Below, one piece after another: positions 1 through 64,000 of a stretch of DNA of 64,000 nt. Position 1 is the first letter of the stretch; each line of letters begins with the position of its first letter. The notes below the pieces were generated by a model. It worked only from the letters and a program-made list of their open reading frames with translations, was not told where the DNA came from and made no database searches. Location: the NCBI GenBank assembly GCA_018606805.1, contig JAGYWI010000001.1, forward strand, positions 186,001-250,000. Direction: 5' to 3'. This DNA comes from Candidatus Magnetomicrobium cryptolimnococcus. GTDB lineage: Bacteria > Nitrospirota > Thermodesulfovibrionia > Thermodesulfovibrionales > Magnetobacteriaceae. Position numbers and translations under genes: made by a program.

Positions 1-411
1 CTGCTGCACTTCACAACCGTTAGAACCAGTCGGTTTAGTGGTATGCTGTGCTTGTTCATCAGTAGTATCTTTTGCTGGTTTAGGGCTTACACGTTCATCT
101 TCCTGTTTCTTCACCGATACTGTATCAACCCTTTCATCTGATGGTTGACTACTATCAGTGCATTCCTCCGCCTTAGTATCCTCCGTATTACCATCTGTAT
201 CTTGATTTTGTACTTGACTCTTCAACTGTCCTTTGGAATTGTTCATAGAATCATTCAATATACTGTCAAAGTCATCTGGGCGTGAAAAATCAGTTGTCCT
301 ATCCGTGTTTACATCACTTGCTGTTGTAGGTTTTACGGACATTGTCTTAAAAACATTCAATATACTTATGCTCACCATATCATTCATACAATTATAATTA
401 TCAATATTCAT
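1..411 (-). CDS. fliK: FliK-like flagellar hook-length control protein, N-terminal part (runs off the left edge)
   Basis: An open frame on the minus strand begins at ATG 411 (other in-frame ATGs at about 387, 378 and 342) and is still open at base 1. The visible protein is hydrophilic and low-complexity, rich in Ser, Thr, Asp, Gln and Lys, with no globular motif, as expected for the poorly conserved N-terminal half of FliK. The diagnostic C-terminal domain lies outside the window. Position is the main support: it is the last gene of the fliE-F-G-H-I-J-motE series, where fliK usually sits. Inference from position and composition only; another secreted or structural flagellar protein is possible. 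Confidence 0.5.
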   Translation of the reverse strand, partial: MNIDNYNCMNDMVSISILNVFKTMSVKPTTASDVNTDRTTDFSRPDDFDSILNDSMNNSKGQLKSQVQNQDTDGNTEDTKAEECTDSSQPSDERVDTVSVKKQEDERVSPKPAKDTTDEQAQHTTKPTGSNGCEVQQ

Positions 412-572
412 GCCAAATATAAAAAATGTTTTCACTTCAAATTTTGATTTGATTAAACGTAAAGTACCGAAGGTGCATAGGTATACATCCTTAGAAAATG
501 CAACTAATCACTCTATTGACAAACAAACGTCAATAATAGCCAGCGGGACAAAAGTTTTTGAAGGGGGAGTTT

Positions 573-609
573 GAGGGGAAAAACTTTTTGCCTAAAAAGT
601 TTCCCCCTC
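573..609. repeat. Dispersed palindromic element, copy a
   Basis: A stem of the form GAGGGGAAAAAC...TTTT pairs with AAAAAGTTTCCCCCTC around a 4-base loop, just beyond the end of motE. It belongs to the same family as copies near 12347, 16572, 29183, 52054 and 60471. It could also act as a bidirectional terminator. Confidence 0.6.
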
Positions 610-638
610 AAAAGTCCTTTTTAGAGGGAAAAAAAGTT

Positions 639-1118
639 TCAGTTTACGGGAAAATTTTTCGTCATATCAGACATCTTTTCAGTAATAGAAACAGCCTTCT
701 TTGTACCCATACGTGCTAAGGCTTTACCTGCTTTACGTGGATTCATCTTTAAAAGTATATTGGCAGCCAGTTGCTCATCAAGACCTGAAAGTTTTTGAGC
801 GGCATCCTCTGCACCCATAGCCTCGTAATCCTTAACAACGCTCTTCATGCGTACAGCATTCATTTCTTTAAAACCTGAAACAAGACCTTCTATTTGGCTT
901 AGTATGCCTTGATATTTTTCTACTTTCTTATCAATATCAGCTTGCAGCTCCTTTAACCGTTCCTCTTGTGCCTTAAGTTCGTTTTCCTTTTTAATGAGTT
1001 CTTCGCGTTTGATTTTAATTAAAGATGCCGTATCCTCCTCACCATAAGCCTGAGGATAAATTGCAAGCACTAACACAAAAGACAAAAATACTCCTTTAAC
1101 TATTTTATACCTTCTCAT
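639..1118 (-). CDS. motE: MotE-like flagellar chaperone (MgtE-N-type domain)
   Basis: 159 residues with an N-terminal hydrophobic segment or signal peptide (about residues 7-26), a charged coiled coil (about 30-80) and a C-terminal helical MgtE-N/FliG-like repeat (LAANILLKMNPRKAGKALARM). This architecture is that of MotE-like proteins, periplasmic chaperones of the MotC/PomB-type stator region often encoded next to fliJ. It sits 4 bp downstream of fliJ in the same operon. The family is assigned from domain order and context; the exact partner stator protein is not in the window. Confidence 0.75.
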   Translation of the reverse strand: MRRYKIVKGVFLSFVLVLAIYPQAYGEEDTASLIKIKREELIKKENELKAQEERLKELQADIDKKVEKYQGILSQIEGLVSGFKEMNAVRMKSVVKDYEAMGAEDAAQKLSGLDEQLAANILLKMNPRKAGKALARMGTKKAVSITEKMSDMTKNFPVN

Positions 1119-1122
1119 TTAA

Positions 1123-1560
1123 TCACCTACCCATGCGAGACAAAAATAGAAAATCCATTTCCTTTTGCGCCTTAGTAACTTCCTGTCTTTGTTCTTCAGT
1201 AACAATCCTATTCATTAGTTTTTCAACGGTTTTCACTTCCTTATAAGCCTCCGTAAGCTCATACCGCTTTTGGTCTAGAACAAACGTCTTATCTTCCACT
1301 ATTTTATGCTGGCTGTTTATTTTTAAATTAAGATAATTCATATAATCATAAATAAATAAAAGCTCATTGTGATTGCGCATTCTACCAAGCCCAACCTCTC
1401 CAAGCCTGCAAAGACAGCCATCATAGGCTTCATTAAAATTTTTTAATTTTTCCTCTTCAAGCTGCAACTCCTGAAAGGCCTTTTTTACTTCCAGTTCCTT
1501 TTCCTCTTTTTTCCTTTCCCTTAGGGAAATAATCCTTTTTAGTGTCTTAATATTAGCCAT
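1123..1560 (-). CDS. fliJ: Flagellar export chaperone FliJ
   Basis: 145 residues, almost entirely charged coiled coil with many Glu, Lys and Leu, the normal size and make-up of FliJ. FliJ escorts export substrates and contacts the FliI ATPase ring at the cytoplasmic face of the flagellar type III export gate. Its ATG shares one base with the fliI stop (TGATG), so the two are probably translationally coupled. FliJ has little sequence conservation; the call rests on composition, size and its place directly after fliI. Confidence 0.8.
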   Translation of the reverse strand: MANIKTLKRIISLRERKKEEKELEVKKAFQELQLEEEKLKNFNEAYDGCLCRLGEVGLGRMRNHNELLFIYDYMNYLNLKINSQHKIVEDKTFVLDQKRYELTEAYKEVKTVEKLMNRIVTEEQRQEVTKAQKEMDFLFLSRMGR

Positions 1561-2879
1561 CAGCGTTGTTCTCCAAAGAGACTATAAAGCCCCTTTAAAC
1601 TTTCCTCATAATCTCGCTTTTCATTAATTCCTTGCACTAAGTAACGTCTAAAATTTTCTATCATCGAAACAGCATAATCCACCTTATGATTAGCCCCCTC
1701 TTTATAAGCCCCAAGATTTATCATATCTTCAAACCGCTTATAAATAGCCATAGTTTCCATGAATTTAGCTGCACATTTGCGCTGTTTTTCATCAATAATA
1801 TCTGGCATTACCCTGCTTATAGACTGTAAAACGTCAATAGCCGGATAATGGTTTTCCATAGCAAGTGCCCGTGAAAGCACTATATGACCATCTAAAATAG
1901 ACATTGAAGCATCAGCTACTGGATCAAGTAGGTCATCCCCTTCAACAAGTACTGAGTATAAGCCAGTAATACTGCCAAGCCCCTTTTTAGTGCCGGCACG
2001 CTCAAGCAATTTCGGCAACAGTGCAAATACCGAAGGCGTATACCCTTTAGATGCCGGCGGCTCACCAACAGCAAGCCCGATTTCACGTTGCGCCATAGCC
2101 ACCCTTGTCAGTGAATCCATAAACAAAAGAACATCTTTTTCCATATCTCTAAAGTACTCTGCTATTGCAGTAGCCGTAAATGCACACCGGACTTTCGTAA
2201 CAGGCGACTGATCAGACGTGGATACTACAACAACAGAACGCTTTAACCCCTCCTCACCAAGGTCTCTTTCTATAAACTCGCGTACCTCCCTACCCCTTTC
2301 ACCAGCCAGCGCTATAACGCTAACATCTGCACGCGTATAGCGCGCTATCATACCTAAAAGCACACTCTTACCCACACCAGCGCCCGCCATTATACCAATA
2401 CGCTGCCCCTTCCCTATCGTTAAAAGCCCATTAAGAGCCCCTATACCTAAATCTATCGGCTCCCTTATACGCTCTTTATACATAGGATTTGGTGGATTTG
2501 AATATACGGAAATATCCTCACCATGGATAGCTCCCTTACCATCCATCGGCCTACCTGCTGCATCTATAACCCTGCCAATAAGCCCCGGACCTACTTTAAT
2601 AGACACCTTTTTACCGATAGAAAACACCCGACCTCCAGGCCTTATACCTGAAAGCTCACCAGTTGCCATTAAAAGCACCTTCCCATCTTTAAATCCAACG
2701 ACTTCAGCATCCACCACCGGCCCATCTTCCGAATACACCCTGCAAGCCTCACCAATACTAGCCCTCAACCCTGTTGCCTTTATGATAATTCCGGTTATCT
2801 CTACAATCTTACCATAAACCCTCAGCGGCTCACACCGCTGCACCATATCTATATAAGGGGTCAGTTCAAGCGTCCTCAT
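1560..2879 (-). CDS. fliI: Flagellum-specific ATP synthase FliI (export ATPase)
   Basis: 439 residues, full length for FliI. It energises export of rod, hook and filament proteins. An N-terminal beta-barrel domain (about 1-90) is followed by a RecA-like core with Walker A AGAGVGKS near residue 165, a Walker B ending in LLFMDSLTR, and the GEPPASKGYTPSVFALLPKLLERAG stretch shared by FliI/YscN ATPases (quoted here only as a landmark: GEPPASKGYTPS). The C-terminal helical region is intact. It overlaps fliH by 14 bp and fliJ by one base, a tight translational block. Confidence 0.97.
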   Translation of the reverse strand: MRTLELTPYIDMVQRCEPLRVYGKIVEITGIIIKATGLRASIGEACRVYSEDGPVVDAEVVGFKDGKVLLMATGELSGIRPGGRVFSIGKKVSIKVGPGLIGRVIDAAGRPMDGKGAIHGEDISVYSNPPNPMYKERIREPIDLGIGALNGLLTIGKGQRIGIMAGAGVGKSVLLGMIARYTRADVSVIALAGERGREVREFIERDLGEEGLKRSVVVVSTSDQSPVTKVRCAFTATAIAEYFRDMEKDVLLFMDSLTRVAMAQREIGLAVGEPPASKGYTPSVFALLPKLLERAGTKKGLGSITGLYSVLVEGDDLLDPVADASMSILDGHIVLSRALAMENHYPAIDVLQSISRVMPDIIDEKQRKCAAKFMETMAIYKRFEDMINLGAYKEGANHKVDYAVSMIENFRRYLVQGINEKRDYEESLKGLYSLFGEQR

Positions 2880-3591
2880 ACTGTCCTATACCTGTATCTT
2901 CTGATATATTTCTAAGTAGCTCCCTGTAATCTGTTGCTATAATCTCCTCAGCACTTATAACCACAGCGCCCTCCGGTGGTGTTGACGGGTCTATGTCAAA
3001 AATAATATCCGGATAATTCACTAAAAACTCATCCTTCTTTTTATTAAATAGCTCATACAGTAGCGGATTTACCTTTATAGTAATTGGTCCAAGCTTTTCA
3101 ATCCTGCTAATAGCCGCCTTCACGATAGAAACAATCCGCTCTGTATTACTTTCCATATCTTCAACAATAACCTTCTTTGCTATCTCAAAGGCAAGCCTCG
3201 ACAGTTGAGGCTCTACACCAGCAAGCATCGTATGCCGTAGTGCCTTAAGCTCCTCTATTATCTGTGCAAACTCATCAAAAAGAGGTGCTGCCTTTTCCTC
3301 TATCTCAAGCCTTGACCGCTGCGATGCCTCTTCATAGCCTTGAGCAAAGCCTCTATCTTTGGCTTCCTGTTCAATAGTAACAGCGTTAGCCTTTACAGTT
3401 TTTTCTAATTCCTCAAGCTCCAGTTTTCTTATCTTAATAAGTTCTTTTTCGCGCGCTAAAGCAGCACACTCTTCCCGACGCTTAATATCCTCCTCTGACT
3501 CCACCGCCTCCTTAACGCCATCTACCACTTTCACCTTATCAAAGGAAGGCATCCCGTAGGGTACAACAACGCTTTTATTTTTTAATTTCAT
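2866..3591 (-). CDS. fliH: Flagellar assembly protein FliH
   Basis: FliH is the stator-like regulator that holds FliI at the export gate. The protein has a variable N-terminus, a long charged coiled coil (about residues 40-100) and a C-terminal domain with the AFEIAKKVIVEDME pattern of FliH/YscL proteins. I choose ATG 3591 (241 residues) rather than the GTG at 3621, which would overlap fliG by 26 bp; neither has a strong ribosome binding site. It overlaps fliI by 14 bp. Size, order and C-terminal pattern agree with FliH. Confidence 0.88.
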   Translation of the reverse strand: MKLKNKSVVVPYGMPSFDKVKVVDGVKEAVESEEDIKRREECAALAREKELIKIRKLELEELEKTVKANAVTIEQEAKDRGFAQGYEEASQRSRLEIEEKAAPLFDEFAQIIEELKALRHTMLAGVEPQLSRLAFEIAKKVIVEDMESNTERIVSIVKAAISRIEKLGPITIKVNPLLYELFNKKKDEFLVNYPDIIFDIDPSTPPEGAVVISAEEIIATDYRELLRNISEDTGIGQYEDA

Positions 3592-3595
3592 AGGG

Positions 3596-4588
3596 TTAGA
3601 CCAGTTGTTCTTCTTCTGCACTACCCGGCAGCACTATCTTACCTTCTTCACTTAATTTACGGGCAATCTTTATAACATTTTGCTGTGCCTTTTCCACCTC
3701 AGAAACCTTCACCGGACCTCGTACTTCCATATCCTCTTTAAGTATCTCGCTTGCCCTTCTTGACATATTCTTAAATATCTTATCCTTAAGCGCATCCGTA
3801 GCCGTCTTCAAGGCAAGAGACAGCTCCTCCGTCCCTATCTCCTTCAAAACAAGCTGTATGCTTCTATCGTCAAGTTTAACAAGGTCTTCAAAGACAAACA
3901 TATACTGCCTAATGGAATCAGCCAGCTCGTAATCCTGTCCCTCTATGTTTTCAAGGATAAGCTCCTCTGTAGCCTTATCAGTTTGGTTTAGTATCTGAGC
4001 TACCTTTCTAATGCCACCAACCTTTACACCTTCACCACGCTCAAGGTCTAATTCACTTTTTAAAACATCCTCTATTTCCTCTATAGCATCAATGGGAATC
4101 CCCTCTGTGGTAGCCATTCTAATGGCAACATCCACTTTGAGAGACTTTGGCAGTGTTGAAAGCACCGTAGCAGCCTGCGTTGGCTCTAATAAACTTAAGA
4201 TTAACGCTATAGTTTGCGGGTGCTCCGTAATAAGGAAATTAGTTAGCTTCTTAGCATCCACTTTCCTTAGCGATTCAAGCGTGCTTTCTATTGACGCCTT
4301 TTCAAGAATCCTCTTAGCTGTCTGCTCATCAAGCCCCTTTATGAGCATAGTCCGCACATATTCATCCCCGGTAAAAATCATATCCCCGGACGTCATCTTT
4401 TCATTGGCATCTTTAAAGACATACTGCATGTCTTCTTCCCGCACAGATTTCATCCGAGTCATCCGGGCACTTATCTTACCAACTTCTTTTAGGTCTAACT
4501 TCTTAACTATCTCAGCAGCAGCATCTTCCCCAATAGCTCTAAGGAAAATAGCCGCCTTATCATAACCATCTAATTGTGGTTGTGCCAT
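3596..4588 (-). CDS. fliG: Flagellar motor switch protein FliG
   Basis: 330 residues, normal FliG length. FliG forms the upper C-ring and carries the torque helix that meets the stator. Seen are the N-terminal FliF-binding domain starting with YDKAAIFLRAIGEDAAAEIV, the middle domain with the EHPQTIALILS motif that contacts FliM, and the C-terminal domain with the charged torque helix around DDRSIQLVLKEIG and MSRRASEILKEDME. ATG is preceded by a GTGGGGG purine run. It lies downstream of fliF with a 171-bp gap holding a repeat, so a separate promoter there is possible but not evident. Confidence 0.97.
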   Translation of the reverse strand: MAQPQLDGYDKAAIFLRAIGEDAAAEIVKKLDLKEVGKISARMTRMKSVREEDMQYVFKDANEKMTSGDMIFTGDEYVRTMLIKGLDEQTAKRILEKASIESTLESLRKVDAKKLTNFLITEHPQTIALILSLLEPTQAATVLSTLPKSLKVDVAIRMATTEGIPIDAIEEIEDVLKSELDLERGEGVKVGGIRKVAQILNQTDKATEELILENIEGQDYELADSIRQYMFVFEDLVKLDDRSIQLVLKEIGTEELSLALKTATDALKDKIFKNMSRRASEILKEDMEVRGPVKVSEVEKAQQNVIKIARKLSEEGKIVLPGSAEEEQLV

Positions 4589-4619
4589 AATACCCCCACT
4601 TTAAATATATTTTTACCAT

Positions 4620-4710
4620 TTAAAAAAGAAAAAGACGGACGGCGGTAAACCCTTTTAGACAAAAATGGTGCGGAGGCGCACCTCCTAAAACTGTTGGCCT
4701 GCCATCTATC
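4620..4710. repeat. Dispersed palindromic element, copy b, with GGTGCG-GAGG-CGCACC hairpin
   Basis: Between fliF and fliG. It contains a perfect small hairpin GGTGCG-GAGG-CGCACC at 4667-4682 flanked by an A-rich run and a CGGTAAACCCTTTT segment, resembling the composite copy at 60471-60529. It shows no reading frame. Confidence 0.6.
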
Positions 4711-4759
4711 TAGTTATTCCTCACATTTTACCATATTTTGCACATAATAATACCTTATC

Positions 4760-6367
4760 TTAAGCTTCTTGTTCACCTTCAATCTCGACCCATTCTTTTA
4801 TCAAAATAGCCGCTTGACTTGGATTTTCCTTAACCCACAAAGACCACTCCTCTATTTCTCTTTGTAAATTATATTCCTCCTCCGGCGGTATAGGCAATGC
4901 TCGTTCTGCCCCAGGCAGTCCCTCTCTCATCTCACGCTCCAAACTTGCTATATCCGGTATGGGGACATCTCTACCTGCTGGCGGCTGACTCGTCATAGAG
5001 CGCATAACAGGTCGTACTATAAAGAGGAAGAACAACAACGCTAACAGCAATGGTGCTATATATTTTAAAGCCTTAAGCACAGCATCCACATAATTAGTCC
5101 GCATATCCGGAAGCTCTTTTTCCGGCAACGCCTGAAATGGCATATTTACTACCGTGATTTCATCCCCTCTGTCTGTCGTAAAACCAATCGCCTGTTTTAT
5201 CAGCCCTTCATATTTTTTAAGCTCATCATCAGTTCTTGGCACATATACGGCACTAGCATTTGACGATTTACCGTTAGCCTTATCAGGTTGCTTATACGAT
5301 CCATCAACTAATATGGCTGCCGTTAACCGTTTTACCTCACCATACGGGTCTACTATCTTACTTGTAACCTTACTAACTTCAAAATTGGTTGTTTCAGTCG
5401 CCTTCTGAGATTCCGTTGTAGATTGTGTAGATGACTCATTACCTGCCTTTTGAGGCACATTCGACTCAACACCGGGCACACCACCGGGGCGCACCCCTTT
5501 TGACTTTTCCGTCGTGGATTGCTCACTGCGTGCAACTTGACCGTCAGGGTCATACTTTTCCTCTGTCTTTTCAGTACGAGAAAAATCCAATGCCGTTGAC
5601 ACCTGAGCCTTTACCTTACCGCTACCAACAACTGGCTCTAATATTCTAATTATGGTTTCTTCAACCGCCTTTTCATACTTCCGCTTATAGTCAAGCTGAT
5701 TAGTAGTAAGCGCCACAAACTCATCCATCGGACGAGTCAACAAATTGCCATAACTATCTACTATTTTAACACTACCGGGCTCAAGCCCCTCCACAGAGCT
5801 TGACACTAGATTAACTATACCTAATATCTGATGCTCCGTAAGCGTATTACCTTTATATAACTTAACAAGTATTGATGCACTGGGCTTTTCCTGGTCCTTG
5901 ACAAATAAAGAGCGTTCAGGCAAAGCCAAGTGCACACGGCTTGACTGGATTTCCGATAACGTATTAATGGTCCTTGCTAACTCACCTTCCAAGGCACGCT
6001 TATAATTTAGTTTCTGTACAAAGTCCGTTGTCTGAAAATTCATCGTATCAAATATCTCAAAGCCAATAGTACCACCCTTTGGTATACCCTCTGAGGCCAT
6101 CTGCATACGTAAATCATACACCTGCTCTTTTTCCACCATAATACTATTAGAGGTTACTTTGTACAGAACATTCATTGATTTTAATTTTGCGACTATCTCC
6201 CCTGCATCGCTTTCAGACAAATTGGAATAAAGTACTGCATAATCCGTTTGGCTTGACCACGCAAAAACCAACACCATAAAGGCTATAGAAACCATTAATA
6301 CTGTTAATACTATAATCTTTGTCCTCTTGGACCACCCTTTTACATAATCAATAAGATTAGTTTGCAC
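4760..6367 (-). CDS. fliF: Flagellar MS-ring protein FliF
   Basis: 535 residues. FliF builds the membrane-embedded MS ring and is the first structure of flagellar assembly. Two membrane segments flank the periplasmic part: one near residues 17-36 and one near 438-455. The periplasmic YscJ/FliF domain includes the characteristic RALEGELARTI and VHLALPERSLF stretches. The C-terminal cytoplasmic tail ends with the FliG-binding region (residues 510-535). The start is GTG 6367, preceded by GGGAG at good spacing. It follows fliE after an 81-bp gap. Confidence 0.97.
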   Translation of the reverse strand: MQTNLIDYVKGWSKRTKIIVLTVLMVSIAFMVLVFAWSSQTDYAVLYSNLSESDAGEIVAKLKSMNVLYKVTSNSIMVEKEQVYDLRMQMASEGIPKGGTIGFEIFDTMNFQTTDFVQKLNYKRALEGELARTINTLSEIQSSRVHLALPERSLFVKDQEKPSASILVKLYKGNTLTEHQILGIVNLVSSSVEGLEPGSVKIVDSYGNLLTRPMDEFVALTTNQLDYKRKYEKAVEETIIRILEPVVGSGKVKAQVSTALDFSRTEKTEEKYDPDGQVARSEQSTTEKSKGVRPGGVPGVESNVPQKAGNESSTQSTTESQKATETTNFEVSKVTSKIVDPYGEVKRLTAAILVDGSYKQPDKANGKSSNASAVYVPRTDDELKKYEGLIKQAIGFTTDRGDEITVVNMPFQALPEKELPDMRTNYVDAVLKALKYIAPLLLALLFFLFIVRPVMRSMTSQPPAGRDVPIPDIASLEREMREGLPGAERALPIPPEEEYNLQREIEEWSLWVKENPSQAAILIKEWVEIEGEQEA

Positions 6368-6448
6368 GGGAGACTCCCTCTCTTTTACTTAATTTAATAT
6401 AGCTTTGTTAAAATACATAAATAAACATTGCAAAATGTATGATACAAA

Positions 6449-6775
6449 TCATACATTCATCCTCATAACCTCTTCATATGCACTTAAGAGCTTATTTCTA
6501 ACTTCCACCATCAGTTGAAAAGACATGTTAGCCTTTTCCATAGCAAGCATAGCAGTAGTAACATCGCCGCCAGAGGATAAGCTCTGAACAGCCATATCGG
6601 CTTCCTTTTGCATGGAATTTACCTTGTTAATAGCATCTTTAAAAGTCCTGCCAAACTCCCCCTCTTGACCTTTGGGAATCTCTAACTCTTTTACCGTCCT
6701 TTCAAGACCAAAACCACCATCTATACGCTCCACATCTGTCTTTAACAATGAATCTATACCACCTATCTCACGCAT
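6449..6775 (-). CDS. fliE: Flagellar hook-basal body protein FliE
   Basis: 108 residues, the usual FliE size. FliE is the first rod protein exported and joins the MS ring to the rod. The conserved C-terminal half is clear: a MAVQSLSSGGDVTTAMLAMEKA stretch (landmark: GGDVTTAMLAMEKA) followed by FQLMVEVRNKLLSAYEEVMRM. The ATG is preceded by GGGAGGTAGTT, an excellent ribosome binding site. It starts 2 bp after the flgC stop in the flgB-flgC-fliE series. Confidence 0.96.
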   Translation of the reverse strand: MREIGGIDSLLKTDVERIDGGFGLERTVKELEIPKGQEGEFGRTFKDAINKVNSMQKEADMAVQSLSSGGDVTTAMLAMEKANMSFQLMVEVRNKLLSAYEEVMRMNV

Positions 6776-6777
6776 AA

Positions 6778-7185
6778 CTACCTCCCTAATTCCAACGTCT
6801 TTAAAAACATGGCCTTAGAAATATTAAATGCCGACACATTTGCCTCATACACCCGAACCGAACTCATCATATTAACCATCTCCTCCACCGTATTAATGTT
6901 AGGCATCTCAACATACCCTTTATCATTAGCATCAGGGTGTTTTGGGTCATATACAAGCATAGGCGGTCCCGGGTCTTGCACAATTTCAGCCACTTTAACT
7001 CCATCGTACAGACTATTATCCTCAAGGTTTGTTGTCTGAAAAACCACATCCTGACGCTTATACGGCCCACCTTCTTCAGTCTTTGTGGTTTGCTGATTTG
7101 CAAGGTTTGAGGCTATCAGATTCATCCGGTATCTTTGAGCCTCCATTGCTGATGAACTTACGTGAAACACACCAAATACGCTCAT
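6778..7185 (-). CDS. flgC: Flagellar basal-body proximal rod protein FlgC
   Basis: 135 residues. FlgC is one of the proximal rod proteins. The N-terminus has the flagellar rod motif SAMEAQRYRMNLIASNLANQQT, an ANxxT-type signature (landmark ASNLANQQTT), and the C-terminus has the matching MMSSVRVYEANVSAFNISKAM coiled-coil helix. The ATG at 7185 overlaps the end of flgB by 4 bp. Confidence 0.96.
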   Translation of the reverse strand: MSVFGVFHVSSSAMEAQRYRMNLIASNLANQQTTKTEEGGPYKRQDVVFQTTNLEDNSLYDGVKVAEIVQDPGPPMLVYDPKHPDANDKGYVEMPNINTVEEMVNMMSSVRVYEANVSAFNISKAMFLKTLELGR

Positions 7186-7559
7186 GCCTTATTCCCTCTT
7201 ATTGCTGTTTTATACATAAGACTCTTTGTCTGTAAAAGCCTAATAGCCGCCTGCCCCAATAATGCGTTTTCTGTCATCTTAGCCACCTCTACGTCCATAG
7301 ACACATTGTTTTTATCCCCCCAATAATATGTCTGCTCATCATCTAAAAGCGTGTAAGGCTTATCCACAGAGGCAGCCTCTATGTGATTTTTATCTGTCGT
7401 ATCTAACCTAAGTTCCTCATCTGAAAAGGCCTTGCTAAAGCTTAGATCCTTGGCAACATAATGCGGTGTGTCTGCATTTGCTACGTTAGATGCCAAAACC
7501 TTATGTCTTTCGTTTGTATACTGCATCATTGACTTTAATGTTTCAACACCTATATCCAC
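7182..7559 (-). CDS. flgB: Flagellar basal-body rod protein FlgB
   Basis: 125 residues, standard FlgB length. The N-terminal rod signature KVLASNVANADTPHYVAKD is present and the C-terminal helix begins near KMTENALLGQAAIRLLQTK. The start is GTG 7559 with AAGGAGG directly upstream at optimal spacing, so a non-ATG start is well supported here. It is the first structural gene of the flagellar operon. A sigma-54-like promoter lies about 55-70 bp upstream. Confidence 0.95.
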   Translation of the reverse strand: MDIGVETLKSMMQYTNERHKVLASNVANADTPHYVAKDLSFSKAFSDEELRLDTTDKNHIEAASVDKPYTLLDDEQTYYWGDKNNVSMDVEVAKMTENALLGQAAIRLLQTKSLMYKTAIRGNKA

Positions 7560-7611
7560 TCTTACCTCCTTAACCTATACATAATATTATTATAACCTCT
7601 TACCAGTACTA

Positions 7612-7627
7612 AAGCAATAAGCATACC
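7612..7627 (-). promoter_or_regulatory. Sigma-54-like promoter before flgB
   Basis: On the minus strand the sequence reads GGGTAT-GCTTA-TTGC. It has the invariant GG-N10-GC of sigma-54 (-24/-12) promoters and a perfect TTGC, with a poorer -24 element (GGGTAT against TGGCAC). The expected transcription start falls near 7602, leaving a 40-nt leader with the strong flgB ribosome binding site. The NtrC-type regulator encoded just upstream is the natural activator. By-eye match only. Confidence 0.5.
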
Positions 7628-7801
7628 CTTTCGGCATTTTGATACAACACTTTAATAATTTTTCTAAAAAAACGTTTAATACCTTATTATTAATATATTT
7701 AGTCATGCCTATACTCCATACAAAACTCTCCCTACAACCAATAAACATCATATTTCTACCACATCCGTCGTTACCCATATGTAAGTTTTTCCCACACACT
7801 A

Positions 7802-9109
7802 TTATGAATCCGGAAAACTTTTCCCATACTCATTTAGCTTATTTCTAATAGTTCTCACAGTAACCCCAAGGATTTTAGCAGCCTTTGTCTTATTGCCATC
7901 TACCTCTTTTAACGTCTTTAGTATAAGGTCCCGCTCCATTTCCTTTATTCCCTTAGCAGAAGGTGCATCATAGGACTCATTAGTATCACTATCAAGCATA
8001 AAATCATCCGCTCCTATAAGCTCCGCACGACAAAGGAGTACAGCCCTGTGTATAACGTTTTCAAGCTCTCTAATATTACCGCGCCACGTACGCTTTTCAA
8101 GAAACTCTCTAGCACCTGTCGTAAACCCATTTATATTCTTAGCCAATAGCTTAGAATACTTCTTTAAAAAATAATCTGATAGTATTACAATATCCTCATG
8201 CCTTTCACGTAATGGCATAATATGTATGGGAAACACACTTAACCTGTAATATAGGTCCTCGCGGAAGTTACCCGCATGACTTTCTTTATACAGGTCGCGG
8301 TTTGTCGTAGCTATCACACGTGTGTCTATCGGTATAGTCTTTCGACCACCAACCCTATCTATTTCCCTTTCTTGCAAAACGCGTAAAAGTTTAGCCTGAA
8401 GCGGAAGCGACATCTCGCCTATTTCATCAAGTAAAATAGTACCCTCATGGGCAAGTTCAAACTTACCGAGTTTTTTATCTGAAGCCCCCGTAAATGCGCC
8501 CTTTTCATGTCCAAAGAGCTCCGACTCCATTAAGTTATCCGGTATCGCTGCACAGTTAACGGCTACAAATGGCTTATCCTTCCTAGTGCTTTTTTTGTGT
8601 ATATACCGTGCTATCAACTCCTTACCCGTGCCACTTTCCCCGTACACCAAGACAGTCGTATCACTGGTTGCAATATCTCCCGCTATTTGAAGTATACGCT
8701 CCATCTTCGGATTTGCCGTAACTATCTCCTTACCCGTAGTCTCTTGCGTAAACTTCTCCATAATGGCATTAATCTTAGCCCGCAGACTATCAAAGTCAAA
8801 GGGCTTCATTAAGTAATCACACGCCCCCTCCTTCATAGCCTCCACCGCATTTTCCACAGTAGCAAACCCGGAGATACAAAGCACCGGCAGATTACCCACC
8901 CTTTTACGTATTTCCTTTAAAAAAGTAAGCCCATCCATCCGCGGCATCTTCATATCAGTTATCACCATGGCAAACGGGGTACTCGACATCCTGCTAAGCC
9001 CATCCTGACCATTTTCCGCTATCACAGCATCAAAGCCAAGCTTATTTATCGCCTGTTTAAGCGCTGCCCTCATTTGCGGGTCATCATCTACTACCAGTAC
9101 CGGTTTCAT
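7802..9109 (-). CDS. NtrC-family sigma-54 response regulator, FlrC/FlgR-like
   Basis: 435 residues in three domains. The receiver (1-118) has the acidic pocket VVDDD and phosphoacceptor D52 (VITDMKMPRMDG). The AAA+ sigma-54 activation domain (about 138-370) has Walker A GESGTGKE, the sigma-54 contact loop GAFTGA and arginine-finger region LREDLYYRLSVFP. The C-terminal Fis-type helix-turn-helix is NKTKAAKILGVTVRTIRNKL. Its start overlaps the kinase gene by 4 bp, so the two form a two-component pair. Lying immediately before flgB, it probably activates basal-body genes; that target is inferred from position. Confidence 0.93.
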   Translation of the reverse strand: MKPVLVVDDDPQMRAALKQAINKLGFDAVIAENGQDGLSRMSSTPFAMVITDMKMPRMDGLTFLKEIRKRVGNLPVLCISGFATVENAVEAMKEGACDYLMKPFDFDSLRAKINAIMEKFTQETTGKEIVTANPKMERILQIAGDIATSDTTVLVYGESGTGKELIARYIHKKSTRKDKPFVAVNCAAIPDNLMESELFGHEKGAFTGASDKKLGKFELAHEGTILLDEIGEMSLPLQAKLLRVLQEREIDRVGGRKTIPIDTRVIATTNRDLYKESHAGNFREDLYYRLSVFPIHIMPLRERHEDIVILSDYFLKKYSKLLAKNINGFTTGAREFLEKRTWRGNIRELENVIHRAVLLCRAELIGADDFMLDSDTNESYDAPSAKGIKEMERDLILKTLKEVDGNKTKAAKILGVTVRTIRNKLNEYGKSFPDS

Positions 9110-10299
9110 CTTCTACCAGCCTCTTTTAATTGTACCTTTATATCATCACTATCCATCACAAGTGGAAAATATAACGAAAAGGTACTACCATTTCCCAGTT
9201 CACTAGCAACGTTTATAGCCCCATCGTGTGCCTGTACTATTTTCGTCGTTATGGCAAGACCTAAACCAGTGCCATTTTCCTTCGTACTAAAAAATGGATC
9301 AAATATCCGTTCTATATTTTCCTGCTCTATACCCTCTCCCTCATCACTTATCTGCACAACCGCATACCCTTCAAGCCGTCTTTGTGCTATTTCAATAGTG
9401 CCTGCCTCCGGCGACACCTGTATAGCATTTATCAAGACGTTCATGAAAACCTGCTTTAGTAGCGCACAATCACCAAGTATTATCAAATCATCCGACTTTA
9501 ACCGCTTAAGCTCTATGCTGCGTGAATCTATCATAGGCATAAGCATCATAACGGTTTCATTTATAACCGCCTCCAGTTCCAGTTCTTTTAGTGCCGGCTT
9601 TTGCGGCTTTGCAAAAAAGTGCATATTCGACAGTATGTTATTTAAACTACGAATCCCAGTTGAAATCCCACGCGCTAATTCACTAGCGGAGGTATTTTCT
9701 ACCTCCTTTTCAAGCATAGTTGCATACAACTCTATACTACAAAGCGGACTCCTTACCTCGTGCACTATCGTTGCGGCCATCTCCCCCATAGCTATCAACC
9801 GTTTGTTTCTCTCCTGACAAGCCTCAAGCTCTTTTATTCTAGTAATATCTTGCAGCAACAAAACCTGCCCACGAATAGCCCCGCCAGCATCCAGCACATT
9901 TGAAAGGGACGTAAACACCTGATACCTCCTGCCATTAGCACAAAGCACCGTGTCCATCCCCCTATGCTCTATTGCCACATCCAAAGACCTAAAGGGCTTA
10001 CCAAGAGCCTCCACTATATTTAACCCCAATAAGCGCTCAGCAGCCCTATTAAACATAGTAATGCGCCCAGACGTATCAAGCACTATTATAGCTTCCCGTA
10101 AACTTTCCAGTATTTCCTTTAAATAATCCTTAACCTCCTGAGATTCATATAAGGCGTTTTCAAGCTCCTTATTTTTTTTCTCAAGCTCATAGGCTAAATA
10201 CTGAACCCTTTCTTCCAATTTCGCATATATTGACTCAAGCGACCTAGAAGCTGCCATAAAATCTACAAAGGCATCATTTAAAGTACCCACATCTTCCAT
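9106..10299 (-). CDS. PAS-containing sensor histidine kinase, FlrB/FleS-like
   Basis: About 397 residues. A coiled coil (about 25-70) precedes one PAS domain (about 65-160), then the dimerisation helix with the HEVRSP H-box (histidine 180-182 depending on start) and a complete ATPase domain with N-box, DEGEGI (G1), FDPFFSTK (F) and GTGLGLA (G2). No membrane segment, so it is cytoplasmic, like FlrB/FlgS. I choose ATG 10299, preceded by GAGG six bases upstream, over the TTG at 10305. It overlaps the response regulator gene by 4 bp and probably phosphorylates its D52. Confidence 0.92.
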   Translation of the reverse strand: MEDVGTLNDAFVDFMAASRSLESIYAKLEERVQYLAYELEKKNKELENALYESQEVKDYLKEILESLREAIIVLDTSGRITMFNRAAERLLGLNIVEALGKPFRSLDVAIEHRGMDTVLCANGRRYQVFTSLSNVLDAGGAIRGQVLLLQDITRIKELEACQERNKRLIAMGEMAATIVHEVRSPLCSIELYATMLEKEVENTSASELARGISTGIRSLNNILSNMHFFAKPQKPALKELELEAVINETVMMLMPMIDSRSIELKRLKSDDLIILGDCALLKQVFMNVLINAIQVSPEAGTIEIAQRRLEGYAVVQISDEGEGIEQENIERIFDPFFSTKENGTGLGLAITTKIVQAHDGAINVASELGNGSTFSLYFPLVMDSDDIKVQLKEAGRR

Positions 10300-10309
10300 A
10301 AACAACCTC

Positions 10310-12130
10310 TCATTTATAATCTTTTAACATCTTTTCTATTTCCTGTCCCTTCACTATAGACTTTGAAAAATTCCCTATAGCACTACCCGCAGCCCCTAGT
10401 TTTTTAAGCATCTCAGCCGCTTCCTTCTCATCGGCTGTTAACTTATATATACTATAAATAGCCCATTCATCAGCGGGATTTTCTTTTAATATGAGCTTAT
10501 CATACTCAATAGCCTTTTCCTTATCACCAAGCTTAATGTATATTCCTGAAATAATTCGGTAATCCTCAACCGTCCCACCAAACTCACTAACTGCATTTTC
10601 ATATACCTGCACATCCATAGCTACATTATTTGACGCCCCAATGGTCTGTCTAATTAACTTAATATCATCCTTTTCAAGCTTAGCAAGTTCAAGCGTCTTT
10701 GCTAAAGCGCCCTGAAGCTCACCATTTTCATAAAGTATACGCGCCTGCCGCCTAAGTAGCTCATCACTTTCCCCCCTAAGCTGCCCAACAACCGAAAGAT
10801 ACTCCAAGGCATTTTTACTATCGCCCAACCCCTCATAAATCCGAGCAAGCTTATCTATAGCCTCCACCTTTGCCTCATTCGAGCCATTTTTTGAAAGCCA
10901 AAATAAAAGCTCCAAATAGGGCTTACCACTTCCCTCTAACGCCTTCACTACATTTACAACCACCCGCTCATTTGCCGCACTCAAAATATAAGGACTCGTC
11001 TTTGCCCACAAACTGACCATATCCCCCTTAACACCACTAATAGCAGCCTTATCCACCGCCTTTGTCATAAAATCTATCGCACTTTTAGCTAATTTCTCAT
11101 CCTTTACGTACTTAAGCATCGTATCTACCGCCTCAGCATACTTCCCATCATTTATATTAACCTCCGTAAGTAAAAAATCCACTTCCATCTTCGTATCATT
11201 AGAAATAGACTGTAAATACAAAAGAGCTTTAAGACTGTTTCGGGCATTTTCCAACTTGCCCGTCTTCGTATAAAGCCTCGCCATCAGCATCAAAGCCCGC
11301 AACTTATCCTTCTTAACATTAGTCTTCGAGGCAGATTCAAAATACGAAATAGCCCTTTTCGTATTGTCCTTGTCCATCTCTATTAATCCAAGGCTTATGC
11401 GCGCCCTCGAACGATATACAGGCCCCTTAACAGAGCTAAGATACCCGGCAGCCTTATAAAGGTCCCCACGCTTTCGCACATTTTCCCCGTAATAATACAA
11501 CGTCTCATCCGATGTCCTATAATAATTGTCAACATCCAAAGACACCGCCTCATCATAAACAGCAGCAGCGTCCTCCACCCTGTCAAGCATCTGCAATACA
11601 TTCGCCTTACCATACAACACATCAAGATTGCCACCACTTTTTTCATAATACTGCAAAGCCTCTTGCAACATCCCCATATTGGCTAACGACTGCGCAATAC
11701 CAAAGTTAGCCTCTTCAATATAATTCGACTGCGGAAATTCCGCCAAAAACGCCTCATACACCGGCTTTGCCTGTCTGTATACCCCAAGCTTTATATATAT
11801 ATCCCCCCTTAAAAGCATAGCCCTTTCCTTTAAACTATGACTGTCAGAATAATAATACGCTAACCTATAATGCTCAGCCGCCCGCAACGGCTTATTAGAT
11901 TTTTCCAATATCTTGGCAAATTCAAAATTACACGCCGAAAACAACGGCTTATCCTTCTTCGTTATCGCCTTATTACATACAATAAGCGTCTGCCTCGCCT
12001 CCTCCAACTGCCCCGCCTCTATCAACATCCACGCCTTCTTCAACTCAGGCGTTATCAACACATCCTTCAAATACTCACCATAAACATCTACACTCATTAA
12101 CATAACTATTAAAACAATAATTTTTCTCAT
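10310..12130 (-). CDS. Secreted or periplasmic tetratricopeptide-repeat protein
   Basis: 606 residues. A signal peptide-like start (residues 1-18, MRKIIVLIVMLMSVDVYG) is followed by many helix pairs of TPR type spanning almost the entire chain; landmarks are KLGVYRQAKPVYEAFLAEFP and KLGDKEKAIEYDKLILKENP. It resembles Tol/Pal-associated or motility-linked TPR scaffolds, but I cannot assign a named family. It is the first gene of the unit with the kinase and regulator (10-bp gap to the kinase start), so it probably works with flagellar regulation or assembly. A sigma-54-like promoter lies about 45 bp upstream. Confidence 0.75.
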   Translation of the reverse strand: MRKIIVLIVMLMSVDVYGEYLKDVLITPELKKAWMLIEAGQLEEARQTLIVCNKAITKKDKPLFSACNFEFAKILEKSNKPLRAAEHYRLAYYYSDSHSLKERAMLLRGDIYIKLGVYRQAKPVYEAFLAEFPQSNYIEEANFGIAQSLANMGMLQEALQYYEKSGGNLDVLYGKANVLQMLDRVEDAAAVYDEAVSLDVDNYYRTSDETLYYYGENVRKRGDLYKAAGYLSSVKGPVYRSRARISLGLIEMDKDNTKRAISYFESASKTNVKKDKLRALMLMARLYTKTGKLENARNSLKALLYLQSISNDTKMEVDFLLTEVNINDGKYAEAVDTMLKYVKDEKLAKSAIDFMTKAVDKAAISGVKGDMVSLWAKTSPYILSAANERVVVNVVKALEGSGKPYLELLFWLSKNGSNEAKVEAIDKLARIYEGLGDSKNALEYLSVVGQLRGESDELLRRQARILYENGELQGALAKTLELAKLEKDDIKLIRQTIGASNNVAMDVQVYENAVSEFGGTVEDYRIISGIYIKLGDKEKAIEYDKLILKENPADEWAIYSIYKLTADEKEAAEMLKKLGAAGSAIGNFSKSIVKGQEIEKMLKDYK

Positions 12131-12171
12131 TTGATTTTCACTCTTATATCAATATTTTTTGATTATAAAAA

Positions 12172-12187
12172 TGCAATTAATATACCA
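12172..12187 (-). promoter_or_regulatory. Sigma-54-like promoter before the TPR/kinase/regulator operon
   Basis: The minus strand reads TGGTAT-ATTAA-TTGCA, with GG-N10-GC and a perfect -12 element (TTGCA); only two bases of the -24 hexamer differ from TGGCAC. The predicted start is near 12160, about 30 nt upstream of the TPR gene ATG. This would make the regulatory operon itself sigma-54 dependent. Confidence 0.5.
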
Positions 12188-12346
12188 AGTATAAGTATTT
12201 GATTTTATTATATATTTTTATATAATAATGTCAATACTCTGACACCCCGGCAAGTGTATGACAGAAAAAAAGAAAAAGAAAAAAAAGAAAAAAAAAGAAA
12301 AAAAAAGAAAAAAAAGAAAAAAAAGAAAAAAAGAAAGATAGAGGAT

Positions 12347-12386
12347 GCGGGGGAAAACCATTTTAATCAAAAAAGATTACCCCCGC
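12347..12386. repeat. Dispersed palindromic element, copy c
   Basis: GCGGGGG and CCCCCGC arms enclose AAAACCATTTT...AAAAAAGATTA, the same G5A4-loop-C5 layout as the other copies. It lies at the end of the homopurine tract. Confidence 0.6.
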
Positions 12387-12483
12387 ACCCCTTTTCCAAA
12401 AACTTTTATACCTCAGGCTAGTACCTACACTTGTGTACCTTTATGGTATAATAAAGAATAAAAAATACGTCTAAGGATTGCTT

Positions 12484-12675
12484 ATGGTTCAAACATTTCA
12501 TGCGACTGTAACACAGAAAGAAAACATATATATTGCTCAGTGTCTTGAAGTAGATATTTTTGGTGAAGGGGCAACTAAAGAAGATGCATTGATGGATTTA
12601 CGTGAGACATTATTTACATATTTTGAGGAACTAAGGCCTTTTATAAAGATTTATTTACAAACAATAGAGACTTAA
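12484..12675 (+). CDS. Orphan HicB-like antitoxin/RNase-H-fold protein
   Basis: 63 residues from ATG 12484, which has an AAGGA sequence 7 bases upstream; the TTG six bases earlier is less likely. The IYIAQCLEVDIFGEGATKEDAL segment follows the HicB pattern (aromatic, A-x-C-L-E/D, G-x-G-x-T-x-E-E-A). HicB normally pairs with the small RNA-cleaving toxin HicA. No HicA-like frame is seen on either side, and no DNA-binding domain follows the HicB fold. An extended -10 promoter ends at 12452. Family call is good; a toxin-antitoxin role is unproven. Confidence 0.65.
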   Translation: MVQTFHATVTQKENIYIAQCLEVDIFGEGATKEDALMDLRETLFTYFEELRPFIKIYLQTIET

Positions 12676-12856
12676 GAGTTGATAGAGTGAACACACAGGT
12701 TCGCTCCTACAAATAGGTCAACCTTAGCCTTCGGTGATAGTTAGACGTGTAGTCTCAACCATTTTGCGGTGCTTTTCTGGTGCGTTTCGCACCAGTAGAT
12801 AAAAGAGTCAGAGGGGGTCTTCAGGGGGAGGGCTTCTTTCTCCCCCTGATAGCACC

Positions 12857-12944
12857 AAAGCGTCTATGTGGAAATGGCGTGGCCGTATAAGAAAGCCGTC
12901 TTTTTGGCTTTCTTTAGGCCGCGCGCTTTTCTCATAGACGCTTT
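12857..12944. ncRNA. 88-nt three-tiered hairpin, candidate structured RNA or cruciform
   Basis: Three nested pairings can be traced: a perfect 12-bp outer stem (AAAGCGTCTATG with CATAGACGCTTT), an 8-bp middle stem with one wobble (GCGTGGCC with GGCCGCGC) and a perfect 9-bp inner stem (AAGAAAGCC with GGCTTTCTT). It matches no RNA family I recognise. It could be a small RNA, a mobile palindromic element or a REP-like unit; strand is undetermined because the palindrome reads alike on both. Confidence 0.4.
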
Positions 12945-13034
12945 AGTTGTTATGCAAGCACAGAGGCAAGTATAACCACCCTATAAGCACGTAATGGGTC
13001 AAGGGGTCATTGACCCCTTGCAGGTAGAGGGTCT

Positions 13035-13063
13035 AAGGGGGAAGGACAGCGTCCTTCCCCCTT
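13035..13063. terminator. Perfect 13-bp hairpin, terminator-like
   Basis: AAGGGGGAAGGAC pairs perfectly with GTCCTTCCCCCTT around a 3-base loop (AGC). It is followed on the plus strand by TTCTTTT and a T-rich repeat. It lies beyond the end of the minus-strand enhancer-binding protein gene and could act as terminator for either strand. Confidence 0.5.
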
Positions 13064-13146
13064 TTCTTTTATCTTTGTTTTTTATCTTTGTTTTTTATCT
13101 TTGTTTTTTATCTTCGTTTTTTTATCTTTGTTCTTTTATCTTTTTA
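13064..13146. repeat. Tandem T-rich repeat, unit about 14 bp (ATCTTTGTTTTTTA)
   Basis: About five to six imperfect copies of TTTTATCTTTGTTT in a row, ending at the stop of the enhancer-binding protein gene. No spacer/repeat alternation, so it is not a CRISPR array. Slippage-prone simple-sequence DNA. Confidence 0.75.
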
Positions 13147-13148
13147 TA

Positions 13149-14315
13149 TCAATAATTAGTAATACTATAGTCTTTTATTTTAGTAAGCAGGGTTTTATAG
13201 TCAATTTCGAGTTGTATAGCTGCTTTGGATTTATTACCACCATTTAATTTAAGAGCTCGGCGTATTGCCTTACTTTCAACTTCTCTTAGAGCCTTTGCTG
13301 TTACATTTTTAAGGGGTAACACTTGTGGTTCTTCATCGCCTTTCTTTTTGGATGTAAGAATATTTTCAAAGTCTTTTCTAGAAATTTCATTTGTATCGCA
13401 TTCAAGAACGGCTCTGCGCACCACATTTTTCAGTTGTCGTATATTACCGGGCCATTCGTAGTTAAGGAGAAAGTCTGTTGCGCTGTCGGCAAAGTATTTT
13501 TCACGAAGTCCCAACTCCGAGCAGGCGTCGTTTAGGAAATCATCGGCAAGCGAGGTAATGTCTTCTTTTCTTTCTCTAAGTGGTGGCAGCTCTATGACAA
13601 ATTCACTTAGCCTATAATATAGGTCTTCGCGTAGTTTGCCGCTATCTGCTTCTGCCTGAAGGTCTTTATTTGTAGCGCACAGTATACGTAGGTCCACTGT
13701 TACAGACCTTGAACTGCCTATTGCGTAAAATCGTTTTTCTTCTATAACGGTTAACAGCTTAATTTGAACATTATTAGTCAGGTTTTGCAGTTCATCAATA
13801 AAAACAGTGCCTTTGTTTGCATTTCTGAAAACACCTTTTCTTTTATTATCTGCCCCTGTAAAAGCGCCTTTCTCGTGTCCGAATATTACGCTTTCCATGA
13901 GTGTTTCAGGTATAGCTGAGAGGTCTATATGTACAAAAGGCTCTTTGCACCGAGGGCTTAGTTCGTGTATAGCGTGAGCTATTAATGTTTTACCTGTGCC
14001 GGTTTCTCCTTCAATAATGACAGAAAAATCACTCATTGACACTTTCCGGATTTTATTAATAACTCGTTTCATTGATTGGCTTTCAGAAATCAGCTTTTTG
14101 TAGTAGCTTGTGTATATAGGAGTCTTTTCGTCAACTTTACCGTATTGCCCGCTTTCTATAATTGAGGGATAGTACGTTACCGAATCAATGTCTTCACCAC
14201 CACCACCTTTTCTCTTGCGTCTACGTCTGCCGGTACTTAATAGCGGTTGGTTTAAAAACTTCAATAACTTGTAATGCTCCAGTGTTATTTTTATTGATTT
14301 TTTCCTTCTTCCCAT
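13149..14315 (-). CDS. Sigma-54 enhancer-binding protein without receiver domain
   Basis: From ATG 14315 the protein has 388 residues; upstream in-frame starts at 14387 and 14429 would add up to 38. An N-terminal part of about 80 residues contains a very basic run (RRRRKRKGGGGED) and no receiver, GAF or PAS fold that I can see. The AAA+ domain is complete: Walker A GETGTGKT, GAFTGA, FIDEL, LREDLYYRLS. A Fis-type helix-turn-helix ends the chain (GGNKSKAAIQLEIDYKTLLTKI). It should activate sigma-54 RNA polymerase, possibly constitutively or by expression level. Candidate targets are the sigma-54-like promoters at 12187 and 55109; this is inference. Confidence 0.85.
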   Translation of the reverse strand: MGRRKKSIKITLEHYKLLKFLNQPLLSTGRRRRKRKGGGGEDIDSVTYYPSIIESGQYGKVDEKTPIYTSYYKKLISESQSMKRVINKIRKVSMSDFSVIIEGETGTGKTLIAHAIHELSPRCKEPFVHIDLSAIPETLMESVIFGHEKGAFTGADNKRKGVFRNANKGTVFIDELQNLTNNVQIKLLTVIEEKRFYAIGSSRSVTVDLRILCATNKDLQAEADSGKLREDLYYRLSEFVIELPPLRERKEDITSLADDFLNDACSELGLREKYFADSATDFLLNYEWPGNIRQLKNVVRRAVLECDTNEISRKDFENILTSKKKGDEEPQVLPLKNVTAKALREVESKAIRRALKLNGGNKSKAAIQLEIDYKTLLTKIKDYSITNY

Positions 14316-14619
14316 AATCCTACTTTTCTCTCCATTGCGTTTATTAAATTTTTTTAATAATAGATACCTTACTTTTCGTTGATTCATTATAACACAAAGA
14401 AGAAAAGATTTTTCACTTATTTTCAACAAGTACCCACTTAAAGTTTTCCACTTATAATTGTAGAGTATTTTGTAAATCTAAAGCTACTCTACATAATAAT
14501 ATCGAATTAACTCTTTTAATGTGAGCACTAATTGGTCAAAGGAAAAAGCAATCACTCCCAAAAAGTTTTAATACTCCTTGGGAGTATCAATTCATCATCA
14601 TAGGCTTAAACAAAGGGTT

Positions 14620-14814
14620 CTATGTATAATACGGCGATGATATTTCAGAAATAGACTGGCGTATTTCTTTCAAAGAATTTTCGAATTTTCCACCCATTGG
14701 CAAATCTATCTTACCATGTTTCCTTAAAGCCAAAATCAAACAGTCTATATATTCATCTTCGGTTATTCCCATTTCGTGCCTTTCAGTCGGTTCAATCACT
14801 TCACTTTGCTTCAT
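14620..14814 (-). CDS. Small hypothetical protein, 64 residues
   Basis: No family recognised. The chain is acidic/charged and soluble with a predicted helix (EDEYIDCLILALRKHG) and no membrane segment. A good ribosome binding site (AAAGGAG, 8-9 bases before ATG 14814) argues that it is translated. It stands alone between the enhancer-binding protein gene and the divergent glycosidase gene. Confidence 0.5.
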   Translation of the reverse strand: MKQSEVIEPTERHEMGITEDEYIDCLILALRKHGKIDLPMGGKFENSLKEIRQSISEISSPYYT

Positions 14815-14896
14815 TTTGATTCTCCTTTACATAGTTTATTACAGGGCATATAACCCGTTTTTGCTATCACTAAACTATCCATTTCATATCAAAAAA

Positions 14897-14920
14897 TATG
14901 CCATTATGCCATTATGCCAT
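14897..14920. repeat. Three tandem copies of TATGCCAT
   Basis: Perfect 8-bp unit repeated three times in the divergent intergenic region between the small hypothetical gene and the glycosidase gene. Could be slippage-prone or a multi-site operator; no other clue. Confidence 0.8.
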
Positions 14921-15031
14921 AGTCGCTATGATTTTGGAATATTGTACTGCCATAAGTGTATCATCAACAGGAAATATTTTCACTGAAAGGAAAAACTTGC
15001 CTATTTTGATACTACTTTGTTAAACTCCACC

Positions 15032-16546
15032 ATGAATATAGTTACGCATAAAAATATAAAACTATCTCGTATTCTTTGGCAGAAACTTTACCAACTTATT
15101 ATAGTACGCCTTGAAGGCAAACTCATTAATACCCAGAAATACCGCGATGATATTCTTGCATTAGTTGAAGATGGTATAGGTGGCGTAATTGTCTTTGGGG
15201 CTCAGATAACACCGCTGAAGGAGTTTATTAAAGAAATTCAAGCAGCAGCAGAAATACCGTTAATTGTAGCCTCTGATATAGAACGCGGAGTGGGTCAACA
15301 AGTGCAAGGGGCTAATCATTTTCCGGGGCAAATGGCGCTTTGTGCTGCTCTTAGTAGCGGCAGCAATGAGGACATCGCATTATTGCACGACACTATTGAT
15401 GCCATTATTTGCGAGGCTATTGATATAGGCATAAATATGCCGTTAATTCCTGTTATGGATGTAAACCTTAACCCGTCGAATCCGATAATTTGTACAAGGG
15501 CATTTTCCGACGATCCAGCTGTGGTTTCGTGGTATGGATGCCAAATTATAGAAAGAATCGAAAAGGCATTTCTAATAAGTACAGCTAAACACTTTCCGGG
15601 GCACGGGGATACAGCAGTGGATTCTCATATAACGTTGCCAATCATTAATAAATCTATTAAACAACTTGAAGGCGTTGAACTTGTACCGTTTAAAGCTGCC
15701 ATCAAACAGGGGGTTAGCGCTATCATGGCGGGACATCTGAGTATACCTGATATTGATGATATGCCAGCTAGTATTTCAAAAAATGCACTTACGGGGCTTT
15801 TACGTCAAGGGCTTGGATTTGAAGGGCTTATCATTACAGATGCCCTTAATATGGATGCGTTAAATGGAATTGGTGGGCTACCAGTACGATGTTTAAACGC
15901 TGGTGCTGATATTATACTTCATCCGTTAGATGCACATAAAACAGTTAAAGAACTCTTTGGGGCTATTAATAATGGCGTGTTAACAGAAGATGTAGTGGAT
16001 AGGGCACTTTTTAGGATTTTAAAAGTAAAAGAAAAATTCAAATACATACAACCAAAACCACTTGATATACAAAGGCATGCTACGCTATCAAACTATATTA
16101 GTGGACGTTCAATTACCCTTGTAAATGGGCACCACACCGGATTTCTTACAAAAAACGCCAACCTTATTCTTGTCGGTGAGGGTGAGCACTATGAAAAAAC
16201 GCTCCTTAGAGGTTATTTTAACAAAATTTATACGATAGCTGATATATTAGACCAACAGCCGTTACCTAATGAAGTAATAGTTTGTGCTGTGTTTACAAGC
16301 GTGAGCGCTTGGAAGGGTTCGTCCGGCCTTTCAGATGAGCATATAAAGATAATTAAAAGCTTACTGCAAAACTCAAAGAGTTCAATGGTTATATCCTTTG
16401 GCAGTCCTTATATATTAAACAGTTTTAAAGAAGCTGATTCGCTGGTTGCAGCCTACGAACCATCACAAGGCGCACAGATAGCTGTTATTGAATGTTTAAA
16501 AGGCAATATCACCCCACAAGGAACACTACCGATAAGGCTATCATAG
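15032..16546 (+). CDS. nagZ: Glycoside hydrolase family 3 beta-N-acetylhexosaminidase, NagZ-like
   Basis: About 504 residues. NagZ removes N-acetylglucosamine from peptidoglycan fragments during cell-wall recycling. The GH3 N-terminal barrel carries the NagZ signature KHFPGHGDTAVDSH (the His of the acid/base dyad on its loop) and the nucleophile Asp region LIITDALNMDAL. A C-terminal GH3-C domain of about 170 residues follows, longer than single-domain proteobacterial NagZ and like Gram-positive or deep-branching homologues. No signal peptide, so cytoplasmic. ATG 15032 is chosen over TTG 15017; neither has a strong ribosome binding site. Confidence 0.85.
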   Translation: MNIVTHKNIKLSRILWQKLYQLIIVRLEGKLINTQKYRDDILALVEDGIGGVIVFGAQITPLKEFIKEIQAAAEIPLIVASDIERGVGQQVQGANHFPGQMALCAALSSGSNEDIALLHDTIDAIICEAIDIGINMPLIPVMDVNLNPSNPIICTRAFSDDPAVVSWYGCQIIERIEKAFLISTAKHFPGHGDTAVDSHITLPIINKSIKQLEGVELVPFKAAIKQGVSAIMAGHLSIPDIDDMPASISKNALTGLLRQGLGFEGLIITDALNMDALNGIGGLPVRCLNAGADIILHPLDAHKTVKELFGAINNGVLTEDVVDRALFRILKVKEKFKYIQPKPLDIQRHATLSNYISGRSITLVNGHHTGFLTKNANLILVGEGEHYEKTLLRGYFNKIYTIADILDQQPLPNEVIVCAVFTSVSAWKGSSGLSDEHIKIIKSLLQNSKSSMVISFGSPYILNSFKEADSLVAAYEPSQGAQIAVIECLKGNITPQGTLPIRLS

Positions 16547-16571
16547 CAGTTTGCAAAGGAAAGAAATGTAC

Positions 16572-16602
16572 GGGGGAAAACCTTTTAAATAAGATTCCCC
16601 CC
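16572..16602. repeat. Dispersed palindromic element, copy e
   Basis: GGGGGAA and TTCCCCCC arms enclose AACCTTTTAAATAAGA. It lies 25 bases after the glycosidase stop and may also terminate transcription. Confidence 0.55.
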
Positions 16603-16701
16603 AAACAAAATTATAGTTCATACGGAGGATTTTGGCTTACAAAAATAGCAGATAGAACTTTGAGCTTCTTTTCGTTAAGCATGATGGTTGTTTAATTTCA
16701 C

Positions 16702-16730
16702 TTGACAACCAAGTTTTTTTAATATAAAAT
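16702..16730 (+). promoter_or_regulatory. Sigma-70 promoter of tRNA-Leu(CAA)
   Basis: TTGACA (16702-16707), a 17-base spacer and TAAAAT (16725-16730) place a start near 16737, 13 bases before the tRNA. Consensus -35 with near-consensus -10. Confidence 0.75.
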
Positions 16731-16749
16731 GATTGCTCTATAAAGTAAA

Positions 16750-16837
16750 GCCGGTGTGGTGGAATTGGCAGACGCGATGGACTCAAAATCCATTGGGCTT
16801 CACGCCCGTGGGGGTTCGACTCCCCCCACCGGCACCA
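16750..16837 (+). tRNA. tRNA-Leu (anticodon CAA)
   Basis: A full cloverleaf can be drawn. The acceptor stem is GCCGGTG with CACCGGC, discriminator A and an encoded CCA end. The D arm contains GGAATTGGCAGAC. The anticodon stem ATGGA/TCCAT encloses loop CTCAAAA (anticodon CAA). There is a long class II variable arm, and a T arm with GGTTCGAC. It reads UUG codons. Confidence 0.97.
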
Positions 16838-16970
16838 ACCAAGATGCTATAGGTGTGTTATTTAGAAGAGGACTACTTATTAGATCAAACTGACATTATT
16901 TGGAACTCGTTAGCAGTCTTTAAAATATGTTTGTAATGAGGCATCCCTCTATAACTTTTATACCACTACC

Positions 16971-17201
16971 TTACATATAATCATAAAGCGTATCTGGGCA
17001 AAAATCCGCCCCTGTAGGCCACACTACTGTACCTAATTGTATATCTACTTTGAAATCTCTAAATTTTTCTATATCTCGTAATGGTTCAAAGACATCGCCA
17101 AACAGATACTTTTCAAAATTAATACTTTTTCTTTTACCATCCTCAAATTCTATTTCTAGAATATAACCTGTAATATATTGGACATTTTTTACTTTGTGCA
17201 T
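16971..17201 (-). CDS. DUF2442-type small protein
   Basis: 76 residues from ATG 17201 (a TTG start at 17225 would overlap the upstream gene). The pattern of a short beta-rich N-terminus (VQYITGYILEIEFEDGKRK) followed by LFEPLRD-like and VVWPTGADFCPDTLY motifs is that of DUF2442 proteins. These often follow DUF4160 genes, as here, with a 2-bp gap. The biochemical role of the pair is not established; a toxin-antitoxin-like module has been a common guess. Confidence 0.7.
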   Translation of the reverse strand: MHKVKNVQYITGYILEIEFEDGKRKSINFEKYLFGDVFEPLRDIEKFRDFKVDIQLGTVVWPTGADFCPDTLYDYM

Positions 17202-17203
17202 AA

Positions 17204-17464
17204 TTACACCAATGGCTCTATCCAAAACAAAGGTTTATGCTCCTTTGCCAATTCCCATTCCTTAATTAATTCATCACGATGCAGAAAAGCCCATTCAAGA
17301 ACAATAGAAAGAACTCTTATAGGTAAATTACCCTTAATAATACGAAAATCAGTTATGGAAAAAACTGCCTCATGACTACCGTACATTGCATGAAAATGTG
17401 GTGGATTATGATCATCATAAAACATAGTAATTATGATTCCTAAAAATTCACTAATCTTTGGCAC
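17204..17464 (-). CDS. DUF4160-type small protein
   Basis: 86 residues. The signature is FYDDHNPPHFHAMYG near the N-terminus, followed by IIKGNLPIRVLSIVLEWAFLHRDELIKEWE, both typical of DUF4160 (landmarks HNPPHFHA and LEWAFLHRDEL). The conserved His-rich HFH segment suggests metal or nucleic-acid chemistry, but function is unknown. It is the first gene of a two-gene unit with the DUF2442 gene. Confidence 0.75.
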   Translation of the reverse strand: MPKISEFLGIIITMFYDDHNPPHFHAMYGSHEAVFSITDFRIIKGNLPIRVLSIVLEWAFLHRDELIKEWELAKEHKPLFWIEPLV

Positions 17465-17571
17465 AAGCCCCCTTTTTCTAAATAATAAACCAACCCTTCT
17501 TTTTTTTCAACTATTATTTGAATCAAAATCTTTCATTATTTAGAATAGTTACCCTTAATCTAAAAAAAATA

Positions 17572-17601
17572 TTGACAATCAAGACATAATAAAGCGATAA
17601 T
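17572..17601 (+). promoter_or_regulatory. Sigma-70-like promoter before gspG
   Basis: TTGACA (17572-17577), 18-base spacer, GATAAT (17596-17601). The predicted start falls within a few bases of the gspG ATG at 17610, so the message would have almost no leader; no ribosome binding site is visible there either. Confidence 0.5.
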
Positions 17602-17609
17602 AACTCGTT

Positions 17610-18002
17610 ATGATTAAAATATATGATAAAAATGGTTTTACCCTTATTGAAATACTAATAGTTGTTATGATAATAGGGTTAATCGCTTCTATAGTAACGC
17701 CAAACCTGTTAAAACAGCATGGAGAGGCTAGTATTAAGCTTGCTGCTGCGCAGGTGGAATCTCTTTCTTCTGCTATACAGGCATTTTATCTGGACCTCAA
17801 AAGGTGTCCAAAGGACCTTAAAGAGCTTATTTCCGCAGATGAAAAGCAGTGGAAGGGACCATATTTGCAAAAAGAGGAAATACCAAAAGACCCATGGAAT
17901 CGAGACTATGTGTATAAATGTCCGGGTGAACACGGTATCTTCGATCTATACTCCCTTGGTGAGAGCGGAAAGGTTGATGACAACATCATAAAAAGCTGGT
18001 AA
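17610..18002 (+). CDS. gspG: Type II secretion major pseudopilin GspG
   Basis: 130 residues. GspG is the main subunit of the periplasmic pseudopilus. The type IV prepilin motif is at the N-terminus: short basic leader, G-FTLIE cleavage site (G9/F10) and hydrophobic helix ILIVVMIIGLIASIV. The C-terminal region has the GspG pattern WKGPYLQKEEIPKDPWNRDYVY and the DLYSLGESGK calcium-loop region (landmark DPWNRDYVYKCPG). It heads gspG-E-F-H, which is an unusual internal order. Confidence 0.93.
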   Translation: MIKIYDKNGFTLIEILIVVMIIGLIASIVTPNLLKQHGEASIKLAAAQVESLSSAIQAFYLDLKRCPKDLKELISADEKQWKGPYLQKEEIPKDPWNRDYVYKCPGEHGIFDLYSLGESGKVDDNIIKSW

Positions 18003-18009
18003 TTCCCCG

Positions 18010-19683
18010 GTGCTTCTTGGTGAGATACTTTCCGATAAATTTGACTTAACCTCATCGGATATTGAAAATGCACTTGAAGTGCAGCTGGAAGTTGGCGGTT
18101 ATTTAGGGCAAATACTAATTAACATGGGGCTTGTTTCAGAGCAACAGCTTATGGAAGCCCTATCCATGCAGTTGGGTATCCCTCTTTACGATAAACAGCA
18201 ACAAGAGGTACATGATGGGCTGCTTATTAAAAATCTGGAATCGCTTATTGATGTCGAGTACATTTTAAAAAGGAATTTTTTCCCCCTTAAAAAACAAGGG
18301 GATGTACTTTTATTTATTACAAATGATCCACTTAATAACACAGTCCTTGATTACCTAACTAAAACACTCAACAATGCCTATAGTCTCTTACTTGCAACAG
18401 AGCAAACCATAAACGAGCTATCTCGTGCATTCAGGGATGACCGCAAGGGTGTGGTGTCGCTTAGTTTTGATGGTAGTGCTGAATCTTTAAAGGAAATGGC
18501 GGCAGAAGCGCCTGTTATTAGATTTTTAAATAATCTGCTAAATAACGCAGTTGAGCTTCATGCCTCTGATTTACACCTTGAGCCTTCTGAATCACTAAAT
18601 CATATAAGATTTAGGATTGATGGCGTTATGCACGAAATTGACGCAATAGATGAAAAGCTGTTTTTATCTGTGATATCAAGGGTAAAGCTCCTTGCTGGGC
18701 TTGATATAGCTGAAAAGAGACTCCCCCAAGACGGCAAGTTTAGTACAAAGATAGCTGCAACCCTAATAGATGTCCGCGTGTCATCTATCCCCTTTGCTGT
18801 TGGCGAGGGGGTTGTTATGAGGCTTCTTTACAGACAACGTCTTACCTTTGATATTACCAAACTGGGTGTAGAGCGAGACGTTTTACCTACCCTAAACTCA
18901 CTAATTAACATGCCTTACGGCATACTCCTTGTAACAGGACCTACTGGTTCAGGTAAGACCACATCCCTATATTCCATGATAACAAGCCTCGATAGAAGTG
19001 TTAAAAAGATAATAACCGTGGAAGACCCGGTTGAATACAAACTTGATGGCATTAACCAAATTCAAGTAAAAAGCGACATAGGACTTACCTTTGCCTCCTC
19101 ACTGCGCTCAATCCTAAGACATGACCCGGATGTCATTATGATAGGTGAAATACGGGACCCTGAAACTGCCCAAGTAGCCGTTCAATCGGCACTAACGGGC
19201 CACCTTGTGCTTTCTACATTGCACACAAACGATGCCCCCGGCAGCCTCTATCGCCTTGTTGAGATGGGCATAGAGCCATATCTTCTAAACGCCTCCGTCA
19301 TTGGCATTATCGCACAACGGATAGTGCGCAGGAGCTGTCCATTTTGTGCCAAGCCACACGATGTATCAGATGAGATAAAGCATGCCCATAACCTATTTGA
19401 ACTTTTTGAGCGCTATACAGATATATTTGAAGGGACTTGGAACTTTACTAAGGGAGATGGTTGCAGGCGTTGTGCAGGAACCGGGTATCGCGGTATGATA
19501 GCCATATTTGAGACATTTAAATATACGGAGGACTTAAAGGAGGTGTTTTTAAAGGCACACAACGTGGATGTAATCAGAACACACCTGATTAAAAATCATC
19601 GCTTTCGGCGTCTTCGTGAGGATGGTTTTATAAAGGCTATAAAAGGTGTAACCACAATTGAGGAGGTACTTCGCGTTACATGA
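18010..19683 (+). CDS. gspE: Type II secretion ATPase GspE
   Basis: 557 residues, full length. GspE is the cytoplasmic hexameric ATPase that drives pseudopilus assembly. An N-terminal MshEN-type domain (about 1-140) is followed by the RecA-like ATPase with Walker A GPTGSGKTT, the Asp box and His box (DPDVIMIGEIRDPETAQ, LSTLHTND). A Zn-binding tetracysteine insert is present (CPFC ... CRRC, about 70 residues before the end). The start is GTG 18010, 7 bases after gspG. It overlaps gspF by 4 bp. Confidence 0.97.
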   Translation: MLLGEILSDKFDLTSSDIENALEVQLEVGGYLGQILINMGLVSEQQLMEALSMQLGIPLYDKQQQEVHDGLLIKNLESLIDVEYILKRNFFPLKKQGDVLLFITNDPLNNTVLDYLTKTLNNAYSLLLATEQTINELSRAFRDDRKGVVSLSFDGSAESLKEMAAEAPVIRFLNNLLNNAVELHASDLHLEPSESLNHIRFRIDGVMHEIDAIDEKLFLSVISRVKLLAGLDIAEKRLPQDGKFSTKIAATLIDVRVSSIPFAVGEGVVMRLLYRQRLTFDITKLGVERDVLPTLNSLINMPYGILLVTGPTGSGKTTSLYSMITSLDRSVKKIITVEDPVEYKLDGINQIQVKSDIGLTFASSLRSILRHDPDVIMIGEIRDPETAQVAVQSALTGHLVLSTLHTNDAPGSLYRLVEMGIEPYLLNASVIGIIAQRIVRRSCPFCAKPHDVSDEIKHAHNLFELFERYTDIFEGTWNFTKGDGCRRCAGTGYRGMIAIFETFKYTEDLKEVFLKAHNVDVIRTHLIKNHRFRRLREDGFIKAIKGVTTIEEVLRVT

Positions 19684-20888
19684 AAAACTATAAATACCGG
19701 TGTGTTGAACAAAGCGGGAAGGAAACCGCCGGAGAGGTGGCTGCTGAAACTATTAACGAAGCACGGAGTTTATTAAAGGCACGGGGGCTTAAGATAGTTT
19801 CGATTTCAGAGGGCTTGGCAAGGAAGGGCAGCGTAGGCAACAAACATTTATTTAAGAAAAAAAAAATAAAAGATATTGATATTTATAATATGGCAAAGGA
19901 GATGGGCGTTTTATTAAAGGCAGGGTTACGCATTGATAAATGTCTTGAAATTATAGGAGGCTCCGCTAGGAATGAGGCAATTGCCTCTCACCTGATGGCT
20001 GTGCTAAAAGACGTACGGGCAGGGGTTAGCGTTGCTGAGGCATTTAATAAAACAGGGATGTTTAACCCTCTGATGGTTTCTATACTACGTGTGGGGGAAA
20101 GTGTTGGAGACCTTAATATGTCCTTTGTCCATATAGCAAGGCACGTGCAGTTTCAACTGCAGTTTAAATCGGAAATCCGAAACGCCCTTACCTATCCTAT
20201 ATTTTTAGTGTTTGCCAGTATGATAACCTTGCTCGTTATATTTCAGTTCATAGTGCCGCGTTTTTTTAGTGTGTTTGGTGGTGAGCGCCAGCAGTACATG
20301 CCATTTATTTCAAAGTTATTATTTAAGATGGCAGCCTATACGAATATGTACACGATTTTTGGTGCAATTATAGTAATTCTACTTTTTATCAAAATAGTCA
20401 ATGTAAAGCATATATTTTTAAGGTTATACTCCTCTTCCCTATCATTTCCAATAGTGGGGACTATTGTGTTAAATTTAGAGCTTTCACGATTTTCATATTC
20501 CATGTACACGATGCTTTCAAGCGGTATAGAGTTTATTAGGTCGCTTCGTCTATCTACGGAACTTGTACAAAATAAAAGAATTAAAAACGCCCTCGAACCT
20601 GCTATTACATATATAAGAGAAGGTAGAGGAATAGCCCAAGTAATGGCAGAAATAAGTGTGCTGCCAGATATAGCTGTGAATATGATAAGTGTTGGTGAAC
20701 AAAGTGGCAATATGAAGGAGATTTTTTTAGAGCTATTTCAAGTCTTTGATGACAATTTTAAAGGGGCTGTTAAAAAGATAGTTGTACTGATAGAACCTGC
20801 TATTATTACAGTAATGGGTGGCATTGTTGGTTTTATCGTAATATCATTAATATTAACTGTGATGAGTGTTGGAAATATAAAATTTTGA
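19680..20888 (+). CDS. gspF: Type II secretion inner-membrane platform protein GspF
   Basis: 402 residues, normal length. Two GspF repeats are visible (about 65-190 and 270-395), each ending in membrane helices. Landmarks are the first-repeat LLKAGLRIDKCLEII and NPLMVSILRVGESVGDL and the second-repeat VNMISVGEQSGNMKEI. GspF sits in the inner membrane and couples GspE to pseudopilin extrusion. It overlaps gspE and gspH by 4 bp each. Confidence 0.95.
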   Translation: MKNYKYRCVEQSGKETAGEVAAETINEARSLLKARGLKIVSISEGLARKGSVGNKHLFKKKKIKDIDIYNMAKEMGVLLKAGLRIDKCLEIIGGSARNEAIASHLMAVLKDVRAGVSVAEAFNKTGMFNPLMVSILRVGESVGDLNMSFVHIARHVQFQLQFKSEIRNALTYPIFLVFASMITLLVIFQFIVPRFFSVFGGERQQYMPFISKLLFKMAAYTNMYTIFGAIIVILLFIKIVNVKHIFLRLYSSSLSFPIVGTIVLNLELSRFSYSMYTMLSSGIEFIRSLRLSTELVQNKRIKNALEPAITYIREGRGIAQVMAEISVLPDIAVNMISVGEQSGNMKEIFLELFQVFDDNFKGAVKKIVVLIEPAIITVMGGIVGFIVISLILTVMSVGNIKF

Positions 20889-21286
20889 AAAAGCACGGCT
20901 TTACTATTATAGAGCTTATAATAGTTATATTTATAATAGCTGCGGCGTTAGGTCTTGTACTACCTTTTTCTATAAACATGTATAATAGATATAAGGCATC
21001 GTTAGAAGCTGAAAAGGTATTAACAATAATGCTAACAGCCCAGCGTGAAGCCTTTTTACACGGCAAGTCTAAGGAAATGACATCAAAAGACGGCACACTT
21101 TATGTTAATGGAGTGCCAGAAGAGACAATAACGTATCCAGTAACCATAAAAAGCCCATTGATGTTTTTTTCAAATGGTACGTCCTCAGGTGGCATCGTAG
21201 AAGTGGAAGTAGATGGTTACGGGTTTGAAATAGTCGTGGAAAAACCGCTTGGTAAAATCTCTTTAGAAGATACTTTTTATAATTGA
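20885..21286 (+). CDS. gspH: GspH-type minor pseudopilin
   Basis: 133 residues from TTG 20885, which overlaps the gspF stop by 4 bp. A very short leader KKHG precedes FTIIELIIVIFIIAAALGLV, the prepilin peptidase site and N-terminal helix. The C-terminal beta-rich part with SPLMFFSNGTSSGGIVEVE resembles GspH/FimT. It is likely a minor pseudopilin at the pseudopilus tip. The non-ATG start and coupling to gspF suggest dosage control. Confidence 0.82.
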   Translation: MKKHGFTIIELIIVIFIIAAALGLVLPFSINMYNRYKASLEAEKVLTIMLTAQREAFLHGKSKEMTSKDGTLYVNGVPEETITYPVTIKSPLMFFSNGTSSGGIVEVEVDGYGFEIVVEKPLGKISLEDTFYN

Positions 21287-21461
21287 AACTCTTTTAAAAA
21301 CACTGCTATAAGCTCCTTGCTATTTAGGATAACAATAAGTTATATTTAAGTTAGAGTAATGTTGTAGCTTTAATTAAAGACATAAGTGTTAAACAGTATA
21401 ATTGTAATAAATCCATAATTATAAAGAAAAGTTTACCCCATAATAATATTTTATTTTTATA

Positions 21462-22694
21462 ATGTGGGCAAGGAGTATGGAAGAAGAGAGAGTTTGTGAA
21501 CATGATAACGCTAATGATTTTGAAAAATGCGTAATAGAAGAGTTAAAGCGTGTTACCTTTCGTAATGTTGAATTAACCAAAAAACACAATGATGATTATG
21601 ATATTGAAATAGCCTCTTTAACGTCTTCGTTGTCAGTTGCTATTCAAATTAAATTGCTAAATAGACCAGCAGGTATGAAGGAAGTTACCAAGTTTCTTAA
21701 TTTTCTGGAAAAACCAATAGCCAGCCGTTTTAATTTTGGCTGCTTCATATCTGGTAGTAGTTTCACAAGGCAAGTGTTATCTTACATTTCAAGGGAAAAT
21801 ATACGCGGTTTTTATCTAGGCAAATTCGAAAAGGGTGTTCTTTATTGGTTAAAAAACGGTCATTGGTCAAGGGAAATCCCCTACGGTATGACAGACAAAG
21901 ATAGGGTTTTTTATGATGATGACAGTAGATATACACAAGATACAACCAACAATCATATCAAAGAAATCTACATAGGTGTGTTTACGTGTAAGGGTGGGGT
22001 TGGCAAAACTACGGTAGCAGCTCATCTAGCTGGGGCTTTTGCAGAAACCGGTTACAATGTCATCTTGCTTGACCTTGATAATGAGCGGAATTTGAAAAAA
22101 CTGCTTGGTAATGGTGTAAAGGTTCCTTCATATGATGGTAACGACGATGGTACAGCGGTTAGCGTATTGAGCTATGAAGAGTGGCTTGAAAAAAAAGGTA
22201 CTTCTGATTATAATATTATAATATGCGATTGTAACCCCAATTTTGAATCTAACCCGATGGAAATGATTAAGCGTTTTAACTACTGTATTGTCCCTACAAC
22301 TTTAAATCCACTTGGTGTCCAGAAAAATGCAGATGTAATACTGCGTACATTTCGAAATATACGAACAGTTAACACCCTTGCAACAATGTTTGTCCTTATT
22401 AACAGCTTTCACCGTGAACAAAGTATTAGAAATAAGCAGATGAACAATTACCTTAAATTAATCCTCAAAAAAGCCACCCGTGATAATCCCAAATACCACT
22501 ATATAGACCCCTCGGATGTTGCCATACGATATAGTCTGCAATTGGTATATTGGGGTTATGAGCATCTTTTTTTAAAAAAAAATCCTGAACTGGCATTTAA
22601 CAAGGTTGGTGGTCGGTCATACCCAAGGGAGGATTTTTTTTCTTTAGTTGAGTATCTTATGGAAAACACTGACATTGACAAAACGTCCCGTTAA
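21462..22694 (+). CDS. Mrr-like restriction-endonuclease domain fused to a ParA/MinD-type ATPase
   Basis: 410 residues. The N-terminal part (about 15-135) has the layout of Mrr-type PD-(D/E)xK nucleases: an alpha helix, D47-I-E, Q62-I-K64, then a helix and FGCFISGSSFTRQVL, which parallels the Mrr motif that follows the catalytic QxK. The C-terminal part (about 170-400) is a deviant-Walker P-loop ATPase: KGGVGKTT at 177-184, LLDLDNERN and CDCNPNFES for the A', B and switch regions. It is monocistronic, 175 bp from gspH, and unlike its neighbours in kind. Possible roles are phage or plasmid defence; no partner ParB is seen. Start could be ATG 21462 or 21477. Confidence 0.75.
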   Translation: MWARSMEEERVCEHDNANDFEKCVIEELKRVTFRNVELTKKHNDDYDIEIASLTSSLSVAIQIKLLNRPAGMKEVTKFLNFLEKPIASRFNFGCFISGSSFTRQVLSYISRENIRGFYLGKFEKGVLYWLKNGHWSREIPYGMTDKDRVFYDDDSRYTQDTTNNHIKEIYIGVFTCKGGVGKTTVAAHLAGAFAETGYNVILLDLDNERNLKKLLGNGVKVPSYDGNDDGTAVSVLSYEEWLEKKGTSDYNIIICDCNPNFESNPMEMIKRFNYCIVPTTLNPLGVQKNADVILRTFRNIRTVNTLATMFVLINSFHREQSIRNKQMNNYLKLILKKATRDNPKYHYIDPSDVAIRYSLQLVYWGYEHLFLKKNPELAFNKVGGRSYPREDFFSLVEYLMENTDIDKTSR

Positions 22695-22709
22695 AGATAG
22701 ACATCATTA

Positions 22710-23540
22710 CTATCCCGTTGCCTGCTTTATGTGTAGATAAACTTTATCCTCTAATTTTATGTCATATTTAGTTGAAGCGCTTTCTTTATACACAAAAAGC
22801 TCTATATAATCATTACTATTTATAATAGCATATAGGGCATCATCATAGGCATTGGCATAAGCATTCTGGAATTCAATGACCATACCTTTGTAGGTAATGA
22901 AGAGCGAGTGTTTGTCAGAAAACTTATCGGCAAAGAATGATAACTCAATGTTTGTAAAGGCATTGCCAAAGCTATCAATGTAGATAATTTCCCCTTCAAT
23001 ATAATGTTCTGGATAGTTTTCTACATGTATAGTTGGCAAAGGAATATCAAAGGTAACAGGATTATGAATAACATTGCCAAAAGCCTCAACCGCTATACCA
23101 CGAGATAGGTGTGCAGCAACAGGGGCAAATATATCCCTTCCGTGAAAGGTTGAACTTTTTTCCTTATAAAAAAAGCTACTATTTGTAATGTGATACACCG
23201 TTACACTTTGCTGGTGCTGCCTGTAAATAAAACTAAAAATCCCGTTATCTGGTCCAACAAACCACTGCTGCCTTGTCCGTACGATAATCGGTCGCCTACC
23301 AAAATACCCAACCCCAGGGTCCACCACTGCCACATGCACCGTATCACAAGGAAAATACGCATACGCCAACCCCAGCGCAATAGCCCCCCCTCGTATATCA
23401 AACGCCCGCACCTGATGTGTTATATCCACCACATTGGCATCAGCATTTATACCATAAATTACACCCTTCATCTGGGCAACAAAGGAATCATTTACACCAA
23501 AATCCGTTAAAAGCGTTATTACCCTCTTAGTATTGGCCAT
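22710..23540 (-). CDS. SAM hydroxide adenosyltransferase (DUF62 family)
   Basis: 276 residues. These enzymes hydrolyse S-adenosylmethionine to adenosine and methionine and are relatives of fluorinase/chlorinase. The start LLTDFGVNDSFVAQMKGVI, the VVDPGVGYFGRRPIIV and the GPDNGIFS motifs are characteristic; the Asp-Arg-His triad that marks the hydrolase rather than halogenase branch cannot be fully confirmed by eye. Single domain, cytoplasmic. It ends 16 bp after the convergent Mrr-ParA gene and starts upstream of greA's stop by 22 bp on the same strand. Confidence 0.88.
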   Translation of the reverse strand: MANTKRVITLLTDFGVNDSFVAQMKGVIYGINADANVVDITHQVRAFDIRGGAIALGLAYAYFPCDTVHVAVVDPGVGYFGRRPIIVRTRQQWFVGPDNGIFSFIYRQHQQSVTVYHITNSSFFYKEKSSTFHGRDIFAPVAAHLSRGIAVEAFGNVIHNPVTFDIPLPTIHVENYPEHYIEGEIIYIDSFGNAFTNIELSFFADKFSDKHSLFITYKGMVIEFQNAYANAYDDALYAIINSNDYIELFVYKESASTKYDIKLEDKVYLHIKQATG

Positions 23541-23562
23541 AAATAGCTTTTCGTCTTATAGT

Positions 23563-24036
23563 TTACTCAAACTTAATACTAACAACCTCATACGTAAAGG
23601 TTTTACCGGGTGCGTTAACTATGACCTCATCACCAGCTTCTTTACCAATAAGCGATTTACCCACAGGCGATGTAATGGAAATCTTCCCTTCCTTAACGTT
23701 AGCCTCCTCAGGCCCAACTAGCGTATAGGCTTTTTCTTCACCAGTGTCAACATCACACAGATTAACTGTGGCACCAAAGGCAATTTTATTTTGATTTACC
23801 TTCGATGGGTCTATGACTTGTGCCCTTGCCGTTTTTTCCTGCAGCTCCTGAATCCTACCTTCTAAAAACGATTGCTTTTCTCTTGCTGCGTGATATTCGG
23901 CATTTTCTGACAAATCGCCATGTGCCCTTGCTGTTGCAATATCTTTTATATTTTGCGGTCTCTCTACCTTTAAAAGTCTGTCTAGTTCTTCTTTCATTTT
24001 CCTATAACCTTCAGGTGTCATCGGAATTCTTTCCAT
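23563..24036 (-). CDS. greA: Transcription elongation factor GreA
   Basis: 157 residues. GreA rescues backtracked RNA polymerase by stimulating RNA cleavage. The N-terminal coiled coil (about 1-75) contains the tip acidic residues within ARAHGDLSENAEYHAAREKQ, the GreA signature (landmark GDLSENAEYHAA), and the C-terminal FKBP-like domain has the SPVGKSLIGKEAGDEV pattern. ATG 24036 has GGAGG 9 bases upstream; a TTG start at 24051 is less likely. Confidence 0.97.
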   Translation of the reverse strand: MERIPMTPEGYRKMKEELDRLLKVERPQNIKDIATARAHGDLSENAEYHAAREKQSFLEGRIQELQEKTARAQVIDPSKVNQNKIAFGATVNLCDVDTGEEKAYTLVGPEEANVKEGKISITSPVGKSLIGKEAGDEVIVNAPGKTFTYEVVSIKFE

Positions 24037-24280
24037 ATAATGGTCCTCCAATAAGAAATATTACTATATTATGTTATATTATTACTACGATTGTTACAAT
24101 GTAAAAAACTTTCCCAAGATTTATTATATTACGAAAGGCAAAACCTTTTCAAATGTTTTTGATATAAGATATAGTCAATAGCCAGCGGTACAAAAGTTTT
24201 TGGAAAAGGGGCGCACCTCCCTGTTCTTCCCCCGCATCCTCTATCTTTTTTCTTTTTTTTCTTTTTTTCTTTTTATCCTT
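24037..24280. repeat. Intergenic region with dispersed element copy f and T/C tract
   Basis: 244 bases between the dnaG stop and greA start. From about 24176 it carries the phrase AGCCAGCGG-TACAAAAGTTTTT, also seen near 537, then GGCGCACCTCCCTGTTCTTCCCCCGC shared with 60500-60532, and a pyrimidine run (TCTTTTTT units) next to the dnaG stop. No gene seen. Confidence 0.55.
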
Positions 24281-25963
24281 TTATCCTTTAAGCATTTGTC
24301 TTTTTTTAGTCATCAATTCTTCCACATAACCGCACAGTATTTTTTCATCAGTTGTTGACTGTATTTTTTTTCTTAATTCAAGCTCGACTCTTTTCCTTTT
24401 TATTTTATTGATACAATCAGAGACTGTCTTAGCAAGTTCATCATCGTCAATGGCTGGATTTATTAGTGGGTTATTAATATGTGCAGTTAAGCAAGCAAGT
24501 TCGGTTTCAGATAAATAATCACTTAAGGCATCAAAAGATGGTAAGCTATTTTCATAAAGCTTATTAAAAGATTTTTTAACTAGTGGATTATCAAATTCAT
24601 CTAAGGATAAGTTTATTTTTATTTGTTTGAAGCACTCTGGATAGTTTAAAGAAAGCATAAGTAAGTACTCTTCCTCCGATGGTCCAGTCCATGATTTCGG
24701 CATAGTGGCTATTTTCCCATACTTAGTCGGTTTTTTTACATTTTCTCTAATTATAGATTCTGAAATCCCGGCTCGTTCAGCAAGTGTGGTGGTTAGTTTA
24801 CTTTTTAGGATTTTATCGCTAATATTATTTATAATAGTGTAGATGGCTTCGATATTTTCTGTTGTTTTGCCGGCTATTTGCAGCATAAAGTCAATAAAAT
24901 CAAGGCTTTGGTTTAAAAGTTCTAAAAATTTATTTAAGCCGTTTTTTCTTAAGAAACTATCCGGGTCATCACCCGTAGGTAAAGACAAGACCTTAGCCTC
25001 AAGTCCATGGGCATATATTATGGCAAGTGCCCTCTTTGCTGCATTTATACCAGCCCTATCACCATCAAAAATCACCACTAAGTTTTTTGTATAGCGTTTT
25101 ATAATCTGCACATGCGAATCTGTTAATGCCGTACCAAGTGGAGCTACCGCATTTGTAATGCCATACTGATGACACATGAGTGTATCCATATAGCCTTCAA
25201 CGATTATTATATAGTTAGCCTTAAAGATAGTATCTTTTGCCATATTTAAGCCGTACAGAACGTTTTTCTTTTTAAAAACAGCGGTCTCCGGTGAGTTCAA
25301 ATACTTAGGAGAGCCCTCGCCCGTTAGTCGTCCACCAAAGGCAATGGGTTCAGAGTGCGTATTGAATATTGGAAAGGTTATTCGTGAGCGGAAGGTGTCG
25401 TAGAAGCCGTGTTGTTTGGCAGCAAAAAGTCCACAGCCGCTTATGGCTGATTGTGTATAGCCCTTTGTCCTAATGTGTTTATACAGCATATCCCAATGTT
25501 CAACGGCATAGCCAACGCCAAAGCGCTCTATAGTATTATCATCAAGTCCTCGTTTTTTTAAGTACTCTAAAGCATTTGATGTGTTTTTTAAGTTATTAAT
25601 AAAAAAGTCCATAGCTGTCCGTTGTATATTGAGTATTTCCGTGTATTGGCTGTTTTTTGTTTTGTTGGTTTCACTTATGTCTACATGAATACCTGCCTGT
25701 TTGGCAAGTTTATTAATGGCATCAAAGTAGTTGATACCATCCATCTTCATTGTAAAGGTAAAAATATCGCCCCCAACACCACACCCAAAACAATGAAACA
25801 TATTTTTCTGAGGACTTACGGTAAACGACGGAGTGTTTTCGGCATGAAAAGGGCAAATACCTGAAAAATTATTGCCCTTTTTTGTCAGATTAACATAATT
25901 TGATATGTATTGAACAATATCTAACCGTTCTTTAATTTCTTCCCTGATTTGTGTGTAATCCAT
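24281..25963 (-). CDS. dnaG: DNA primase DnaG
   Basis: 560 residues. DnaG makes RNA primers for DNA replication. The N-terminal CHC2 zinc finger is complete (CPFH ... CFGC, about residues 37-61), followed by the catalytic core with HGFYDTFRSRITFPI and FGGRLTGEGSPKYLNS motifs and a TOPRIM domain (IIVEGYMDTLMCHQYGI, VIFDGDRAG). A C-terminal helicase-interaction region of low conservation ends the protein. It is 13 bp downstream of the Nif3-family gene. rpoD, often next, is not found downstream. Confidence 0.97.
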   Translation of the reverse strand: MDYTQIREEIKERLDIVQYISNYVNLTKKGNNFSGICPFHAENTPSFTVSPQKNMFHCFGCGVGGDIFTFTMKMDGINYFDAINKLAKQAGIHVDISETNKTKNSQYTEILNIQRTAMDFFINNLKNTSNALEYLKKRGLDDNTIERFGVGYAVEHWDMLYKHIRTKGYTQSAISGCGLFAAKQHGFYDTFRSRITFPIFNTHSEPIAFGGRLTGEGSPKYLNSPETAVFKKKNVLYGLNMAKDTIFKANYIIIVEGYMDTLMCHQYGITNAVAPLGTALTDSHVQIIKRYTKNLVVIFDGDRAGINAAKRALAIIYAHGLEAKVLSLPTGDDPDSFLRKNGLNKFLELLNQSLDFIDFMLQIAGKTTENIEAIYTIINNISDKILKSKLTTTLAERAGISESIIRENVKKPTKYGKIATMPKSWTGPSEEEYLLMLSLNYPECFKQIKINLSLDEFDNPLVKKSFNKLYENSLPSFDALSDYLSETELACLTAHINNPLINPAIDDDELAKTVSDCINKIKRKRVELELRKKIQSTTDEKILCGYVEELMTKKRQMLKG

Positions 25964-25976
25964 AGCACATGAGTAT

Positions 25977-26969
25977 TTATCTTACAAAGCGTCTAAAACC
26001 AGCAGCTTGCATAATCTCAATGTCATAGCCTCTAAATATTTGGTCTAAAAGCAAGTTAATACCAAGATTATCACTTGCGATATGGCCGGCGATGACAACA
26101 TTTACATGATACTTTTGAGCCTTTTTTCTATGTTCCTCACTTTGGTGCATACATACAAGTGTATTTATACCGCTAAGTGGGAGTGTTTCATATATATCTT
26201 CATGTCCTTCAGTGCCGCCTGTCATATCCACATATATGTGGCCAGCTCGCCTATTACCATCTCCAAGTACTATCTTTGGCCCGGCACCATTTTTCATTCC
26301 TTCTTTATATTCATCAATTTCCATAAGTAAATCTATTATATCGTCAAGCATATATGGTTTTTTATCATCAAATAACCGTTGCAAATATGTTTGCACCATA
26401 TTATCAGCTGGCGTATGTATACACATAAGGGAAATCCCAAGAAGCCTAGCGGCATCTACTGATTTTGTGTGATTGTATGGCATTATCTTTCGCTCAACCT
26501 CTTTCATACGTTCATCCATGATGCTTTCAACAACATTTATGGGGACACCGCTTCTACTAAACAAATCACACTGCATTTTCATAACATCATATAGCTTAGC
26601 GTATGCTGTTCCTTCTGGGTGATGAGCTATTATAAGGTCAATTGGCTGCTCCATACGTGAGTTTAGCCTATCGGCAAGTAATACCTCAGCTGTATCAACG
26701 TCTATGGCACACAGTATCTTTTTAATCGGCTCTCGCCCGCTATCATAGAGTATTCTTGTGTCTGAGTATGGATTGGTTAAGCATTGCTTATCAAAATAAT
26801 CTTTACAATCTTTATAATCTTTGTGATATTGTCTGTCATATTCTCTACATTTTGAGGTAACATACTCCGTTTCCTTAGCCTTTAAGGCTAACTGAACATT
26901 TTCCCTACCCCTTGGGTCATTTATTATACCAACTTCAACAGCCCTATAATATATTTCTTCTATATCCAT
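25977..26969 (-). CDS. Nif3-like (NGG1p-interacting factor 3) family protein
   Basis: 330 residues. The LIIAHHPEGTAY segment matches the metal-binding DLIIxHHP motif of Nif3 proteins, and the C-terminal VVIAGHIASDNLGINLLLDQIF corresponds to the second metal-ligand region (GHxxSE/D). An extra N-terminal region of about 80 residues precedes the core. Nif3 proteins form dinuclear-metal hexamers of unclear function. It lies between rpsU and dnaG on the same strand, where many genomes keep small conserved genes. Confidence 0.7.
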   Translation of the reverse strand: MDIEEIYYRAVEVGIINDPRGRENVQLALKAKETEYVTSKCREYDRQYHKDYKDCKDYFDKQCLTNPYSDTRILYDSGREPIKKILCAIDVDTAEVLLADRLNSRMEQPIDLIIAHHPEGTAYAKLYDVMKMQCDLFSRSGVPINVVESIMDERMKEVERKIMPYNHTKSVDAARLLGISLMCIHTPADNMVQTYLQRLFDDKKPYMLDDIIDLLMEIDEYKEGMKNGAGPKIVLGDGNRRAGHIYVDMTGGTEGHEDIYETLPLSGINTLVCMHQSEEHRKKAQKYHVNVVIAGHIASDNLGINLLLDQIFRGYDIEIMQAAGFRRFVR

Positions 26970-27016
26970 AGATTTATATTTGTCTTATTTTTCTATAAAT
27001 AATCAATATAACAAAG

Positions 27017-27050
27017 CCCCGCAACCGGAAAGCTGCGGGGATTTTTTTAT
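27017..27050. terminator. Hairpin CCCCGCA/TGCGGGG with T-run
   Basis: Perfect 7-bp GC-rich stem (27017-27023 with 27034-27040), followed on the plus strand by ATTTTTTTATTTT. The T-run is on the strand opposite to the neighbouring genes, so as a terminator of rpsU transcripts it would be weak, while it would block antisense transcription well. Confidence 0.45.
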
Positions 27051-27099
27051 TTTAAAACCTAAAAACTAAGGATTATAAACTACAAAAAAGCCTACCTAT

Positions 27100-27145
27100 T
27101 TAGCTCTTTTCCTGTTAGCTCTTTTTCTGGTTAGCTCTTTTCCTG
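27100..27145. repeat. Three tandem copies of TTAGCTCTTTTCCTG
   Basis: Copies at 27100-27114, 27115-27130 (one substitution, one extra base) and 27131-27145, just beyond the rpsU stop. Short tandem duplication of unknown meaning. Confidence 0.75.
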
Positions 27146-27181
27146 ACGCACTACCAAACAACATCTCGTTTCTTCCAAATA

Positions 27182-27376
27182 TCACTGATATACAGCCATA
27201 CGCCTTGCGGCCTTCTTTCTAGCGGCAATAACCTTTTTCTTTTTCTTGATGCTAGGCTTTTCGTAATGTTCTCTTTTTTTAATCTCGGATAATATACCTT
27301 CCTTTTCACATTGCTTTTTAAAGCGCTTTAAAGCAATCTCGAAAGAATCACTATCCTTCACATTAACTGTGGGCAT
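27182..27376 (-). CDS. rpsU: Ribosomal protein bS21
   Basis: 64 residues, standard size. The protein is very basic; the N-terminal [26 protein letters not shown] follows S21 (landmark [12 protein letters not shown]), as does the C-terminal [16 protein letters not shown] tail. bS21 sits at the 3' end of 16S rRNA in the small subunit and helps initiation. ATG 27376, preceded by a GGGGGG run, is preferred over the TTG at 27382. It is the promoter-proximal gene of rpsU, nif3, dnaG. Confidence 0.95.
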
Positions 27377-27654
27377 CCACAACCCCCCTCTCTATAGTTA
27401 AATTTATATTCATATATATTTTATTTTCTTTTTAGTATTAAGTACTATAACATACAATACTTGTATTGTCAAGCAAAGGATAATAATTACAAGACAAAAG
27501 TTTTAGGAAATTGTGGTGGTATAAGAGCAAATAGGATGCCTTTGCACCTTGTTTCTTAAAAAGATTACACTACAGTTTTTACTTTTTACTTTTTTTTTAA
27601 TTTGCTTGTATGTTAGACTATTTAATTAATTTATATTTTAAGGAGTGTATGGTT

Positions 27655-28329
27655 ATGCAAATAATAACACCGTTTGGGGTGCAAGCGTTATGTAAAAGGT
27701 GTGGGGAGTGTTGCGAAAAGGGTAGTCCCACGCTTCATATAAGTGATAGCGAGTTGATTAAAAATGGTACATTAACATACAGTGACCTTTTTACAATAAG
27801 AGAGGGAGAGCTTGTTTACAATAATATTGATGATGAGTTTGTTACAATTGACTACGAATTGATAAAACTACGGGAAAAACCATCGGGGCGCGTATGTATA
27901 TTTTACAACGAAGATAGTAAGGAGTGCCCTATATATGAAAATAGGCCTAATCAGTGTCGAGCTTATGAATGTTGGGATACTCAAAAATTTATGACTTTTT
28001 TTAATAGTGAAGAAAAACTAACGCGGGAACATATTATATATAATATGGGTTTTCTTAAAGAAATTGTTAATAAACATGAAGTTAAGTGCAGTTATGCAAA
28101 CCTATCAGACATTGTTCAAAGAATACAAAAGGGGACTGACATGGTAAGCGAGTTGTTTGAAATCATTGAATATGATAATACTCTTAGACATTTTCTTACA
28201 GAAAAATCCGGTATTCATGAAGACCACTTACCACTGCTACTTGGTAGGCCTATAATACAGACAATAATTATGTATGGTTACAGAATTGAAAGTAATGACG
28301 CTGGCACATATACGCTTGTTGCTATATAG
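27655..28329 (+). CDS. YkgJ-family cysteine-cluster protein
   Basis: 224 residues from ATG 27655 (AAGGAG nine bases upstream; ATG 27649 is also possible). The N-terminal CKRCGECC and the later CIFY...CPIYENRPNQCRAYEC cysteines form the CxxCxxCC / CxxY / RPxxCRxY pattern of the zinc- or iron-binding YkgJ family (UPF0153). The C-terminal 110 residues are helical and not recognised. Isolated plus-strand gene; function unknown. Confidence 0.75.
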   Translation: MQIITPFGVQALCKRCGECCEKGSPTLHISDSELIKNGTLTYSDLFTIREGELVYNNIDDEFVTIDYELIKLREKPSGRVCIFYNEDSKECPIYENRPNQCRAYECWDTQKFMTFFNSEEKLTREHIIYNMGFLKEIVNKHEVKCSYANLSDIVQRIQKGTDMVSELFEIIEYDNTLRHFLTEKSGIHEDHLPLLLGRPIIQTIIMYGYRIESNDAGTYTLVAI

Positions 28330-28420
28330 GAAATTTAATCAAGAATTAAGGATTTGCCCATAGGTTTGCCCCTACGTAATGGATTTGTAGGGGACAGACC
28401 TATGATGGTTATTATGCTTA

Positions 28421-28942
28421 TTATTCTTCAAATATATCTTTTATATCTACTTCAAGATGTTCTATAACGTTTGATTTAACTATACCTTCACCTTCAGCTA
28501 TAGAAAAAAGTTTATATTTATTCCCTTCAATTGTCAGTATTTCGATAGTTTCAAATTCAGGTAACACTATCCAGTATTCAGGGACATGGTAGCTTTCATA
28601 TATATCTTTTTTTGTAATCGTATCCTTGCCGATAGTTCCCTTTGAAACAATCTCGCAAACCATGTCTGGAACACCACGTACCCAATCTTGCGCTATAATC
28701 AGATTGTTTGTTCGAATAAATAAAATGTCAGGTTGTAACCGCTGCTCTCCTTCTTTAAAAATGACATCAAGGGGGGAATAAAAAACTTTACCTAATTTAT
28801 GTTTTCTTACATATGGACTTAAAATATTATAAAGATTACTGCTAATTATTTGGTGTTTTATAAAAGGACTTGGAGACACAACTTCCACTCCATTGATTAT
28901 CTCTGTTAGAGAGAATTCTCTTTCTAAGCCCCGAATGCTCAT
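28421..28942 (-). CDS. Uma2-family (DUF820) putative endonuclease
   Basis: 173 residues from ATG 28942. The core IINGVEVVSPSPFIKHQIISSNL and SPLDVIFKEGEQRLQPDILFI follow the Uma2 pattern (EL/GxxxxxxPsp..H; D-x(n)-QPDI), and VCEIVSKGTIGKDTITKKDIYESYHVPEYWIV carries the E-x-S-K catalytic pair of this PD-(D/E)xK fold (landmarks QPDILF, CEIVSKGT). A longer frame starting at 28999 lies inside the tRNA gene and is rejected. Such genes are common but their biological role is unclear. Confidence 0.75.
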   Translation of the reverse strand: MSIRGLEREFSLTEIINGVEVVSPSPFIKHQIISSNLYNILSPYVRKHKLGKVFYSPLDVIFKEGEQRLQPDILFIRTNNLIIAQDWVRGVPDMVCEIVSKGTIGKDTITKKDIYESYHVPEYWIVLPEFETIEILTIEGNKYKLFSIAEGEGIVKSNVIEHLEVDIKDIFEE

Positions 28943-28957
28943 TAAAGTTATTATAGA

Positions 28958-29042
28958 TGGTGCAGAAGGGGGGACTCGAACCCCCATGGGTTTCCCCACA
29001 CGCCCCTCAAACGTGCGTGTCTACCAGTTCCACCACTCCTGC
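28958..29042 (-). tRNA. tRNA-Leu (anticodon GAG)
   Basis: On the minus strand the acceptor GCAGGAG pairs with CTTCTGC (one G-T), followed by A and an encoded CCA. The D arm reads GGAACTGGTAGAC. The anticodon stem CACGT/GCGTG encloses TTGAGGG (anticodon GAG). There is a long class II variable arm and a T arm with GGTTCGAG. It reads CUC/CUU codons. A TATAAT at 29055-29060 (minus strand) with TTGTAA 18 bases further up forms a plausible promoter. Confidence 0.95.
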
Positions 29043-29182
29043 AATATGATATATATTATAATATAAATTGGCAGAATTTTACAATGGGTGTTAAAAATAA
29101 ATTTTGTTAAAAGGAGTGTAGTAAACGATAAAAGGAATAACTAAATATATGACAAGGCAAAAGTTTTAGGAAAGGGGGTGCG

Positions 29183-29264
29183 GGGGAAGAACCCTTTTTT
29201 CTAAAAGGGTTTTCCCCTGCCATCTTTTTCCTTAACTTAATGGCATTGGTGCGTAGGCGCACAT
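29183..29264. repeat. Dispersed palindromic element, copy g (two hairpins)
   Basis: GGGGGAAGAACCCTTTT and AAAAGGGTTTTCCCC (29183-29218) form a near-perfect 16-bp stem. A second hairpin GGTGCG-TAGG-CGCACA follows at 29249-29264. It lies between the gspD stop and the tRNA gene and repeats the two-part structure seen at 60471-60529. Confidence 0.7.
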
Positions 29265-29291
29265 CCCTGTTGTCCCTTTCCTATCTTTTTT

Positions 29292-31505
29292 TTATTTAGG
29301 AAAAGAAAATATCTTTCTAAATTCATCAGTTATTCTAGTTGTTTCCTCAACATTACTCAATATCCTTGGTGTAATAAGTATGATAAGCTCCTTTCTGTCA
29401 ACGCTTTTTTGTTCTGTTTTAAATAAATATCCAAGTACTGGTATATCACCAAGAAATGGCACTCTGGTGTCAGATTTACTAAAATTCTTTTGCATCAAAC
29501 CACCAAGCACTATGGTTTGGCCATTACCTGCAACCACGGAGGTGTCAATACGCCTTTTAATTATAGTTGGTGAATCAATAGAAGAGGTGCTCGTTTTTTG
29601 AGCATCGCTTACTTCTTGGAATATTTCAAGTGTAACAAGCCCTTGAGAATTTATCGTTGGCCGTATGCGTAGTATTATACCTGTACTTCTATATACAATA
29701 TTCCTATCAACTGAATTTTGAATATCAGTGCGTGATATTTCACTTGATATTGTCGGTATTTCATCACCAATTTGTATAGTTGCTTCCTCGTTATTTAGTA
29801 CCATCAAAGATGGTTTTGATAGTATTTCAAGTCTGTCATCTGAGGCCAAATGGTTTATGATAATAGCCAGTTTTTCGCTATTGGTGGTTAAATGGTACAA
29901 AAGCCCTTCAGCCCCAAGTTTACTAAATGGGTCTATGCTTGCATCACTTGTTGAACTAAGGGAAAACGGATTATTAAACATTTCATTATTTAAATACCAT
30001 GCAAAACCATAACTTATTGTATCACCCCATGACACCTCAGCTATCATGGCTTCTAACAGTACCTGTTTAGGTGGGGTGTCTATTTCTTGTAAAAGATGTA
30101 AAATATCCTCATACTTTTTTGGTGTTGTTACAACTATAACAACATTTCTTCTATCATCTGCCGTTATTTTTAACTCTTCAGCTTCTGTTTTTAATGTACT
30201 TTTAACAGGCTCGTTTGTTGCTTCTTTTGTTTGCGACTTGGTTGGTTCTTTTGTTGCGTTTCTGGTTTCTATTGTGGGGTCTTTTTTGGTACTTTGCCCG
30301 GTTTTTAGTTCAACTCCTGATGAAATACCATATACAGACTCAACCGAAGATACAAGCTCAGAGGCCTTTGCAAATTTAGGTGTGTAGGTATATGTGTTTT
30401 CTTCAACCCCTACCAAGTCTGCTGTATCAAGACGCCTAGCCCAACTTGCAACGAAATCAAGGACTCCTTTATCCGGTGCTACCACTAACACGCTATTTAT
30501 ATGGTTTACTGGGATAAACAGCACCCCCGGCTCATTTGGCGTATTGGCCACATTTATACCAGTACCTGTTATTATTGTGCTTAATTGTTTTACGAAATCA
30601 TCCGGCTTCCAGTAAGTGAGGGTAAGCATAAAGAGTTCCTTACCCTCTATATAGGGCACGTCCATCATATCTATGAAGGAAAGTACATCCTTCACTGATG
30701 ACGAAGGACCATCAATTATTAATGAATTCTTGGCATCATAGGTAGATACAGCAAGGCTTGGCTCAAGTTTAGTAGCATCGCTACCAGCCTGCTTATCAAG
30801 TTTATATATATAGCCAATAAGTGCCCTTATTTCAGCTGCCTTTAAATACTTTAGAGGCACTATCTGTACGACCTTTTCAGGCGTGTAACTAGCAGTGCGC
30901 CCTATGTTTATATTTGGTGGCAAGTTTACACTCTTATCTATCAATATGTATAAACTGCCGCTTTTTTCACCAACAATAAGTCCCTTTTGTCTTAGTATTT
31001 GAACAGAAATCTCAAAGACCTTATCAGGTGGCAGTTTTTCTGCCATTTTCAAAGTAACCGGGCTATTAACCCCACGGATAGATTCATCCAAAAAAAACGG
31101 TACCTTTAGCGTATCCCCTACCGTATAGACTATAAAGTCATAAAGAGGCATCCCCTCTACATTTATTGAGACACTGTTTGTTGTCTTTGTAAGCCCTTTG
31201 ATATTTATTGGATTAAGGGCTGATACCTCCTTACCAACCTTTTTCTTTTCATATTCGGGCAAGGCTATTATGTTGTCTTCTTTTTTTTGTAAAACCCCTG
31301 TATCTTTTTCATCTACCTCCTGTAATACATTGCTAGCACTAAAATCTTCTGCTACCACTGCCGTATTTGCTGAAGCATCTGTACCTGCCGATATAAACCG
31401 CCATCGCTCTTGTTCGGCCTTATCATTATTACTACTAGCACAGGCATAAATCGTTAAAAGCACCAACCCTATTAAAGCTAAAACCAAAACCCTTCTTTTC
31501 ATCAT
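29292..31505 (-). CDS. gspD: Type II secretion outer-membrane secretin GspD
   Basis: 737 residues from the double ATG at 31505. The lipoprotein-type signal LVLLTIYAC suggests it needs no separate pilotin. N0-N3 domains (about 60-480) precede the secretin core (about 500-735) with VLLEAMIAEVSWGDTI, NNEEATIQIGDEIP and VVLGGLMQKNFSKSDTRVPFLGDIPVLGYLF landmarks (VPFLGDIPVLGYLF is diagnostic). A Thr/Lys/Glu-rich linker of about 30 residues sits near 415-450. It is the last gene of the gspI-J-K-L-M-C-D unit. GspD forms the exit channel. Confidence 0.95.
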   Translation of the reverse strand: MMKRRVLVLALIGLVLLTIYACASSNNDKAEQERWRFISAGTDASANTAVVAEDFSASNVLQEVDEKDTGVLQKKEDNIIALPEYEKKKVGKEVSALNPINIKGLTKTTNSVSINVEGMPLYDFIVYTVGDTLKVPFFLDESIRGVNSPVTLKMAEKLPPDKVFEISVQILRQKGLIVGEKSGSLYILIDKSVNLPPNINIGRTASYTPEKVVQIVPLKYLKAAEIRALIGYIYKLDKQAGSDATKLEPSLAVSTYDAKNSLIIDGPSSSVKDVLSFIDMMDVPYIEGKELFMLTLTYWKPDDFVKQLSTIITGTGINVANTPNEPGVLFIPVNHINSVLVVAPDKGVLDFVASWARRLDTADLVGVEENTYTYTPKFAKASELVSSVESVYGISSGVELKTGQSTKKDPTIETRNATKEPTKSQTKEATNEPVKSTLKTEAEELKITADDRRNVVIVVTTPKKYEDILHLLQEIDTPPKQVLLEAMIAEVSWGDTISYGFAWYLNNEMFNNPFSLSSTSDASIDPFSKLGAEGLLYHLTTNSEKLAIIINHLASDDRLEILSKPSLMVLNNEEATIQIGDEIPTISSEISRTDIQNSVDRNIVYRSTGIILRIRPTINSQGLVTLEIFQEVSDAQKTSTSSIDSPTIIKRRIDTSVVAGNGQTIVLGGLMQKNFSKSDTRVPFLGDIPVLGYLFKTEQKSVDRKELIILITPRILSNVEETTRITDEFRKIFSFPK

Positions 31506-31621
31506 TAATTCACTACCCAATAAATGGATTTATCACGATTCCAAAGGTGCGGAAGCACACCTTCTGTGGGACTAGCCCCCTTGGTGAGAGTTTGAGGGCA
31601 AAGCCCTTATGCTTTATATCT
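31506..31621. repeat. Dispersed element copy h between gspC and gspD
   Basis: Contains GGTGCGGAAGCACACC (31546-31561), a diverged form of the GGTGCG-GAGG-CGCACC hairpin, then AGTTTGAGGGCAAAGCCCTTATGC with a GGGC/GCCC stem and an ATCTTT-T repeat running into the gspC stop. Confidence 0.5.
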
Positions 31622-32200
31622 TTATTTTTTATCTTTATCTTTATTTTTTATTTGAAAAATTTTCAATATATTTTCCACACTACCGTGTTTAAGTGTTACA
31701 GACACATCGTGTATGCCTTCAACAGTGGTATCATTTATATTGCTACCATCTTTAACCTTAAATATCGTGCCTTTGTCATCAACCAGTATAGCAGTGCTTT
31801 CTTGACCTAGTATAGTGCCAAGCAATTTATAGTTACTAATAGGCACAGGTGTAGGGGTTATTGACGGTGCAGCTGCTTGCCCGCTTGGCACTTGTTCGGG
31901 TGTTGGCGTTGGCGTTGGTGGGGCTGGTTTATCTTCTGGGTATATGCCATCTGGAAAAAATATGGCCTTTTTTTCTATGGTACTATATTGACGATTAAGG
32001 GCATCTTTTAAAATTGTAGCTGGATTTTTTTGAATCTCTAATGCCTTTTGCGGCTCTGATACTTCTACTTTACTACTTTTTTCTATATCTTTTATTATCA
32101 TAGTTGTAACGATAGTAATTATAAAAATCATCAAAATATCTACTTTCCAACTACTAAAGCGCTTTTTTATAAAACCTAAAGACACCTCAACTGCCCTCAC
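31622..32200 (-). CDS. gspC: Type II secretion protein GspC
   Basis: 192 residues from GTG 32200. A single membrane segment (about residues 22-38) is followed by a Pro/Thr-rich periplasmic linker (PAPPTPTPTPEQVPSG) and a homology-region domain with NYKLLGTILGQESTAILVDDKG, the GspC HR-domain pattern (landmark LLGTILG...AILVDD). No PDZ domain is present, so this is the short form. GspC links the inner-membrane platform to the secretin. The 3' end runs into an Lys/Asp-rich repeat (IKNKDKDKK) that matches a DNA tandem repeat. Confidence 0.82.
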   Translation of the reverse strand: MRAVEVSLGFIKKRFSSWKVDILMIFIITIVTTMIIKDIEKSSKVEVSEPQKALEIQKNPATILKDALNRQYSTIEKKAIFFPDGIYPEDKPAPPTPTPTPEQVPSGQAAAPSITPTPVPISNYKLLGTILGQESTAILVDDKGTIFKVKDGSNINDTTVEGIHDVSVTLKHGSVENILKIFQIKNKDKDKK

Positions 32201-32203
32201 ACA

Positions 32204-32707
32204 CTACATCGCACACGTTGAAATATTTAACACGTACGTCATGGGATTTGTTACTGTATCAACGGATAGGCTTTCAACATTAAAAAGAGGCCGCTGATTG
32301 TGTAGGGTTTCTAAAAGCATAATAAGCCCCTTTACACTTCCCTGAAGCACCATAGAAACTGTTGGCACTCTAAGTGCCCCTACGCTATCACCCTCTATAA
32401 AAGAAAAATTAACAACACTTAACCCACCTTCCCCTGCTGTCTCTGATACCAAGTCTACCATCTCTGCTTGTATCTCCGTTACATTTTGTTCTTGTGCATA
32501 AACAAGCTCTTTAAGGTTTTCGATACTGTCATGATTTTTTTCTTCTTCTTTATATCGTAAAACGAGGTTTTTTTTCAATAAAAGCGTTTTTTGTTTTTCC
32601 TCTATTAATGATTTCTTTTCGCTTATTTTATCATTTAAGGGTATAACAACTATACGAATTATAAGTAGTATAAATAGTATACCTATAATAGCCTTTTTTT
32701 TATCCAT
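32204..32707 (-). CDS. gspM: Type II secretion protein GspM (PilO-like)
   Basis: 167 residues from ATG 32707. One N-terminal membrane helix (about 5-24) and a coiled coil (about 28-80) precede a ferredoxin-like domain (SVVNFSFIEGDSVGALRVPTVSMVLQGSVKGLIMLLETL). This matches the GspM/PilO architecture. It overlaps gspL by 8 bp. The primary sequence is poorly conserved in this family; the call comes from topology and operon place. Confidence 0.75.
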   Translation of the reverse strand: MDKKKAIIGILFILLIIRIVVIPLNDKISEKKSLIEEKQKTLLLKKNLVLRYKEEEKNHDSIENLKELVYAQEQNVTEIQAEMVDLVSETAGEGGLSVVNFSFIEGDSVGALRVPTVSMVLQGSVKGLIMLLETLHNQRPLFNVESLSVDTVTNPMTYVLNISTCAM

Positions 32708-33875
32708 AACTACTAATATCTTCTGCAAACTCTACGTTTATCTTAAATCCATAATTATTATCACCTATCTTAAACGGAGTGCCGGACAGTTCAACCTTCT
32801 TGACCCCTCCCATTAGACTAATCAGCTTTATAGTTTCAAGCGGACTAGCAGACTCCATATCCACAGTTGCCGCACGCCCGTCTATGTTTATCTTACGTAC
32901 TACAACACCCACGGGTAGTGTTTGTGCAAATCTGTCTAAAATATAAAGTACAGAGGGCGTTTTAGCAAACTTACTGGCAAGTGCCTCTACCACATCTTTT
33001 GACTCCTGCTTGGCAGCCATTGCAGCAAATGAGGCTATTTCCTTATCAACCTTACTTATCTCACCTTCAAGCCCATTTATAGTTGAATTTAATCCTTTTA
33101 AACAATAGAAATTAAACACAACGTAGGCAATAAAGCAATAAAGGCTAACCCTTAAAATCAATGCCGTGTTTATATGGCTAAGCTTACTTGTAATTTTAAA
33201 TTGTCTCCACTTTAAATGCCTAAATCCTGCCGCTGATATAGGCATTGAGCTATTATGCTCAATAACCTCAAGGCCTTTGGTTTCTTCCTTAATAGAGTCT
33301 TTTAAACACCCAGCATACAGGTTTAGCTTATTTATACCCTGACCAAAGACGCCAAGACTTCGCATAAATAGGATTATGTCACTGCCTTGTGGCATACTCG
33401 TAAAGGTTCTAGAGCCAAGGAAACCATTTTTATCATGGGCAACTATGTGAAAAAATTTCCCCCCACGAAAACACGTAAGCTCAGCATGCTCTGAATAAAA
33501 TAAAAGTTCCTCACACACTACATAGCTATAGTTAAAATGTGGCTTTACTTGCTCAAGCACACTTTCCTCAAATGCCCAAATATCTATCATATAAAAATTA
33601 GTGCCTTTTTTTGCTATCTTATATTGAAAAGTTGGCTCCTTTAGCATAGGAAACAAATCCGGTACATCATTACTTATAATTGCACGAATATTCTTGTCAG
33701 CAGCAGGTGGGTACTTTTCCCTAGCGTGGTACGTCAGCTCCTTACTTACAATAAGCACGGCTTTGCCAAACCCTCGATTACTCTTACCACTAAGTTCAAC
33801 TAATATACCGTTTTTCTCTTTAAACAGGGTAAAAAACTTATCCTGATATAAAAAACAAACCTGCAAAGCCATCAA
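32700..33875 (-). CDS. gspL: Type II secretion protein GspL (PilM/PilN-like)
   Basis: 391 residues. The N-terminal cytoplasmic part (about 1-230) has an actin-like feel, followed by one membrane helix (about 240-258) and a periplasmic coiled coil plus ferredoxin-like domain with LDRFAQTLPVGVVVRKINID, a PilN/GspL-type motif. GspL recruits GspE to the membrane and pairs with GspM. It overlaps gspK by 4 bp. Sequence conservation is low, as usual for GspL. Confidence 0.8.
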   Translation of the reverse strand: MMALQVCFLYQDKFFTLFKEKNGILVELSGKSNRGFGKAVLIVSKELTYHAREKYPPAADKNIRAIISNDVPDLFPMLKEPTFQYKIAKKGTNFYMIDIWAFEESVLEQVKPHFNYSYVVCEELLFYSEHAELTCFRGGKFFHIVAHDKNGFLGSRTFTSMPQGSDIILFMRSLGVFGQGINKLNLYAGCLKDSIKEETKGLEVIEHNSSMPISAAGFRHLKWRQFKITSKLSHINTALILRVSLYCFIAYVVFNFYCLKGLNSTINGLEGEISKVDKEIASFAAMAAKQESKDVVEALASKFAKTPSVLYILDRFAQTLPVGVVVRKINIDGRAATVDMESASPLETIKLISLMGGVKKVELSGTPFKIGDNNYGFKINVEFAEDISSYG

Positions 33876-34765
33876 CCCTCTTTCCAGTAGTATATTTGAT
33901 ACGGATATAGGTTAGTTTCAATAAGCCCAATACCCATATTTACACTATATAGGCTGTTACCAGCCCCATCTCCGTACCGGACGGTTAGTACAAGATTACC
34001 AGACATCGTACAAAACTCCACCGCCTCATCTTCTGCATCAATGTTAAACACACTCCTAATCGTAGCACAAGGTGAAGTGCGATATTTCAGCATAGTCTTT
34101 CTATCTATTTTAAAAAATGCCATCATTAGCTCATCAGAGGCGGCCTTTGGGTTAAAGCCAGTGCTTGGCATTGTTGTCAAGTACGGTTCAAGTTGCCCGA
34201 AAATTTGTCTATTCATACCCCTTATAAGTAACAGTTCCTCAAGGTATTCAACATTTTTATTTCTAGGCCAATACTCTTTATTCATTGACGTATAGTAGTT
34301 GTTTTCCGCCCCTTGTGCCTTCTCTATATTATCACTATCTACCCAATCGCTTACACTATCCGAGATTTCTTTATAGTTGGCTATTTTTATCACCTTCATC
34401 AAGTTCTCAAATAATCCAACATCCAGATTATATAGAGAGACCATCCCATTAGTGTCTTGTACGCTAATTTCCACCTCCTTCCACACAGTTAATGGCCGGT
34501 TGTTTGCCCCAATACCACTAATGCCAAGTAAAGACCTGTCTGAAAACTCTATCCCGTCTGCCGTTTTCCTCCCTGTTAATATAACATATGTAAGCGTATC
34601 AATGGCAGAGTATACCTTCACCATAGCCCGTGATTTATTTTTAAACCCTATTGCTGTTTTAACGTGCTCCTTAACAAGCCAGTTAAAACCAATAGCAACG
34701 GTTATAATTATAGCCGACAGAAAAATTGACAGTAACACCGCAGAGCCACTCTTATTATTCCACAT
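33872..34765 (-). CDS. gspK: Type II secretion minor pseudopilin GspK
   Basis: About 297 residues from ATG 34765 (an upstream start at 34798 would enlarge the gspJ overlap from 11 to 44 bp). The N-terminus has the GspK-type hydrophobic helix after SGSAVLLSIFLSAIIITVAI. The hallmark SVSDWVDSDN and the later LLLIRGMNRQIFGQLEPYLTTMP match GspK (landmark DWVDSDN). GspK caps the pseudopilus with GspI and GspJ, which precede it here. Confidence 0.9.
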   Translation of the reverse strand: MWNNKSGSAVLLSIFLSAIIITVAIGFNWLVKEHVKTAIGFKNKSRAMVKVYSAIDTLTYVILTGRKTADGIEFSDRSLLGISGIGANNRPLTVWKEVEISVQDTNGMVSLYNLDVGLFENLMKVIKIANYKEISDSVSDWVDSDNIEKAQGAENNYYTSMNKEYWPRNKNVEYLEELLLIRGMNRQIFGQLEPYLTTMPSTGFNPKAASDELMMAFFKIDRKTMLKYRTSPCATIRSVFNIDAEDEAVEFCTMSGNLVLTVRYGDGAGNSLYSVNMGIGLIETNLYPYQIYYWKEG

Positions 34766-35411
34766 CCGGCTCTTTAAACCTCGAATTATTGCGCACATTG
34801 AAAATTATACTGTTGCGCTTATCCGGTCCATTATAACTTAACGCTATAAACTCCGGCAAAGTCCGCCCGCTTATTGAATTATACACATTAACCCAAGCGC
34901 TCTTTGCCGTATTTAGGTCCATTACATACACCTGAAAGGTTGCCTTATAAATGTTATCTATAATAATAGCCCTCGTCCCGTCTTTATAATGGCCAGATTT
35001 ATAAAGCTTTTCTATATCTTTAACCCCTCCAGTATAAATTGGCATCTCATAGTACACTAAAGAGTACCCCTGTGTTGCACTTTTTTCTTTAATAATCCAA
35101 GCAATAACAGGCCCTTCATTTGCCAAAGGGGCGGTTGTAGCATAACTTATCACGTTAGCATCACAATAAAAATACGGCACTGCGTTTCTACCGTCAATAG
35201 AAATATAGTAATCAAAAATCGAGTTAAAACTCTTGACAAGCCAAAACCCCTTGGCATAATCCCAAAATCTCAACCCATCGTCCATAACAGACTTATATTG
35301 CTTAAGCGCCTGATTTAGTGTAATAACACAAAACACACTCATAGCCGTAAATATGGCAAGCGCTATGATAACCTCAATAAGCGTATAACCACTATTTGTC
35401 CGCCTTAGCAC
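34755..35411 (-). CDS. gspJ: Type II secretion minor pseudopilin GspJ
   Basis: 218 residues. The short basic leader LRRTNSG is followed by YTLIEVIIALAIFTAMSVF, the prepilin cleavage site and helix, with the conserved Glu at +5. A beta-rich body with TFQVYVMDLN and WVNVYNSISGRTLPEFIAL patterns follows, in line with GspJ. It overlaps gspI by one base and gspK by 11 bp. Confidence 0.88.
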   Translation of the reverse strand: MLRRTNSGYTLIEVIIALAIFTAMSVFCVITLNQALKQYKSVMDDGLRFWDYAKGFWLVKSFNSIFDYYISIDGRNAVPYFYCDANVISYATTAPLANEGPVIAWIIKEKSATQGYSLVYYEMPIYTGGVKDIEKLYKSGHYKDGTRAIIIDNIYKATFQVYVMDLNTAKSAWVNVYNSISGRTLPEFIALSYNGPDKRNSIIFNVRNNSRFKEPDVE

Positions 35412-35905
35412 TAAAACGTATCCCGCCGTTTATAATTAAAGACGTTCATTTCAAAGGCTTCTGATAGGTCATCCACAGAAAGTGTAAAGGTAACCTTATA
35501 AAGGGACACTTCAAAAGTTTCACTAGAAGTACCAGTGGTGATGATAGGGGAGTCAGACCTTATAAATTTCGACTTCCACTTAAGTGTAACGCCATCGCCA
35601 AGGTCATAGCTTTTCTTTTTTTTGATGAAGTTACCACCCCGCACTATACTGACAGCTATGGGCACTTTTGAGGCTAATATGTTGGATGTTTTAGCCCTGT
35701 GCAACACATCAAAGCCAACACGGAAAAGGTACATGGAAGCAGCTATGCTTGTTGCTATGATAAGGCCAGATATTAAGACTTCGATGAATAAAAACCCGTC
35801 TTCTAAGGTAAGGGGGCGAGATCTGCTCTCCCCCTTAAACCCCCTCACGCAAGGGAGATAGACCTCCCTTGACCCACCATACCGCAGGCTATTTACAACA
35901 CCCAT
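35411..35905 (-). CDS. gspI: GspI-type minor pseudopilin with palindrome-bearing leader
   Basis: 164 residues from ATG 35905, or 145 from GTG 35848. The prepilin site and helix G-FLFIEVLISGLIIATSIA place cleavage after residue 37 of the long form; that leader is far longer than the usual 5-10 residues. Codons 12-34 coincide with two DNA hairpins (35810-35836 and 35851-35870), so the leader could be a palindromic insertion or the true start could be internal. The mature part fits GspI in size and operon position. First gene of the gspI-J-K-L-M-C-D unit. Confidence 0.75.
   Translation of the reverse strand: MGVVNSLRYGGSREVYLPCVRGFKGESRSRPLTLEDGFLFIEVLISGLIIATSIAASMYLFRVGFDVLHRAKTSNILASKVPIAVSIVRGGNFIKKKKSYDLGDGVTLKWKSKFIRSDSPIITTGTSSETFEVSLYKVTFTLSVDDLSEAFEMNVFNYKRRDTF
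35810..35870. repeat. Two palindromes inside the gspI leader region
   Basis: AAGGGGGCGAGA pairs with TCTCCCCCTT (35810-35836), and AAGGGAG with CTCCCTT (35851-35870). Between them is AAACCCCCTCACGC. The composition is like the intergenic dispersed elements, but here the frame stays open across it. Confidence 0.6.
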
Positions 35906-36006
35906 ATATAAGACTCAATCCAAAAAATATCAACACTTATATTTCCCAAAATATTTTTGTAATAATTCTTTAATGATACCTGTAAATATATGCTCCATTT
36001 TAAAAT

Positions 36007-36873
36007 CTAAAATAACGCTAATTTACTCTCTTGCTCAATAAGTGGCTCTTCAAAACTTCTTAGCTCTTTAACCAACGTTTCCCCGTTATATTCATTTTGA
36101 ATTTCAAGCCTCCGCAAACCAATTTTAACATAATCTTCCTGCAGCTCAATTCCTATTGATCTACGTCCCAATTGCTTTGCTACAAATGATGTTGTAAAAG
36201 TTCCTGAAAATAAATCCAAAACTAAATCACCTTTATTAGAACTCACTTTAATGATTCTTTCAAGTAAGGTAACTGGTTTTTGTGTTGGATGATTTTCATA
36301 TTCTTCCATTCGATACCTAACTCTTGGAAACTCCCAAACGTTACCAGGTAATTTTTCAGAATTATAAACTTGTGGAGGATTTTTTCTATAATCAATCAGT
36401 TTTCTTTTGGCACCTGTTTTGGCTTCTATTAAAATATCCTTTGCATTAAAAGTATAACTATCTTTATCTTTAACACAAAACAAAATTGGTTCATACAATG
36501 AGCCAAAATATTTTTTAGCTTGAACACCTGAACTATCGTAATACCAAACTATTCTTGAAAGAATATGAATATTTTCTCGCAAATAAATATCAAAAAACGG
36601 CATAAACTGAGTAGATGTCATTACATAAAATGTACCGTTTGGTTTTAGTTTTTTTATACAAAGCAGAAGCCACTTGTAACACCACTCTATATAATCCGCA
36701 TCTTTACTCCACTTATCTTTATACCCATTAAAATTTTTACCTATGTTGTATGGAGGATCGGCAAAAATTAAATCAATAGAATAATCCTCTATTTCCTCAA
36801 GAGAAATAACAGCATCCCCCATTATGATTTTATGCTCTTCATTACCAAAATATTTTATATCAGCTATTTTCAT
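36007..36873 (-). CDS. yhdJ: YhdJ-like beta-class DNA adenine methyltransferase
   Basis: 288 residues. Motif IV DPPY at 39-42 (IFADPPYNIGKNFNG) precedes motif I DLFSGTFTTSFVAKQLG near residue 220, the beta-class order. The stretches IVWYYDSSGVQAKKYFGS, RKNPPQVYNSEKLPGNVWEFPRVRY and ENHPTQKP closely follow E. coli YhdJ, an N6-adenine methyltransferase reported for ATGCAT (from memory). No restriction enzyme gene is adjacent, so it is an orphan enzyme. Motif I has S-G-T-F where G-S-G-T is usual, as in YhdJ. Confidence 0.88.
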   Translation of the reverse strand: MKIADIKYFGNEEHKIIMGDAVISLEEIEDYSIDLIFADPPYNIGKNFNGYKDKWSKDADYIEWCYKWLLLCIKKLKPNGTFYVMTSTQFMPFFDIYLRENIHILSRIVWYYDSSGVQAKKYFGSLYEPILFCVKDKDSYTFNAKDILIEAKTGAKRKLIDYRKNPPQVYNSEKLPGNVWEFPRVRYRMEEYENHPTQKPVTLLERIIKVSSNKGDLVLDLFSGTFTTSFVAKQLGRRSIGIELQEDYVKIGLRRLEIQNEYNGETLVKELRSFEEPLIEQESKLALF

Positions 36874-37023
36874 TAAATTTTATATATTTTAACTAAGGTT
36901 TCTCCAAATACAGTAGTCGTTCATTCTAACATAAAGCACTAACCATGCGTCAAAGTATCTTTTTTGGTAAGTGGCCACATTTGTCAAAATGGTTTTTCCC
37001 CATAACTATTTTAATCTTTATAT

Positions 37024-37926
37024 TTAATCAAATAAAGCTTCCACGAATTCTTCCGGTATAAAGGTCTTTAAATCCTCAATACCTTCTCCAACCCCTATCA
37101 TTCTAACAGGCAAGTTTAATTCGTGCCTTATGGCAACAACAATGCCGCCCTTTGCTGTACCGTCTAACTTTGTAAGTACTATGCCGGTAATGCCTACAGC
37201 CTCGTTGAACATCTTGGCTTGGTGGAGGGCATTTTGGCCGGTTGTTGCATCAACCACCAAAAGGGTTTCGTGTGGGGCTCCTTGCATGGCTTTGTTAACA
37301 ACCCTTTTAATCTTTTTTAGCTCTTCAATCAGTGGTGATTTAGTATGCAGACGTCCTGCTGTATCTATTAAGACAAGGTCTATGGAACGGGATTTAGCTG
37401 CTTCTATGGCGTCAAAGGCAACAGAGGCTGGGTCTGAGCCTGCCTGGTGTTTTACTATTTGGGAAAGGGAGCGGCTTGACCAAATTTCCAGTTGTTCTAT
37501 AGCAGCAGCCCTGAATGTATCGGAAGCAGCAAGGATTGTACCATAACCTTCATCTATGGATTTTTTAGCTATTTTACCTATTGTTGTTGTCTTACCAACA
37601 CCGTTTACACCAATACACAGTACCACAAATGGTCTTTCCTGATATAGCATAAACGGTTGGGGAAGGCCTAGTATGCTTAGGATTTCCTTTCTTAAAAATA
37701 TTTTAACGTCTTCGTATTTTTTTATCCTCCCGTCGCCATATTCATACCGAAGCGCATCCATTATCTGTGCGGTTGCCTTAACACCCAGGTCGGTTGAGTA
37801 CAATAATTCTTCAAAATCATCTATAGTACTTTCGTCTATTTTTTTACCTGTAAAGACCGAAAGCGAGCCTATCATACTGGTTTTGGTTTTCTGTAGACCT
37901 GCTTTTAATTTATTTACTAAGCCCAT
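37024..37926 (-). CDS. ftsY: Signal recognition particle receptor FtsY
   Basis: 300 residues. The NG core is complete: N domain helices (1-90), G1 GVNGVGKTTTIGKIA, DTFRAAAIEQL, DTAGRLHTK, TKLDGTAKGG and the C-terminal GVGEGIEDLKTF. The acidic membrane-targeting A domain of proteobacterial FtsY is absent, as in Gram-positive and many deep-branching forms. It delivers ribosome-nascent chains to the Sec translocon with Ffh. It is the last gene after the glycan cluster (31-bp gap). Confidence 0.96.
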   Translation of the reverse strand: MGLVNKLKAGLQKTKTSMIGSLSVFTGKKIDESTIDDFEELLYSTDLGVKATAQIMDALRYEYGDGRIKKYEDVKIFLRKEILSILGLPQPFMLYQERPFVVLCIGVNGVGKTTTIGKIAKKSIDEGYGTILAASDTFRAAAIEQLEIWSSRSLSQIVKHQAGSDPASVAFDAIEAAKSRSIDLVLIDTAGRLHTKSPLIEELKKIKRVVNKAMQGAPHETLLVVDATTGQNALHQAKMFNEAVGITGIVLTKLDGTAKGGIVVAIRHELNLPVRMIGVGEGIEDLKTFIPEEFVEALFD

Positions 37927-37957
37927 AATTTAATATAACCTCTTAAAGTTTTTCACT

Positions 37958-38431
37958 CTATAGTAACAGCCAGACAATAAAAAGTAAAACACCAAATATT
38001 GCTGTAAGGACAACTGATATTACTGAATATAGTATCTGGCTGAAAAATAATCCAAAAATATGTTTTTTAGTAATTGGGCTCTCATCAAGGTTTATATTCA
38101 AAATCCGTCGGTAGATGGACCTTATCCTTAATGAAAATAAAAATACGTTGGTAAAACCCTTTCCACTTAAGTTAGTAACTGGAAGAATTATTTCATCAAA
38201 AGTCATCTGTTTTAAAAGTGGAGGGAGAAATAAACAATTGAAATTTCTTTTATATGTATAAATTAAAACCTGCTGTGCTCCAAAATATTTGGAAGCTATA
38301 TCTTTGCCGTGTTCATGGGTCAATATAAAGACTTTTTGAGGTAGCTCTATATTTTGGTTGATTTTTTGGACTACCCTATCCAATTGTTGAAACCCAACAC
38401 TTTTTATTATTAATACTGTCTTCACATACAC
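37958..38431 (-). CDS. Membrane-anchored hypothetical protein of the glycan cluster
   Basis: 157 residues, family not recognised. The N-terminal two-thirds look like a soluble alpha/beta fold (KTVLIIKSVGFQQL start, KVFILTHEHG and QQVLIYTYKR strands), perhaps Rossmann-like. A C-terminal membrane helix covers about residues 130-157 (LYSVISVVLTAIFGVLLFIVWLLL region). It sits 4 bp after the GT2 gene and so probably belongs to the sugar pathway; role unknown. Confidence 0.55.
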   Translation of the reverse strand: MYVKTVLIIKSVGFQQLDRVVQKINQNIELPQKVFILTHEHGKDIASKYFGAQQVLIYTYKRNFNCLFLPPLLKQMTFDEIILPVTNLSGKGFTNVFLFSLRIRSIYRRILNINLDESPITKKHIFGLFFSQILYSVISVVLTAIFGVLLFIVWLLL

Positions 38432-38435
38432 CTAT

Positions 38436-39341
38436 TTACCTGTACATCAAAAAAGGAGACTCTAAGTGTATTCTGAGTTTTTTGGCAATGTGGCGTTTGA
38501 CGGGCTTCCTTTTTTTCCGTATGGTCATATAATTTTTAATGGCATCTAATAATGCCACTATATATACAGTGGTTTTTTGGTCAAGGGTATGATAAAACAC
38601 ATAATATAAAACCTGCAAGGTCTTAATCCACATCATATCAACCGGGTAGTGTTTCCAGATTATGTAGAACAAGTTTCTAGTATAGTAAAAAGGAGCCCTT
38701 TTTGAATACCTATTTACATGGGAGCTTTTGTGAAAGGCGATAACATCTGGAAAAGACTCTATCTTATATCCCTCGTTCCAAATACGAAGTGCAAGGTCTG
38801 TTTCATTAAAATAGAGAAAAAACTCATCCGGGTAGCCGCCAAGTTTTTCAAGTATTTTCTGACGCACGCCAGCTCCAGCGCCATGAAACGACATTAAGTA
38901 GTTTTGTAATTGCTGTGATTGATTAGTTGTTTTTATTGTATACGCTTCGTTGTAGTCCTTGTAGTCCTTAAAATCCCGCACATCAAATGCCACAACGCCA
39001 AGAAGAGCGTCTCCTTGAAATTTTTCAACCATAAGCTCTATAGCACCTTTTTCTGGATAAGAATCATCATCTAATATGATAATATACTCACCACTTGCCT
39101 TCCTAAATCCAAAGTTATATGCCGAAACACCTATATTTTTATCCATACAAAGCACATCTACATTAGGAAAAGAGTTTTTTACCATTTCAACCGTCCCATC
39201 GGTAGAGCAATTATCTACGAAGATTACCTCAAGGTTTGGGTACGTTAGCTCTGAGATTTGGCTTAAACTTTCCCTCACAACGTCTTTTCTATTCCAACAA
39301 ATAGCAACTATGCTTACAAGTGGATTTTTAATTGGTATCAT
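38436..39341 (-). CDS. Family 2 glycosyltransferase
   Basis: 301 residues from ATG 39341 (GTG 39359 would overlap the radical SAM gene). The GT-A fold starts PLVSIVAICWNRKDVVRESL, with VDNCSTDGT and the DDDS metal-binding motif (IIILDDDSYPEKG) near residue 94. The later FLYFNETDLALRIWNEGYKI matches GT2 rhamnosyl-type transferases (landmark NETDLALR). It probably transfers a sugar from a nucleotide donor in the cytoplasm. It lies in the pseB-led cluster. Confidence 0.9.
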   Translation of the reverse strand: MIPIKNPLVSIVAICWNRKDVVRESLSQISELTYPNLEVIFVDNCSTDGTVEMVKNSFPNVDVLCMDKNIGVSAYNFGFRKASGEYIIILDDDSYPEKGAIELMVEKFQGDALLGVVAFDVRDFKDYKDYNEAYTIKTTNQSQQLQNYLMSFHGAGAGVRQKILEKLGGYPDEFFLYFNETDLALRIWNEGYKIESFPDVIAFHKSSHVNRYSKRAPFYYTRNLFYIIWKHYPVDMMWIKTLQVLYYVFYHTLDQKTTVYIVALLDAIKNYMTIRKKRKPVKRHIAKKLRIHLESPFLMYR

Positions 39342-39346
39342 TGTAA

Positions 39347-40519
39347 TTACTGCGGGCACAATTCACAAATATTATTTGAATAATTATAAACCACACTCTT
39401 TCTAAACTCACAGTACTGGTCGCTAAACCATATATCTATTAAATCTTGTGTATATGCGCTACCAAAATTAAAAAACTCCGGGTGCATCCTTATACAACAT
39501 GGCGTAACCAAACCATCACAGCTTATGAAAAGTCCAAAAAACGGCCACCAGCATTTCCCTTTTCTTTCAATTGGAGCGGTATAGGTAACATTTATACCGT
39601 AGTTGGTGAGGCTTTCCTTACACTTACTCACCTTTTGTAATATACTACCCTGTTTTTCCTTGGCTTTTTTCACATATTCGTTCATCGTAGAAAATCCGTC
39701 TTGACCGGGTATTAACCAGTTTTCAACAAACTGAATGTGTAATTCGTCCGGTTTGTACTTTGTACAAAATGTTACCAAGTCATTCATTTGAGTAATATTT
39801 TCACCTGTTATAACAAAATTATAAACAAGCTTTAGGCCATGTGTTCGATTGCCATTGATTATACGATTTAACGCCTGTACGGTATTATGCTCACGTTTTT
39901 TATTGTAACTGGTATTGGCGTCAAGGTCAAGGGAAACTATCAGTTTATCTAAGTAGTTAACTATGCCGTTATCTATAGCCTCATCTAAAAGACTTCCGTT
40001 TGTTGTTATGGATGTGTTTATAGCCTTTTGTTTTGCATATTTAAGCATTTGCAAGATATTTTTATTTAATATTGGCTCACCAAGCCCTTGTAGTTGCAGT
40101 CTTTTTAGGTCTGTAAATTTATCTATTATTGTAATAAATTGTTCAAAAGTTAAATCCACTGCTTTACGTTTAGATGGCAAAGCAACCCGTGTACAGTTAT
40201 TACATGCAAGGTTACACTTTGTCGTTGGCTCCAGTTGTAGAAAAAAAGGCTGCCACACCACGTCACAAAATATATTTAAGTAGTCTATATTAAGACTTAA
40301 TAGAGTATCCACCGCATCCATATAGTCAAGTGTAGCTATAATTATTTTATCATAATTACATGTCTTTAGTCTTTCAACAGGTTCAACGGTATAGTCGTAT
40401 ATTTTAGTTCCCACCCTTTTGCTATTGTCTACAACACAAGCAACACTATGTCGAGCCTTGCTTAATCCGTCAAGCACATGCACTGCAAGCCCTAAAGAGC
40501 CGTATACTGCTAAATTCAC
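39347..40519 (-). CDS. Radical SAM/SPASM enzyme with N-terminal Rossmann-like module
   Basis: 390 residues. Residues 1-90 resemble a Rossmann-type sugar-sensor module (MNLAVYGSLGLAVHVLDGL ... KIIIATLDY). The radical SAM domain starts at LEPTTKCNLACNNC, with the CxxxCxxC cluster, and is followed by LQGLGEPILNK and a C-terminal SPASM-like region (CWWPF, CDGLVTPCC, CELC). It could modify a sugar, or a protein. It overlaps nothing and starts 47 bp after the CgeB-like gene. Substrate cannot be told from sequence. Confidence 0.8.
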   Translation of the reverse strand: MNLAVYGSLGLAVHVLDGLSKARHSVACVVDNSKRVGTKIYDYTVEPVERLKTCNYDKIIIATLDYMDAVDTLLSLNIDYLNIFCDVVWQPFFLQLEPTTKCNLACNNCTRVALPSKRKAVDLTFEQFITIIDKFTDLKRLQLQGLGEPILNKNILQMLKYAKQKAINTSITTNGSLLDEAIDNGIVNYLDKLIVSLDLDANTSYNKKREHNTVQALNRIINGNRTHGLKLVYNFVITGENITQMNDLVTFCTKYKPDELHIQFVENWLIPGQDGFSTMNEYVKKAKEKQGSILQKVSKCKESLTNYGINVTYTAPIERKGKCWWPFFGLFISCDGLVTPCCIRMHPEFFNFGSAYTQDLIDIWFSDQYCEFRKSVVYNYSNNICELCPQ

Positions 40520-40566
40520 TTTTCCTTACACCTTTGTTTTTAATAAGAAATAATATAATAAATACA

Positions 40567-42480
40567 TTAATAAAGCAACACCTGCCACACAGGTGCATTA
40601 AGATCATAAAGGGGTAAGAGCGTTGCCTTAGAAGATAAATGCTTTATGGCTTTATAAATACTAGCCCCTGAATTGCCAGCAGCTATTACAATTAGCTCAG
40701 GCTCTAAGCTTTCTATATCATCATACTTATATACCGGATAACCAGATACAAAGGGCTCGTTAACACTTCTATCAATAACACCTATTACGTTTACATCACT
40801 ATTAAAATGTTTCAAAAGTAAAAACACATTATCTGCCATAACCCCCCTGCCCCCATAAATTAACACACGCTCTCCGGTTCCATTTAATAACTGAAAAACC
40901 CTCGATAGGAGTTTTAGGTACTTTGGGGTAAATATAGCAGCAGGCCAGTTGTGTTCATCTATGATGATGTCATTTACGATTAAGCCGCTGTAGCATATTG
41001 GTAGAGCGTCAAAGTCTTTAATGTTATTTTCTAAAAATATACCTGATACTTGTTCTAGCATATTAGATGGTAAGATATAATTAAAAATTGGTACAAGGTA
41101 TTTTTCATCTTCAAGGCATGGGGAGTGTTTTTTTATATAATCTACAATTACATTATCAACTAAGCCTTTGTTGATTTTTTCATTAAGCAAAACGCCTGTC
41201 ATATTTTCTTTTTTTCTTTGTAACCGATTATCGTGCAAAAAGCTAAGCTGTAGAAACGTCCGTACACCAATAATATGTACCTTTTCTTGCAACTCTTTTT
41301 TATTGATGACGGTATAGTTGATGTCTTGAACCTTAAAGTTATTTGGGAGAAAATGTATGTAATGACTGTTGTTATTTACATGATTATCTTTATAAAAGCT
41401 GGGTATATCTTTAAACGTTTTTAATGTAATACTAATATTTGTAGGAGTATTACTTTTACGGTTAAGTGGAAAAATAGTATTTGCGTAATTAAAAAGTGTT
41501 TGTAATCTGTCTTGAATCTTATGTTCCGATAGTGCCCGCCTCCATCCAGCAAGGGCAATCTCTTGGCGTTTTTTATCGTTTTTTACATAAAATAATAGTT
41601 TTTCTTCAATATCTTGGTCATCATTATAAAAACAAATCTCTCTATCTGTGTCAAACAATTCGGCAAGTTCACTGTTATAATTTACAAGCTGAAAAGCCCC
41701 ACATCCAGCTACTTCAAAATGGCGCAATTTGGTTTGGCAAAGTGCGCCGTCATTATCCGCCGCAAAGCCGGGATTAAATACCACCTTAGCTTCATTATAT
41801 ATGCGCACCATCTGCTCATTGGAAACCATACCGCCTGCGCATTCCTTTAAGATTGGGTGTCTTTCCCATCCAGGACCAAATAGTTTAAATTTAAATTGCT
41901 TTTTCTTACATATATTGTAAACGGTACAAAGCGTTTTTTGACGTATATATCCATCTCGCAAATATAACTCTGGATTTTCACGGCTTACCAGATTTTCTCC
42001 AATATAAACTACGTCATACATTTGCGTGGTATTTTCTATCTTTTTAAATATTTCTGGGTTAAATCCCCATGACAGATATAGGAAATTACCGCTCTTACCT
42101 GCCTCTTGCCTACGTTTTAAGCCCTTTTTTGAGTGTGTAGCAATAAGTGAAAACCGATGGTCATAAGGTTCATTTTGTTTATACCATATCTCCGGCTCGT
42201 CATCTGCATAAAATGTAATTATGGGAATACCAGACTTTTTTACTGAATAAAAAAAATCATCTGTAAAATCAACATTTATGGCATCTGCATAAAAGAATAA
42301 GTAATCAAAACGTCGATTTTTTATAAGCCTCTTAATATAAGCTTCGTGAAAACCATTACTATAAACACTAAGCATGGGTGATACATCCACAAACGTACAC
42401 TCATACATTTGCCTAAGTGGTTTAACCCACGAATCATTAATGTATTTAATGGACAATGCCCCTATCATTAATATTTGCAT
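40567..42480 (-). CDS. CgeB-like glycosyltransferase with C-terminal Rossmann module (paralogue 1)
   Basis: 637 residues from ATG 42480 (the longer frame to 42540 overlaps the hicB-like gene). Residues 1-340 resemble CgeB/DUF3880 glycosyltransferases: IITFYADDEPEIWYKQNEP, KVVFNPGFAADNDGALCQTKLRHFEVAGCGAF (landmark TKLRHFEVAGCGAF). The middle is unassigned. The last 100 residues form a Rossmann-like module (RVLIYGGRGVMADN, VIGVIDRSV, LIVIAAGNSG). Close paralogue of the gene at 44676-46649. Likely builds a surface or flagellar glycan. Confidence 0.8.
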   Translation of the reverse strand: MQILMIGALSIKYINDSWVKPLRQMYECTFVDVSPMLSVYSNGFHEAYIKRLIKNRRFDYLFFYADAINVDFTDDFFYSVKKSGIPIITFYADDEPEIWYKQNEPYDHRFSLIATHSKKGLKRRQEAGKSGNFLYLSWGFNPEIFKKIENTTQMYDVVYIGENLVSRENPELYLRDGYIRQKTLCTVYNICKKKQFKFKLFGPGWERHPILKECAGGMVSNEQMVRIYNEAKVVFNPGFAADNDGALCQTKLRHFEVAGCGAFQLVNYNSELAELFDTDREICFYNDDQDIEEKLLFYVKNDKKRQEIALAGWRRALSEHKIQDRLQTLFNYANTIFPLNRKSNTPTNISITLKTFKDIPSFYKDNHVNNNSHYIHFLPNNFKVQDINYTVINKKELQEKVHIIGVRTFLQLSFLHDNRLQRKKENMTGVLLNEKINKGLVDNVIVDYIKKHSPCLEDEKYLVPIFNYILPSNMLEQVSGIFLENNIKDFDALPICYSGLIVNDIIIDEHNWPAAIFTPKYLKLLSRVFQLLNGTGERVLIYGGRGVMADNVFLLLKHFNSDVNVIGVIDRSVNEPFVSGYPVYKYDDIESLEPELIVIAAGNSGASIYKAIKHLSSKATLLPLYDLNAPVWQVLLY

Positions 42481-42481
42481 A

Positions 42482-42682
42482 CTAACTCTCAATTGGAGAT
42501 GGTATAGGTAATACTTTTCCTTTAGCTTTATATGTTTCAATATGCAGTTCTTTAGCTATATTTATTTCTTTTATAACCTCTTCTTCTGTTTTACCAAAGG
42601 CTGAACAGCCGGGTAAATCAGGTACTATTGCAATAAATCCCTCATCTTCTTCACTGTAAAATATTTTAATAGGGTAGTACAT
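42482..42682 (-). CDS. HicB-like protein inside the glycan cluster
   Basis: 66 residues, a classic short HicB fold: YPIKIFYSEEDEGFIAIVPDLPGCSAFGKTEEEV (landmarks EGFIAIVPDLPGC and GKTEEE) and the EAI/ELHIETYKAKGKVLPIPS tail. No HicA toxin gene is adjacent, and no room for one exists: the stop is 2 bp from the downstream CgeB-like start and the upstream radical SAM stop is 36 bp away. It may be a stand-alone member of the family. Confidence 0.82.
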   Translation of the reverse strand: MYYPIKIFYSEEDEGFIAIVPDLPGCSAFGKTEEEVIKEINIAKELHIETYKAKGKVLPIPSPIES

Positions 42683-42718
42683 TTAACCCTCCAGATTGTA
42701 CTAATTTGTAAAATATGC

Positions 42719-44530
42719 CTACTTAATAATACTACCATCTAGCGTAACACCAGCAGCGATATTACCATCACATGCCTTGCGCGCCACCTGTTCCACTTCC
42801 TCATAGCCACAGCCGTTTGCATTACTGTAGGGCACTACGGCTGCATCAAATGCGTGGTTTTGCCATAAAGTGGAAGCAAAGTCTTTTAATAGTTCATACT
42901 TGAAATCCCCCGTGTTATTAAACACGTGCAGCCTATCCTCCTTAAGCAAATGGCAAAAGCGCTCAACAAATCGCTCGTGCAGCATTAGGTGTACATCGTA
43001 AGACATTTCCTTAAGCTGTCTGATGAGTTCTTGTGTTAGACCGTAGTTGGCACACTGAAGCACGAGTATTTTTGCACTCTTATTAGGCAGAGCAGCTTCA
43101 ATTTTAGCCTTAAACTTTTCATGAAAACCGGATTCATTTAATCGCCTCCTAATTGAAGCATCAGCCCATCTGGTGTACGCCTGATTGACATAACCTTCAA
43201 GCTGGCTTGCCGTAAACCGTTCTGTGCGTGCTACGGCACTTTTTGAACCATCGTACAGGCGCCAATCTTTTGAATTAATCCAACCCTTCTCGTCGTATAT
43301 GTCAAACATCTTGGTACCGGGAAATGGTGTAGCTATTGAAAACTGCACTGTATCAGCCGGCAGGCTTGAGGCAAGCTCTATAGTTTGTTCAATGCCTTCT
43401 ATTGTATCACTTGGCAGCCCAAACGTAAATGTTAGGTGCACCTTTATACCAATATCTTTTGTATATTGTATTATGTGTTTTACACGGTTTAAATCCAAAC
43501 TCTTTCCTATTTCATCTAAGACCGCCTGATTTGATGACTCAACACCGTACTTTAAGCTATAAAGCCCAGCGTCTTTTAGGGCATTTAAAAGCCCTTCATC
43601 CATAAGGTCTGCTCGTGCCATAATCGCCCAAGGGATTTTATCTAACCCCTGTTCTTTCATTAATCTTGCTATTTCAAATACATTTTTGCGATTTACGTTA
43701 AACGTATCGTCATCTATGTAAATACTTTCGTAGTTATGTTTTTTTACATTTACAGCTATTTCTTCAACTACATCTTTTGGGTCTCTCATACGATATTTAT
43801 TGCTTTTATAAATTATCTGAGGCCAAACACAAAATATACACTTAAAAGGACACCCTCTTGTTGATGTCATCTGTAGCTGTGGACGTTTGAGACCACACAC
43901 GCCATCGTAGTAGTTTTCATAAGGTAAATCATCACGTTCAGGCCAAGGTAAGTTTTTTAAATCAACTAAGGGACCGCATTGATTTTTTATAATAGTGCCG
44001 TCTTTTCTATATAATACGTTAAAATTCCCAGCCGGTTCATTCCCACTGTTTAAACTAATCAGTAAGTCATTAACCGGCTGTTCGTATTCCCCGTAGATTG
44101 TAAAATCTACCTCATTATTGGCATACAAAAATTCCTCGTTTTCAAGTTCAAAGTGCATTCCAGTAAATATAATTTTAAGTAACCCATTTATTTCTTTTAG
44201 ATGTTTTGCTATTTTTAGATCATTATAAAGACTGGGGGTTGAGGTTTCAACAATAACCACATCTGGCATAAATTCTTTGACAAAGTTGTAAAATTCGTCA
44301 TAACTTTCCCCCATAGCGATGGAATCCCGTACACGCACGTCAAAGCCGTTGCGCTTTGCCAAAGCTCCGGCGGTTGCCAAAAAAAACGGAAACGGCATAT
44401 AACCGCCAATCATATCCTGCCCATAACACGGCATAGTATGCGGCCATCTAGAGCCTGCCTTTATGCCGCGCCAGCCATGGCCTTTTTCATTTATTTCATT
44501 CCACGGTGCATTTGAAAATAATACACGCAT
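42719..44530 (-). CDS. B12-binding-type radical SAM enzyme with extra C-terminal domain
   Basis: 603 residues. An N-terminal cobalamin-binding-like Rossmann domain (about 1-160; no clear DxHxxG) precedes a radical SAM core with TRGCPFKCIFCVWP (CxxxCxxC, near residue 227), the IDDDTFN strand and FTFGLPSDTIEG. A C-terminal extension of about 120 residues looks like a separate alpha/beta domain (AKILVLQCANYGLTQELI). The family methylates or rearranges diverse substrates, often lipids or sugars. It lies between the two CgeB-like genes. Confidence 0.82.
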   Translation of the reverse strand: MRVLFSNAPWNEINEKGHGWRGIKAGSRWPHTMPCYGQDMIGGYMPFPFFLATAGALAKRNGFDVRVRDSIAMGESYDEFYNFVKEFMPDVVIVETSTPSLYNDLKIAKHLKEINGLLKIIFTGMHFELENEEFLYANNEVDFTIYGEYEQPVNDLLISLNSGNEPAGNFNVLYRKDGTIIKNQCGPLVDLKNLPWPERDDLPYENYYDGVCGLKRPQLQMTSTRGCPFKCIFCVWPQIIYKSNKYRMRDPKDVVEEIAVNVKKHNYESIYIDDDTFNVNRKNVFEIARLMKEQGLDKIPWAIMARADLMDEGLLNALKDAGLYSLKYGVESSNQAVLDEIGKSLDLNRVKHIIQYTKDIGIKVHLTFTFGLPSDTIEGIEQTIELASSLPADTVQFSIATPFPGTKMFDIYDEKGWINSKDWRLYDGSKSAVARTERFTASQLEGYVNQAYTRWADASIRRRLNESGFHEKFKAKIEAALPNKSAKILVLQCANYGLTQELIRQLKEMSYDVHLMLHERFVERFCHLLKEDRLHVFNNTGDFKYELLKDFASTLWQNHAFDAAVVPYSNANGCGYEEVEQVARKACDGNIAAGVTLDGSIIK

Positions 44531-44675
44531 TTTTTTTGCCTCCTTATAAAAAAACAGATAAACAAGGAAAGAGATGCTTGGGGGGATAACCCCCTTTCCT
44601 AAAACTTTTGGCTTGCCATATACTTAAGTAGTCCCAAACATGTAGAGTAGATTCATTATTAACAAACCTACCTTA
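44531..44675. repeat. Intergenic region with dispersed element copy i
   Basis: GGGGG-ATAA-CCCCC (44581-44594) followed by TTTCCTAAAACTTTTGGCTTGCC, the phrase shared with 4690-4702 and 12394-12412. Between paralogue 2 and the B12-type radical SAM gene. No gene seen. Confidence 0.55.
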
Positions 44676-46649
44676 TTAAAAAGCTGTTTCCAATGGTTGA
44701 CTGCCTAATTCATAAGCAGGTATTACACACATATGATGTCCATCTTCTACAATACTTTTATATATTTCCGGTCCAGATGCTGTAGCAGCTACAATAACTA
44801 CATCGGCATTTAGGCTTTTAAGGGCATCACTGGCATAAACAGGGTATTCCTCGATTTTTTTACCTGCCATAGCGCGGTCTATAAATCCTAAAAGTGTTAC
44901 GTTACTTTTCTTGATTTCTTCAAAAATTAATGGTGCCAATTCCCCTCTAGCTCCGTATATTACTACCTTTTTATCTAAAGCGGAAAGATTTTTGCAAATT
45001 TCACGCAAATTAGTCTTAAAGTGAAAATATGGTATTTCCGTTTCCGGTTCGCCATTTATAAATAACTCATTTACTATAACGTATGTGTTTATTATTCTAA
45101 GGGACTTAATACTTCCAGTCTTTACAGCATTTAAAAAGTCTAACAAAAATGCTGGCCTTATAAGAAAGTTAAACAAATATAGGTTTTGCCCTTCTTGCGT
45201 TTTTATTGGTAGTAGGTATTTTTCAAAGGAGCGCTCGTTGTCAATATCCAATGGATATGTATCAATATCGTTTGCAAGCAACATACCGTTATAGTTGTAC
45301 CTATGCACTTGTATGAAATTTTTAGTACCAGGGGCGCTATAGCAGATAGAGCGCATGGAAAGTATATCAGCCTTTGTATCATTTTTTATAATCTTAAAAA
45401 GTGCCCTGTAATCTGTACTAATAGTTATGTTATTTGTGTTGCATGTAAAAATTTGTATATAGTCAAAGTTACCGTTTAATCTTGGTGCTTCTTCATAAAG
45501 TGCTTGGAGTGTTGGAAGCACAACGGTATTTTCATTATCATTTATATCAAGACTCAAATTAGCAGAGATTAAAATCCTTCCTATATTGGGTAGTTTATTT
45601 TGTTGGTGTTTTTTATTTAAAGGAGGAAATGCTTGGGCTACCATATCAAAAAGCGCTCTTAATCTGTTATCTGTAGTGTGGTTTGCTTGTGCCCTTTTTA
45701 GGGAGTTTAGGGCAATTGTTTCACGGTTTTCGGCATTTTTCAAATAGTATAAGATTTTATCAAAGAGTTCTTTTTTGTCTTTGTAGTAACATATTTCCTT
45801 ATCTGTTTGAAACATATCGGCAAGTTCGGGATTTTCATTTGTAATTTGAAATGCCCCACACCCTGCTACTTCAAAGTGCCGTAGTTTAGTCTGGTAGCCA
45901 GTGTAGTCTTCATCTGCCGAGTATGCCGGATTAAATACAATGTTTGCCTCGTTATATACTTTAACCATCTCATCGTTAGTTAAGACACCGCCATATGCCT
46001 TTGCAAGATGCGGGTGTTTGTCCCATCCAAAGCCAAAGAGTCTAAACCGAATTCCGTTACTTAAACAAAAATCATAAAGTTCACTTAAAAGCGAGTTCCG
46101 TTGAAGGCCATCTTCCCAACTGTTGCCGTTTTTAGTATCAGATTTGCATTTACCAATGAAAATCACATCGTATTTTTTATTTATATTTGGAAGTTTACAA
46201 AACACCTTCGGGTTATATCCCCATGGCATATAGATAAGCCTTTCTGGCTGCCACCCCTCAGTAAGCCGCAGCTCATAGGCGCGCCTTGAGTGTGTAGCTA
46301 CCACGTCGTATCTGTGTTCAAATCGCTTATTCATATTGTACCACAACTGTGGCTCATCATCAGCATGAAAGGCTATTACCTTTATACCCTTATGTCTTGA
46401 GATTTGAAAAAAGTTATCTGGGTTTACTAAAGTAGTGTGCATACCGTCTGAATAAAAAAATATATAATCAAAAGACCCATTACGGACGAGACTCTCAAGA
46501 TACTTGGTACAGTATGAGCTATCAAAATGCCGTCCCAAGACAAGCGGTATAACATCCACTATATGGGCATCGTATAAACGTTTAAGAGGCTCTACCCAAC
46601 TGTCTTTTATATAAATACTACTAAAGTTTCCAATTGATAATATTTCCAT
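44676..46649 (-). CDS. CgeB-like glycosyltransferase with C-terminal Rossmann module (paralogue 2)
   Basis: 657 residues, aligned end to end with the gene at 40567-42480. Shared landmarks: a MEILSIGN/MQILMIGA start, KDSWVEPLKRLYD, HADDEPQLWYN, FNPAYSADEDYTGYQTKLRHFEVAGCGAF (TKLRHFEVAGCGAF identical), and a C-terminal KVVIYGARGELA ... LLGFIDRAMAG ... VVIVAATASG module. Probably a second glycosyltransferase of the same pathway, arisen by duplication and now separated by two genes. It ends the block pseB-cytidylyltransferase-GT with 3-bp spacing. Confidence 0.82.
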   Translation of the reverse strand: MEILSIGNFSSIYIKDSWVEPLKRLYDAHIVDVIPLVLGRHFDSSYCTKYLESLVRNGSFDYIFFYSDGMHTTLVNPDNFFQISRHKGIKVIAFHADDEPQLWYNMNKRFEHRYDVVATHSRRAYELRLTEGWQPERLIYMPWGYNPKVFCKLPNINKKYDVIFIGKCKSDTKNGNSWEDGLQRNSLLSELYDFCLSNGIRFRLFGFGWDKHPHLAKAYGGVLTNDEMVKVYNEANIVFNPAYSADEDYTGYQTKLRHFEVAGCGAFQITNENPELADMFQTDKEICYYKDKKELFDKILYYLKNAENRETIALNSLKRAQANHTTDNRLRALFDMVAQAFPPLNKKHQQNKLPNIGRILISANLSLDINDNENTVVLPTLQALYEEAPRLNGNFDYIQIFTCNTNNITISTDYRALFKIIKNDTKADILSMRSICYSAPGTKNFIQVHRYNYNGMLLANDIDTYPLDIDNERSFEKYLLPIKTQEGQNLYLFNFLIRPAFLLDFLNAVKTGSIKSLRIINTYVIVNELFINGEPETEIPYFHFKTNLREICKNLSALDKKVVIYGARGELAPLIFEEIKKSNVTLLGFIDRAMAGKKIEEYPVYASDALKSLNADVVIVAATASGPEIYKSIVEDGHHMCVIPAYELGSQPLETAF

Positions 46650-46652
46650 TTT

Positions 46653-47954
46653 TTATGATGCCTTTGGAAACTCTGCTAAAACACTATTATTAATTAACAT
46701 ATTGGCTAATTCCCGTGCACACCAATCCCCACAATGCCCGGTAACCCCGTTTGCTAAATGACTACTCGCTTGTAAAAATTGCTGGCTTAACACCCCTTGT
46801 ATTCCGTTCATAACGGTACCGTTTTTCAGTATTGTTACAGTTTTAGCACCAAAGGTGTATCCTGCTTCTTTAAAGTTAATAAGTGTCTGGTTTTCAGAGG
46901 AGGATACTATTGCTATAGTATCAAAGCTAAATTTCTCATATACAGATTTTAATAACTCTGTGCTTCCTTCAAAAAAGAAAAAGCCCCTTTTTTCAACCAT
47001 ATCGGCAACCTTACTATCTTCAATTAAAAACCTAATGCCAGCTCCATATTCGTTCATTAGTATGTTAGCTGCTTCCATTATGCTTAATATATTATCATAG
47101 ATAGCAGGATATTCCTTTAATACTACAAAAAGAAAGAGCCTTCCTATGTCATATACTTTTTTTTGATAAACACCAGAATTTATATTTTTTAGTATTGGGT
47201 TTTTTAGCAATAGTTCTACAGTATTTTCAAGTGTGAAGTCCACATTTACGTTTTGTAGGTTATTATAAATGGTGTTCATAAACTGTAGGTCAGATGGCGT
47301 ATCAACAGAGATTCTATGGTGTACTTTATAAAAAACCTCTTCATCTTTAAACTTGAGTACTTTAACGTTTTCAAACCTGTGTGGGTACACATTGTGTAAA
47401 AAAACTGGGAAATGGTGTTCTCGTAAATATGGTGTATCTGAGTATTTTTCTGCCTGTTCCCATACCCATAGTCTTGAAATGACAATCCCTTCATGTATAG
47501 GTGTAGTGTCATGGATACTATCAAAGGTTATGTGTCCAGCATCTTTATTAATTTTCAGCATTTGTATCATTTTATCTATTGTTGTTGTTGATAAAAGTGG
47601 ACAGTCCCCGCTTGCTAATACACATATATCAGCATTATACTTTCTGGCTGCAGACGTAAGCCGTCCCACAACATCATTTGTATCACCTTGATAAATATAC
47701 AACTCTACACCACTTTCAACTGCCACCTTCCCAAGCATTATACTTTCTGATTCATCAGGGGCACAAAGCACTATTAAATCTATTAGTTGACTACTTTTTA
47801 ACCTATGGATAACCCAGTCAAGGACAGTCTTTTTGCCTATTAACTTAAAGTGTTTACATGGAAGTCTCTTTGATGTTAAACGCACAGGCACTACTGCCAC
47901 TGTTTGTAGCTTATCATCCTGCTTTTCAAGCTGCTTTTCGATGTTACATGGCAT
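46653..47954 (-). CDS. SpsF/CMP-sugar-synthetase-like cytidylyltransferase with unassigned C-terminal half
   Basis: 433 residues. Residues 17-240 form a nucleotidyltransferase: VAVVPVRLTSKRLPCKHFKLIGKKTVLDWVI (landmark RLTSKRLPCKHF) and LASGDCPLL, as in SpsF/PseF/NeuA enzymes that activate nonulosonic acids with CTP. Residues 250-433 are a separate domain not recognised with certainty; its position and strands (GIRFLIEDSKVADMVEKRG, IAIVSSSENQ) recall a degenerate PseG-like hydrolase, since SpsF-PseG fusions are known. It follows pseB after 44 bp. Confidence 0.75.
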   Translation of the reverse strand: MPCNIEKQLEKQDDKLQTVAVVPVRLTSKRLPCKHFKLIGKKTVLDWVIHRLKSSQLIDLIVLCAPDESESIMLGKVAVESGVELYIYQGDTNDVVGRLTSAARKYNADICVLASGDCPLLSTTTIDKMIQMLKINKDAGHITFDSIHDTTPIHEGIVISRLWVWEQAEKYSDTPYLREHHFPVFLHNVYPHRFENVKVLKFKDEEVFYKVHHRISVDTPSDLQFMNTIYNNLQNVNVDFTLENTVELLLKNPILKNINSGVYQKKVYDIGRLFLFVVLKEYPAIYDNILSIMEAANILMNEYGAGIRFLIEDSKVADMVEKRGFFFFEGSTELLKSVYEKFSFDTIAIVSSSENQTLINFKEAGYTFGAKTVTILKNGTVMNGIQGVLSQQFLQASSHLANGVTGHCGDWCARELANMLINNSVLAEFPKAS

Positions 47955-47998
47955 ATTTAGTTATCTTTCTCCTGACACTTATTAATTCTTAATATAAT

Positions 47999-49009
47999 CT
48001 AAACACAAAAATTCTCTTTTTCAAATAAGTCCCTCATTTCCTGCACTGTAAGCCAGCTATCGTTAATATCGCTTCTAATAGTAAACCCCGGCGGCACTAT
48101 CCTATTGTGCTTATATTTACTTGTAGCCCTCGATTCAAAATGTATATCTGGCAGTATTACAAAGTAGTCTCTGCCTGATAGGGACACATGTACCGTTGTG
48201 CTAGCCTCATCCATTGAAAGTAACGATTCATGGAGTTTTTCACCAACTCTTATACCAACAACCTTTAATTTACACTCCTCACATATAGCATTTGCCAGAT
48301 CAATTATCTTCATACTTGGTAGCTTAGGAATAAACACCTCTCCACCGTGGGCATGCTCAAGCACATGGTGCACTATTTCAACCGCCTCCTCTATCGTAAT
48401 CCAAAACCGTGTCATTCGCTCATCAGTTATAGGTAATTCCTTAGCCCCCTTTTTTTTCAAACATAAAAAAAGCGGTACAACACTACCCCTGCTGCCTATC
48501 ACATTACCGTACCTTACTACTGTAAAAATAGTATCCTTCCACCCCGCATATGAACTCGCTGCTACAAATATCTTTTCCATTGATAGCTTAGTCGCTCCAT
48601 ATAGATTTATAGGGCTAACCGCCTTATCCGTAGAAAGGGCTATTACCTTTTTGACACCCTTATCAATAGCAGCCTCTACAATATTCTGAGCACCTATTAT
48701 ATTGGTTTTAACAGCCTCAAAGGGATTATACTCAGCAGCAGGCACATGTTTTAAAGCCGCAGCGTGTATCACATAGTCAACACCGTCAAACGCCCTAAGC
48801 AGACGGTCTTTATCCCTGACATCCCCTAAAAAATATCTTATAGGATACTGCTGCCTACTAAATACCTGAGACATCTCGTACTGCTTAAACTCATCACGGC
48901 TTAGGATTATTAATTTCCTTACCTTGAAGTTTTTTAATATGTACTCAGTATACTTTTTGCCAAAAGTACCCGTACCACCAGTTATTAGGACTGCCTTATC
49001 ATTAAACAT
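47999..49009 (-). CDS. pseB: UDP-GlcNAc 4,6-dehydratase (inverting), PseB-like
   Basis: 336 residues. PseB makes the first intermediate of pseudaminic acid from UDP-GlcNAc. The NAD site is GGTGTFG at 11-17; the catalytic stretch STDKAVSPINLYGATKLSMEK holds the Thr-Asp-Lys triad and YxxxK of inverting dehydratases (landmark STDKAVSPINLYGATK). RDEFKQYEM, HAAALKHVP and VRYGNVIGSRGSVVPLF are all PseB-like. It is the first gene of the cluster and points to a pseudaminic- or legionaminic-type modification, typically of flagellin. Confidence 0.93.
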   Translation of the reverse strand: MFNDKAVLITGGTGTFGKKYTEYILKNFKVRKLIILSRDEFKQYEMSQVFSRQQYPIRYFLGDVRDKDRLLRAFDGVDYVIHAAALKHVPAAEYNPFEAVKTNIIGAQNIVEAAIDKGVKKVIALSTDKAVSPINLYGATKLSMEKIFVAASSYAGWKDTIFTVVRYGNVIGSRGSVVPLFLCLKKKGAKELPITDERMTRFWITIEEAVEIVHHVLEHAHGGEVFIPKLPSMKIIDLANAICEECKLKVVGIRVGEKLHESLLSMDEASTTVHVSLSGRDYFVILPDIHFESRATSKYKHNRIVPPGFTIRSDINDSWLTVQEMRDLFEKENFCV

Positions 49010-49299
49010 TTAAATTCCTTTCCACCGACTCTTTATACAATGGTATTATTTTTATTCGGTTGATTTATTAATTTGTTTAAACTTATATTTTGCAAAAAAG
49101 CTAAGGACAACATAACAGTTTTTTTTTGGATTACTTTCATTGATATTAGACGATACTATATAATGTAGGCACTGTTTAAACGATATGATAGCTAAAAACA
49201 TTATTAATAAAGAAAACCCACGCCATGTCCCTTAACGTTTCACAATATAAGTGACTAAAAAAACCATCACCACTTCTACAACTTAAGAAACATATACAA

Positions 49300-49506
49300 T
49301 TAACAACTCTTTGGCTCTTTTTTTAACCACGCAGGCACTGCAATCCCCTTTGCTTCCATCTTAGCAATTATACGCTGCCTCACCGTAGTCTTTGGCGCAC
49401 CACAAAACAGCTTACTATAACCAATGCGCAGATTTATAGCCGCAAGAAGATACACTAGCCCCAATGGCGGTATCAAAATAGAGATTATTAGTAAAAATTT
49501 ATTCAT
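49300..49506 (-). CDS. Small membrane protein, 68 residues
   Basis: One hydrophobic stretch (about residues 4-26, FLLIISILIPPLGLVYLLA) with the ILIPPLG motif reminiscent of the Pmp3/YqaE family, followed by a basic cytoplasmic-type tail (TTVRQRIIAKMEAKGIAVPAWLKKEPK). Only one helix is present where Pmp3 has two, so I do not assign the family. No clear ribosome binding site. Isolated gene. Confidence 0.45.
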   Translation of the reverse strand: MNKFLLIISILIPPLGLVYLLAAINLRIGYSKLFCGAPKTTVRQRIIAKMEAKGIAVPAWLKKEPKSC

Positions 49507-49766
49507 AATATATAAATATTATAAAACCAAACCAAACCGAAAATCAATAGAATTTCTACATTTTTACACATATACCGTCCACTTTCCTGTTTTTAATAGA
49601 CTATAAAAAAATATTATAGCAAATTCAGTTTGCGAAATTTGTTTTTCTAATGTATAGTTTTATGTGTAGCAGTTGTTATATTACATGGCGTTGTTTTATT
49701 TACAATATCTCAAGGCAATTAATAGGTCATGATTATTGCACAAATATTGTTAGGATAGCTTTTAAG

Positions 49767-52010
49767 ATGAAAGATGAACTAAAGAGTAAGAAACAATTAA
49801 TTGAAGAGCTAAATAAGCTTCGTAAGCAAGTTACAAACTTGACACAAGGTAAAGAGCATGAGGTAATACAATCAGTAGATAGTTTGGAGGTTTCCCGTGA
49901 TCTATTTATTAAAGGCTGCCCTGCCGTTATCATTAAGTGGCTACATCAAAACACATGGTTAATTCACTATGTATCGTCCAACATAACACAGTTTGGTTAT
50001 ACAGCATCAGACCTTATCGCTCAACATTGTAGTTACGTTGACCTAGTATATGAGGATGATTTAAACCGTGTAGTATCACAACTTAAATACTTAAAGGTTA
50101 CTAAAGCGGATTCTTTGAAACAATCTTTTCGTATGAAATGTAAGGACGGACAACTGCGCTGGATTACTAACTATATAAACGTTGTCTGTGGAGTAGATGG
50201 CAACGTTATTGGTTACAATGGTTATATTTTAGATATTACCGAACAAAAGAATTTGGAAGATGCTCTTATAAAGAGCGAAGAACGACTTAAAACTCTCATT
50301 AGTAGCACTGAAAACATAATTATTATGTATGACACCCAGGGTAGACACCTTTATTGTAATGCCCCTGCCCATTATGGTATCAAAAGTGGCACTATTATTG
50401 GTAAAAAACCTTATGATTTCTTTGACACCGATACCGCCGACAGCATTATGAATAATATCACGGACGTTATTAATACCGGAAAAAGTAAAACCATAGAACA
50501 ACAAATCAAGTTATCAGACCAAACTTTGTGGTTTTTAGTGCACATGGCACCAGCATTTGACTACGAAGGCGATGTTATTGCTGTAACATCCTATTTGCTA
50601 AATATTACGGAAAGAAAAAAGGCGGAGGTTTCATTAAATGAAAGTGAAGAGCGCTTTCGCATTATGGCAGATACAGCACCTGTTATTATTTGGATAGCTG
50701 ACGAAAATAGCGTCTTTAATTTTCTAAATAAACAGGCATTAGAGTTTTTTGGTAAATCGTTAAAAGACATAATAGATGCTGGCATTGATAGCCTCGTCCA
50801 TGATGACGAGCGTACGCTTTTTACAGATATGCTGCAAAAGGCATACATAGAACACATCACCTACAGGGTGGAGGTTCGATATAAACGCTACGATGGTGAG
50901 TACAGATGGTTTTTAAATACTGGAGTGCCTCGGTTTGATAAAAGTGGTCTATTCGTTGGATTTATTGGCTCTGCTATTGATATTACTGACCGAAAAAACA
51001 TCGAAAAACAATTACTGGAAAGCCGAGAACGTTTAAAGCTTGCACAAAAAATGGGCAAAATTGGCTACTGGGAATATAGTTTACAAGATAAAATCCATTA
51101 TTGGTCAGAACAACTCTTTCGACTTTTTGAAAGAAACATTAACCTTGGACATCCAAGCCTCACCCAAAGCCTTTCCTACTATAATAAAGAAGATGCTGAT
51201 AAATTACGCGATTTGTTTCATAAAGCAACCTTTGATGGTCTTATATCTGAAACTGATGTTAGCATTAAACTTCCAAGCGCTCGACACGTCTACCATCACT
51301 GTCTAATATCACCCGTAAGAGACAATAGCGGTAATATAGTAAAGGTTATTGGTATAAATCAAGAAATAACAGAAAGAAAACTGTATGAAGAAAGAAACGT
51401 ACTAGCACTTAAGCAACAAGAATTGCTTATTTCAGAAATGCACCACTGGGTTAAAAATATACTCCAAGTCATATTAGGTCTTTTTATCTTGCAATCTCGA
51501 TATACTGAGGAAAGCGTCTATTTCTCATTATTTAAAGAAAGTGAAAACCGAGTAAAGTCTATCTCATTAGTCATTGAAAATATTAAATATGAAGGAGAGA
51601 AGGCCAGGGTTGATATGAATACATACGTTAAGCGCTTATGTGCAGTCTTAACCGACTCATATAATAAGTCAATAGAAATAAACTTAAACGTAATGGACAT
51701 TCTTTTGGATATTTATAAGGCAATACCCTGTGGACTTATTATTAATGAGGTAGTCTCTAATGCGTTTAAACATGCCTTTGGAGATTCAACAACAGGGTAC
51801 ATTTCAATTAACTTCGTATATGATAAAACAGCACAAATCTATACACTTGATATAAGCGACAATGGAGTAGGCTTGCCCCAAGTATTTGACATACATAGCT
51901 CAGACACCATGGGCTTTAAACTTCTATCCGTTTTAGTTGAACAACTGGAATGCGATATGACGGTTATATCTGAAAATGGAACATCCTTTACCTTTTTGTT
52001 TAGAGAATAA
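49767..52010 (+). CDS. Multi-PAS histidine kinase of the HisKA_2/HWE type
   Basis: About 747 residues from ATG 49767 (AGGA upstream), preceded in frame by an unlikely AT-rich 39-codon extension. A coiled coil (1-30) is followed by about four PAS/PAC units ending in ITEQKNLE, ITERKKAE, ITDRKNIE and ITERKLYE. The kinase core begins EMHHWVKNILQVILGL, an altered H-box in which Trp replaces the usual Arg of HHRVKN, and ends with NEVVSNAFKHAF (N-box) and DISDNGVGLP. No membrane segments, no receiver and no partner regulator nearby. Ligands unknown. Confidence 0.88.
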   Translation: MKDELKSKKQLIEELNKLRKQVTNLTQGKEHEVIQSVDSLEVSRDLFIKGCPAVIIKWLHQNTWLIHYVSSNITQFGYTASDLIAQHCSYVDLVYEDDLNRVVSQLKYLKVTKADSLKQSFRMKCKDGQLRWITNYINVVCGVDGNVIGYNGYILDITEQKNLEDALIKSEERLKTLISSTENIIIMYDTQGRHLYCNAPAHYGIKSGTIIGKKPYDFFDTDTADSIMNNITDVINTGKSKTIEQQIKLSDQTLWFLVHMAPAFDYEGDVIAVTSYLLNITERKKAEVSLNESEERFRIMADTAPVIIWIADENSVFNFLNKQALEFFGKSLKDIIDAGIDSLVHDDERTLFTDMLQKAYIEHITYRVEVRYKRYDGEYRWFLNTGVPRFDKSGLFVGFIGSAIDITDRKNIEKQLLESRERLKLAQKMGKIGYWEYSLQDKIHYWSEQLFRLFERNINLGHPSLTQSLSYYNKEDADKLRDLFHKATFDGLISETDVSIKLPSARHVYHHCLISPVRDNSGNIVKVIGINQEITERKLYEERNVLALKQQELLISEMHHWVKNILQVILGLFILQSRYTEESVYFSLFKESENRVKSISLVIENIKYEGEKARVDMNTYVKRLCAVLTDSYNKSIEINLNVMDILLDIYKAIPCGLIINEVVSNAFKHAFGDSTTGYISINFVYDKTAQIYTLDISDNGVGLPQVFDIHSSDTMGFKLLSVLVEQLECDMTVISENGTSFTFLFRE

Positions 52011-52133
52011 AAAAAGCAGAGAAGAATAGAAGATAGACAATAGAAAAAAAGAACGGGGGAAAACCCTTTTACCTAAAAGGGTTTCCCCCGCATCCTCTAA
52101 TCTTCTTTCTTTTTCTTTTCTTTTTCTTTTATT
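52011..52133. repeat. Dispersed palindromic element, copy j, at a convergent gene end
   Basis: CGGGGGAAAACCCTTTT-ACCT-AAAAGGGTTTCCCCCG (52054-52090), the clearest copy in the window, with an A/G-rich left flank and T/C-rich right flank. It sits between two convergent genes, where it can act as a bidirectional terminator. Confidence 0.75.
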
Positions 52134-54647
52134 TTATTTTTGAGTAGGAGGTCTTTTCAACAGTATCTCTCTCTTACATCTATTCAAGGCATTTATAAAC
52201 TCTTCACCTGTTTGAAACCGTGTATCTGCATCCTTAACCAAAAGCTTATTTATTATATCTGCTATACATTTTGGCACTTTAGACTCGTAATCCTTTACAT
52301 TTGGCCTATCTGCACTCGTTATATTATACATAAGTGTGGCTATACTATCCCCTTTAAAAGGTTTCTCTCCACACAGTAATTCAAAGAAAACAACCCCCAG
52401 CGAAAACAAATCAGTGCGGCCATCAACCTTTTTACCCGCTATTTGTTCCGGCGACATATAACTCGGTGTACCTAACACTGCTCCGGTTTGCGTTTTAGAT
52501 GACTCCATAACCCGTGCTATACCAAAATCCGTAACACGTATATCCTTATTATCAAGAAGCATAATGTTAGCAGGCTTTATATCCCTATGTACCACCCCAT
52601 TTTTATGTGCATAATTAAGCGCATCAGCAACCGAGCTAACCACTTTTAAGATTTCACCAAAGGAAAGACGTGTATTTTTCGAGCAAAATTTTATTAGGTC
52701 TGTACCATGCAATAATTCCATAGCCATATAAGCTATCTCTTGATCCTCACCCACATCAAATATCTTAACAATGTTTGGATGATTAAGCTTACCTGCTGCC
52801 TCTGCCTCTCTAAAGAAACGCTCCTTTATCTCTCGCAACTGCTCATCGTCTATTTCCTCGTATCGCAGTGTTTTAATAGCCACATCACGATTAATCTTGG
52901 GGTCCTTTCCAAGATACACGATACCCATAGCACCGCGTCCAAGCTCTTTAAGCACTTCATATCTGCCAAGCGTTGGTCTTGTTTCATTAGCCTCCATTAA
53001 AACAGTAGATTCCTTTCTACCCGAGCCTCCGATAACCACAGTTTCACCAGCAGTTTTTAGCTTCCTAACCTTTTCCTCTAACTCTTTATATGGACCAGCA
53101 CTAAGTATATGCTCATACACCGCTGTTGCCTTATTAAACTGCCTTTTTCTTTCAAAATCAAGCCCAAGATTATACAGCACTTCCTTTATGGATTCATCCT
53201 CGATAGGGCATTTTCTGAATTTGTCAAATGCCATATCAAGCATACCCTGTCCTTGAAACGATAAGCCAAGCATTTTGTTTGTCTCAATACTATCAGCCTC
53301 CATAGCCTCCGTCTGTTTTTCACTTAGGAAATACTTCTTTGTAACTACAACCGTGTAGCCTAAGACTATTAATATGTCTGGGTAAAATATCTTAAGCCAT
53401 AACCCATTTTCCATGAAAAAATATATACCTGCGCCATTCCATACAAGAATCAACACTATAGATATAAATGCACTGTGCCTGCCTTTTAATTTAGGTATCA
53501 GGAAAGAAAGATAAAGCCCAAATAGCAAAATTACCAAAATCTCCATATAAAACGCCCACCATGGACGCATGATATGATTACCACTTATGATATTATCTAT
53601 AACGTTCGCTGTTATTTCAACTCCAAAATGACTCCCTAACGGTGTTATGCTAAGTGTAGCCACACCAGCAGCAACTGGTCCAAGGATAACCACTTTATCT
53701 TTAAAAATCTGCGGTTGCAGCTTTCCATTAATTAAGTCAAAAAACGAGTAATATTGAAACGTTTTAAACTTACCATTGTAGCTTATTAAGAGCCTATGCT
53801 TGTCATCTGTCGGTACTTTGAGCTTTGCAACAGTTATACCATCGGAGGCAACCTTTATGTCTTTTGAATCCACCTTTAGTTGTTTTATTGCCATTTGCAA
53901 TGCAAAAGACGGATACAGGTTTCCCTTGTAATTGATTAAAAGTGGCTCACTACGGAGGACTCCATCAACATCAGTATCAATATTGATATGCCCAAGGGCT
54001 AACGAGTTTTCAGCAAATTCCTTTATTGGCATAAGTATGTTAAGTGCACGTTTGGAGTTATCACCTTTTGGAGCACTTATAGAGTTTTTCGTTAGGTATG
54101 ATGGCAAAATCGCCTTATCATCATCCACCATCGGCTCACCAAGCTCAAAATAAACTGGTAGAATTACATTCGTAGCCGTCCATATTGACTCGGCAAAGAT
54201 GGCATCATTATTTAATATCTGTTCAAGTTCTGTCAATGAGTCAAATATTTCCTTAACGGTGTTATTTGACTTTATAAGGGCTTCTTCTGTTTTAAGCTTT
54301 TCAATTACGGCGGAAATACCATTTAGGGCAGTATTATCGTCTTTTTCAGAATAAAGGACACTTATGCCGATAACCGAGACACCATATTCTTTTAATATAT
54401 TGATGGATTCACCTATGTAGGCACGTGGCCATGGCCATCTGCCTATTTTAGATATGCTTTCTTCATCTATAGCAACAATCACAACTTTATTATCCGTTGG
54501 CTTTTGCCGCAACTGGGCACGAAAGTCATACGTTATGTACTCCAGTACTTCAAACGGATACCATGACGTTAAATACACTATTAAAATAAATATCGTTAAA
54601 CCAAAACCTAATGCCCAATTTGGTATTTTTGTTCGGATTCTTTTCAT
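52134..54647 (-). CDS. CHASE2-TPR-Ser/Thr protein kinase
   Basis: 837 residues. An N-terminal membrane helix (about 13-30) and CHASE2 sensor domain (about 35-330; VVIVAIDEESISKIGRWPWPR is the signature, landmark DEESISKIGRWPWPR) are followed by two or three membrane helices (about 350-430), a short TPR region (about 460-520) and a complete Hanks-type kinase (about 560-830): GRGAMGIVYLG, HRDIKPAN, DFGIARV, GTPSYMSPEQ. All catalytic residues are present. It probably senses an extracellular cue and phosphorylates cytoplasmic targets. Convergent with the PAS kinase gene. Confidence 0.93.
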   Translation of the reverse strand: MKRIRTKIPNWALGFGLTIFILIVYLTSWYPFEVLEYITYDFRAQLRQKPTDNKVVIVAIDEESISKIGRWPWPRAYIGESINILKEYGVSVIGISVLYSEKDDNTALNGISAVIEKLKTEEALIKSNNTVKEIFDSLTELEQILNNDAIFAESIWTATNVILPVYFELGEPMVDDDKAILPSYLTKNSISAPKGDNSKRALNILMPIKEFAENSLALGHINIDTDVDGVLRSEPLLINYKGNLYPSFALQMAIKQLKVDSKDIKVASDGITVAKLKVPTDDKHRLLISYNGKFKTFQYYSFFDLINGKLQPQIFKDKVVILGPVAAGVATLSITPLGSHFGVEITANVIDNIISGNHIMRPWWAFYMEILVILLFGLYLSFLIPKLKGRHSAFISIVLILVWNGAGIYFFMENGLWLKIFYPDILIVLGYTVVVTKKYFLSEKQTEAMEADSIETNKMLGLSFQGQGMLDMAFDKFRKCPIEDESIKEVLYNLGLDFERKRQFNKATAVYEHILSAGPYKELEEKVRKLKTAGETVVIGGSGRKESTVLMEANETRPTLGRYEVLKELGRGAMGIVYLGKDPKINRDVAIKTLRYEEIDDEQLREIKERFFREAEAAGKLNHPNIVKIFDVGEDQEIAYMAMELLHGTDLIKFCSKNTRLSFGEILKVVSSVADALNYAHKNGVVHRDIKPANIMLLDNKDIRVTDFGIARVMESSKTQTGAVLGTPSYMSPEQIAGKKVDGRTDLFSLGVVFFELLCGEKPFKGDSIATLMYNITSADRPNVKDYESKVPKCIADIINKLLVKDADTRFQTGEEFINALNRCKREILLKRPPTQK

Positions 54648-55179
54648 TTCGATATTATATTATTCCTTGTTTTTTTATTTCAATATAAAAGATTTTTACA
54701 TTTTCTTAAGATTATACAATAATTTAGTAAAATTATGTTCAAATATTTCTTTTTATTATAGCTATATATGGTAGTATAAAATAGTGAGCAGTATTATTAC
54801 CACCTCATAGCTATACAATAATAAAACATTGTAAGACTATTTATTTATGATGGTAGTTTGCGGCTTGGAAACATGAGTGGGGAAGTGTTTCCTGTTGCTT
54901 GTGATACTTACATAATCATAATAGTGGTGTAAGATACTTTTAAGTAAAGACAAAGAGAAGTTTTAGCACATAAAAAAAGTAGCCGTGCGGGGTATTGCAA
55001 TTTTACTATTTTGCTGTATTTTTTTTGCAACACATTTAATCTTGTAAGACAACGTGCTATTACTGGCGAATGAGTAGAACTTCAAGGTCTTTTAAACAAA
55101 AATACTTTTGGCATCTATATTGCAAGAATATAGTGTTGCAGCGTTTTTTGTAGTAATAAAATTATAAAGGGGGTTTATA
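54648..55179. other. 532-base AT-rich intergenic region ending in a sigma-54 promoter
   Basis: No convincing gene between the divergent CHASE2 kinase and the Cys-rich peptide gene. It is rich in short A/T runs. The sigma-54 promoter at 55109-55124 is the only clear signal; the length of DNA upstream of it leaves room for enhancer-binding sites. Confidence 0.6.
55109..55124 (+). promoter_or_regulatory. Strong sigma-54 (-24/-12) promoter
   Basis: TGGCAT-CTATA-TTGCA differs from the TGGCAC-N5-TTGCA consensus by one base. The expected start is near 55135, leaving a 45-nt leader that ends in AAAGGGGG and the ATG of the Cys-rich peptide gene. It is the best sigma-54 match in the window. Confidence 0.75.
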
Positions 55180-55356
55180 ATGGAAAGCTATAGAAAAGAA
55201 ATAAAAATTGTATTGCACGACGATTATAAAGTTTGGTGTAAACAAAAGGACTGTCATATTACGACACAAGTATGTAATGACTATCAACATGAAAAAGAAT
55301 ATGATTGCTTCTGGTGTTCAAATTTTAATATTATGATTATGCAGGGAAACGGATAA
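55180..55356 (+). CDS. Cys-rich small protein, 58 residues
   Basis: ATG 55180 is preceded by AAAGGGGG at good spacing. The peptide has five cysteines (20, 25, 32, 43, 46) with spacings of 4, 6, 10 and 2 residues, including CFWC near the C-terminus and several His and Asp residues, so metal or disulphide binding is possible. No signal peptide and no family recognised. Its stop is 7 bp before the PepF-type gene, and both lie behind the sigma-54 promoter, so the two are probably one transcript. Confidence 0.65.
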   Translation: MESYRKEIKIVLHDDYKVWCKQKDCHITTQVCNDYQHEKEYDCFWCSNFNIMIMQGNG

Positions 55357-55363
55357 AAATACT

Positions 55364-57130
55364 ATGGAGTTTAAACAAGGCAGGTGGTCGTTAGATGAGC
55401 TGTTGCCACCACAAAAAATAGACGAAACTGCAAAGCTTCTTTCTGAGCTTGAAGGGGATGCTGTAGATATTGAATCTTATCGCACAGCGCTATCACCATC
55501 TATAAAAATAGAAAAATTTGTTGAAATATTCAAAAAAATAGAGCATTTTCATGAAAAAGCCTATGTTTTGATAAGCTATGGACAGTTGTGGTTTAGTGAA
55601 AATACGCAAAATACCGAAGCACTTGCATTTGTAAGTTTAGTAGAGCAAAAAATGTCAGAGCTGTATAATCGGATACTATTTATAAGCCTTTGGTGGCAAG
55701 ATTTAAACGACGAAGATGCTACACGGCTAATGTCTAACACTAAAGAGCTAACTTACTATTTAAAACATCTAAGGAAATATAAGCCCCATACGCTAAGTGA
55801 AGATGTAGAAAGGATTATCAACATAAAAGATGTAAACGGTTTAAATGCCTTAAATACCATATATGATATGGTAACAAGCAAATATGTTTTTCAACTGGAA
55901 GTTAACGGAGAACAGGTCTTGCTAACAAGGGATGGTCTTACTGCCTATGTAAGAAACATGTCTGCGACCTTACGAAAAGAAACCTACCGTGAGTTATTTA
56001 ATATTTACGAAAAAGACTGGCCGGTCTTATCACAGATATATATATATCAGGTAAGAAATTGGGGAAGTGAAAAGGTTGGATTTCGTGGTTATAAAACTCC
56101 GATTTCTTCAAGAAATCTCGACAATGACGTTTCAGATAGTGTAGTTAATACTATACTTGAAGTATGCAAGGAAAGGGCAGATGTTTTTGGCAGATACTTT
56201 CAATTAAAATCAAGGCTGCTTGGTGGTAACGAATCACCTCTTAAAAGATATGACCTTTATGCACCAGTATTTAAAAAGACTGAAAAAAAAATCCCATATA
56301 GTGATGCACTTAATATGGTTTTTGCTTGTTTTCGTGAATTTTCAGAAATATTTGAAGCTAAGGCAAGACTTGTTTTTGAAAAAGCACACATTGACTCTGA
56401 AGACCGCCCGGCTAAAAGGGGAGGCGCTTTTTGTTACAGCGTATTACCAAAGCTTGTACCATGGGTGTTAGTAAACTATACAGGAGAACCAAGACAGGTA
56501 TCAACCATAGCGCATGAGCTTGGGCATGCTGTGCATTCAATGATGGCAGAAGATAAAAGCATCCTTACGTTTCACCCTACCCTACCACTGGCTGAAACAG
56601 CATCTGTATTTTCGGAAATGCTCTTTCTTGATTATCTACTTGAACATGAAAAAGACTCAGCTGTAAAGATGGAACTTATCGCTAATGCTATAGATGATTC
56701 ATACGCTACAATACTAAGGCAGAGTTATTTTGTTTTGTTTGAACAAAAAGCGCACGAGGCTATTGCCAAAGGCAAATCGGCAGAAGAAATTAATGATTTA
56801 TACTATACCTTGCTTAAAGAGCAATTTGCCGGGTTTGTTGATGTGAGCGCGGATTTTAAATACGAGTGGATAACCATACCACACATTTATCACACACCAT
56901 TTTACTGTTATGCTTATAGTTTCGGTAATTTGCTCTCCTTAGCCCTTTACAGAAAATATAAGCAAGAAGGAAAGAAATTTGTTCCTACTTTTTTGAAAAT
57001 CTTATCCTACGGTAGCTCTGAAAGTCCGGAGTTTATTTTGAAGGAAGCTAATATTGACATTAATGATAAAGGATTTTGGCTTAAAGGCTTTGATGCTATT
57101 GATGATATGGTAACAAACCTTAGAGCTTAA
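55364..57130 (+). CDS. pepF: M3-family oligoendopeptidase F (PepF-like)
   Basis: 588 residues, normal length. The zinc site is HELGHAVHS near residue 384, inside the M3 motif AHELGHAVH, with the third ligand Glu in ETASVFSEM about 25 residues later. The CYSVLPKLVPWVLVNYTG (landmark GGAFCYSVLP) and YAYSFGNLLSLALYRKYK regions are typical of PepF. Cytoplasmic enzyme cutting peptides of about 7-17 residues. It is behind a sigma-54 promoter together with a small Cys-rich protein, which may be a substrate or partner. Confidence 0.93.
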   Translation: MEFKQGRWSLDELLPPQKIDETAKLLSELEGDAVDIESYRTALSPSIKIEKFVEIFKKIEHFHEKAYVLISYGQLWFSENTQNTEALAFVSLVEQKMSELYNRILFISLWWQDLNDEDATRLMSNTKELTYYLKHLRKYKPHTLSEDVERIINIKDVNGLNALNTIYDMVTSKYVFQLEVNGEQVLLTRDGLTAYVRNMSATLRKETYRELFNIYEKDWPVLSQIYIYQVRNWGSEKVGFRGYKTPISSRNLDNDVSDSVVNTILEVCKERADVFGRYFQLKSRLLGGNESPLKRYDLYAPVFKKTEKKIPYSDALNMVFACFREFSEIFEAKARLVFEKAHIDSEDRPAKRGGAFCYSVLPKLVPWVLVNYTGEPRQVSTIAHELGHAVHSMMAEDKSILTFHPTLPLAETASVFSEMLFLDYLLEHEKDSAVKMELIANAIDDSYATILRQSYFVLFEQKAHEAIAKGKSAEEINDLYYTLLKEQFAGFVDVSADFKYEWITIPHIYHTPFYCYAYSFGNLLSLALYRKYKQEGKKFVPTFLKILSYGSSESPEFILKEANIDINDKGFWLKGFDAIDDMVTNLRA

Positions 57131-57209
57131 AATAGCTGCAAGCAAAGGCACACCAATGATATTATTGACATTATTATATTTCTACGCATTTACGATTACA
57201 AATTAAAGA

Positions 57210-57238
57210 TTGACTTCTGTTTTTAGTGATTTTATAAT
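57210..57238 (+). promoter_or_regulatory. Sigma-70 promoter of the cobalamin-riboswitch transcript
   Basis: TTGACT (57210-57215), 17-base spacer, TATAAT (57233-57238); start expected near 57245, just before the aptamer. Confidence 0.75.
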
Positions 57239-57249
57239 AAGCAAATATC

Positions 57250-57410
57250 CAGCATTACGGAACACGGTGTAAATCCGTGACGGTCCCGCCGCTGTAATCG
57301 GGGACGGCCTCTATGGTGCGAAAGCAGGTCACTATCAGGGAAACCTTGGTGGGAAGGCTGTTAGAGGTCGGTTGAACCGAAAGTCAGAAGACCTGCTGGA
57401 GTGGTTTATT
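57250..57410 (+). promoter_or_regulatory. Cobalamin (B12) riboswitch aptamer
   Basis: The conserved core GTGTAAATCCGTGACGGTC and CCGCCGCTGTAA-CGGGGA is followed by a variable stem region, paired arms AGCAGGTC (57323-57330) and GACCTGCT (57389-57396), and the B12-box-like AAGTCAGAAGACCTGC (57381-57395). The match to AdoCbl/Cbl riboswitches is strong by eye. It lies between a sigma-70 promoter and an intrinsic terminator upstream of a short peptide gene. Confidence 0.95.
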
Positions 57411-57430
57411 AATTAATGGAAGCTGATGGT

Positions 57431-57470
57431 AAAGGGTTCTGTGGGCAATATGTCTGCAGAACCTTTTTTT
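57431..57470 (+). terminator. Intrinsic terminator downstream of the B12 riboswitch
   Basis: AAAGGGTTCTG (57431-57441) pairs with CAGAACCTTTT (57457-57467) over 11 bp with one G-T, followed by a run of T. Located after the aptamer and before the peptide gene, so it is the likely expression platform: B12 binding should stabilise termination. Confidence 0.85.
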
Positions 57471-57503
57471 TTATTAATCTAACATAATAAAAGGAGTAAA
57501 GCT

Positions 57504-57611
57504 ATGAACCAAAAACCTATCAAAACAATTATTGCTGTACGTAAAACCTGTAAAACCGATGGAGCAGGACTTTCTCACTATATACTAATGGATAGGGCAA
57601 CAAAGAAGTGA
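57504..57611 (+). CDS. 35-residue precursor-like peptide next to a radical SAM enzyme
   Basis: ATG 57504 has AAGGAG eight bases upstream. The peptide is basic, with a single cysteine at position 16 (VRKTCKTDG), a Gly-rich GAGLSHYILMD segment and no signal peptide. Its TGA overlaps the GTG start of the radical SAM/SPASM gene by 4 bp, so the two are coupled, and both are under the B12 riboswitch. Size, coupling and partner match RiPP precursors. I recall a CbpA/CbpB-type modified-peptide pair that may be the same family; this was not checked. Confidence 0.75.
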   Translation: MNQKPIKTIIAVRKTCKTDGAGLSHYILMDRATKK

Positions 57612-59023
57612 GTGTTGCGCATAGTATGCAAGGAGGTGTAGTGTCATCGCGAGGCCGTATGCTAAATACCGGTAGTGGTCCTTCATTTATGCCAGTAGAC
57701 ATTAAACATCCTGACTATGTGTGTCTTTTGGAGCCAAACACTGCCTTTTGGTCTTTAGTTAAAAAAGATGCCCTTGCTCAAACCCTGCAAGATGAGACGT
57801 TTATTGCAGCCTATATGGCAAAGGCAAAGGTCTTTGCTGATGAAATGGCAAATCTACGTTTTGGGCTTGGTCTTTCGGCTGTTTATGTTAATCCAACTGC
57901 TCGATGCAATCTAAACTGTACCTACTGCTATATTCCGGAGGATATGCGCCAAAGAGGGGCACGTATGAGTGCCGAAAATCTGCATAAAGCTATGGAGATA
58001 CTTAAAGATTACTTTAAGTCAAAGCTTCCACAGGGGAGGATTCCACAAATCATCTTTCACGGGGCTGAGCCAATGCTTGAAAGTAAAATAGTCTTTTCCG
58101 CCATCGAGACATACAAGGATGACTTTCGTTTTGGGATTCAAACAAACGGCACTATGCTTGATAGTACTGCTGTAGAGTTTATCAAAAATGCCGGCATAGG
58201 TATTGGCCTTTCCTTGGATGCCTCTAATGCGGCCATTGCAGATAGCACACGTAAGACATGGCAGGGTGAAAGCGTCTTTGCAAAGACTCTTGCAGCTATG
58301 GAACTCTTGCAGGGATATGAGGGGATGAATGTCATTTGCACTGTTACTAAAGAAAACATGGCACAGCTTGAAGAAACAGTAAACTTTTTTCACAATAACA
58401 AGGTATCAACAATCATGCTAAACATGATTCGTTGCACCCAGCCAGCATCACGGACCATCAAACCAGTGGATGACGAGGTGTTCCCATACTTTGAGAAGGC
58501 TATAAGGCGTACACAGCAATTGTACCATGAGACAGGCCACAAGGTAGTTGTTGCAAATTTTGCTAATATCCTAATAAGCATACTTGCCCCGACGGCAAGG
58601 CGTCTGATGTGTGATATTTCGCCTTGTGGCGGTGGGCGCGTGTTTTTTGCACTTGGGCCAGAAGGTGGCATGTACCCTTGTAGCGAGTTCATTGGGCTTG
58701 AGGAATTTTGTGGTGGCAATCTGTTTCACGATGATATTGATGACGTACTTAGTTCAAAAGCCTTTCGTATGGTTACTGGGCGTCAGGTTGAAGACATAAG
58801 CCCATGCAGACAGTGCGCCATCAGGCACTTCTGCGGAGCACCTTGCCCGGCTGAGGCGTATACAATGAACGGTGGCATGGATAAGACAGGTGCTTTTTGC
58901 GAGTTCTACGAAGAGCAAGTTCGTTTGGCCTTCCGCATTATAGCGGAAGAGGCTGAAAATGACTTTCTATGGGATGGATGGGATAAAGGTACAACAATTC
59001 TGTTTGATGCCGGACAATTATAA
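57608..59023 (+). CDS. Radical SAM/SPASM peptide-modifying enzyme
   Basis: 471 residues from GTG 57608. An N-terminal region of about 85 residues precedes the radical SAM core with C100-x3-C104-x2-C107 (ARCNLNCTYCYIP), HGAEPML for GGE-type SAM contact and IQTNGTML. The C-terminal SPASM domain has many Cys (CDISPCGGG, YPCSEF, CRQCAIRHFCGAPC, GAFCEFYE), enough for two auxiliary Fe-S clusters. SPASM enzymes usually modify ribosomal peptides. The 35-residue gene upstream is the natural substrate candidate. A transporter or protease for export is not seen nearby. Confidence 0.9.
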   Translation: MSVAHSMQGGVVSSRGRMLNTGSGPSFMPVDIKHPDYVCLLEPNTAFWSLVKKDALAQTLQDETFIAAYMAKAKVFADEMANLRFGLGLSAVYVNPTARCNLNCTYCYIPEDMRQRGARMSAENLHKAMEILKDYFKSKLPQGRIPQIIFHGAEPMLESKIVFSAIETYKDDFRFGIQTNGTMLDSTAVEFIKNAGIGIGLSLDASNAAIADSTRKTWQGESVFAKTLAAMELLQGYEGMNVICTVTKENMAQLEETVNFFHNNKVSTIMLNMIRCTQPASRTIKPVDDEVFPYFEKAIRRTQQLYHETGHKVVVANFANILISILAPTARRLMCDISPCGGGRVFFALGPEGGMYPCSEFIGLEEFCGGNLFHDDIDDVLSSKAFRMVTGRQVEDISPCRQCAIRHFCGAPCPAEAYTMNGGMDKTGAFCEFYEEQVRLAFRIIAEEAENDFLWDGWDKGTTILFDAGQL

Positions 59024-59404
59024 AACACACTAAAGAGATTGCTTCGTTACCAAAAGCACAAGCAAGGCGAAGCAATCTCGCTCTTTTACAGCAAGTGCGC
59101 CTTAACTATACCAAGTTACAAATGTCATAGTATAGAAAAAATTTCCTTAAGAAGAAAGTTTTTTCCTAAATAAACATATGATTAGTACTATCCTTTTTTT
59201 TATGCCACGAGTGTAATACACTACCTGTGTATCAATAAACAAAAATCCTTGTCTATAATCTTAATGGTATGTATTTTGAATATACTTTACAAGCAGGCCT
59301 TGTTGGGCATTTTTGGAATGTATAATTTAGAGCTAGTTATGCAAATAAATGTATGTAGATATAATAGAACTATCATCAAGGATAGAACGTGGAGGGAATA
59401 ATTT
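59024..59404. other. Intergenic region between the radical SAM gene and flagellin
   Basis: A 12-bp hairpin (GAGATTGCTTCG 59035-59046 with CGAAGCAATCTC 59068-59079, then GCTCTTTT) ends the radical SAM transcript. The rest is AT-rich. TATAAT at 59321-59326 is a possible -10 for flagellin, but no convincing -35, sigma-28 or sigma-54 box was found. Confidence 0.6.
59035..59086 (+). terminator. Terminator-like hairpin after the radical SAM gene
   Basis: Perfect 12-bp stem with a 21-base loop, followed by CTCTTTT; the T-run is short, so termination efficiency is uncertain. Confidence 0.6.
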
Positions 59405-60454
59405 ATGTCAGGTATTGTTATTAACACTAATATGATGTCGTTAAATGCTCAAAGGAATTTGCGCAAAACTCAGGCACCGTTACAAACAGCGATGGAGAGA
59501 TTAGCATCTGGGTTAAGGATTAATTCAGCAAAGGATGATGCCGCAGGCCTTGCCATTGCAACAAGAATGACATCGCAGATTAGGGGGTTAACCGTAGCAG
59601 CTAGAAATGCCGCCGATGGATTATCTATTGTACAAACTGCTGAAGGTGCATTGGATGAAGTTGTAAATAATCTCCAGCGTATTAGAGAGCTTGCACTTCA
59701 AGCAATGAGCGGTCAATATAGTGCTTCAGATATTTCTTATATGCAGTTTGAAGTTAATGCCCTTGTTGAAGAGGTTAATCGCATTTCAGAGCAGTCCAAG
59801 TTTAACAATGTTACTCTTTTTAATGGGTATTATAATGTACGCATTGTTTCAAGTTACCAAGCTAGTGAATCACCTATTAGTGTTAATATCAGTAATGTCA
59901 ACATATATGACAGTAAAGGGACTTCAAATAAAGCCGGTTATGTGCAATCAACCTCAACTAATCAAACTATCCTTGCAGGTACTACGTGGGGCATTAATGA
60001 TTGGACAACCACGCTGACGAACAATATAGCCACAGAAAGGGGCATACTTGGTGATGTTAGTACTGATATTGCTATTGACAGATCAGGAACGGTTACCTAT
60101 GGTAAGTATTCGCTCCTTCGGCTTAATCCGGATTATGATGCCACAAATCCTAGCGGTGCATCATATTATACCAGTAATGCCTCTAACACGACAGCTATCA
60201 TAGACGGCTCTCTAAATGCCGTAATAAAACAGAAGTCTTATCTTGGTGCAAAGGCTAATCAGTTTGATGCTGCCATTAGAAATATTGATAACGTCATCGA
60301 GGCTACCACAGCATCACGCTCAAGGATTATGGATGCTGACTTTGCTAAAGAAACAGCCGAAATGACTAAATCACTCATATTACAGCAAGCTGGTATCTCC
60401 GTCTTGGCACAGGCTAACAGTATTCCACAAAATGTTTTATCACTTTTGCGATAG
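59405..60454 (+). CDS. fliC: Flagellin
   Basis: 349 residues. The N-terminal D0/D1 domain is complete: VINTNMMSLNAQRNL, RLASGLRINSAKDDAAGLAIATRM and NAADGLSIVQTAEGALDEV (landmarks shortened: SGLRINSAKDDAAGLAIA). The C-terminal D0 ends with ADFAKETAEMTKSLILQQAGISVLAQAN and SIPQNVLSLLR. The central D2/D3 region is short and Ser/Thr/Asn-rich, which gives many sites for O-glycosylation by the pseB-led cluster. ATG is preceded by GGAGGG. Monocistronic. Confidence 0.97.
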   Translation: MSGIVINTNMMSLNAQRNLRKTQAPLQTAMERLASGLRINSAKDDAAGLAIATRMTSQIRGLTVAARNAADGLSIVQTAEGALDEVVNNLQRIRELALQAMSGQYSASDISYMQFEVNALVEEVNRISEQSKFNNVTLFNGYYNVRIVSSYQASESPISVNISNVNIYDSKGTSNKAGYVQSTSTNQTILAGTTWGINDWTTTLTNNIATERGILGDVSTDIAIDRSGTVTYGKYSLLRLNPDYDATNPSGASYYTSNASNTTAIIDGSLNAVIKQKSYLGAKANQFDAAIRNIDNVIEATTASRSRIMDADFAKETAEMTKSLILQQAGISVLAQANSIPQNVLSLLR

Positions 60455-60470
60455 AAGGAAAAAGAAGAAC

Positions 60471-60529
60471 GGGGGAAAACCCTTTTTCTCGAAAAGGGGT
60501 GCGGAGGCGCACCTCTCTGTTCTTCCCCC
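60471..60529. repeat. Dispersed palindromic element, copy k (composite)
   Basis: The outer arms GGGGGAA and TTCCCCC (60471-60477, 60523-60529) enclose CCTTTTTCTCGAAAAGG and GGTGCG-GAGG-CGCACC (60499-60514), so both hairpin types are nested in one element. It lies between convergent flagellin and the glycine-zipper lipoprotein gene. Confidence 0.7.
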
Positions 60530-60557
60530 GCCATCTTTTTCCTTTAATCTTTTTTTT

Positions 60558-60986
60558 TTACCTATGTTCTGTCCAATTGGATTCGCAAACTTCTCTTTCC
60601 CTATTTTGTACAAGCCTACCGTCTTCCCATATTCTTTCTCTGATTTTTCTACACCTTAACGTTCCGCGTTCTTCATCTCTAAAGTAATACTGTCCGGTGG
60701 GCTCTGCCTTATAGTAGTCTGTACCATCAGTAGACCTGTACTCTACAGTTCGGTTTTCAAGTGCGGCTTGTTTAGCCGATCTATCGGCTATATCGCCAGC
60801 AACAAATCCGAAGGCTGCACCAAGTCCAGAACCTATTATGGCCCCTGTAAGTGGATCGTTTGCTAGCAAGGCTCCTGCAACACCTCCGATGGCAGCGCCT
60901 GCACCAGCGCCTCTTCCTTGTGGTGTATCACAGGCGGACGCTATTAACATAAGACATATTAATACTGCTGGTAGAAATTTTTTCAT
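60558..60986 (-). CDS. Glycine-zipper outer-membrane lipoprotein
   Basis: 142 residues. A lipoprotein signal ends in the lipobox LIASAC (Cys 19). A glycine-zipper stretch (about 25-66; GAGAGAAIGGVAGALL and GAIIGSGLGAAFGFVAG) is followed by a small basic domain (SDGTDYYKAEP ... GTLRCRKIRERIWEDGRLVQ). The layout recalls SlyB/YmgG-type and glycine zipper 2TM proteins. It is the last gene of trpA-accD-folC-lipoprotein, 12 bp after folC. Role in envelope integrity is a guess. Confidence 0.8.
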   Translation of the reverse strand: MKKFLPAVLICLMLIASACDTPQGRGAGAGAAIGGVAGALLANDPLTGAIIGSGLGAAFGFVAGDIADRSAKQAALENRTVEYRSTDGTDYYKAEPTGQYYFRDEERGTLRCRKIRERIWEDGRLVQNREREVCESNWTEHR

Positions 60987-60998
60987 TTCTTCTCCTTT

Positions 60999-62294
60999 TT
61001 ATTTAAATTCTGTTAAGCTTTTAAGAAGCGTCGGTTCACCAAATAGCTCCTTAACTTCACCAACTGTATAAAACGAGCCTGTTACCACAATAAGTTCCCC
61101 AGACTCATAAATTTTATCCAATAGACACATGGCTTCTTTTACGTTATTAGTTACGTAGGATTTGGTATCAACGGGCAAATTTGCTAAATCTTTAAGTATA
61201 GCCGGGTTTTCAGCCCGTCCGTAGGATGGGGCGGTAAAGATTATTTTCCTTGCTATTGGCGCTATTATGTTTAACATTTTGCGGTTATCCTTATCTGACA
61301 TTGCACCGTATATTAAGATTATCTTTTTAAGTGCATTATCTTCTAATAAAAATTCTCTTAGACGATAAAGTGCTTGATAGTTATGGCCACCATCAAGTAT
61401 GTAGTGTTTGCCTTTATGGTGTATAGATTCACAGCGCCCAGCCCATTTTAAGTTTAGCAATGCCTTTTTTATTAAGTCTACATCAATATTAATGTTTAGA
61501 CACTCAAAGGCTCTGATAGCGCAAGAGGCATTTTCTATCTGGTGTTTACCCGCTAGGGATAATTTAATGTTTTGAATTTTGTTTATACCATAATAGTCAA
61601 ATATCATATTACCTATATTTAAAGCCTTAAAATCCTGCCCATAAAGCGCTAAGGTAGAAGAGGTTTCGGTTGCTTTGTTAGAAAGCACCTCAAGGACTTC
61701 TGACTCTTGGTAGGAGCATACAACGGCGATATATGGCTTTATTATGCCAGCCTTTTCGTAGGCTATTTTTTCTATTGTATCACCAAGAAACTGCTTATGG
61801 TCTTCGCTTATGTGCGTTATGATAGATACCTCTGGGCTTATTACATTTGTTGAGTCAAAGCGCCCGCCCATGCCGGTTTCTATAATAGCCCAGTCAATGC
61901 CCTTTTCCTTGAAATAAACAAATGCCATAGCCGTTACAAATTCAAAAAATGTAGGAGTCAAATCCGGTATTTGATGGATAGAGTCCCTTATTACATTAGT
62001 TAATCGTACAACTTCCTCTTGTGGTATTTCAACATTATTAATGCTAATACGTTCAGTAAAACGCACCATATGAGGAGAAACAAAAAGCCCCACACTAAAG
62101 CCATGAGCTTGAAGTATAGAGGCAACCATAGCAGCCGTAGAACCTTTACCGTTAGTGCCGGCTACATGCACTGTTTGAAAATGTTTGTGGGGGTTTTGCA
62201 GGGCTTCAAGCATTTGAGTTATATTCAAAAGACCAAGCTTTATGCCGTATTTTTGCAGATTAAACAGATAATCTATTGTCTCGTGATAGTCCAT
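60999..62294 (-). CDS. folC: Folylpolyglutamate synthase/dihydrofolate synthase FolC
   Basis: 431 residues from ATG 62294. FolC adds glutamate to dihydropteroate and to folates. The P-loop VAGTNGKGSTAAMVASIL, FVSPHMVRFTERI, the IIETGMGGRFDSTNVISP loop (landmark TGMGGRFDSTN), HISEDHKQFLGDT and LDGGHNYQAL are all FolC motifs. In many FolC proteins LDGAHN is seen; here LDGGHN. The TTG at 62315 is less likely as start. It begins 2 bp after the accD stop. Confidence 0.95.
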   Translation of the reverse strand: MDYHETIDYLFNLQKYGIKLGLLNITQMLEALQNPHKHFQTVHVAGTNGKGSTAAMVASILQAHGFSVGLFVSPHMVRFTERISINNVEIPQEEVVRLTNVIRDSIHQIPDLTPTFFEFVTAMAFVYFKEKGIDWAIIETGMGGRFDSTNVISPEVSIITHISEDHKQFLGDTIEKIAYEKAGIIKPYIAVVCSYQESEVLEVLSNKATETSSTLALYGQDFKALNIGNMIFDYYGINKIQNIKLSLAGKHQIENASCAIRAFECLNINIDVDLIKKALLNLKWAGRCESIHHKGKHYILDGGHNYQALYRLREFLLEDNALKKIILIYGAMSDKDNRKMLNIIAPIARKIIFTAPSYGRAENPAILKDLANLPVDTKSYVTNNVKEAMCLLDKIYESGELIVVTGSFYTVGEVKELFGEPTLLKSLTEFK

Positions 62295-62296
62295 AG

Positions 62297-63151
62297 TTAT
62301 TTTTTTAGTGGGCAAAAGCCAAACATTTTCAGTATATTAGAAATGCGCATCTTCATTTCCCTGCGATGGACTACCATGTCAATGAGTCCCTTTTTTAAAA
62401 GAAACTCTGCCTGCTGAAAATCCTCCGGTAGCTGCTGTTTGATAGTCTGTTGAATAACCCGAGCACCAGCAAAGCCTATTAAACTCTTTGGCTCGGCTAT
62501 GATAATGTCTCCAAGCATAGCAAAGCTAGCGCTAACCCCTCCAAAGGTAGGGTCCGTCAGTACGGATATATAGGCAACAGCTATTTCTTTTAATCTCCCA
62601 ATAGCGGCAGACACCTTAGCCATTTGCATAAGCGAAAATATCCCCTCCTGCATACGAGCGCCTCCGGATGATGTAAATATTATAAGCGGATAATTGGTTT
62701 CAAATGAGGCTTCTACAGCGCGCACCACCTTTTCACCAACAACTGACCCCATGCTGCCACCCATAAACGAAAAATCCATAACTGCTATTACAACTGGCAG
62801 CTTATTTATCGTGGCTATGCCAATGGACATAGCATCTTTTAGGCGTGTCTTTTCCTGATTACTTGTAATACGCTCTTCATAGCTCATGGTATCTTCAAAT
62901 TCAAGCGGGTCCACTGGAGATAAGCCCGGACACAGTTCTATAAAACTACCACCATCTACAGTTAGATGAATGCGCTCATTAGCACCTATACGGAAGTGAT
63001 AATTACACTTAGGACATACCTTTAGGTTTTTGTCAAACTCCTTACGGTATATTATTTCCTTGCAGCTTGGGCATTTAACCCACAATCCCTCTGGAATTTT
63101 AACCTTTTTTTCCTCCAGAGAGTCCTTTGTCGTCTTTTTAAACCATCCCAT
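62297..63151 (-). CDS. accD: Acetyl-CoA carboxylase carboxyltransferase beta subunit AccD
   Basis: 284 residues. AccD carries out half of the carboxyl transfer that forms malonyl-CoA for fatty acid synthesis. The N-terminal zinc ribbon is intact (CPSC ... CPKC, about 29-51), and the core has MDFSFMGGSMGSVVGEK, TSSGGARMQEGIFSLMQMAK and DPTFGGVSASFAMLGD (landmarks shortened to FMGGSMGSVVGEK, SGGARMQEG, DPTFGGVSASF). AccA is not in the window. It follows trpA after 5 bp. Confidence 0.97.
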   Translation of the reverse strand: MGWFKKTTKDSLEEKKVKIPEGLWVKCPSCKEIIYRKEFDKNLKVCPKCNYHFRIGANERIHLTVDGGSFIELCPGLSPVDPLEFEDTMSYEERITSNQEKTRLKDAMSIGIATINKLPVVIAVMDFSFMGGSMGSVVGEKVVRAVEASFETNYPLIIFTSSGGARMQEGIFSLMQMAKVSAAIGRLKEIAVAYISVLTDPTFGGVSASFAMLGDIIIAEPKSLIGFAGARVIQQTIKQQLPEDFQQAEFLLKKGLIDMVVHRREMKMRISNILKMFGFCPLKK

Positions 63152-63156
63152 AGTGT

Positions 63157-63960
63157 CTAACCATCAGGCGCAGTCTTTATTGCCTCAGTTAAAGCCCGTA
63201 TATAAGTTTTTAATTCATCTAAACTGCTATCATTTATTGCCTTAACTATGGAGCTGCCAACGATGACGCCATCGGCAATACGTGCAACTTGCCTTGCCTC
63301 AGCCGGTGTTTTAATGCCAAAACCGACGGCTACAGGTTTTTGCGAGGTTTCGCGTATGGTATTTACCATTTGTGCTATGGACGATTCAAGGATGATGTTT
63401 GCCCCAGTAATGCCTGTTATGGATACGTAGTAAATAAATCCGGTGGACTTAATGGCTGCCAGTTGGACACGTTTTGTAGTAGAGGTTGGTGCTAATAAAA
63501 ATATGGTGTCAAGGGCATATGTCTTACAATTTGTGATAAAGGTTTCCTCTTCATCCGGCAGTAGATCAGGTACGATGATACCGTCCACACCACATTCAGT
63601 AGCATCTTTAATAAACTCACCACCACCGTACTTAAACACAGGATTATAGTATGTCATTAAGACAATGGGAATGTTGGTTTTTTTTCTAAGTCCTGACACA
63701 AGCGTAAGCACTTTTTTTAAAGTTACACCCTTAGCAAGTGCCCGCTCTGCTGCCCGCTGGATTGTCGGACCATCTGCTAGCGGGTCTGAAAATGGTACAC
63801 CTAATTCTATTATATCTGCGCCACAGTCTTCAAGGGTAAGAACTAACTCCGCTGTTTTATCTAAATCCGGGTCTCCTGCCATAATGTATGGAATAAAGGC
63901 TTTTGCCTTTTTATTTATCAAATCATCAAATGCAGCGCTTATGCGTGTTTTTGCATACAT
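63157..63960 (-). CDS. trpA: Tryptophan synthase alpha subunit TrpA
   Basis: 267 residues. TrpA cleaves indole-3-glycerol phosphate and channels indole to TrpB. The general acid Glu is in ADIIELGVPFSDPLADGPTIQ (E near 51; landmark ELGVPFSDPLADGP), the base Asp in DGIIVPDLLPDEE (D near 62-132 region), with YYVSITGITGA and GFGIKTPAEA also present. ATG 63960 has AGGAGA upstream. The upstream gene lies outside the window; trpB would be the usual neighbour. Confidence 0.97.
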   Translation of the reverse strand: MYAKTRISAAFDDLINKKAKAFIPYIMAGDPDLDKTAELVLTLEDCGADIIELGVPFSDPLADGPTIQRAAERALAKGVTLKKVLTLVSGLRKKTNIPIVLMTYYNPVFKYGGGEFIKDATECGVDGIIVPDLLPDEEETFITNCKTYALDTIFLLAPTSTTKRVQLAAIKSTGFIYYVSITGITGANIILESSIAQMVNTIRETSQKPVAVGFGIKTPAEARQVARIADGVIVGSSIVKAINDSSLDELKTYIRALTEAIKTAPDG

Positions 63961-64000
63961 ATTATTAGTATCTCCTATTAAAGATTAGAAATGCACCCCT

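Follow-up and report, generated by a model that had tools for sequence, protein, structure and literature searches.

Many microbial communities are shaped by B12 supply, and B12 regulons have been well mapped. In more than 10 phyla, a cobalamin riboswitch precedes a short peptide gene paired with the gene for a probable modifying enzyme, seemingly without a published function. One such locus, in Candidatus Magnetomicrobium cryptolimnococcus, raises the question of what a peptide of this kind would do for the cell. The locus lies near the end of the window, the whole stretch of 64,000 nucleotides that was analysed, and comprises the following features:

57210..57238, + strand: sigma-70-type promoter, TTGACT-17-TATAAT, a consensus match only (11/12 consensus bases)
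57200..57414, + strand: cobalamin riboswitch aptamer, RF00174 (82.4 bits, E 9e-19, full model)
57431..57467, + strand: intrinsic terminator, the likely expression platform (17-pair stem, 3-nt loop, then a T-run)
57504..57611, + strand: cbpA, encoding the 35-aa precursor MNQKPIKTIIAVRKTCKTDGAGLSHYILMDRATKK (TIGR04164, 49 bits, E 3e-13, cut-off 35)
57608..59023, + strand: cbpB, encoding a radical SAM/SPASM enzyme of 471 aa, a putative peptide modifier (TIGR04163, 667 bits, cut-off 375)
59035..59079, + strand: 3' inverted repeat, a possible terminator (12-bp arms at about 59035-59046 and 59068-59079, 21-nt loop; fold z -4.58)

The pair is CbpA/CbpB, already named in NCBIfam. The initial annotation had described a RiPP-like system of a precursor and a SPASM enzyme with a cobalamin riboswitch, had supposed that a CbpA/CbpB-type pair might already be named, and had pointed to NCBIfam as a check; the matches of peptide and enzyme to TIGR04164 (cobo_pep) and TIGR04163 (rSAM_cobopep), both above the curated cut-offs, support this call and identify exactly that pair. 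Its description of a 35-codon peptide gene with a ribosome binding site, whose stop is overlapped by 4 bp by the GTG of the SPASM gene, is also correct: cbpA is preceded by the Shine-Dalgarno sequence AAGGAG, and the GTG start of cbpB lies within the cbpA stop (overlap 4 nt). The TIGR04163 match spans CbpB residues 29-454, and the Pfam domains Radical_SAM and SPASM fall at residues 94-260 and 340-403, respectively. A chance small ORF is excluded by the TIGR04164 score, by codon-position bias and by conservation.

The promoter, strong aptamer, terminator and 3' hairpin that had been read across 57210-59079 proved accurate in their sequence details, and the riboswitch model proposed for verification, Rfam RF00174, matches the aptamer well above its gathering score of 31.5 bits. 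As transcription of the aptamer must begin past the promoter, the first ~40 nt of the RF00174 match are probably untranscribed. The aptamer plus terminator has a fold z of -3.55, and this arrangement suggests that B12 would repress the window transcript.

An M3-family oligoendopeptidase gene lies upstream of the window pair and a flagellin gene downstream; neither recurs next to CbpB in other genomes. The M3 peptidase was considered as a maturation protease and rejected because it is not recurrent at other loci, and no linked protease family was recurrent in our survey of CbpB neighbourhoods. Elsewhere on the minus strand of the window we noted an 837-aa serine/threonine protein kinase with a CHASE2 domain (52134-54647) and a radical SAM protein with a B12-binding domain (42719-44530; PF02310, PF04055), the latter flanked by two glycosyltransferase-like genes in what is likely a surface or flagellin glycan cluster.

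A survey for CbpB that scanned one genome per species returned 76 loci. According to the record titles, these are distributed over Verrucomicrobiota, Kiritimatiellota, Lentisphaerota, Planctomycetota, several 'Deltaproteobacteria', Nitrospirota, Nitrospinota, Omnitrophota, Melainabacteria, Chloroflexota, Bacillota, Actinomycetota and Pseudomonadota. We inspected 78 loci for CbpA (72 distant loci, five from the organism's own order and the window). The case that had been named as evidence against a precursor, homologous enzymes with no conserved peptide frame next to them, did not occur: CbpA adjoins CbpB in 76 of the 78 loci, across more than 10 phyla, and the two others (L066 and L068) lie on contigs cut 200 and 111 nt upstream, respectively. 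Motif search alone finds the peptide in 74 loci; beyond its reach were the CbpA of L041, which has GLAHY, and that of L038, which ends at the contig edge. The window CbpB is 66% identical to a protein from a Verrucomicrobia MAG but shares only ~40% identity with the CbpB that its own order carries in the operon, and in a quick tree it groups with rows from Verrucomicrobia, Deltaproteobacteria, Melainabacteria and Planctomycetota. These identities and the grouping make horizontal spread of CbpB likely.

The conserved block of CbpA reads V-I-A-x-R-K-x-C-x-A-x-G-T-G-L-S-H-Y-I-L-M-D-K. All 72 cores of standard spacing contain Cys, Gly(+6), Leu(+7) and His(+9), an invariance that arises partly by construction since that spacing was the selection rule for cores; Tyr/Phe(+10) is likewise present in 72/72 and Arg(-3) in 67/72. 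Among 68 related cores, the mean pairwise difference at codon positions 1, 2 and 3 is 0.28, 0.20 and 0.60, and this third-position excess, 2-3 times positions 1 and 2, is the mark of a selected coding sequence. Judged from the sequences, this conservation over more than 10 phyla, with Cys, Gly-Leu and His near-invariant, looks more like that of a cofactor precursor or a metal ligand than that of a bacteriocin. The C-terminal RATKK and the GAGLSHY of the window CbpA are ordinary variation.

Several precursors depart from the usual form. Among CbpA frames preceded by a good Shine-Dalgarno sequence, the shortest encodes the 29-aa MKDVIAYRKTCSAEGTGLSHYILTVATVK of L046, in which the block begins at about residue 3-4, which would leave little room for a separate leader. 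Two complete tandem cores are present in three gammaproteobacterial loci (Neptunomonas, Sedimenticola), in these frames:

L043:1124-1354: double-core CbpA
L053:9489-9974: double-core CbpA
L057:2078-2464: double-core CbpA

The VIAxRK segment is repeated together with the core, and it thus seems to be part of an autonomous unit rather than a leader. At one deltaproteobacterial MAG locus, we also observed an Acido-Lenti-1 RNA (RF01687, 46.2 bits) on the opposite strand between CbpA and CbpB (L029:2920-2964, minus strand). The main unrecorded finding is a divergent, operon-borne CbpA subtype (VISYHLKCAKTANGLTHFVMYGDVPNKKMPL; VISYHLKCAKTANGLTHFVMYGDVP) in eight genomes of the organism's own order (L099, L100, L101, L103, L119, L122, L124 and L136). 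TIGR04164 fails to detect these own-order peptides, so such precursors are probably missing from public annotation, and the CbpB beside them passes TIGR04163 with 497 bits. The same subtype (VISYRMKCAKTANGLTHFVFYGDVP...), likewise missed by TIGR04164, occurs in L102 (G005) as a stand-alone locus behind its own riboswitch.

The association with the riboswitch extends well beyond the window. Among the 63 distant loci with sufficient upstream DNA, 52 have a same-strand cobalamin riboswitch directly upstream, as judged from RF00174 matches placed by contig coordinates, against about 0.06% per locus expected by chance; direct scans agree for eight loci (L005, L017, L021, L024, L026, L029, L043 and L102). 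Regular expressions for the B12 box were tried for riboswitch detection and set aside as too strict, and the RF00174 matches were used instead. The 11 exceptions include four loci among B12 genes (L014, L037, L041, L044), one with BtuR upstream (L036) and one with an RF00174 match 2.1 kb upstream by coordinates (L074); the riboswitch is absent directly upstream, with no such explanation, in L016, L045, L048, L069 and L071. Most loci stand alone, and the evidence there is the preceding cobalamin riboswitch only.

Gene context provides a more specific link to cobalt and B12. B12 or cobalt genes flank 18 of the 72 distant loci, and directly behind CbpB we found CbiX (L041, L044), CobT (L015, L020, L031), CbiM (L038), CbiB (L043) or CbiA (L057). 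The link is most extensive in the organism's own order, where an operon in L099-L101 and L103 begins with a riboswitch, CobU, CobT, CobS, CobC-like, CbiP, CbiB, CobD-like, CbiA and CbiX-CbiC and continues with a second riboswitch, a beta-barrel-like protein, CbiM, CbiN, CbiQ, CbiO, CbpA, CbpB, BtuR, then CbiD or CbiH and others (the L103 sequence begins inside the operon, and the BtuR of L100 is in pieces). The same CbpA-CbpB and the same genes after it occur in L119, L122, L124 and L136. In all eight genomes the pair adjoins BtuR and other B12 genes, and where upstream DNA is covered it lies behind CbiO. In 12 same-order loci that have the operon and lack the pair, CbiO is directly followed by BtuR, which marks the pair as an optional cassette; a functional substitute in these relatives was considered and rejected because nothing stands in its place. 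The beta-barrel-like protein that is first after the second riboswitch and before CbiM matches Phenol_MetA_deg (PF13557; L101:11564-12397, L099:11742-12518) and is possibly an outer-membrane cobalt channel.

Carriers of the pair differ in their apparent capacity for B12 synthesis. The window genome encodes CbiD, CbiC, CbiK, two CbiM and BtuR, and its second riboswitch precedes an operon of the order CbiG/CbiJ...CbiC-CbiK-CbiM-CbiN-CbiQ-CbiO; with this gene set, it makes its own corrin ring. Across 50 carriers, CbiC is found in 33, CbiD in 30 and CbiM in 41. Both CbiC and CbiD are lacking in 16, mostly MAGs whose completeness is not known, and 14 of these 16 have BtuR and 11 have CobT. The one named strain among them, Sedimenticola hydrogenitrophicus (L053), has BtuR behind one riboswitch and, by eye, a TonB-receptor-like gene near another. 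In view of these 16 genomes, the role is probably wider than cobalt insertion, an explanation we had considered and now rate lower; if the gene absences are real, the role must serve salvagers too.

We propose, with our confidence about evenly balanced, that the locus is repressed by B12 and produces a peptide that is modified by its radical SAM enzyme and helps to acquire or process cobalt or corrinoids. At low cellular corrinoid, the riboswitch would permit read-through of the terminator at 57431-57467, CbpA (35 aa) would be made, and CbpB would modify the block VIAxRKxC-x5-GLSHYILMDK, most likely at the single invariant Cys and/or the GLSHY residues. The modified peptide would still be small and would probably be retained in the cell. 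One way in which it might act is as a ligand or chaperone through which cobalt or corrinoid reaches enzymes acting in B12 synthesis, salvage or adenosylation. More tentatively, CbpA may give rise to a ligand or cofactor of peptide origin that is dedicated to cobalt/corrinoid handling, carried as an optional cobalamin-operon cassette and useful to B12 makers and salvagers. Against the main proposal stands the dispensability of the pair, as many own-order genomes have the operon without it. Of the functions first suggested for the peptide, a link to cobalt/B12 handling is favoured by the operon context; that the peptide is purely a signal, or an unrelated replacement cofactor, is less likely.

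The cobalamin riboswitch, the occurrence of the pair in both de novo producers and apparent salvagers, and the cofactor-like conservation of CbpA would also suit a B12-sparing peptide, one that replaces or supports a B12-requiring function and whose synthesis is confined to times of B12 shortage, as with the B12-independent isozymes under riboswitch control. We consider this unlikely, because many loci lie among genes for B12 synthesis or cobalt uptake, a setting in which one would not expect isozymes of B12-dependent enzymes, and because the neighbourhood of the pair shows no recurrent partner enzyme from outside B12 metabolism. Slightly less probable again is a peptide secreted under B12 shortage as a signal, an antibiotic or an extracellular, metallophore-like binder of corrinoid or cobalt: the genes around the pair include no recurrent exporter, protease or immunity family, no signal peptide is seen by eye in the N-terminal part of CbpA, and the core is nearly constant over more than 10 phyla, unlike antagonistic peptides, even if a small peptide with a modifying enzyme, patchy and horizontally spread, and with a doubled core in the precursors of three gammaproteobacterial loci, has the outward form of such a system. 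A further alternative concerns the chemistry and is compatible with the functional proposal: CbpB might convert the CbpA Cys into formylglycine, as anaerobic sulfatase maturases (anSMEs) do, giving an aldehyde-bearing peptide with no cross-link. The enzyme matches anSME strongly (TIGR03942, E 5e-36; structure 4K36), and C-x-A/P-x-G in CbpA resembles the sulfatase motif C-x-P/A-x-R. The Arg of that motif is absent from CbpA, however, and the cross-link makers PapB, DynA and CteB match CbpB equally well or better, and we regard formylglycine as the least probable of these alternatives.

The function of the pair appears unstudied. A literature search, with most subscription journals outside its reach, found no paper on CbpA/CbpB function, and broader searches returned papers that, where checked, did not contain the pair. 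The survey of CbpA adjacency, the upstream riboswitches and the divergent operon-borne CbpA are new here and tie the pair to B12/cobalt handling. If the product does handle cobalt or corrinoids, it would represent a type of step new to B12 physiology, and if it is a ligand or cofactor, a RiPP belonging to vitamin B12 physiology itself. Useful test cases are provided by the apparently leaderless 29-aa precursor, the operon form flanked by genes for cobalt uptake and adenosylation, and the near relatives that have the operon without the pair.

Comparison with characterized enzymes helps to place CbpB. The CX3CX2C cysteines (C100, C104, C107) and the C-terminal SPASM cysteines (C335, C340, C358, C400, C403, C409, C413, C431) are invariant in 52 CbpB sequences. 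A good AlphaFold model (mean pLDDT 89.8, pTM 0.90) has its best structural match in CteB (5WHY, E 5e-22, TM 0.68/0.75), followed by ChlB and anSME. The N-terminal strands and helices (residues 28-85) occur in RRE order and the CteB alignment covers most of the chain; this RRE-like part may bind CbpA.

The SCIFF maturase CteB and PapB-type ranthipeptide maturases thus share with CbpB a SPASM radical SAM architecture and an N-terminal region of RRE-like topology. The systems differ in their partners and in the riboswitch, and CbpA has one conserved Cys rather than six or a Cx3D-type array; CbpB scores 138 bits to PapB against a cut-off of 340 and 104.5 bits to the SCIFF maturase against 425, which places it outside the sactipeptide/ranthipeptide families. 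Similarity to anSME in sequence and fold takes in both the radical SAM and the SPASM domain, but the score of 124.6 bits is under the TIGR03942 cut-off of 349.45, and CbpB has a dedicated adjacent peptide. RiPP cofactors of the PQQ and mycofactocin type resemble the pair in combining a short, very conserved precursor with a SPASM enzyme. In contrast to these systems, CbpB has no recurrent neighbouring genes for proteases or tailoring enzymes, its score to the mycofactocin maturase is far under the cut-off, and a cobalamin riboswitch is present.
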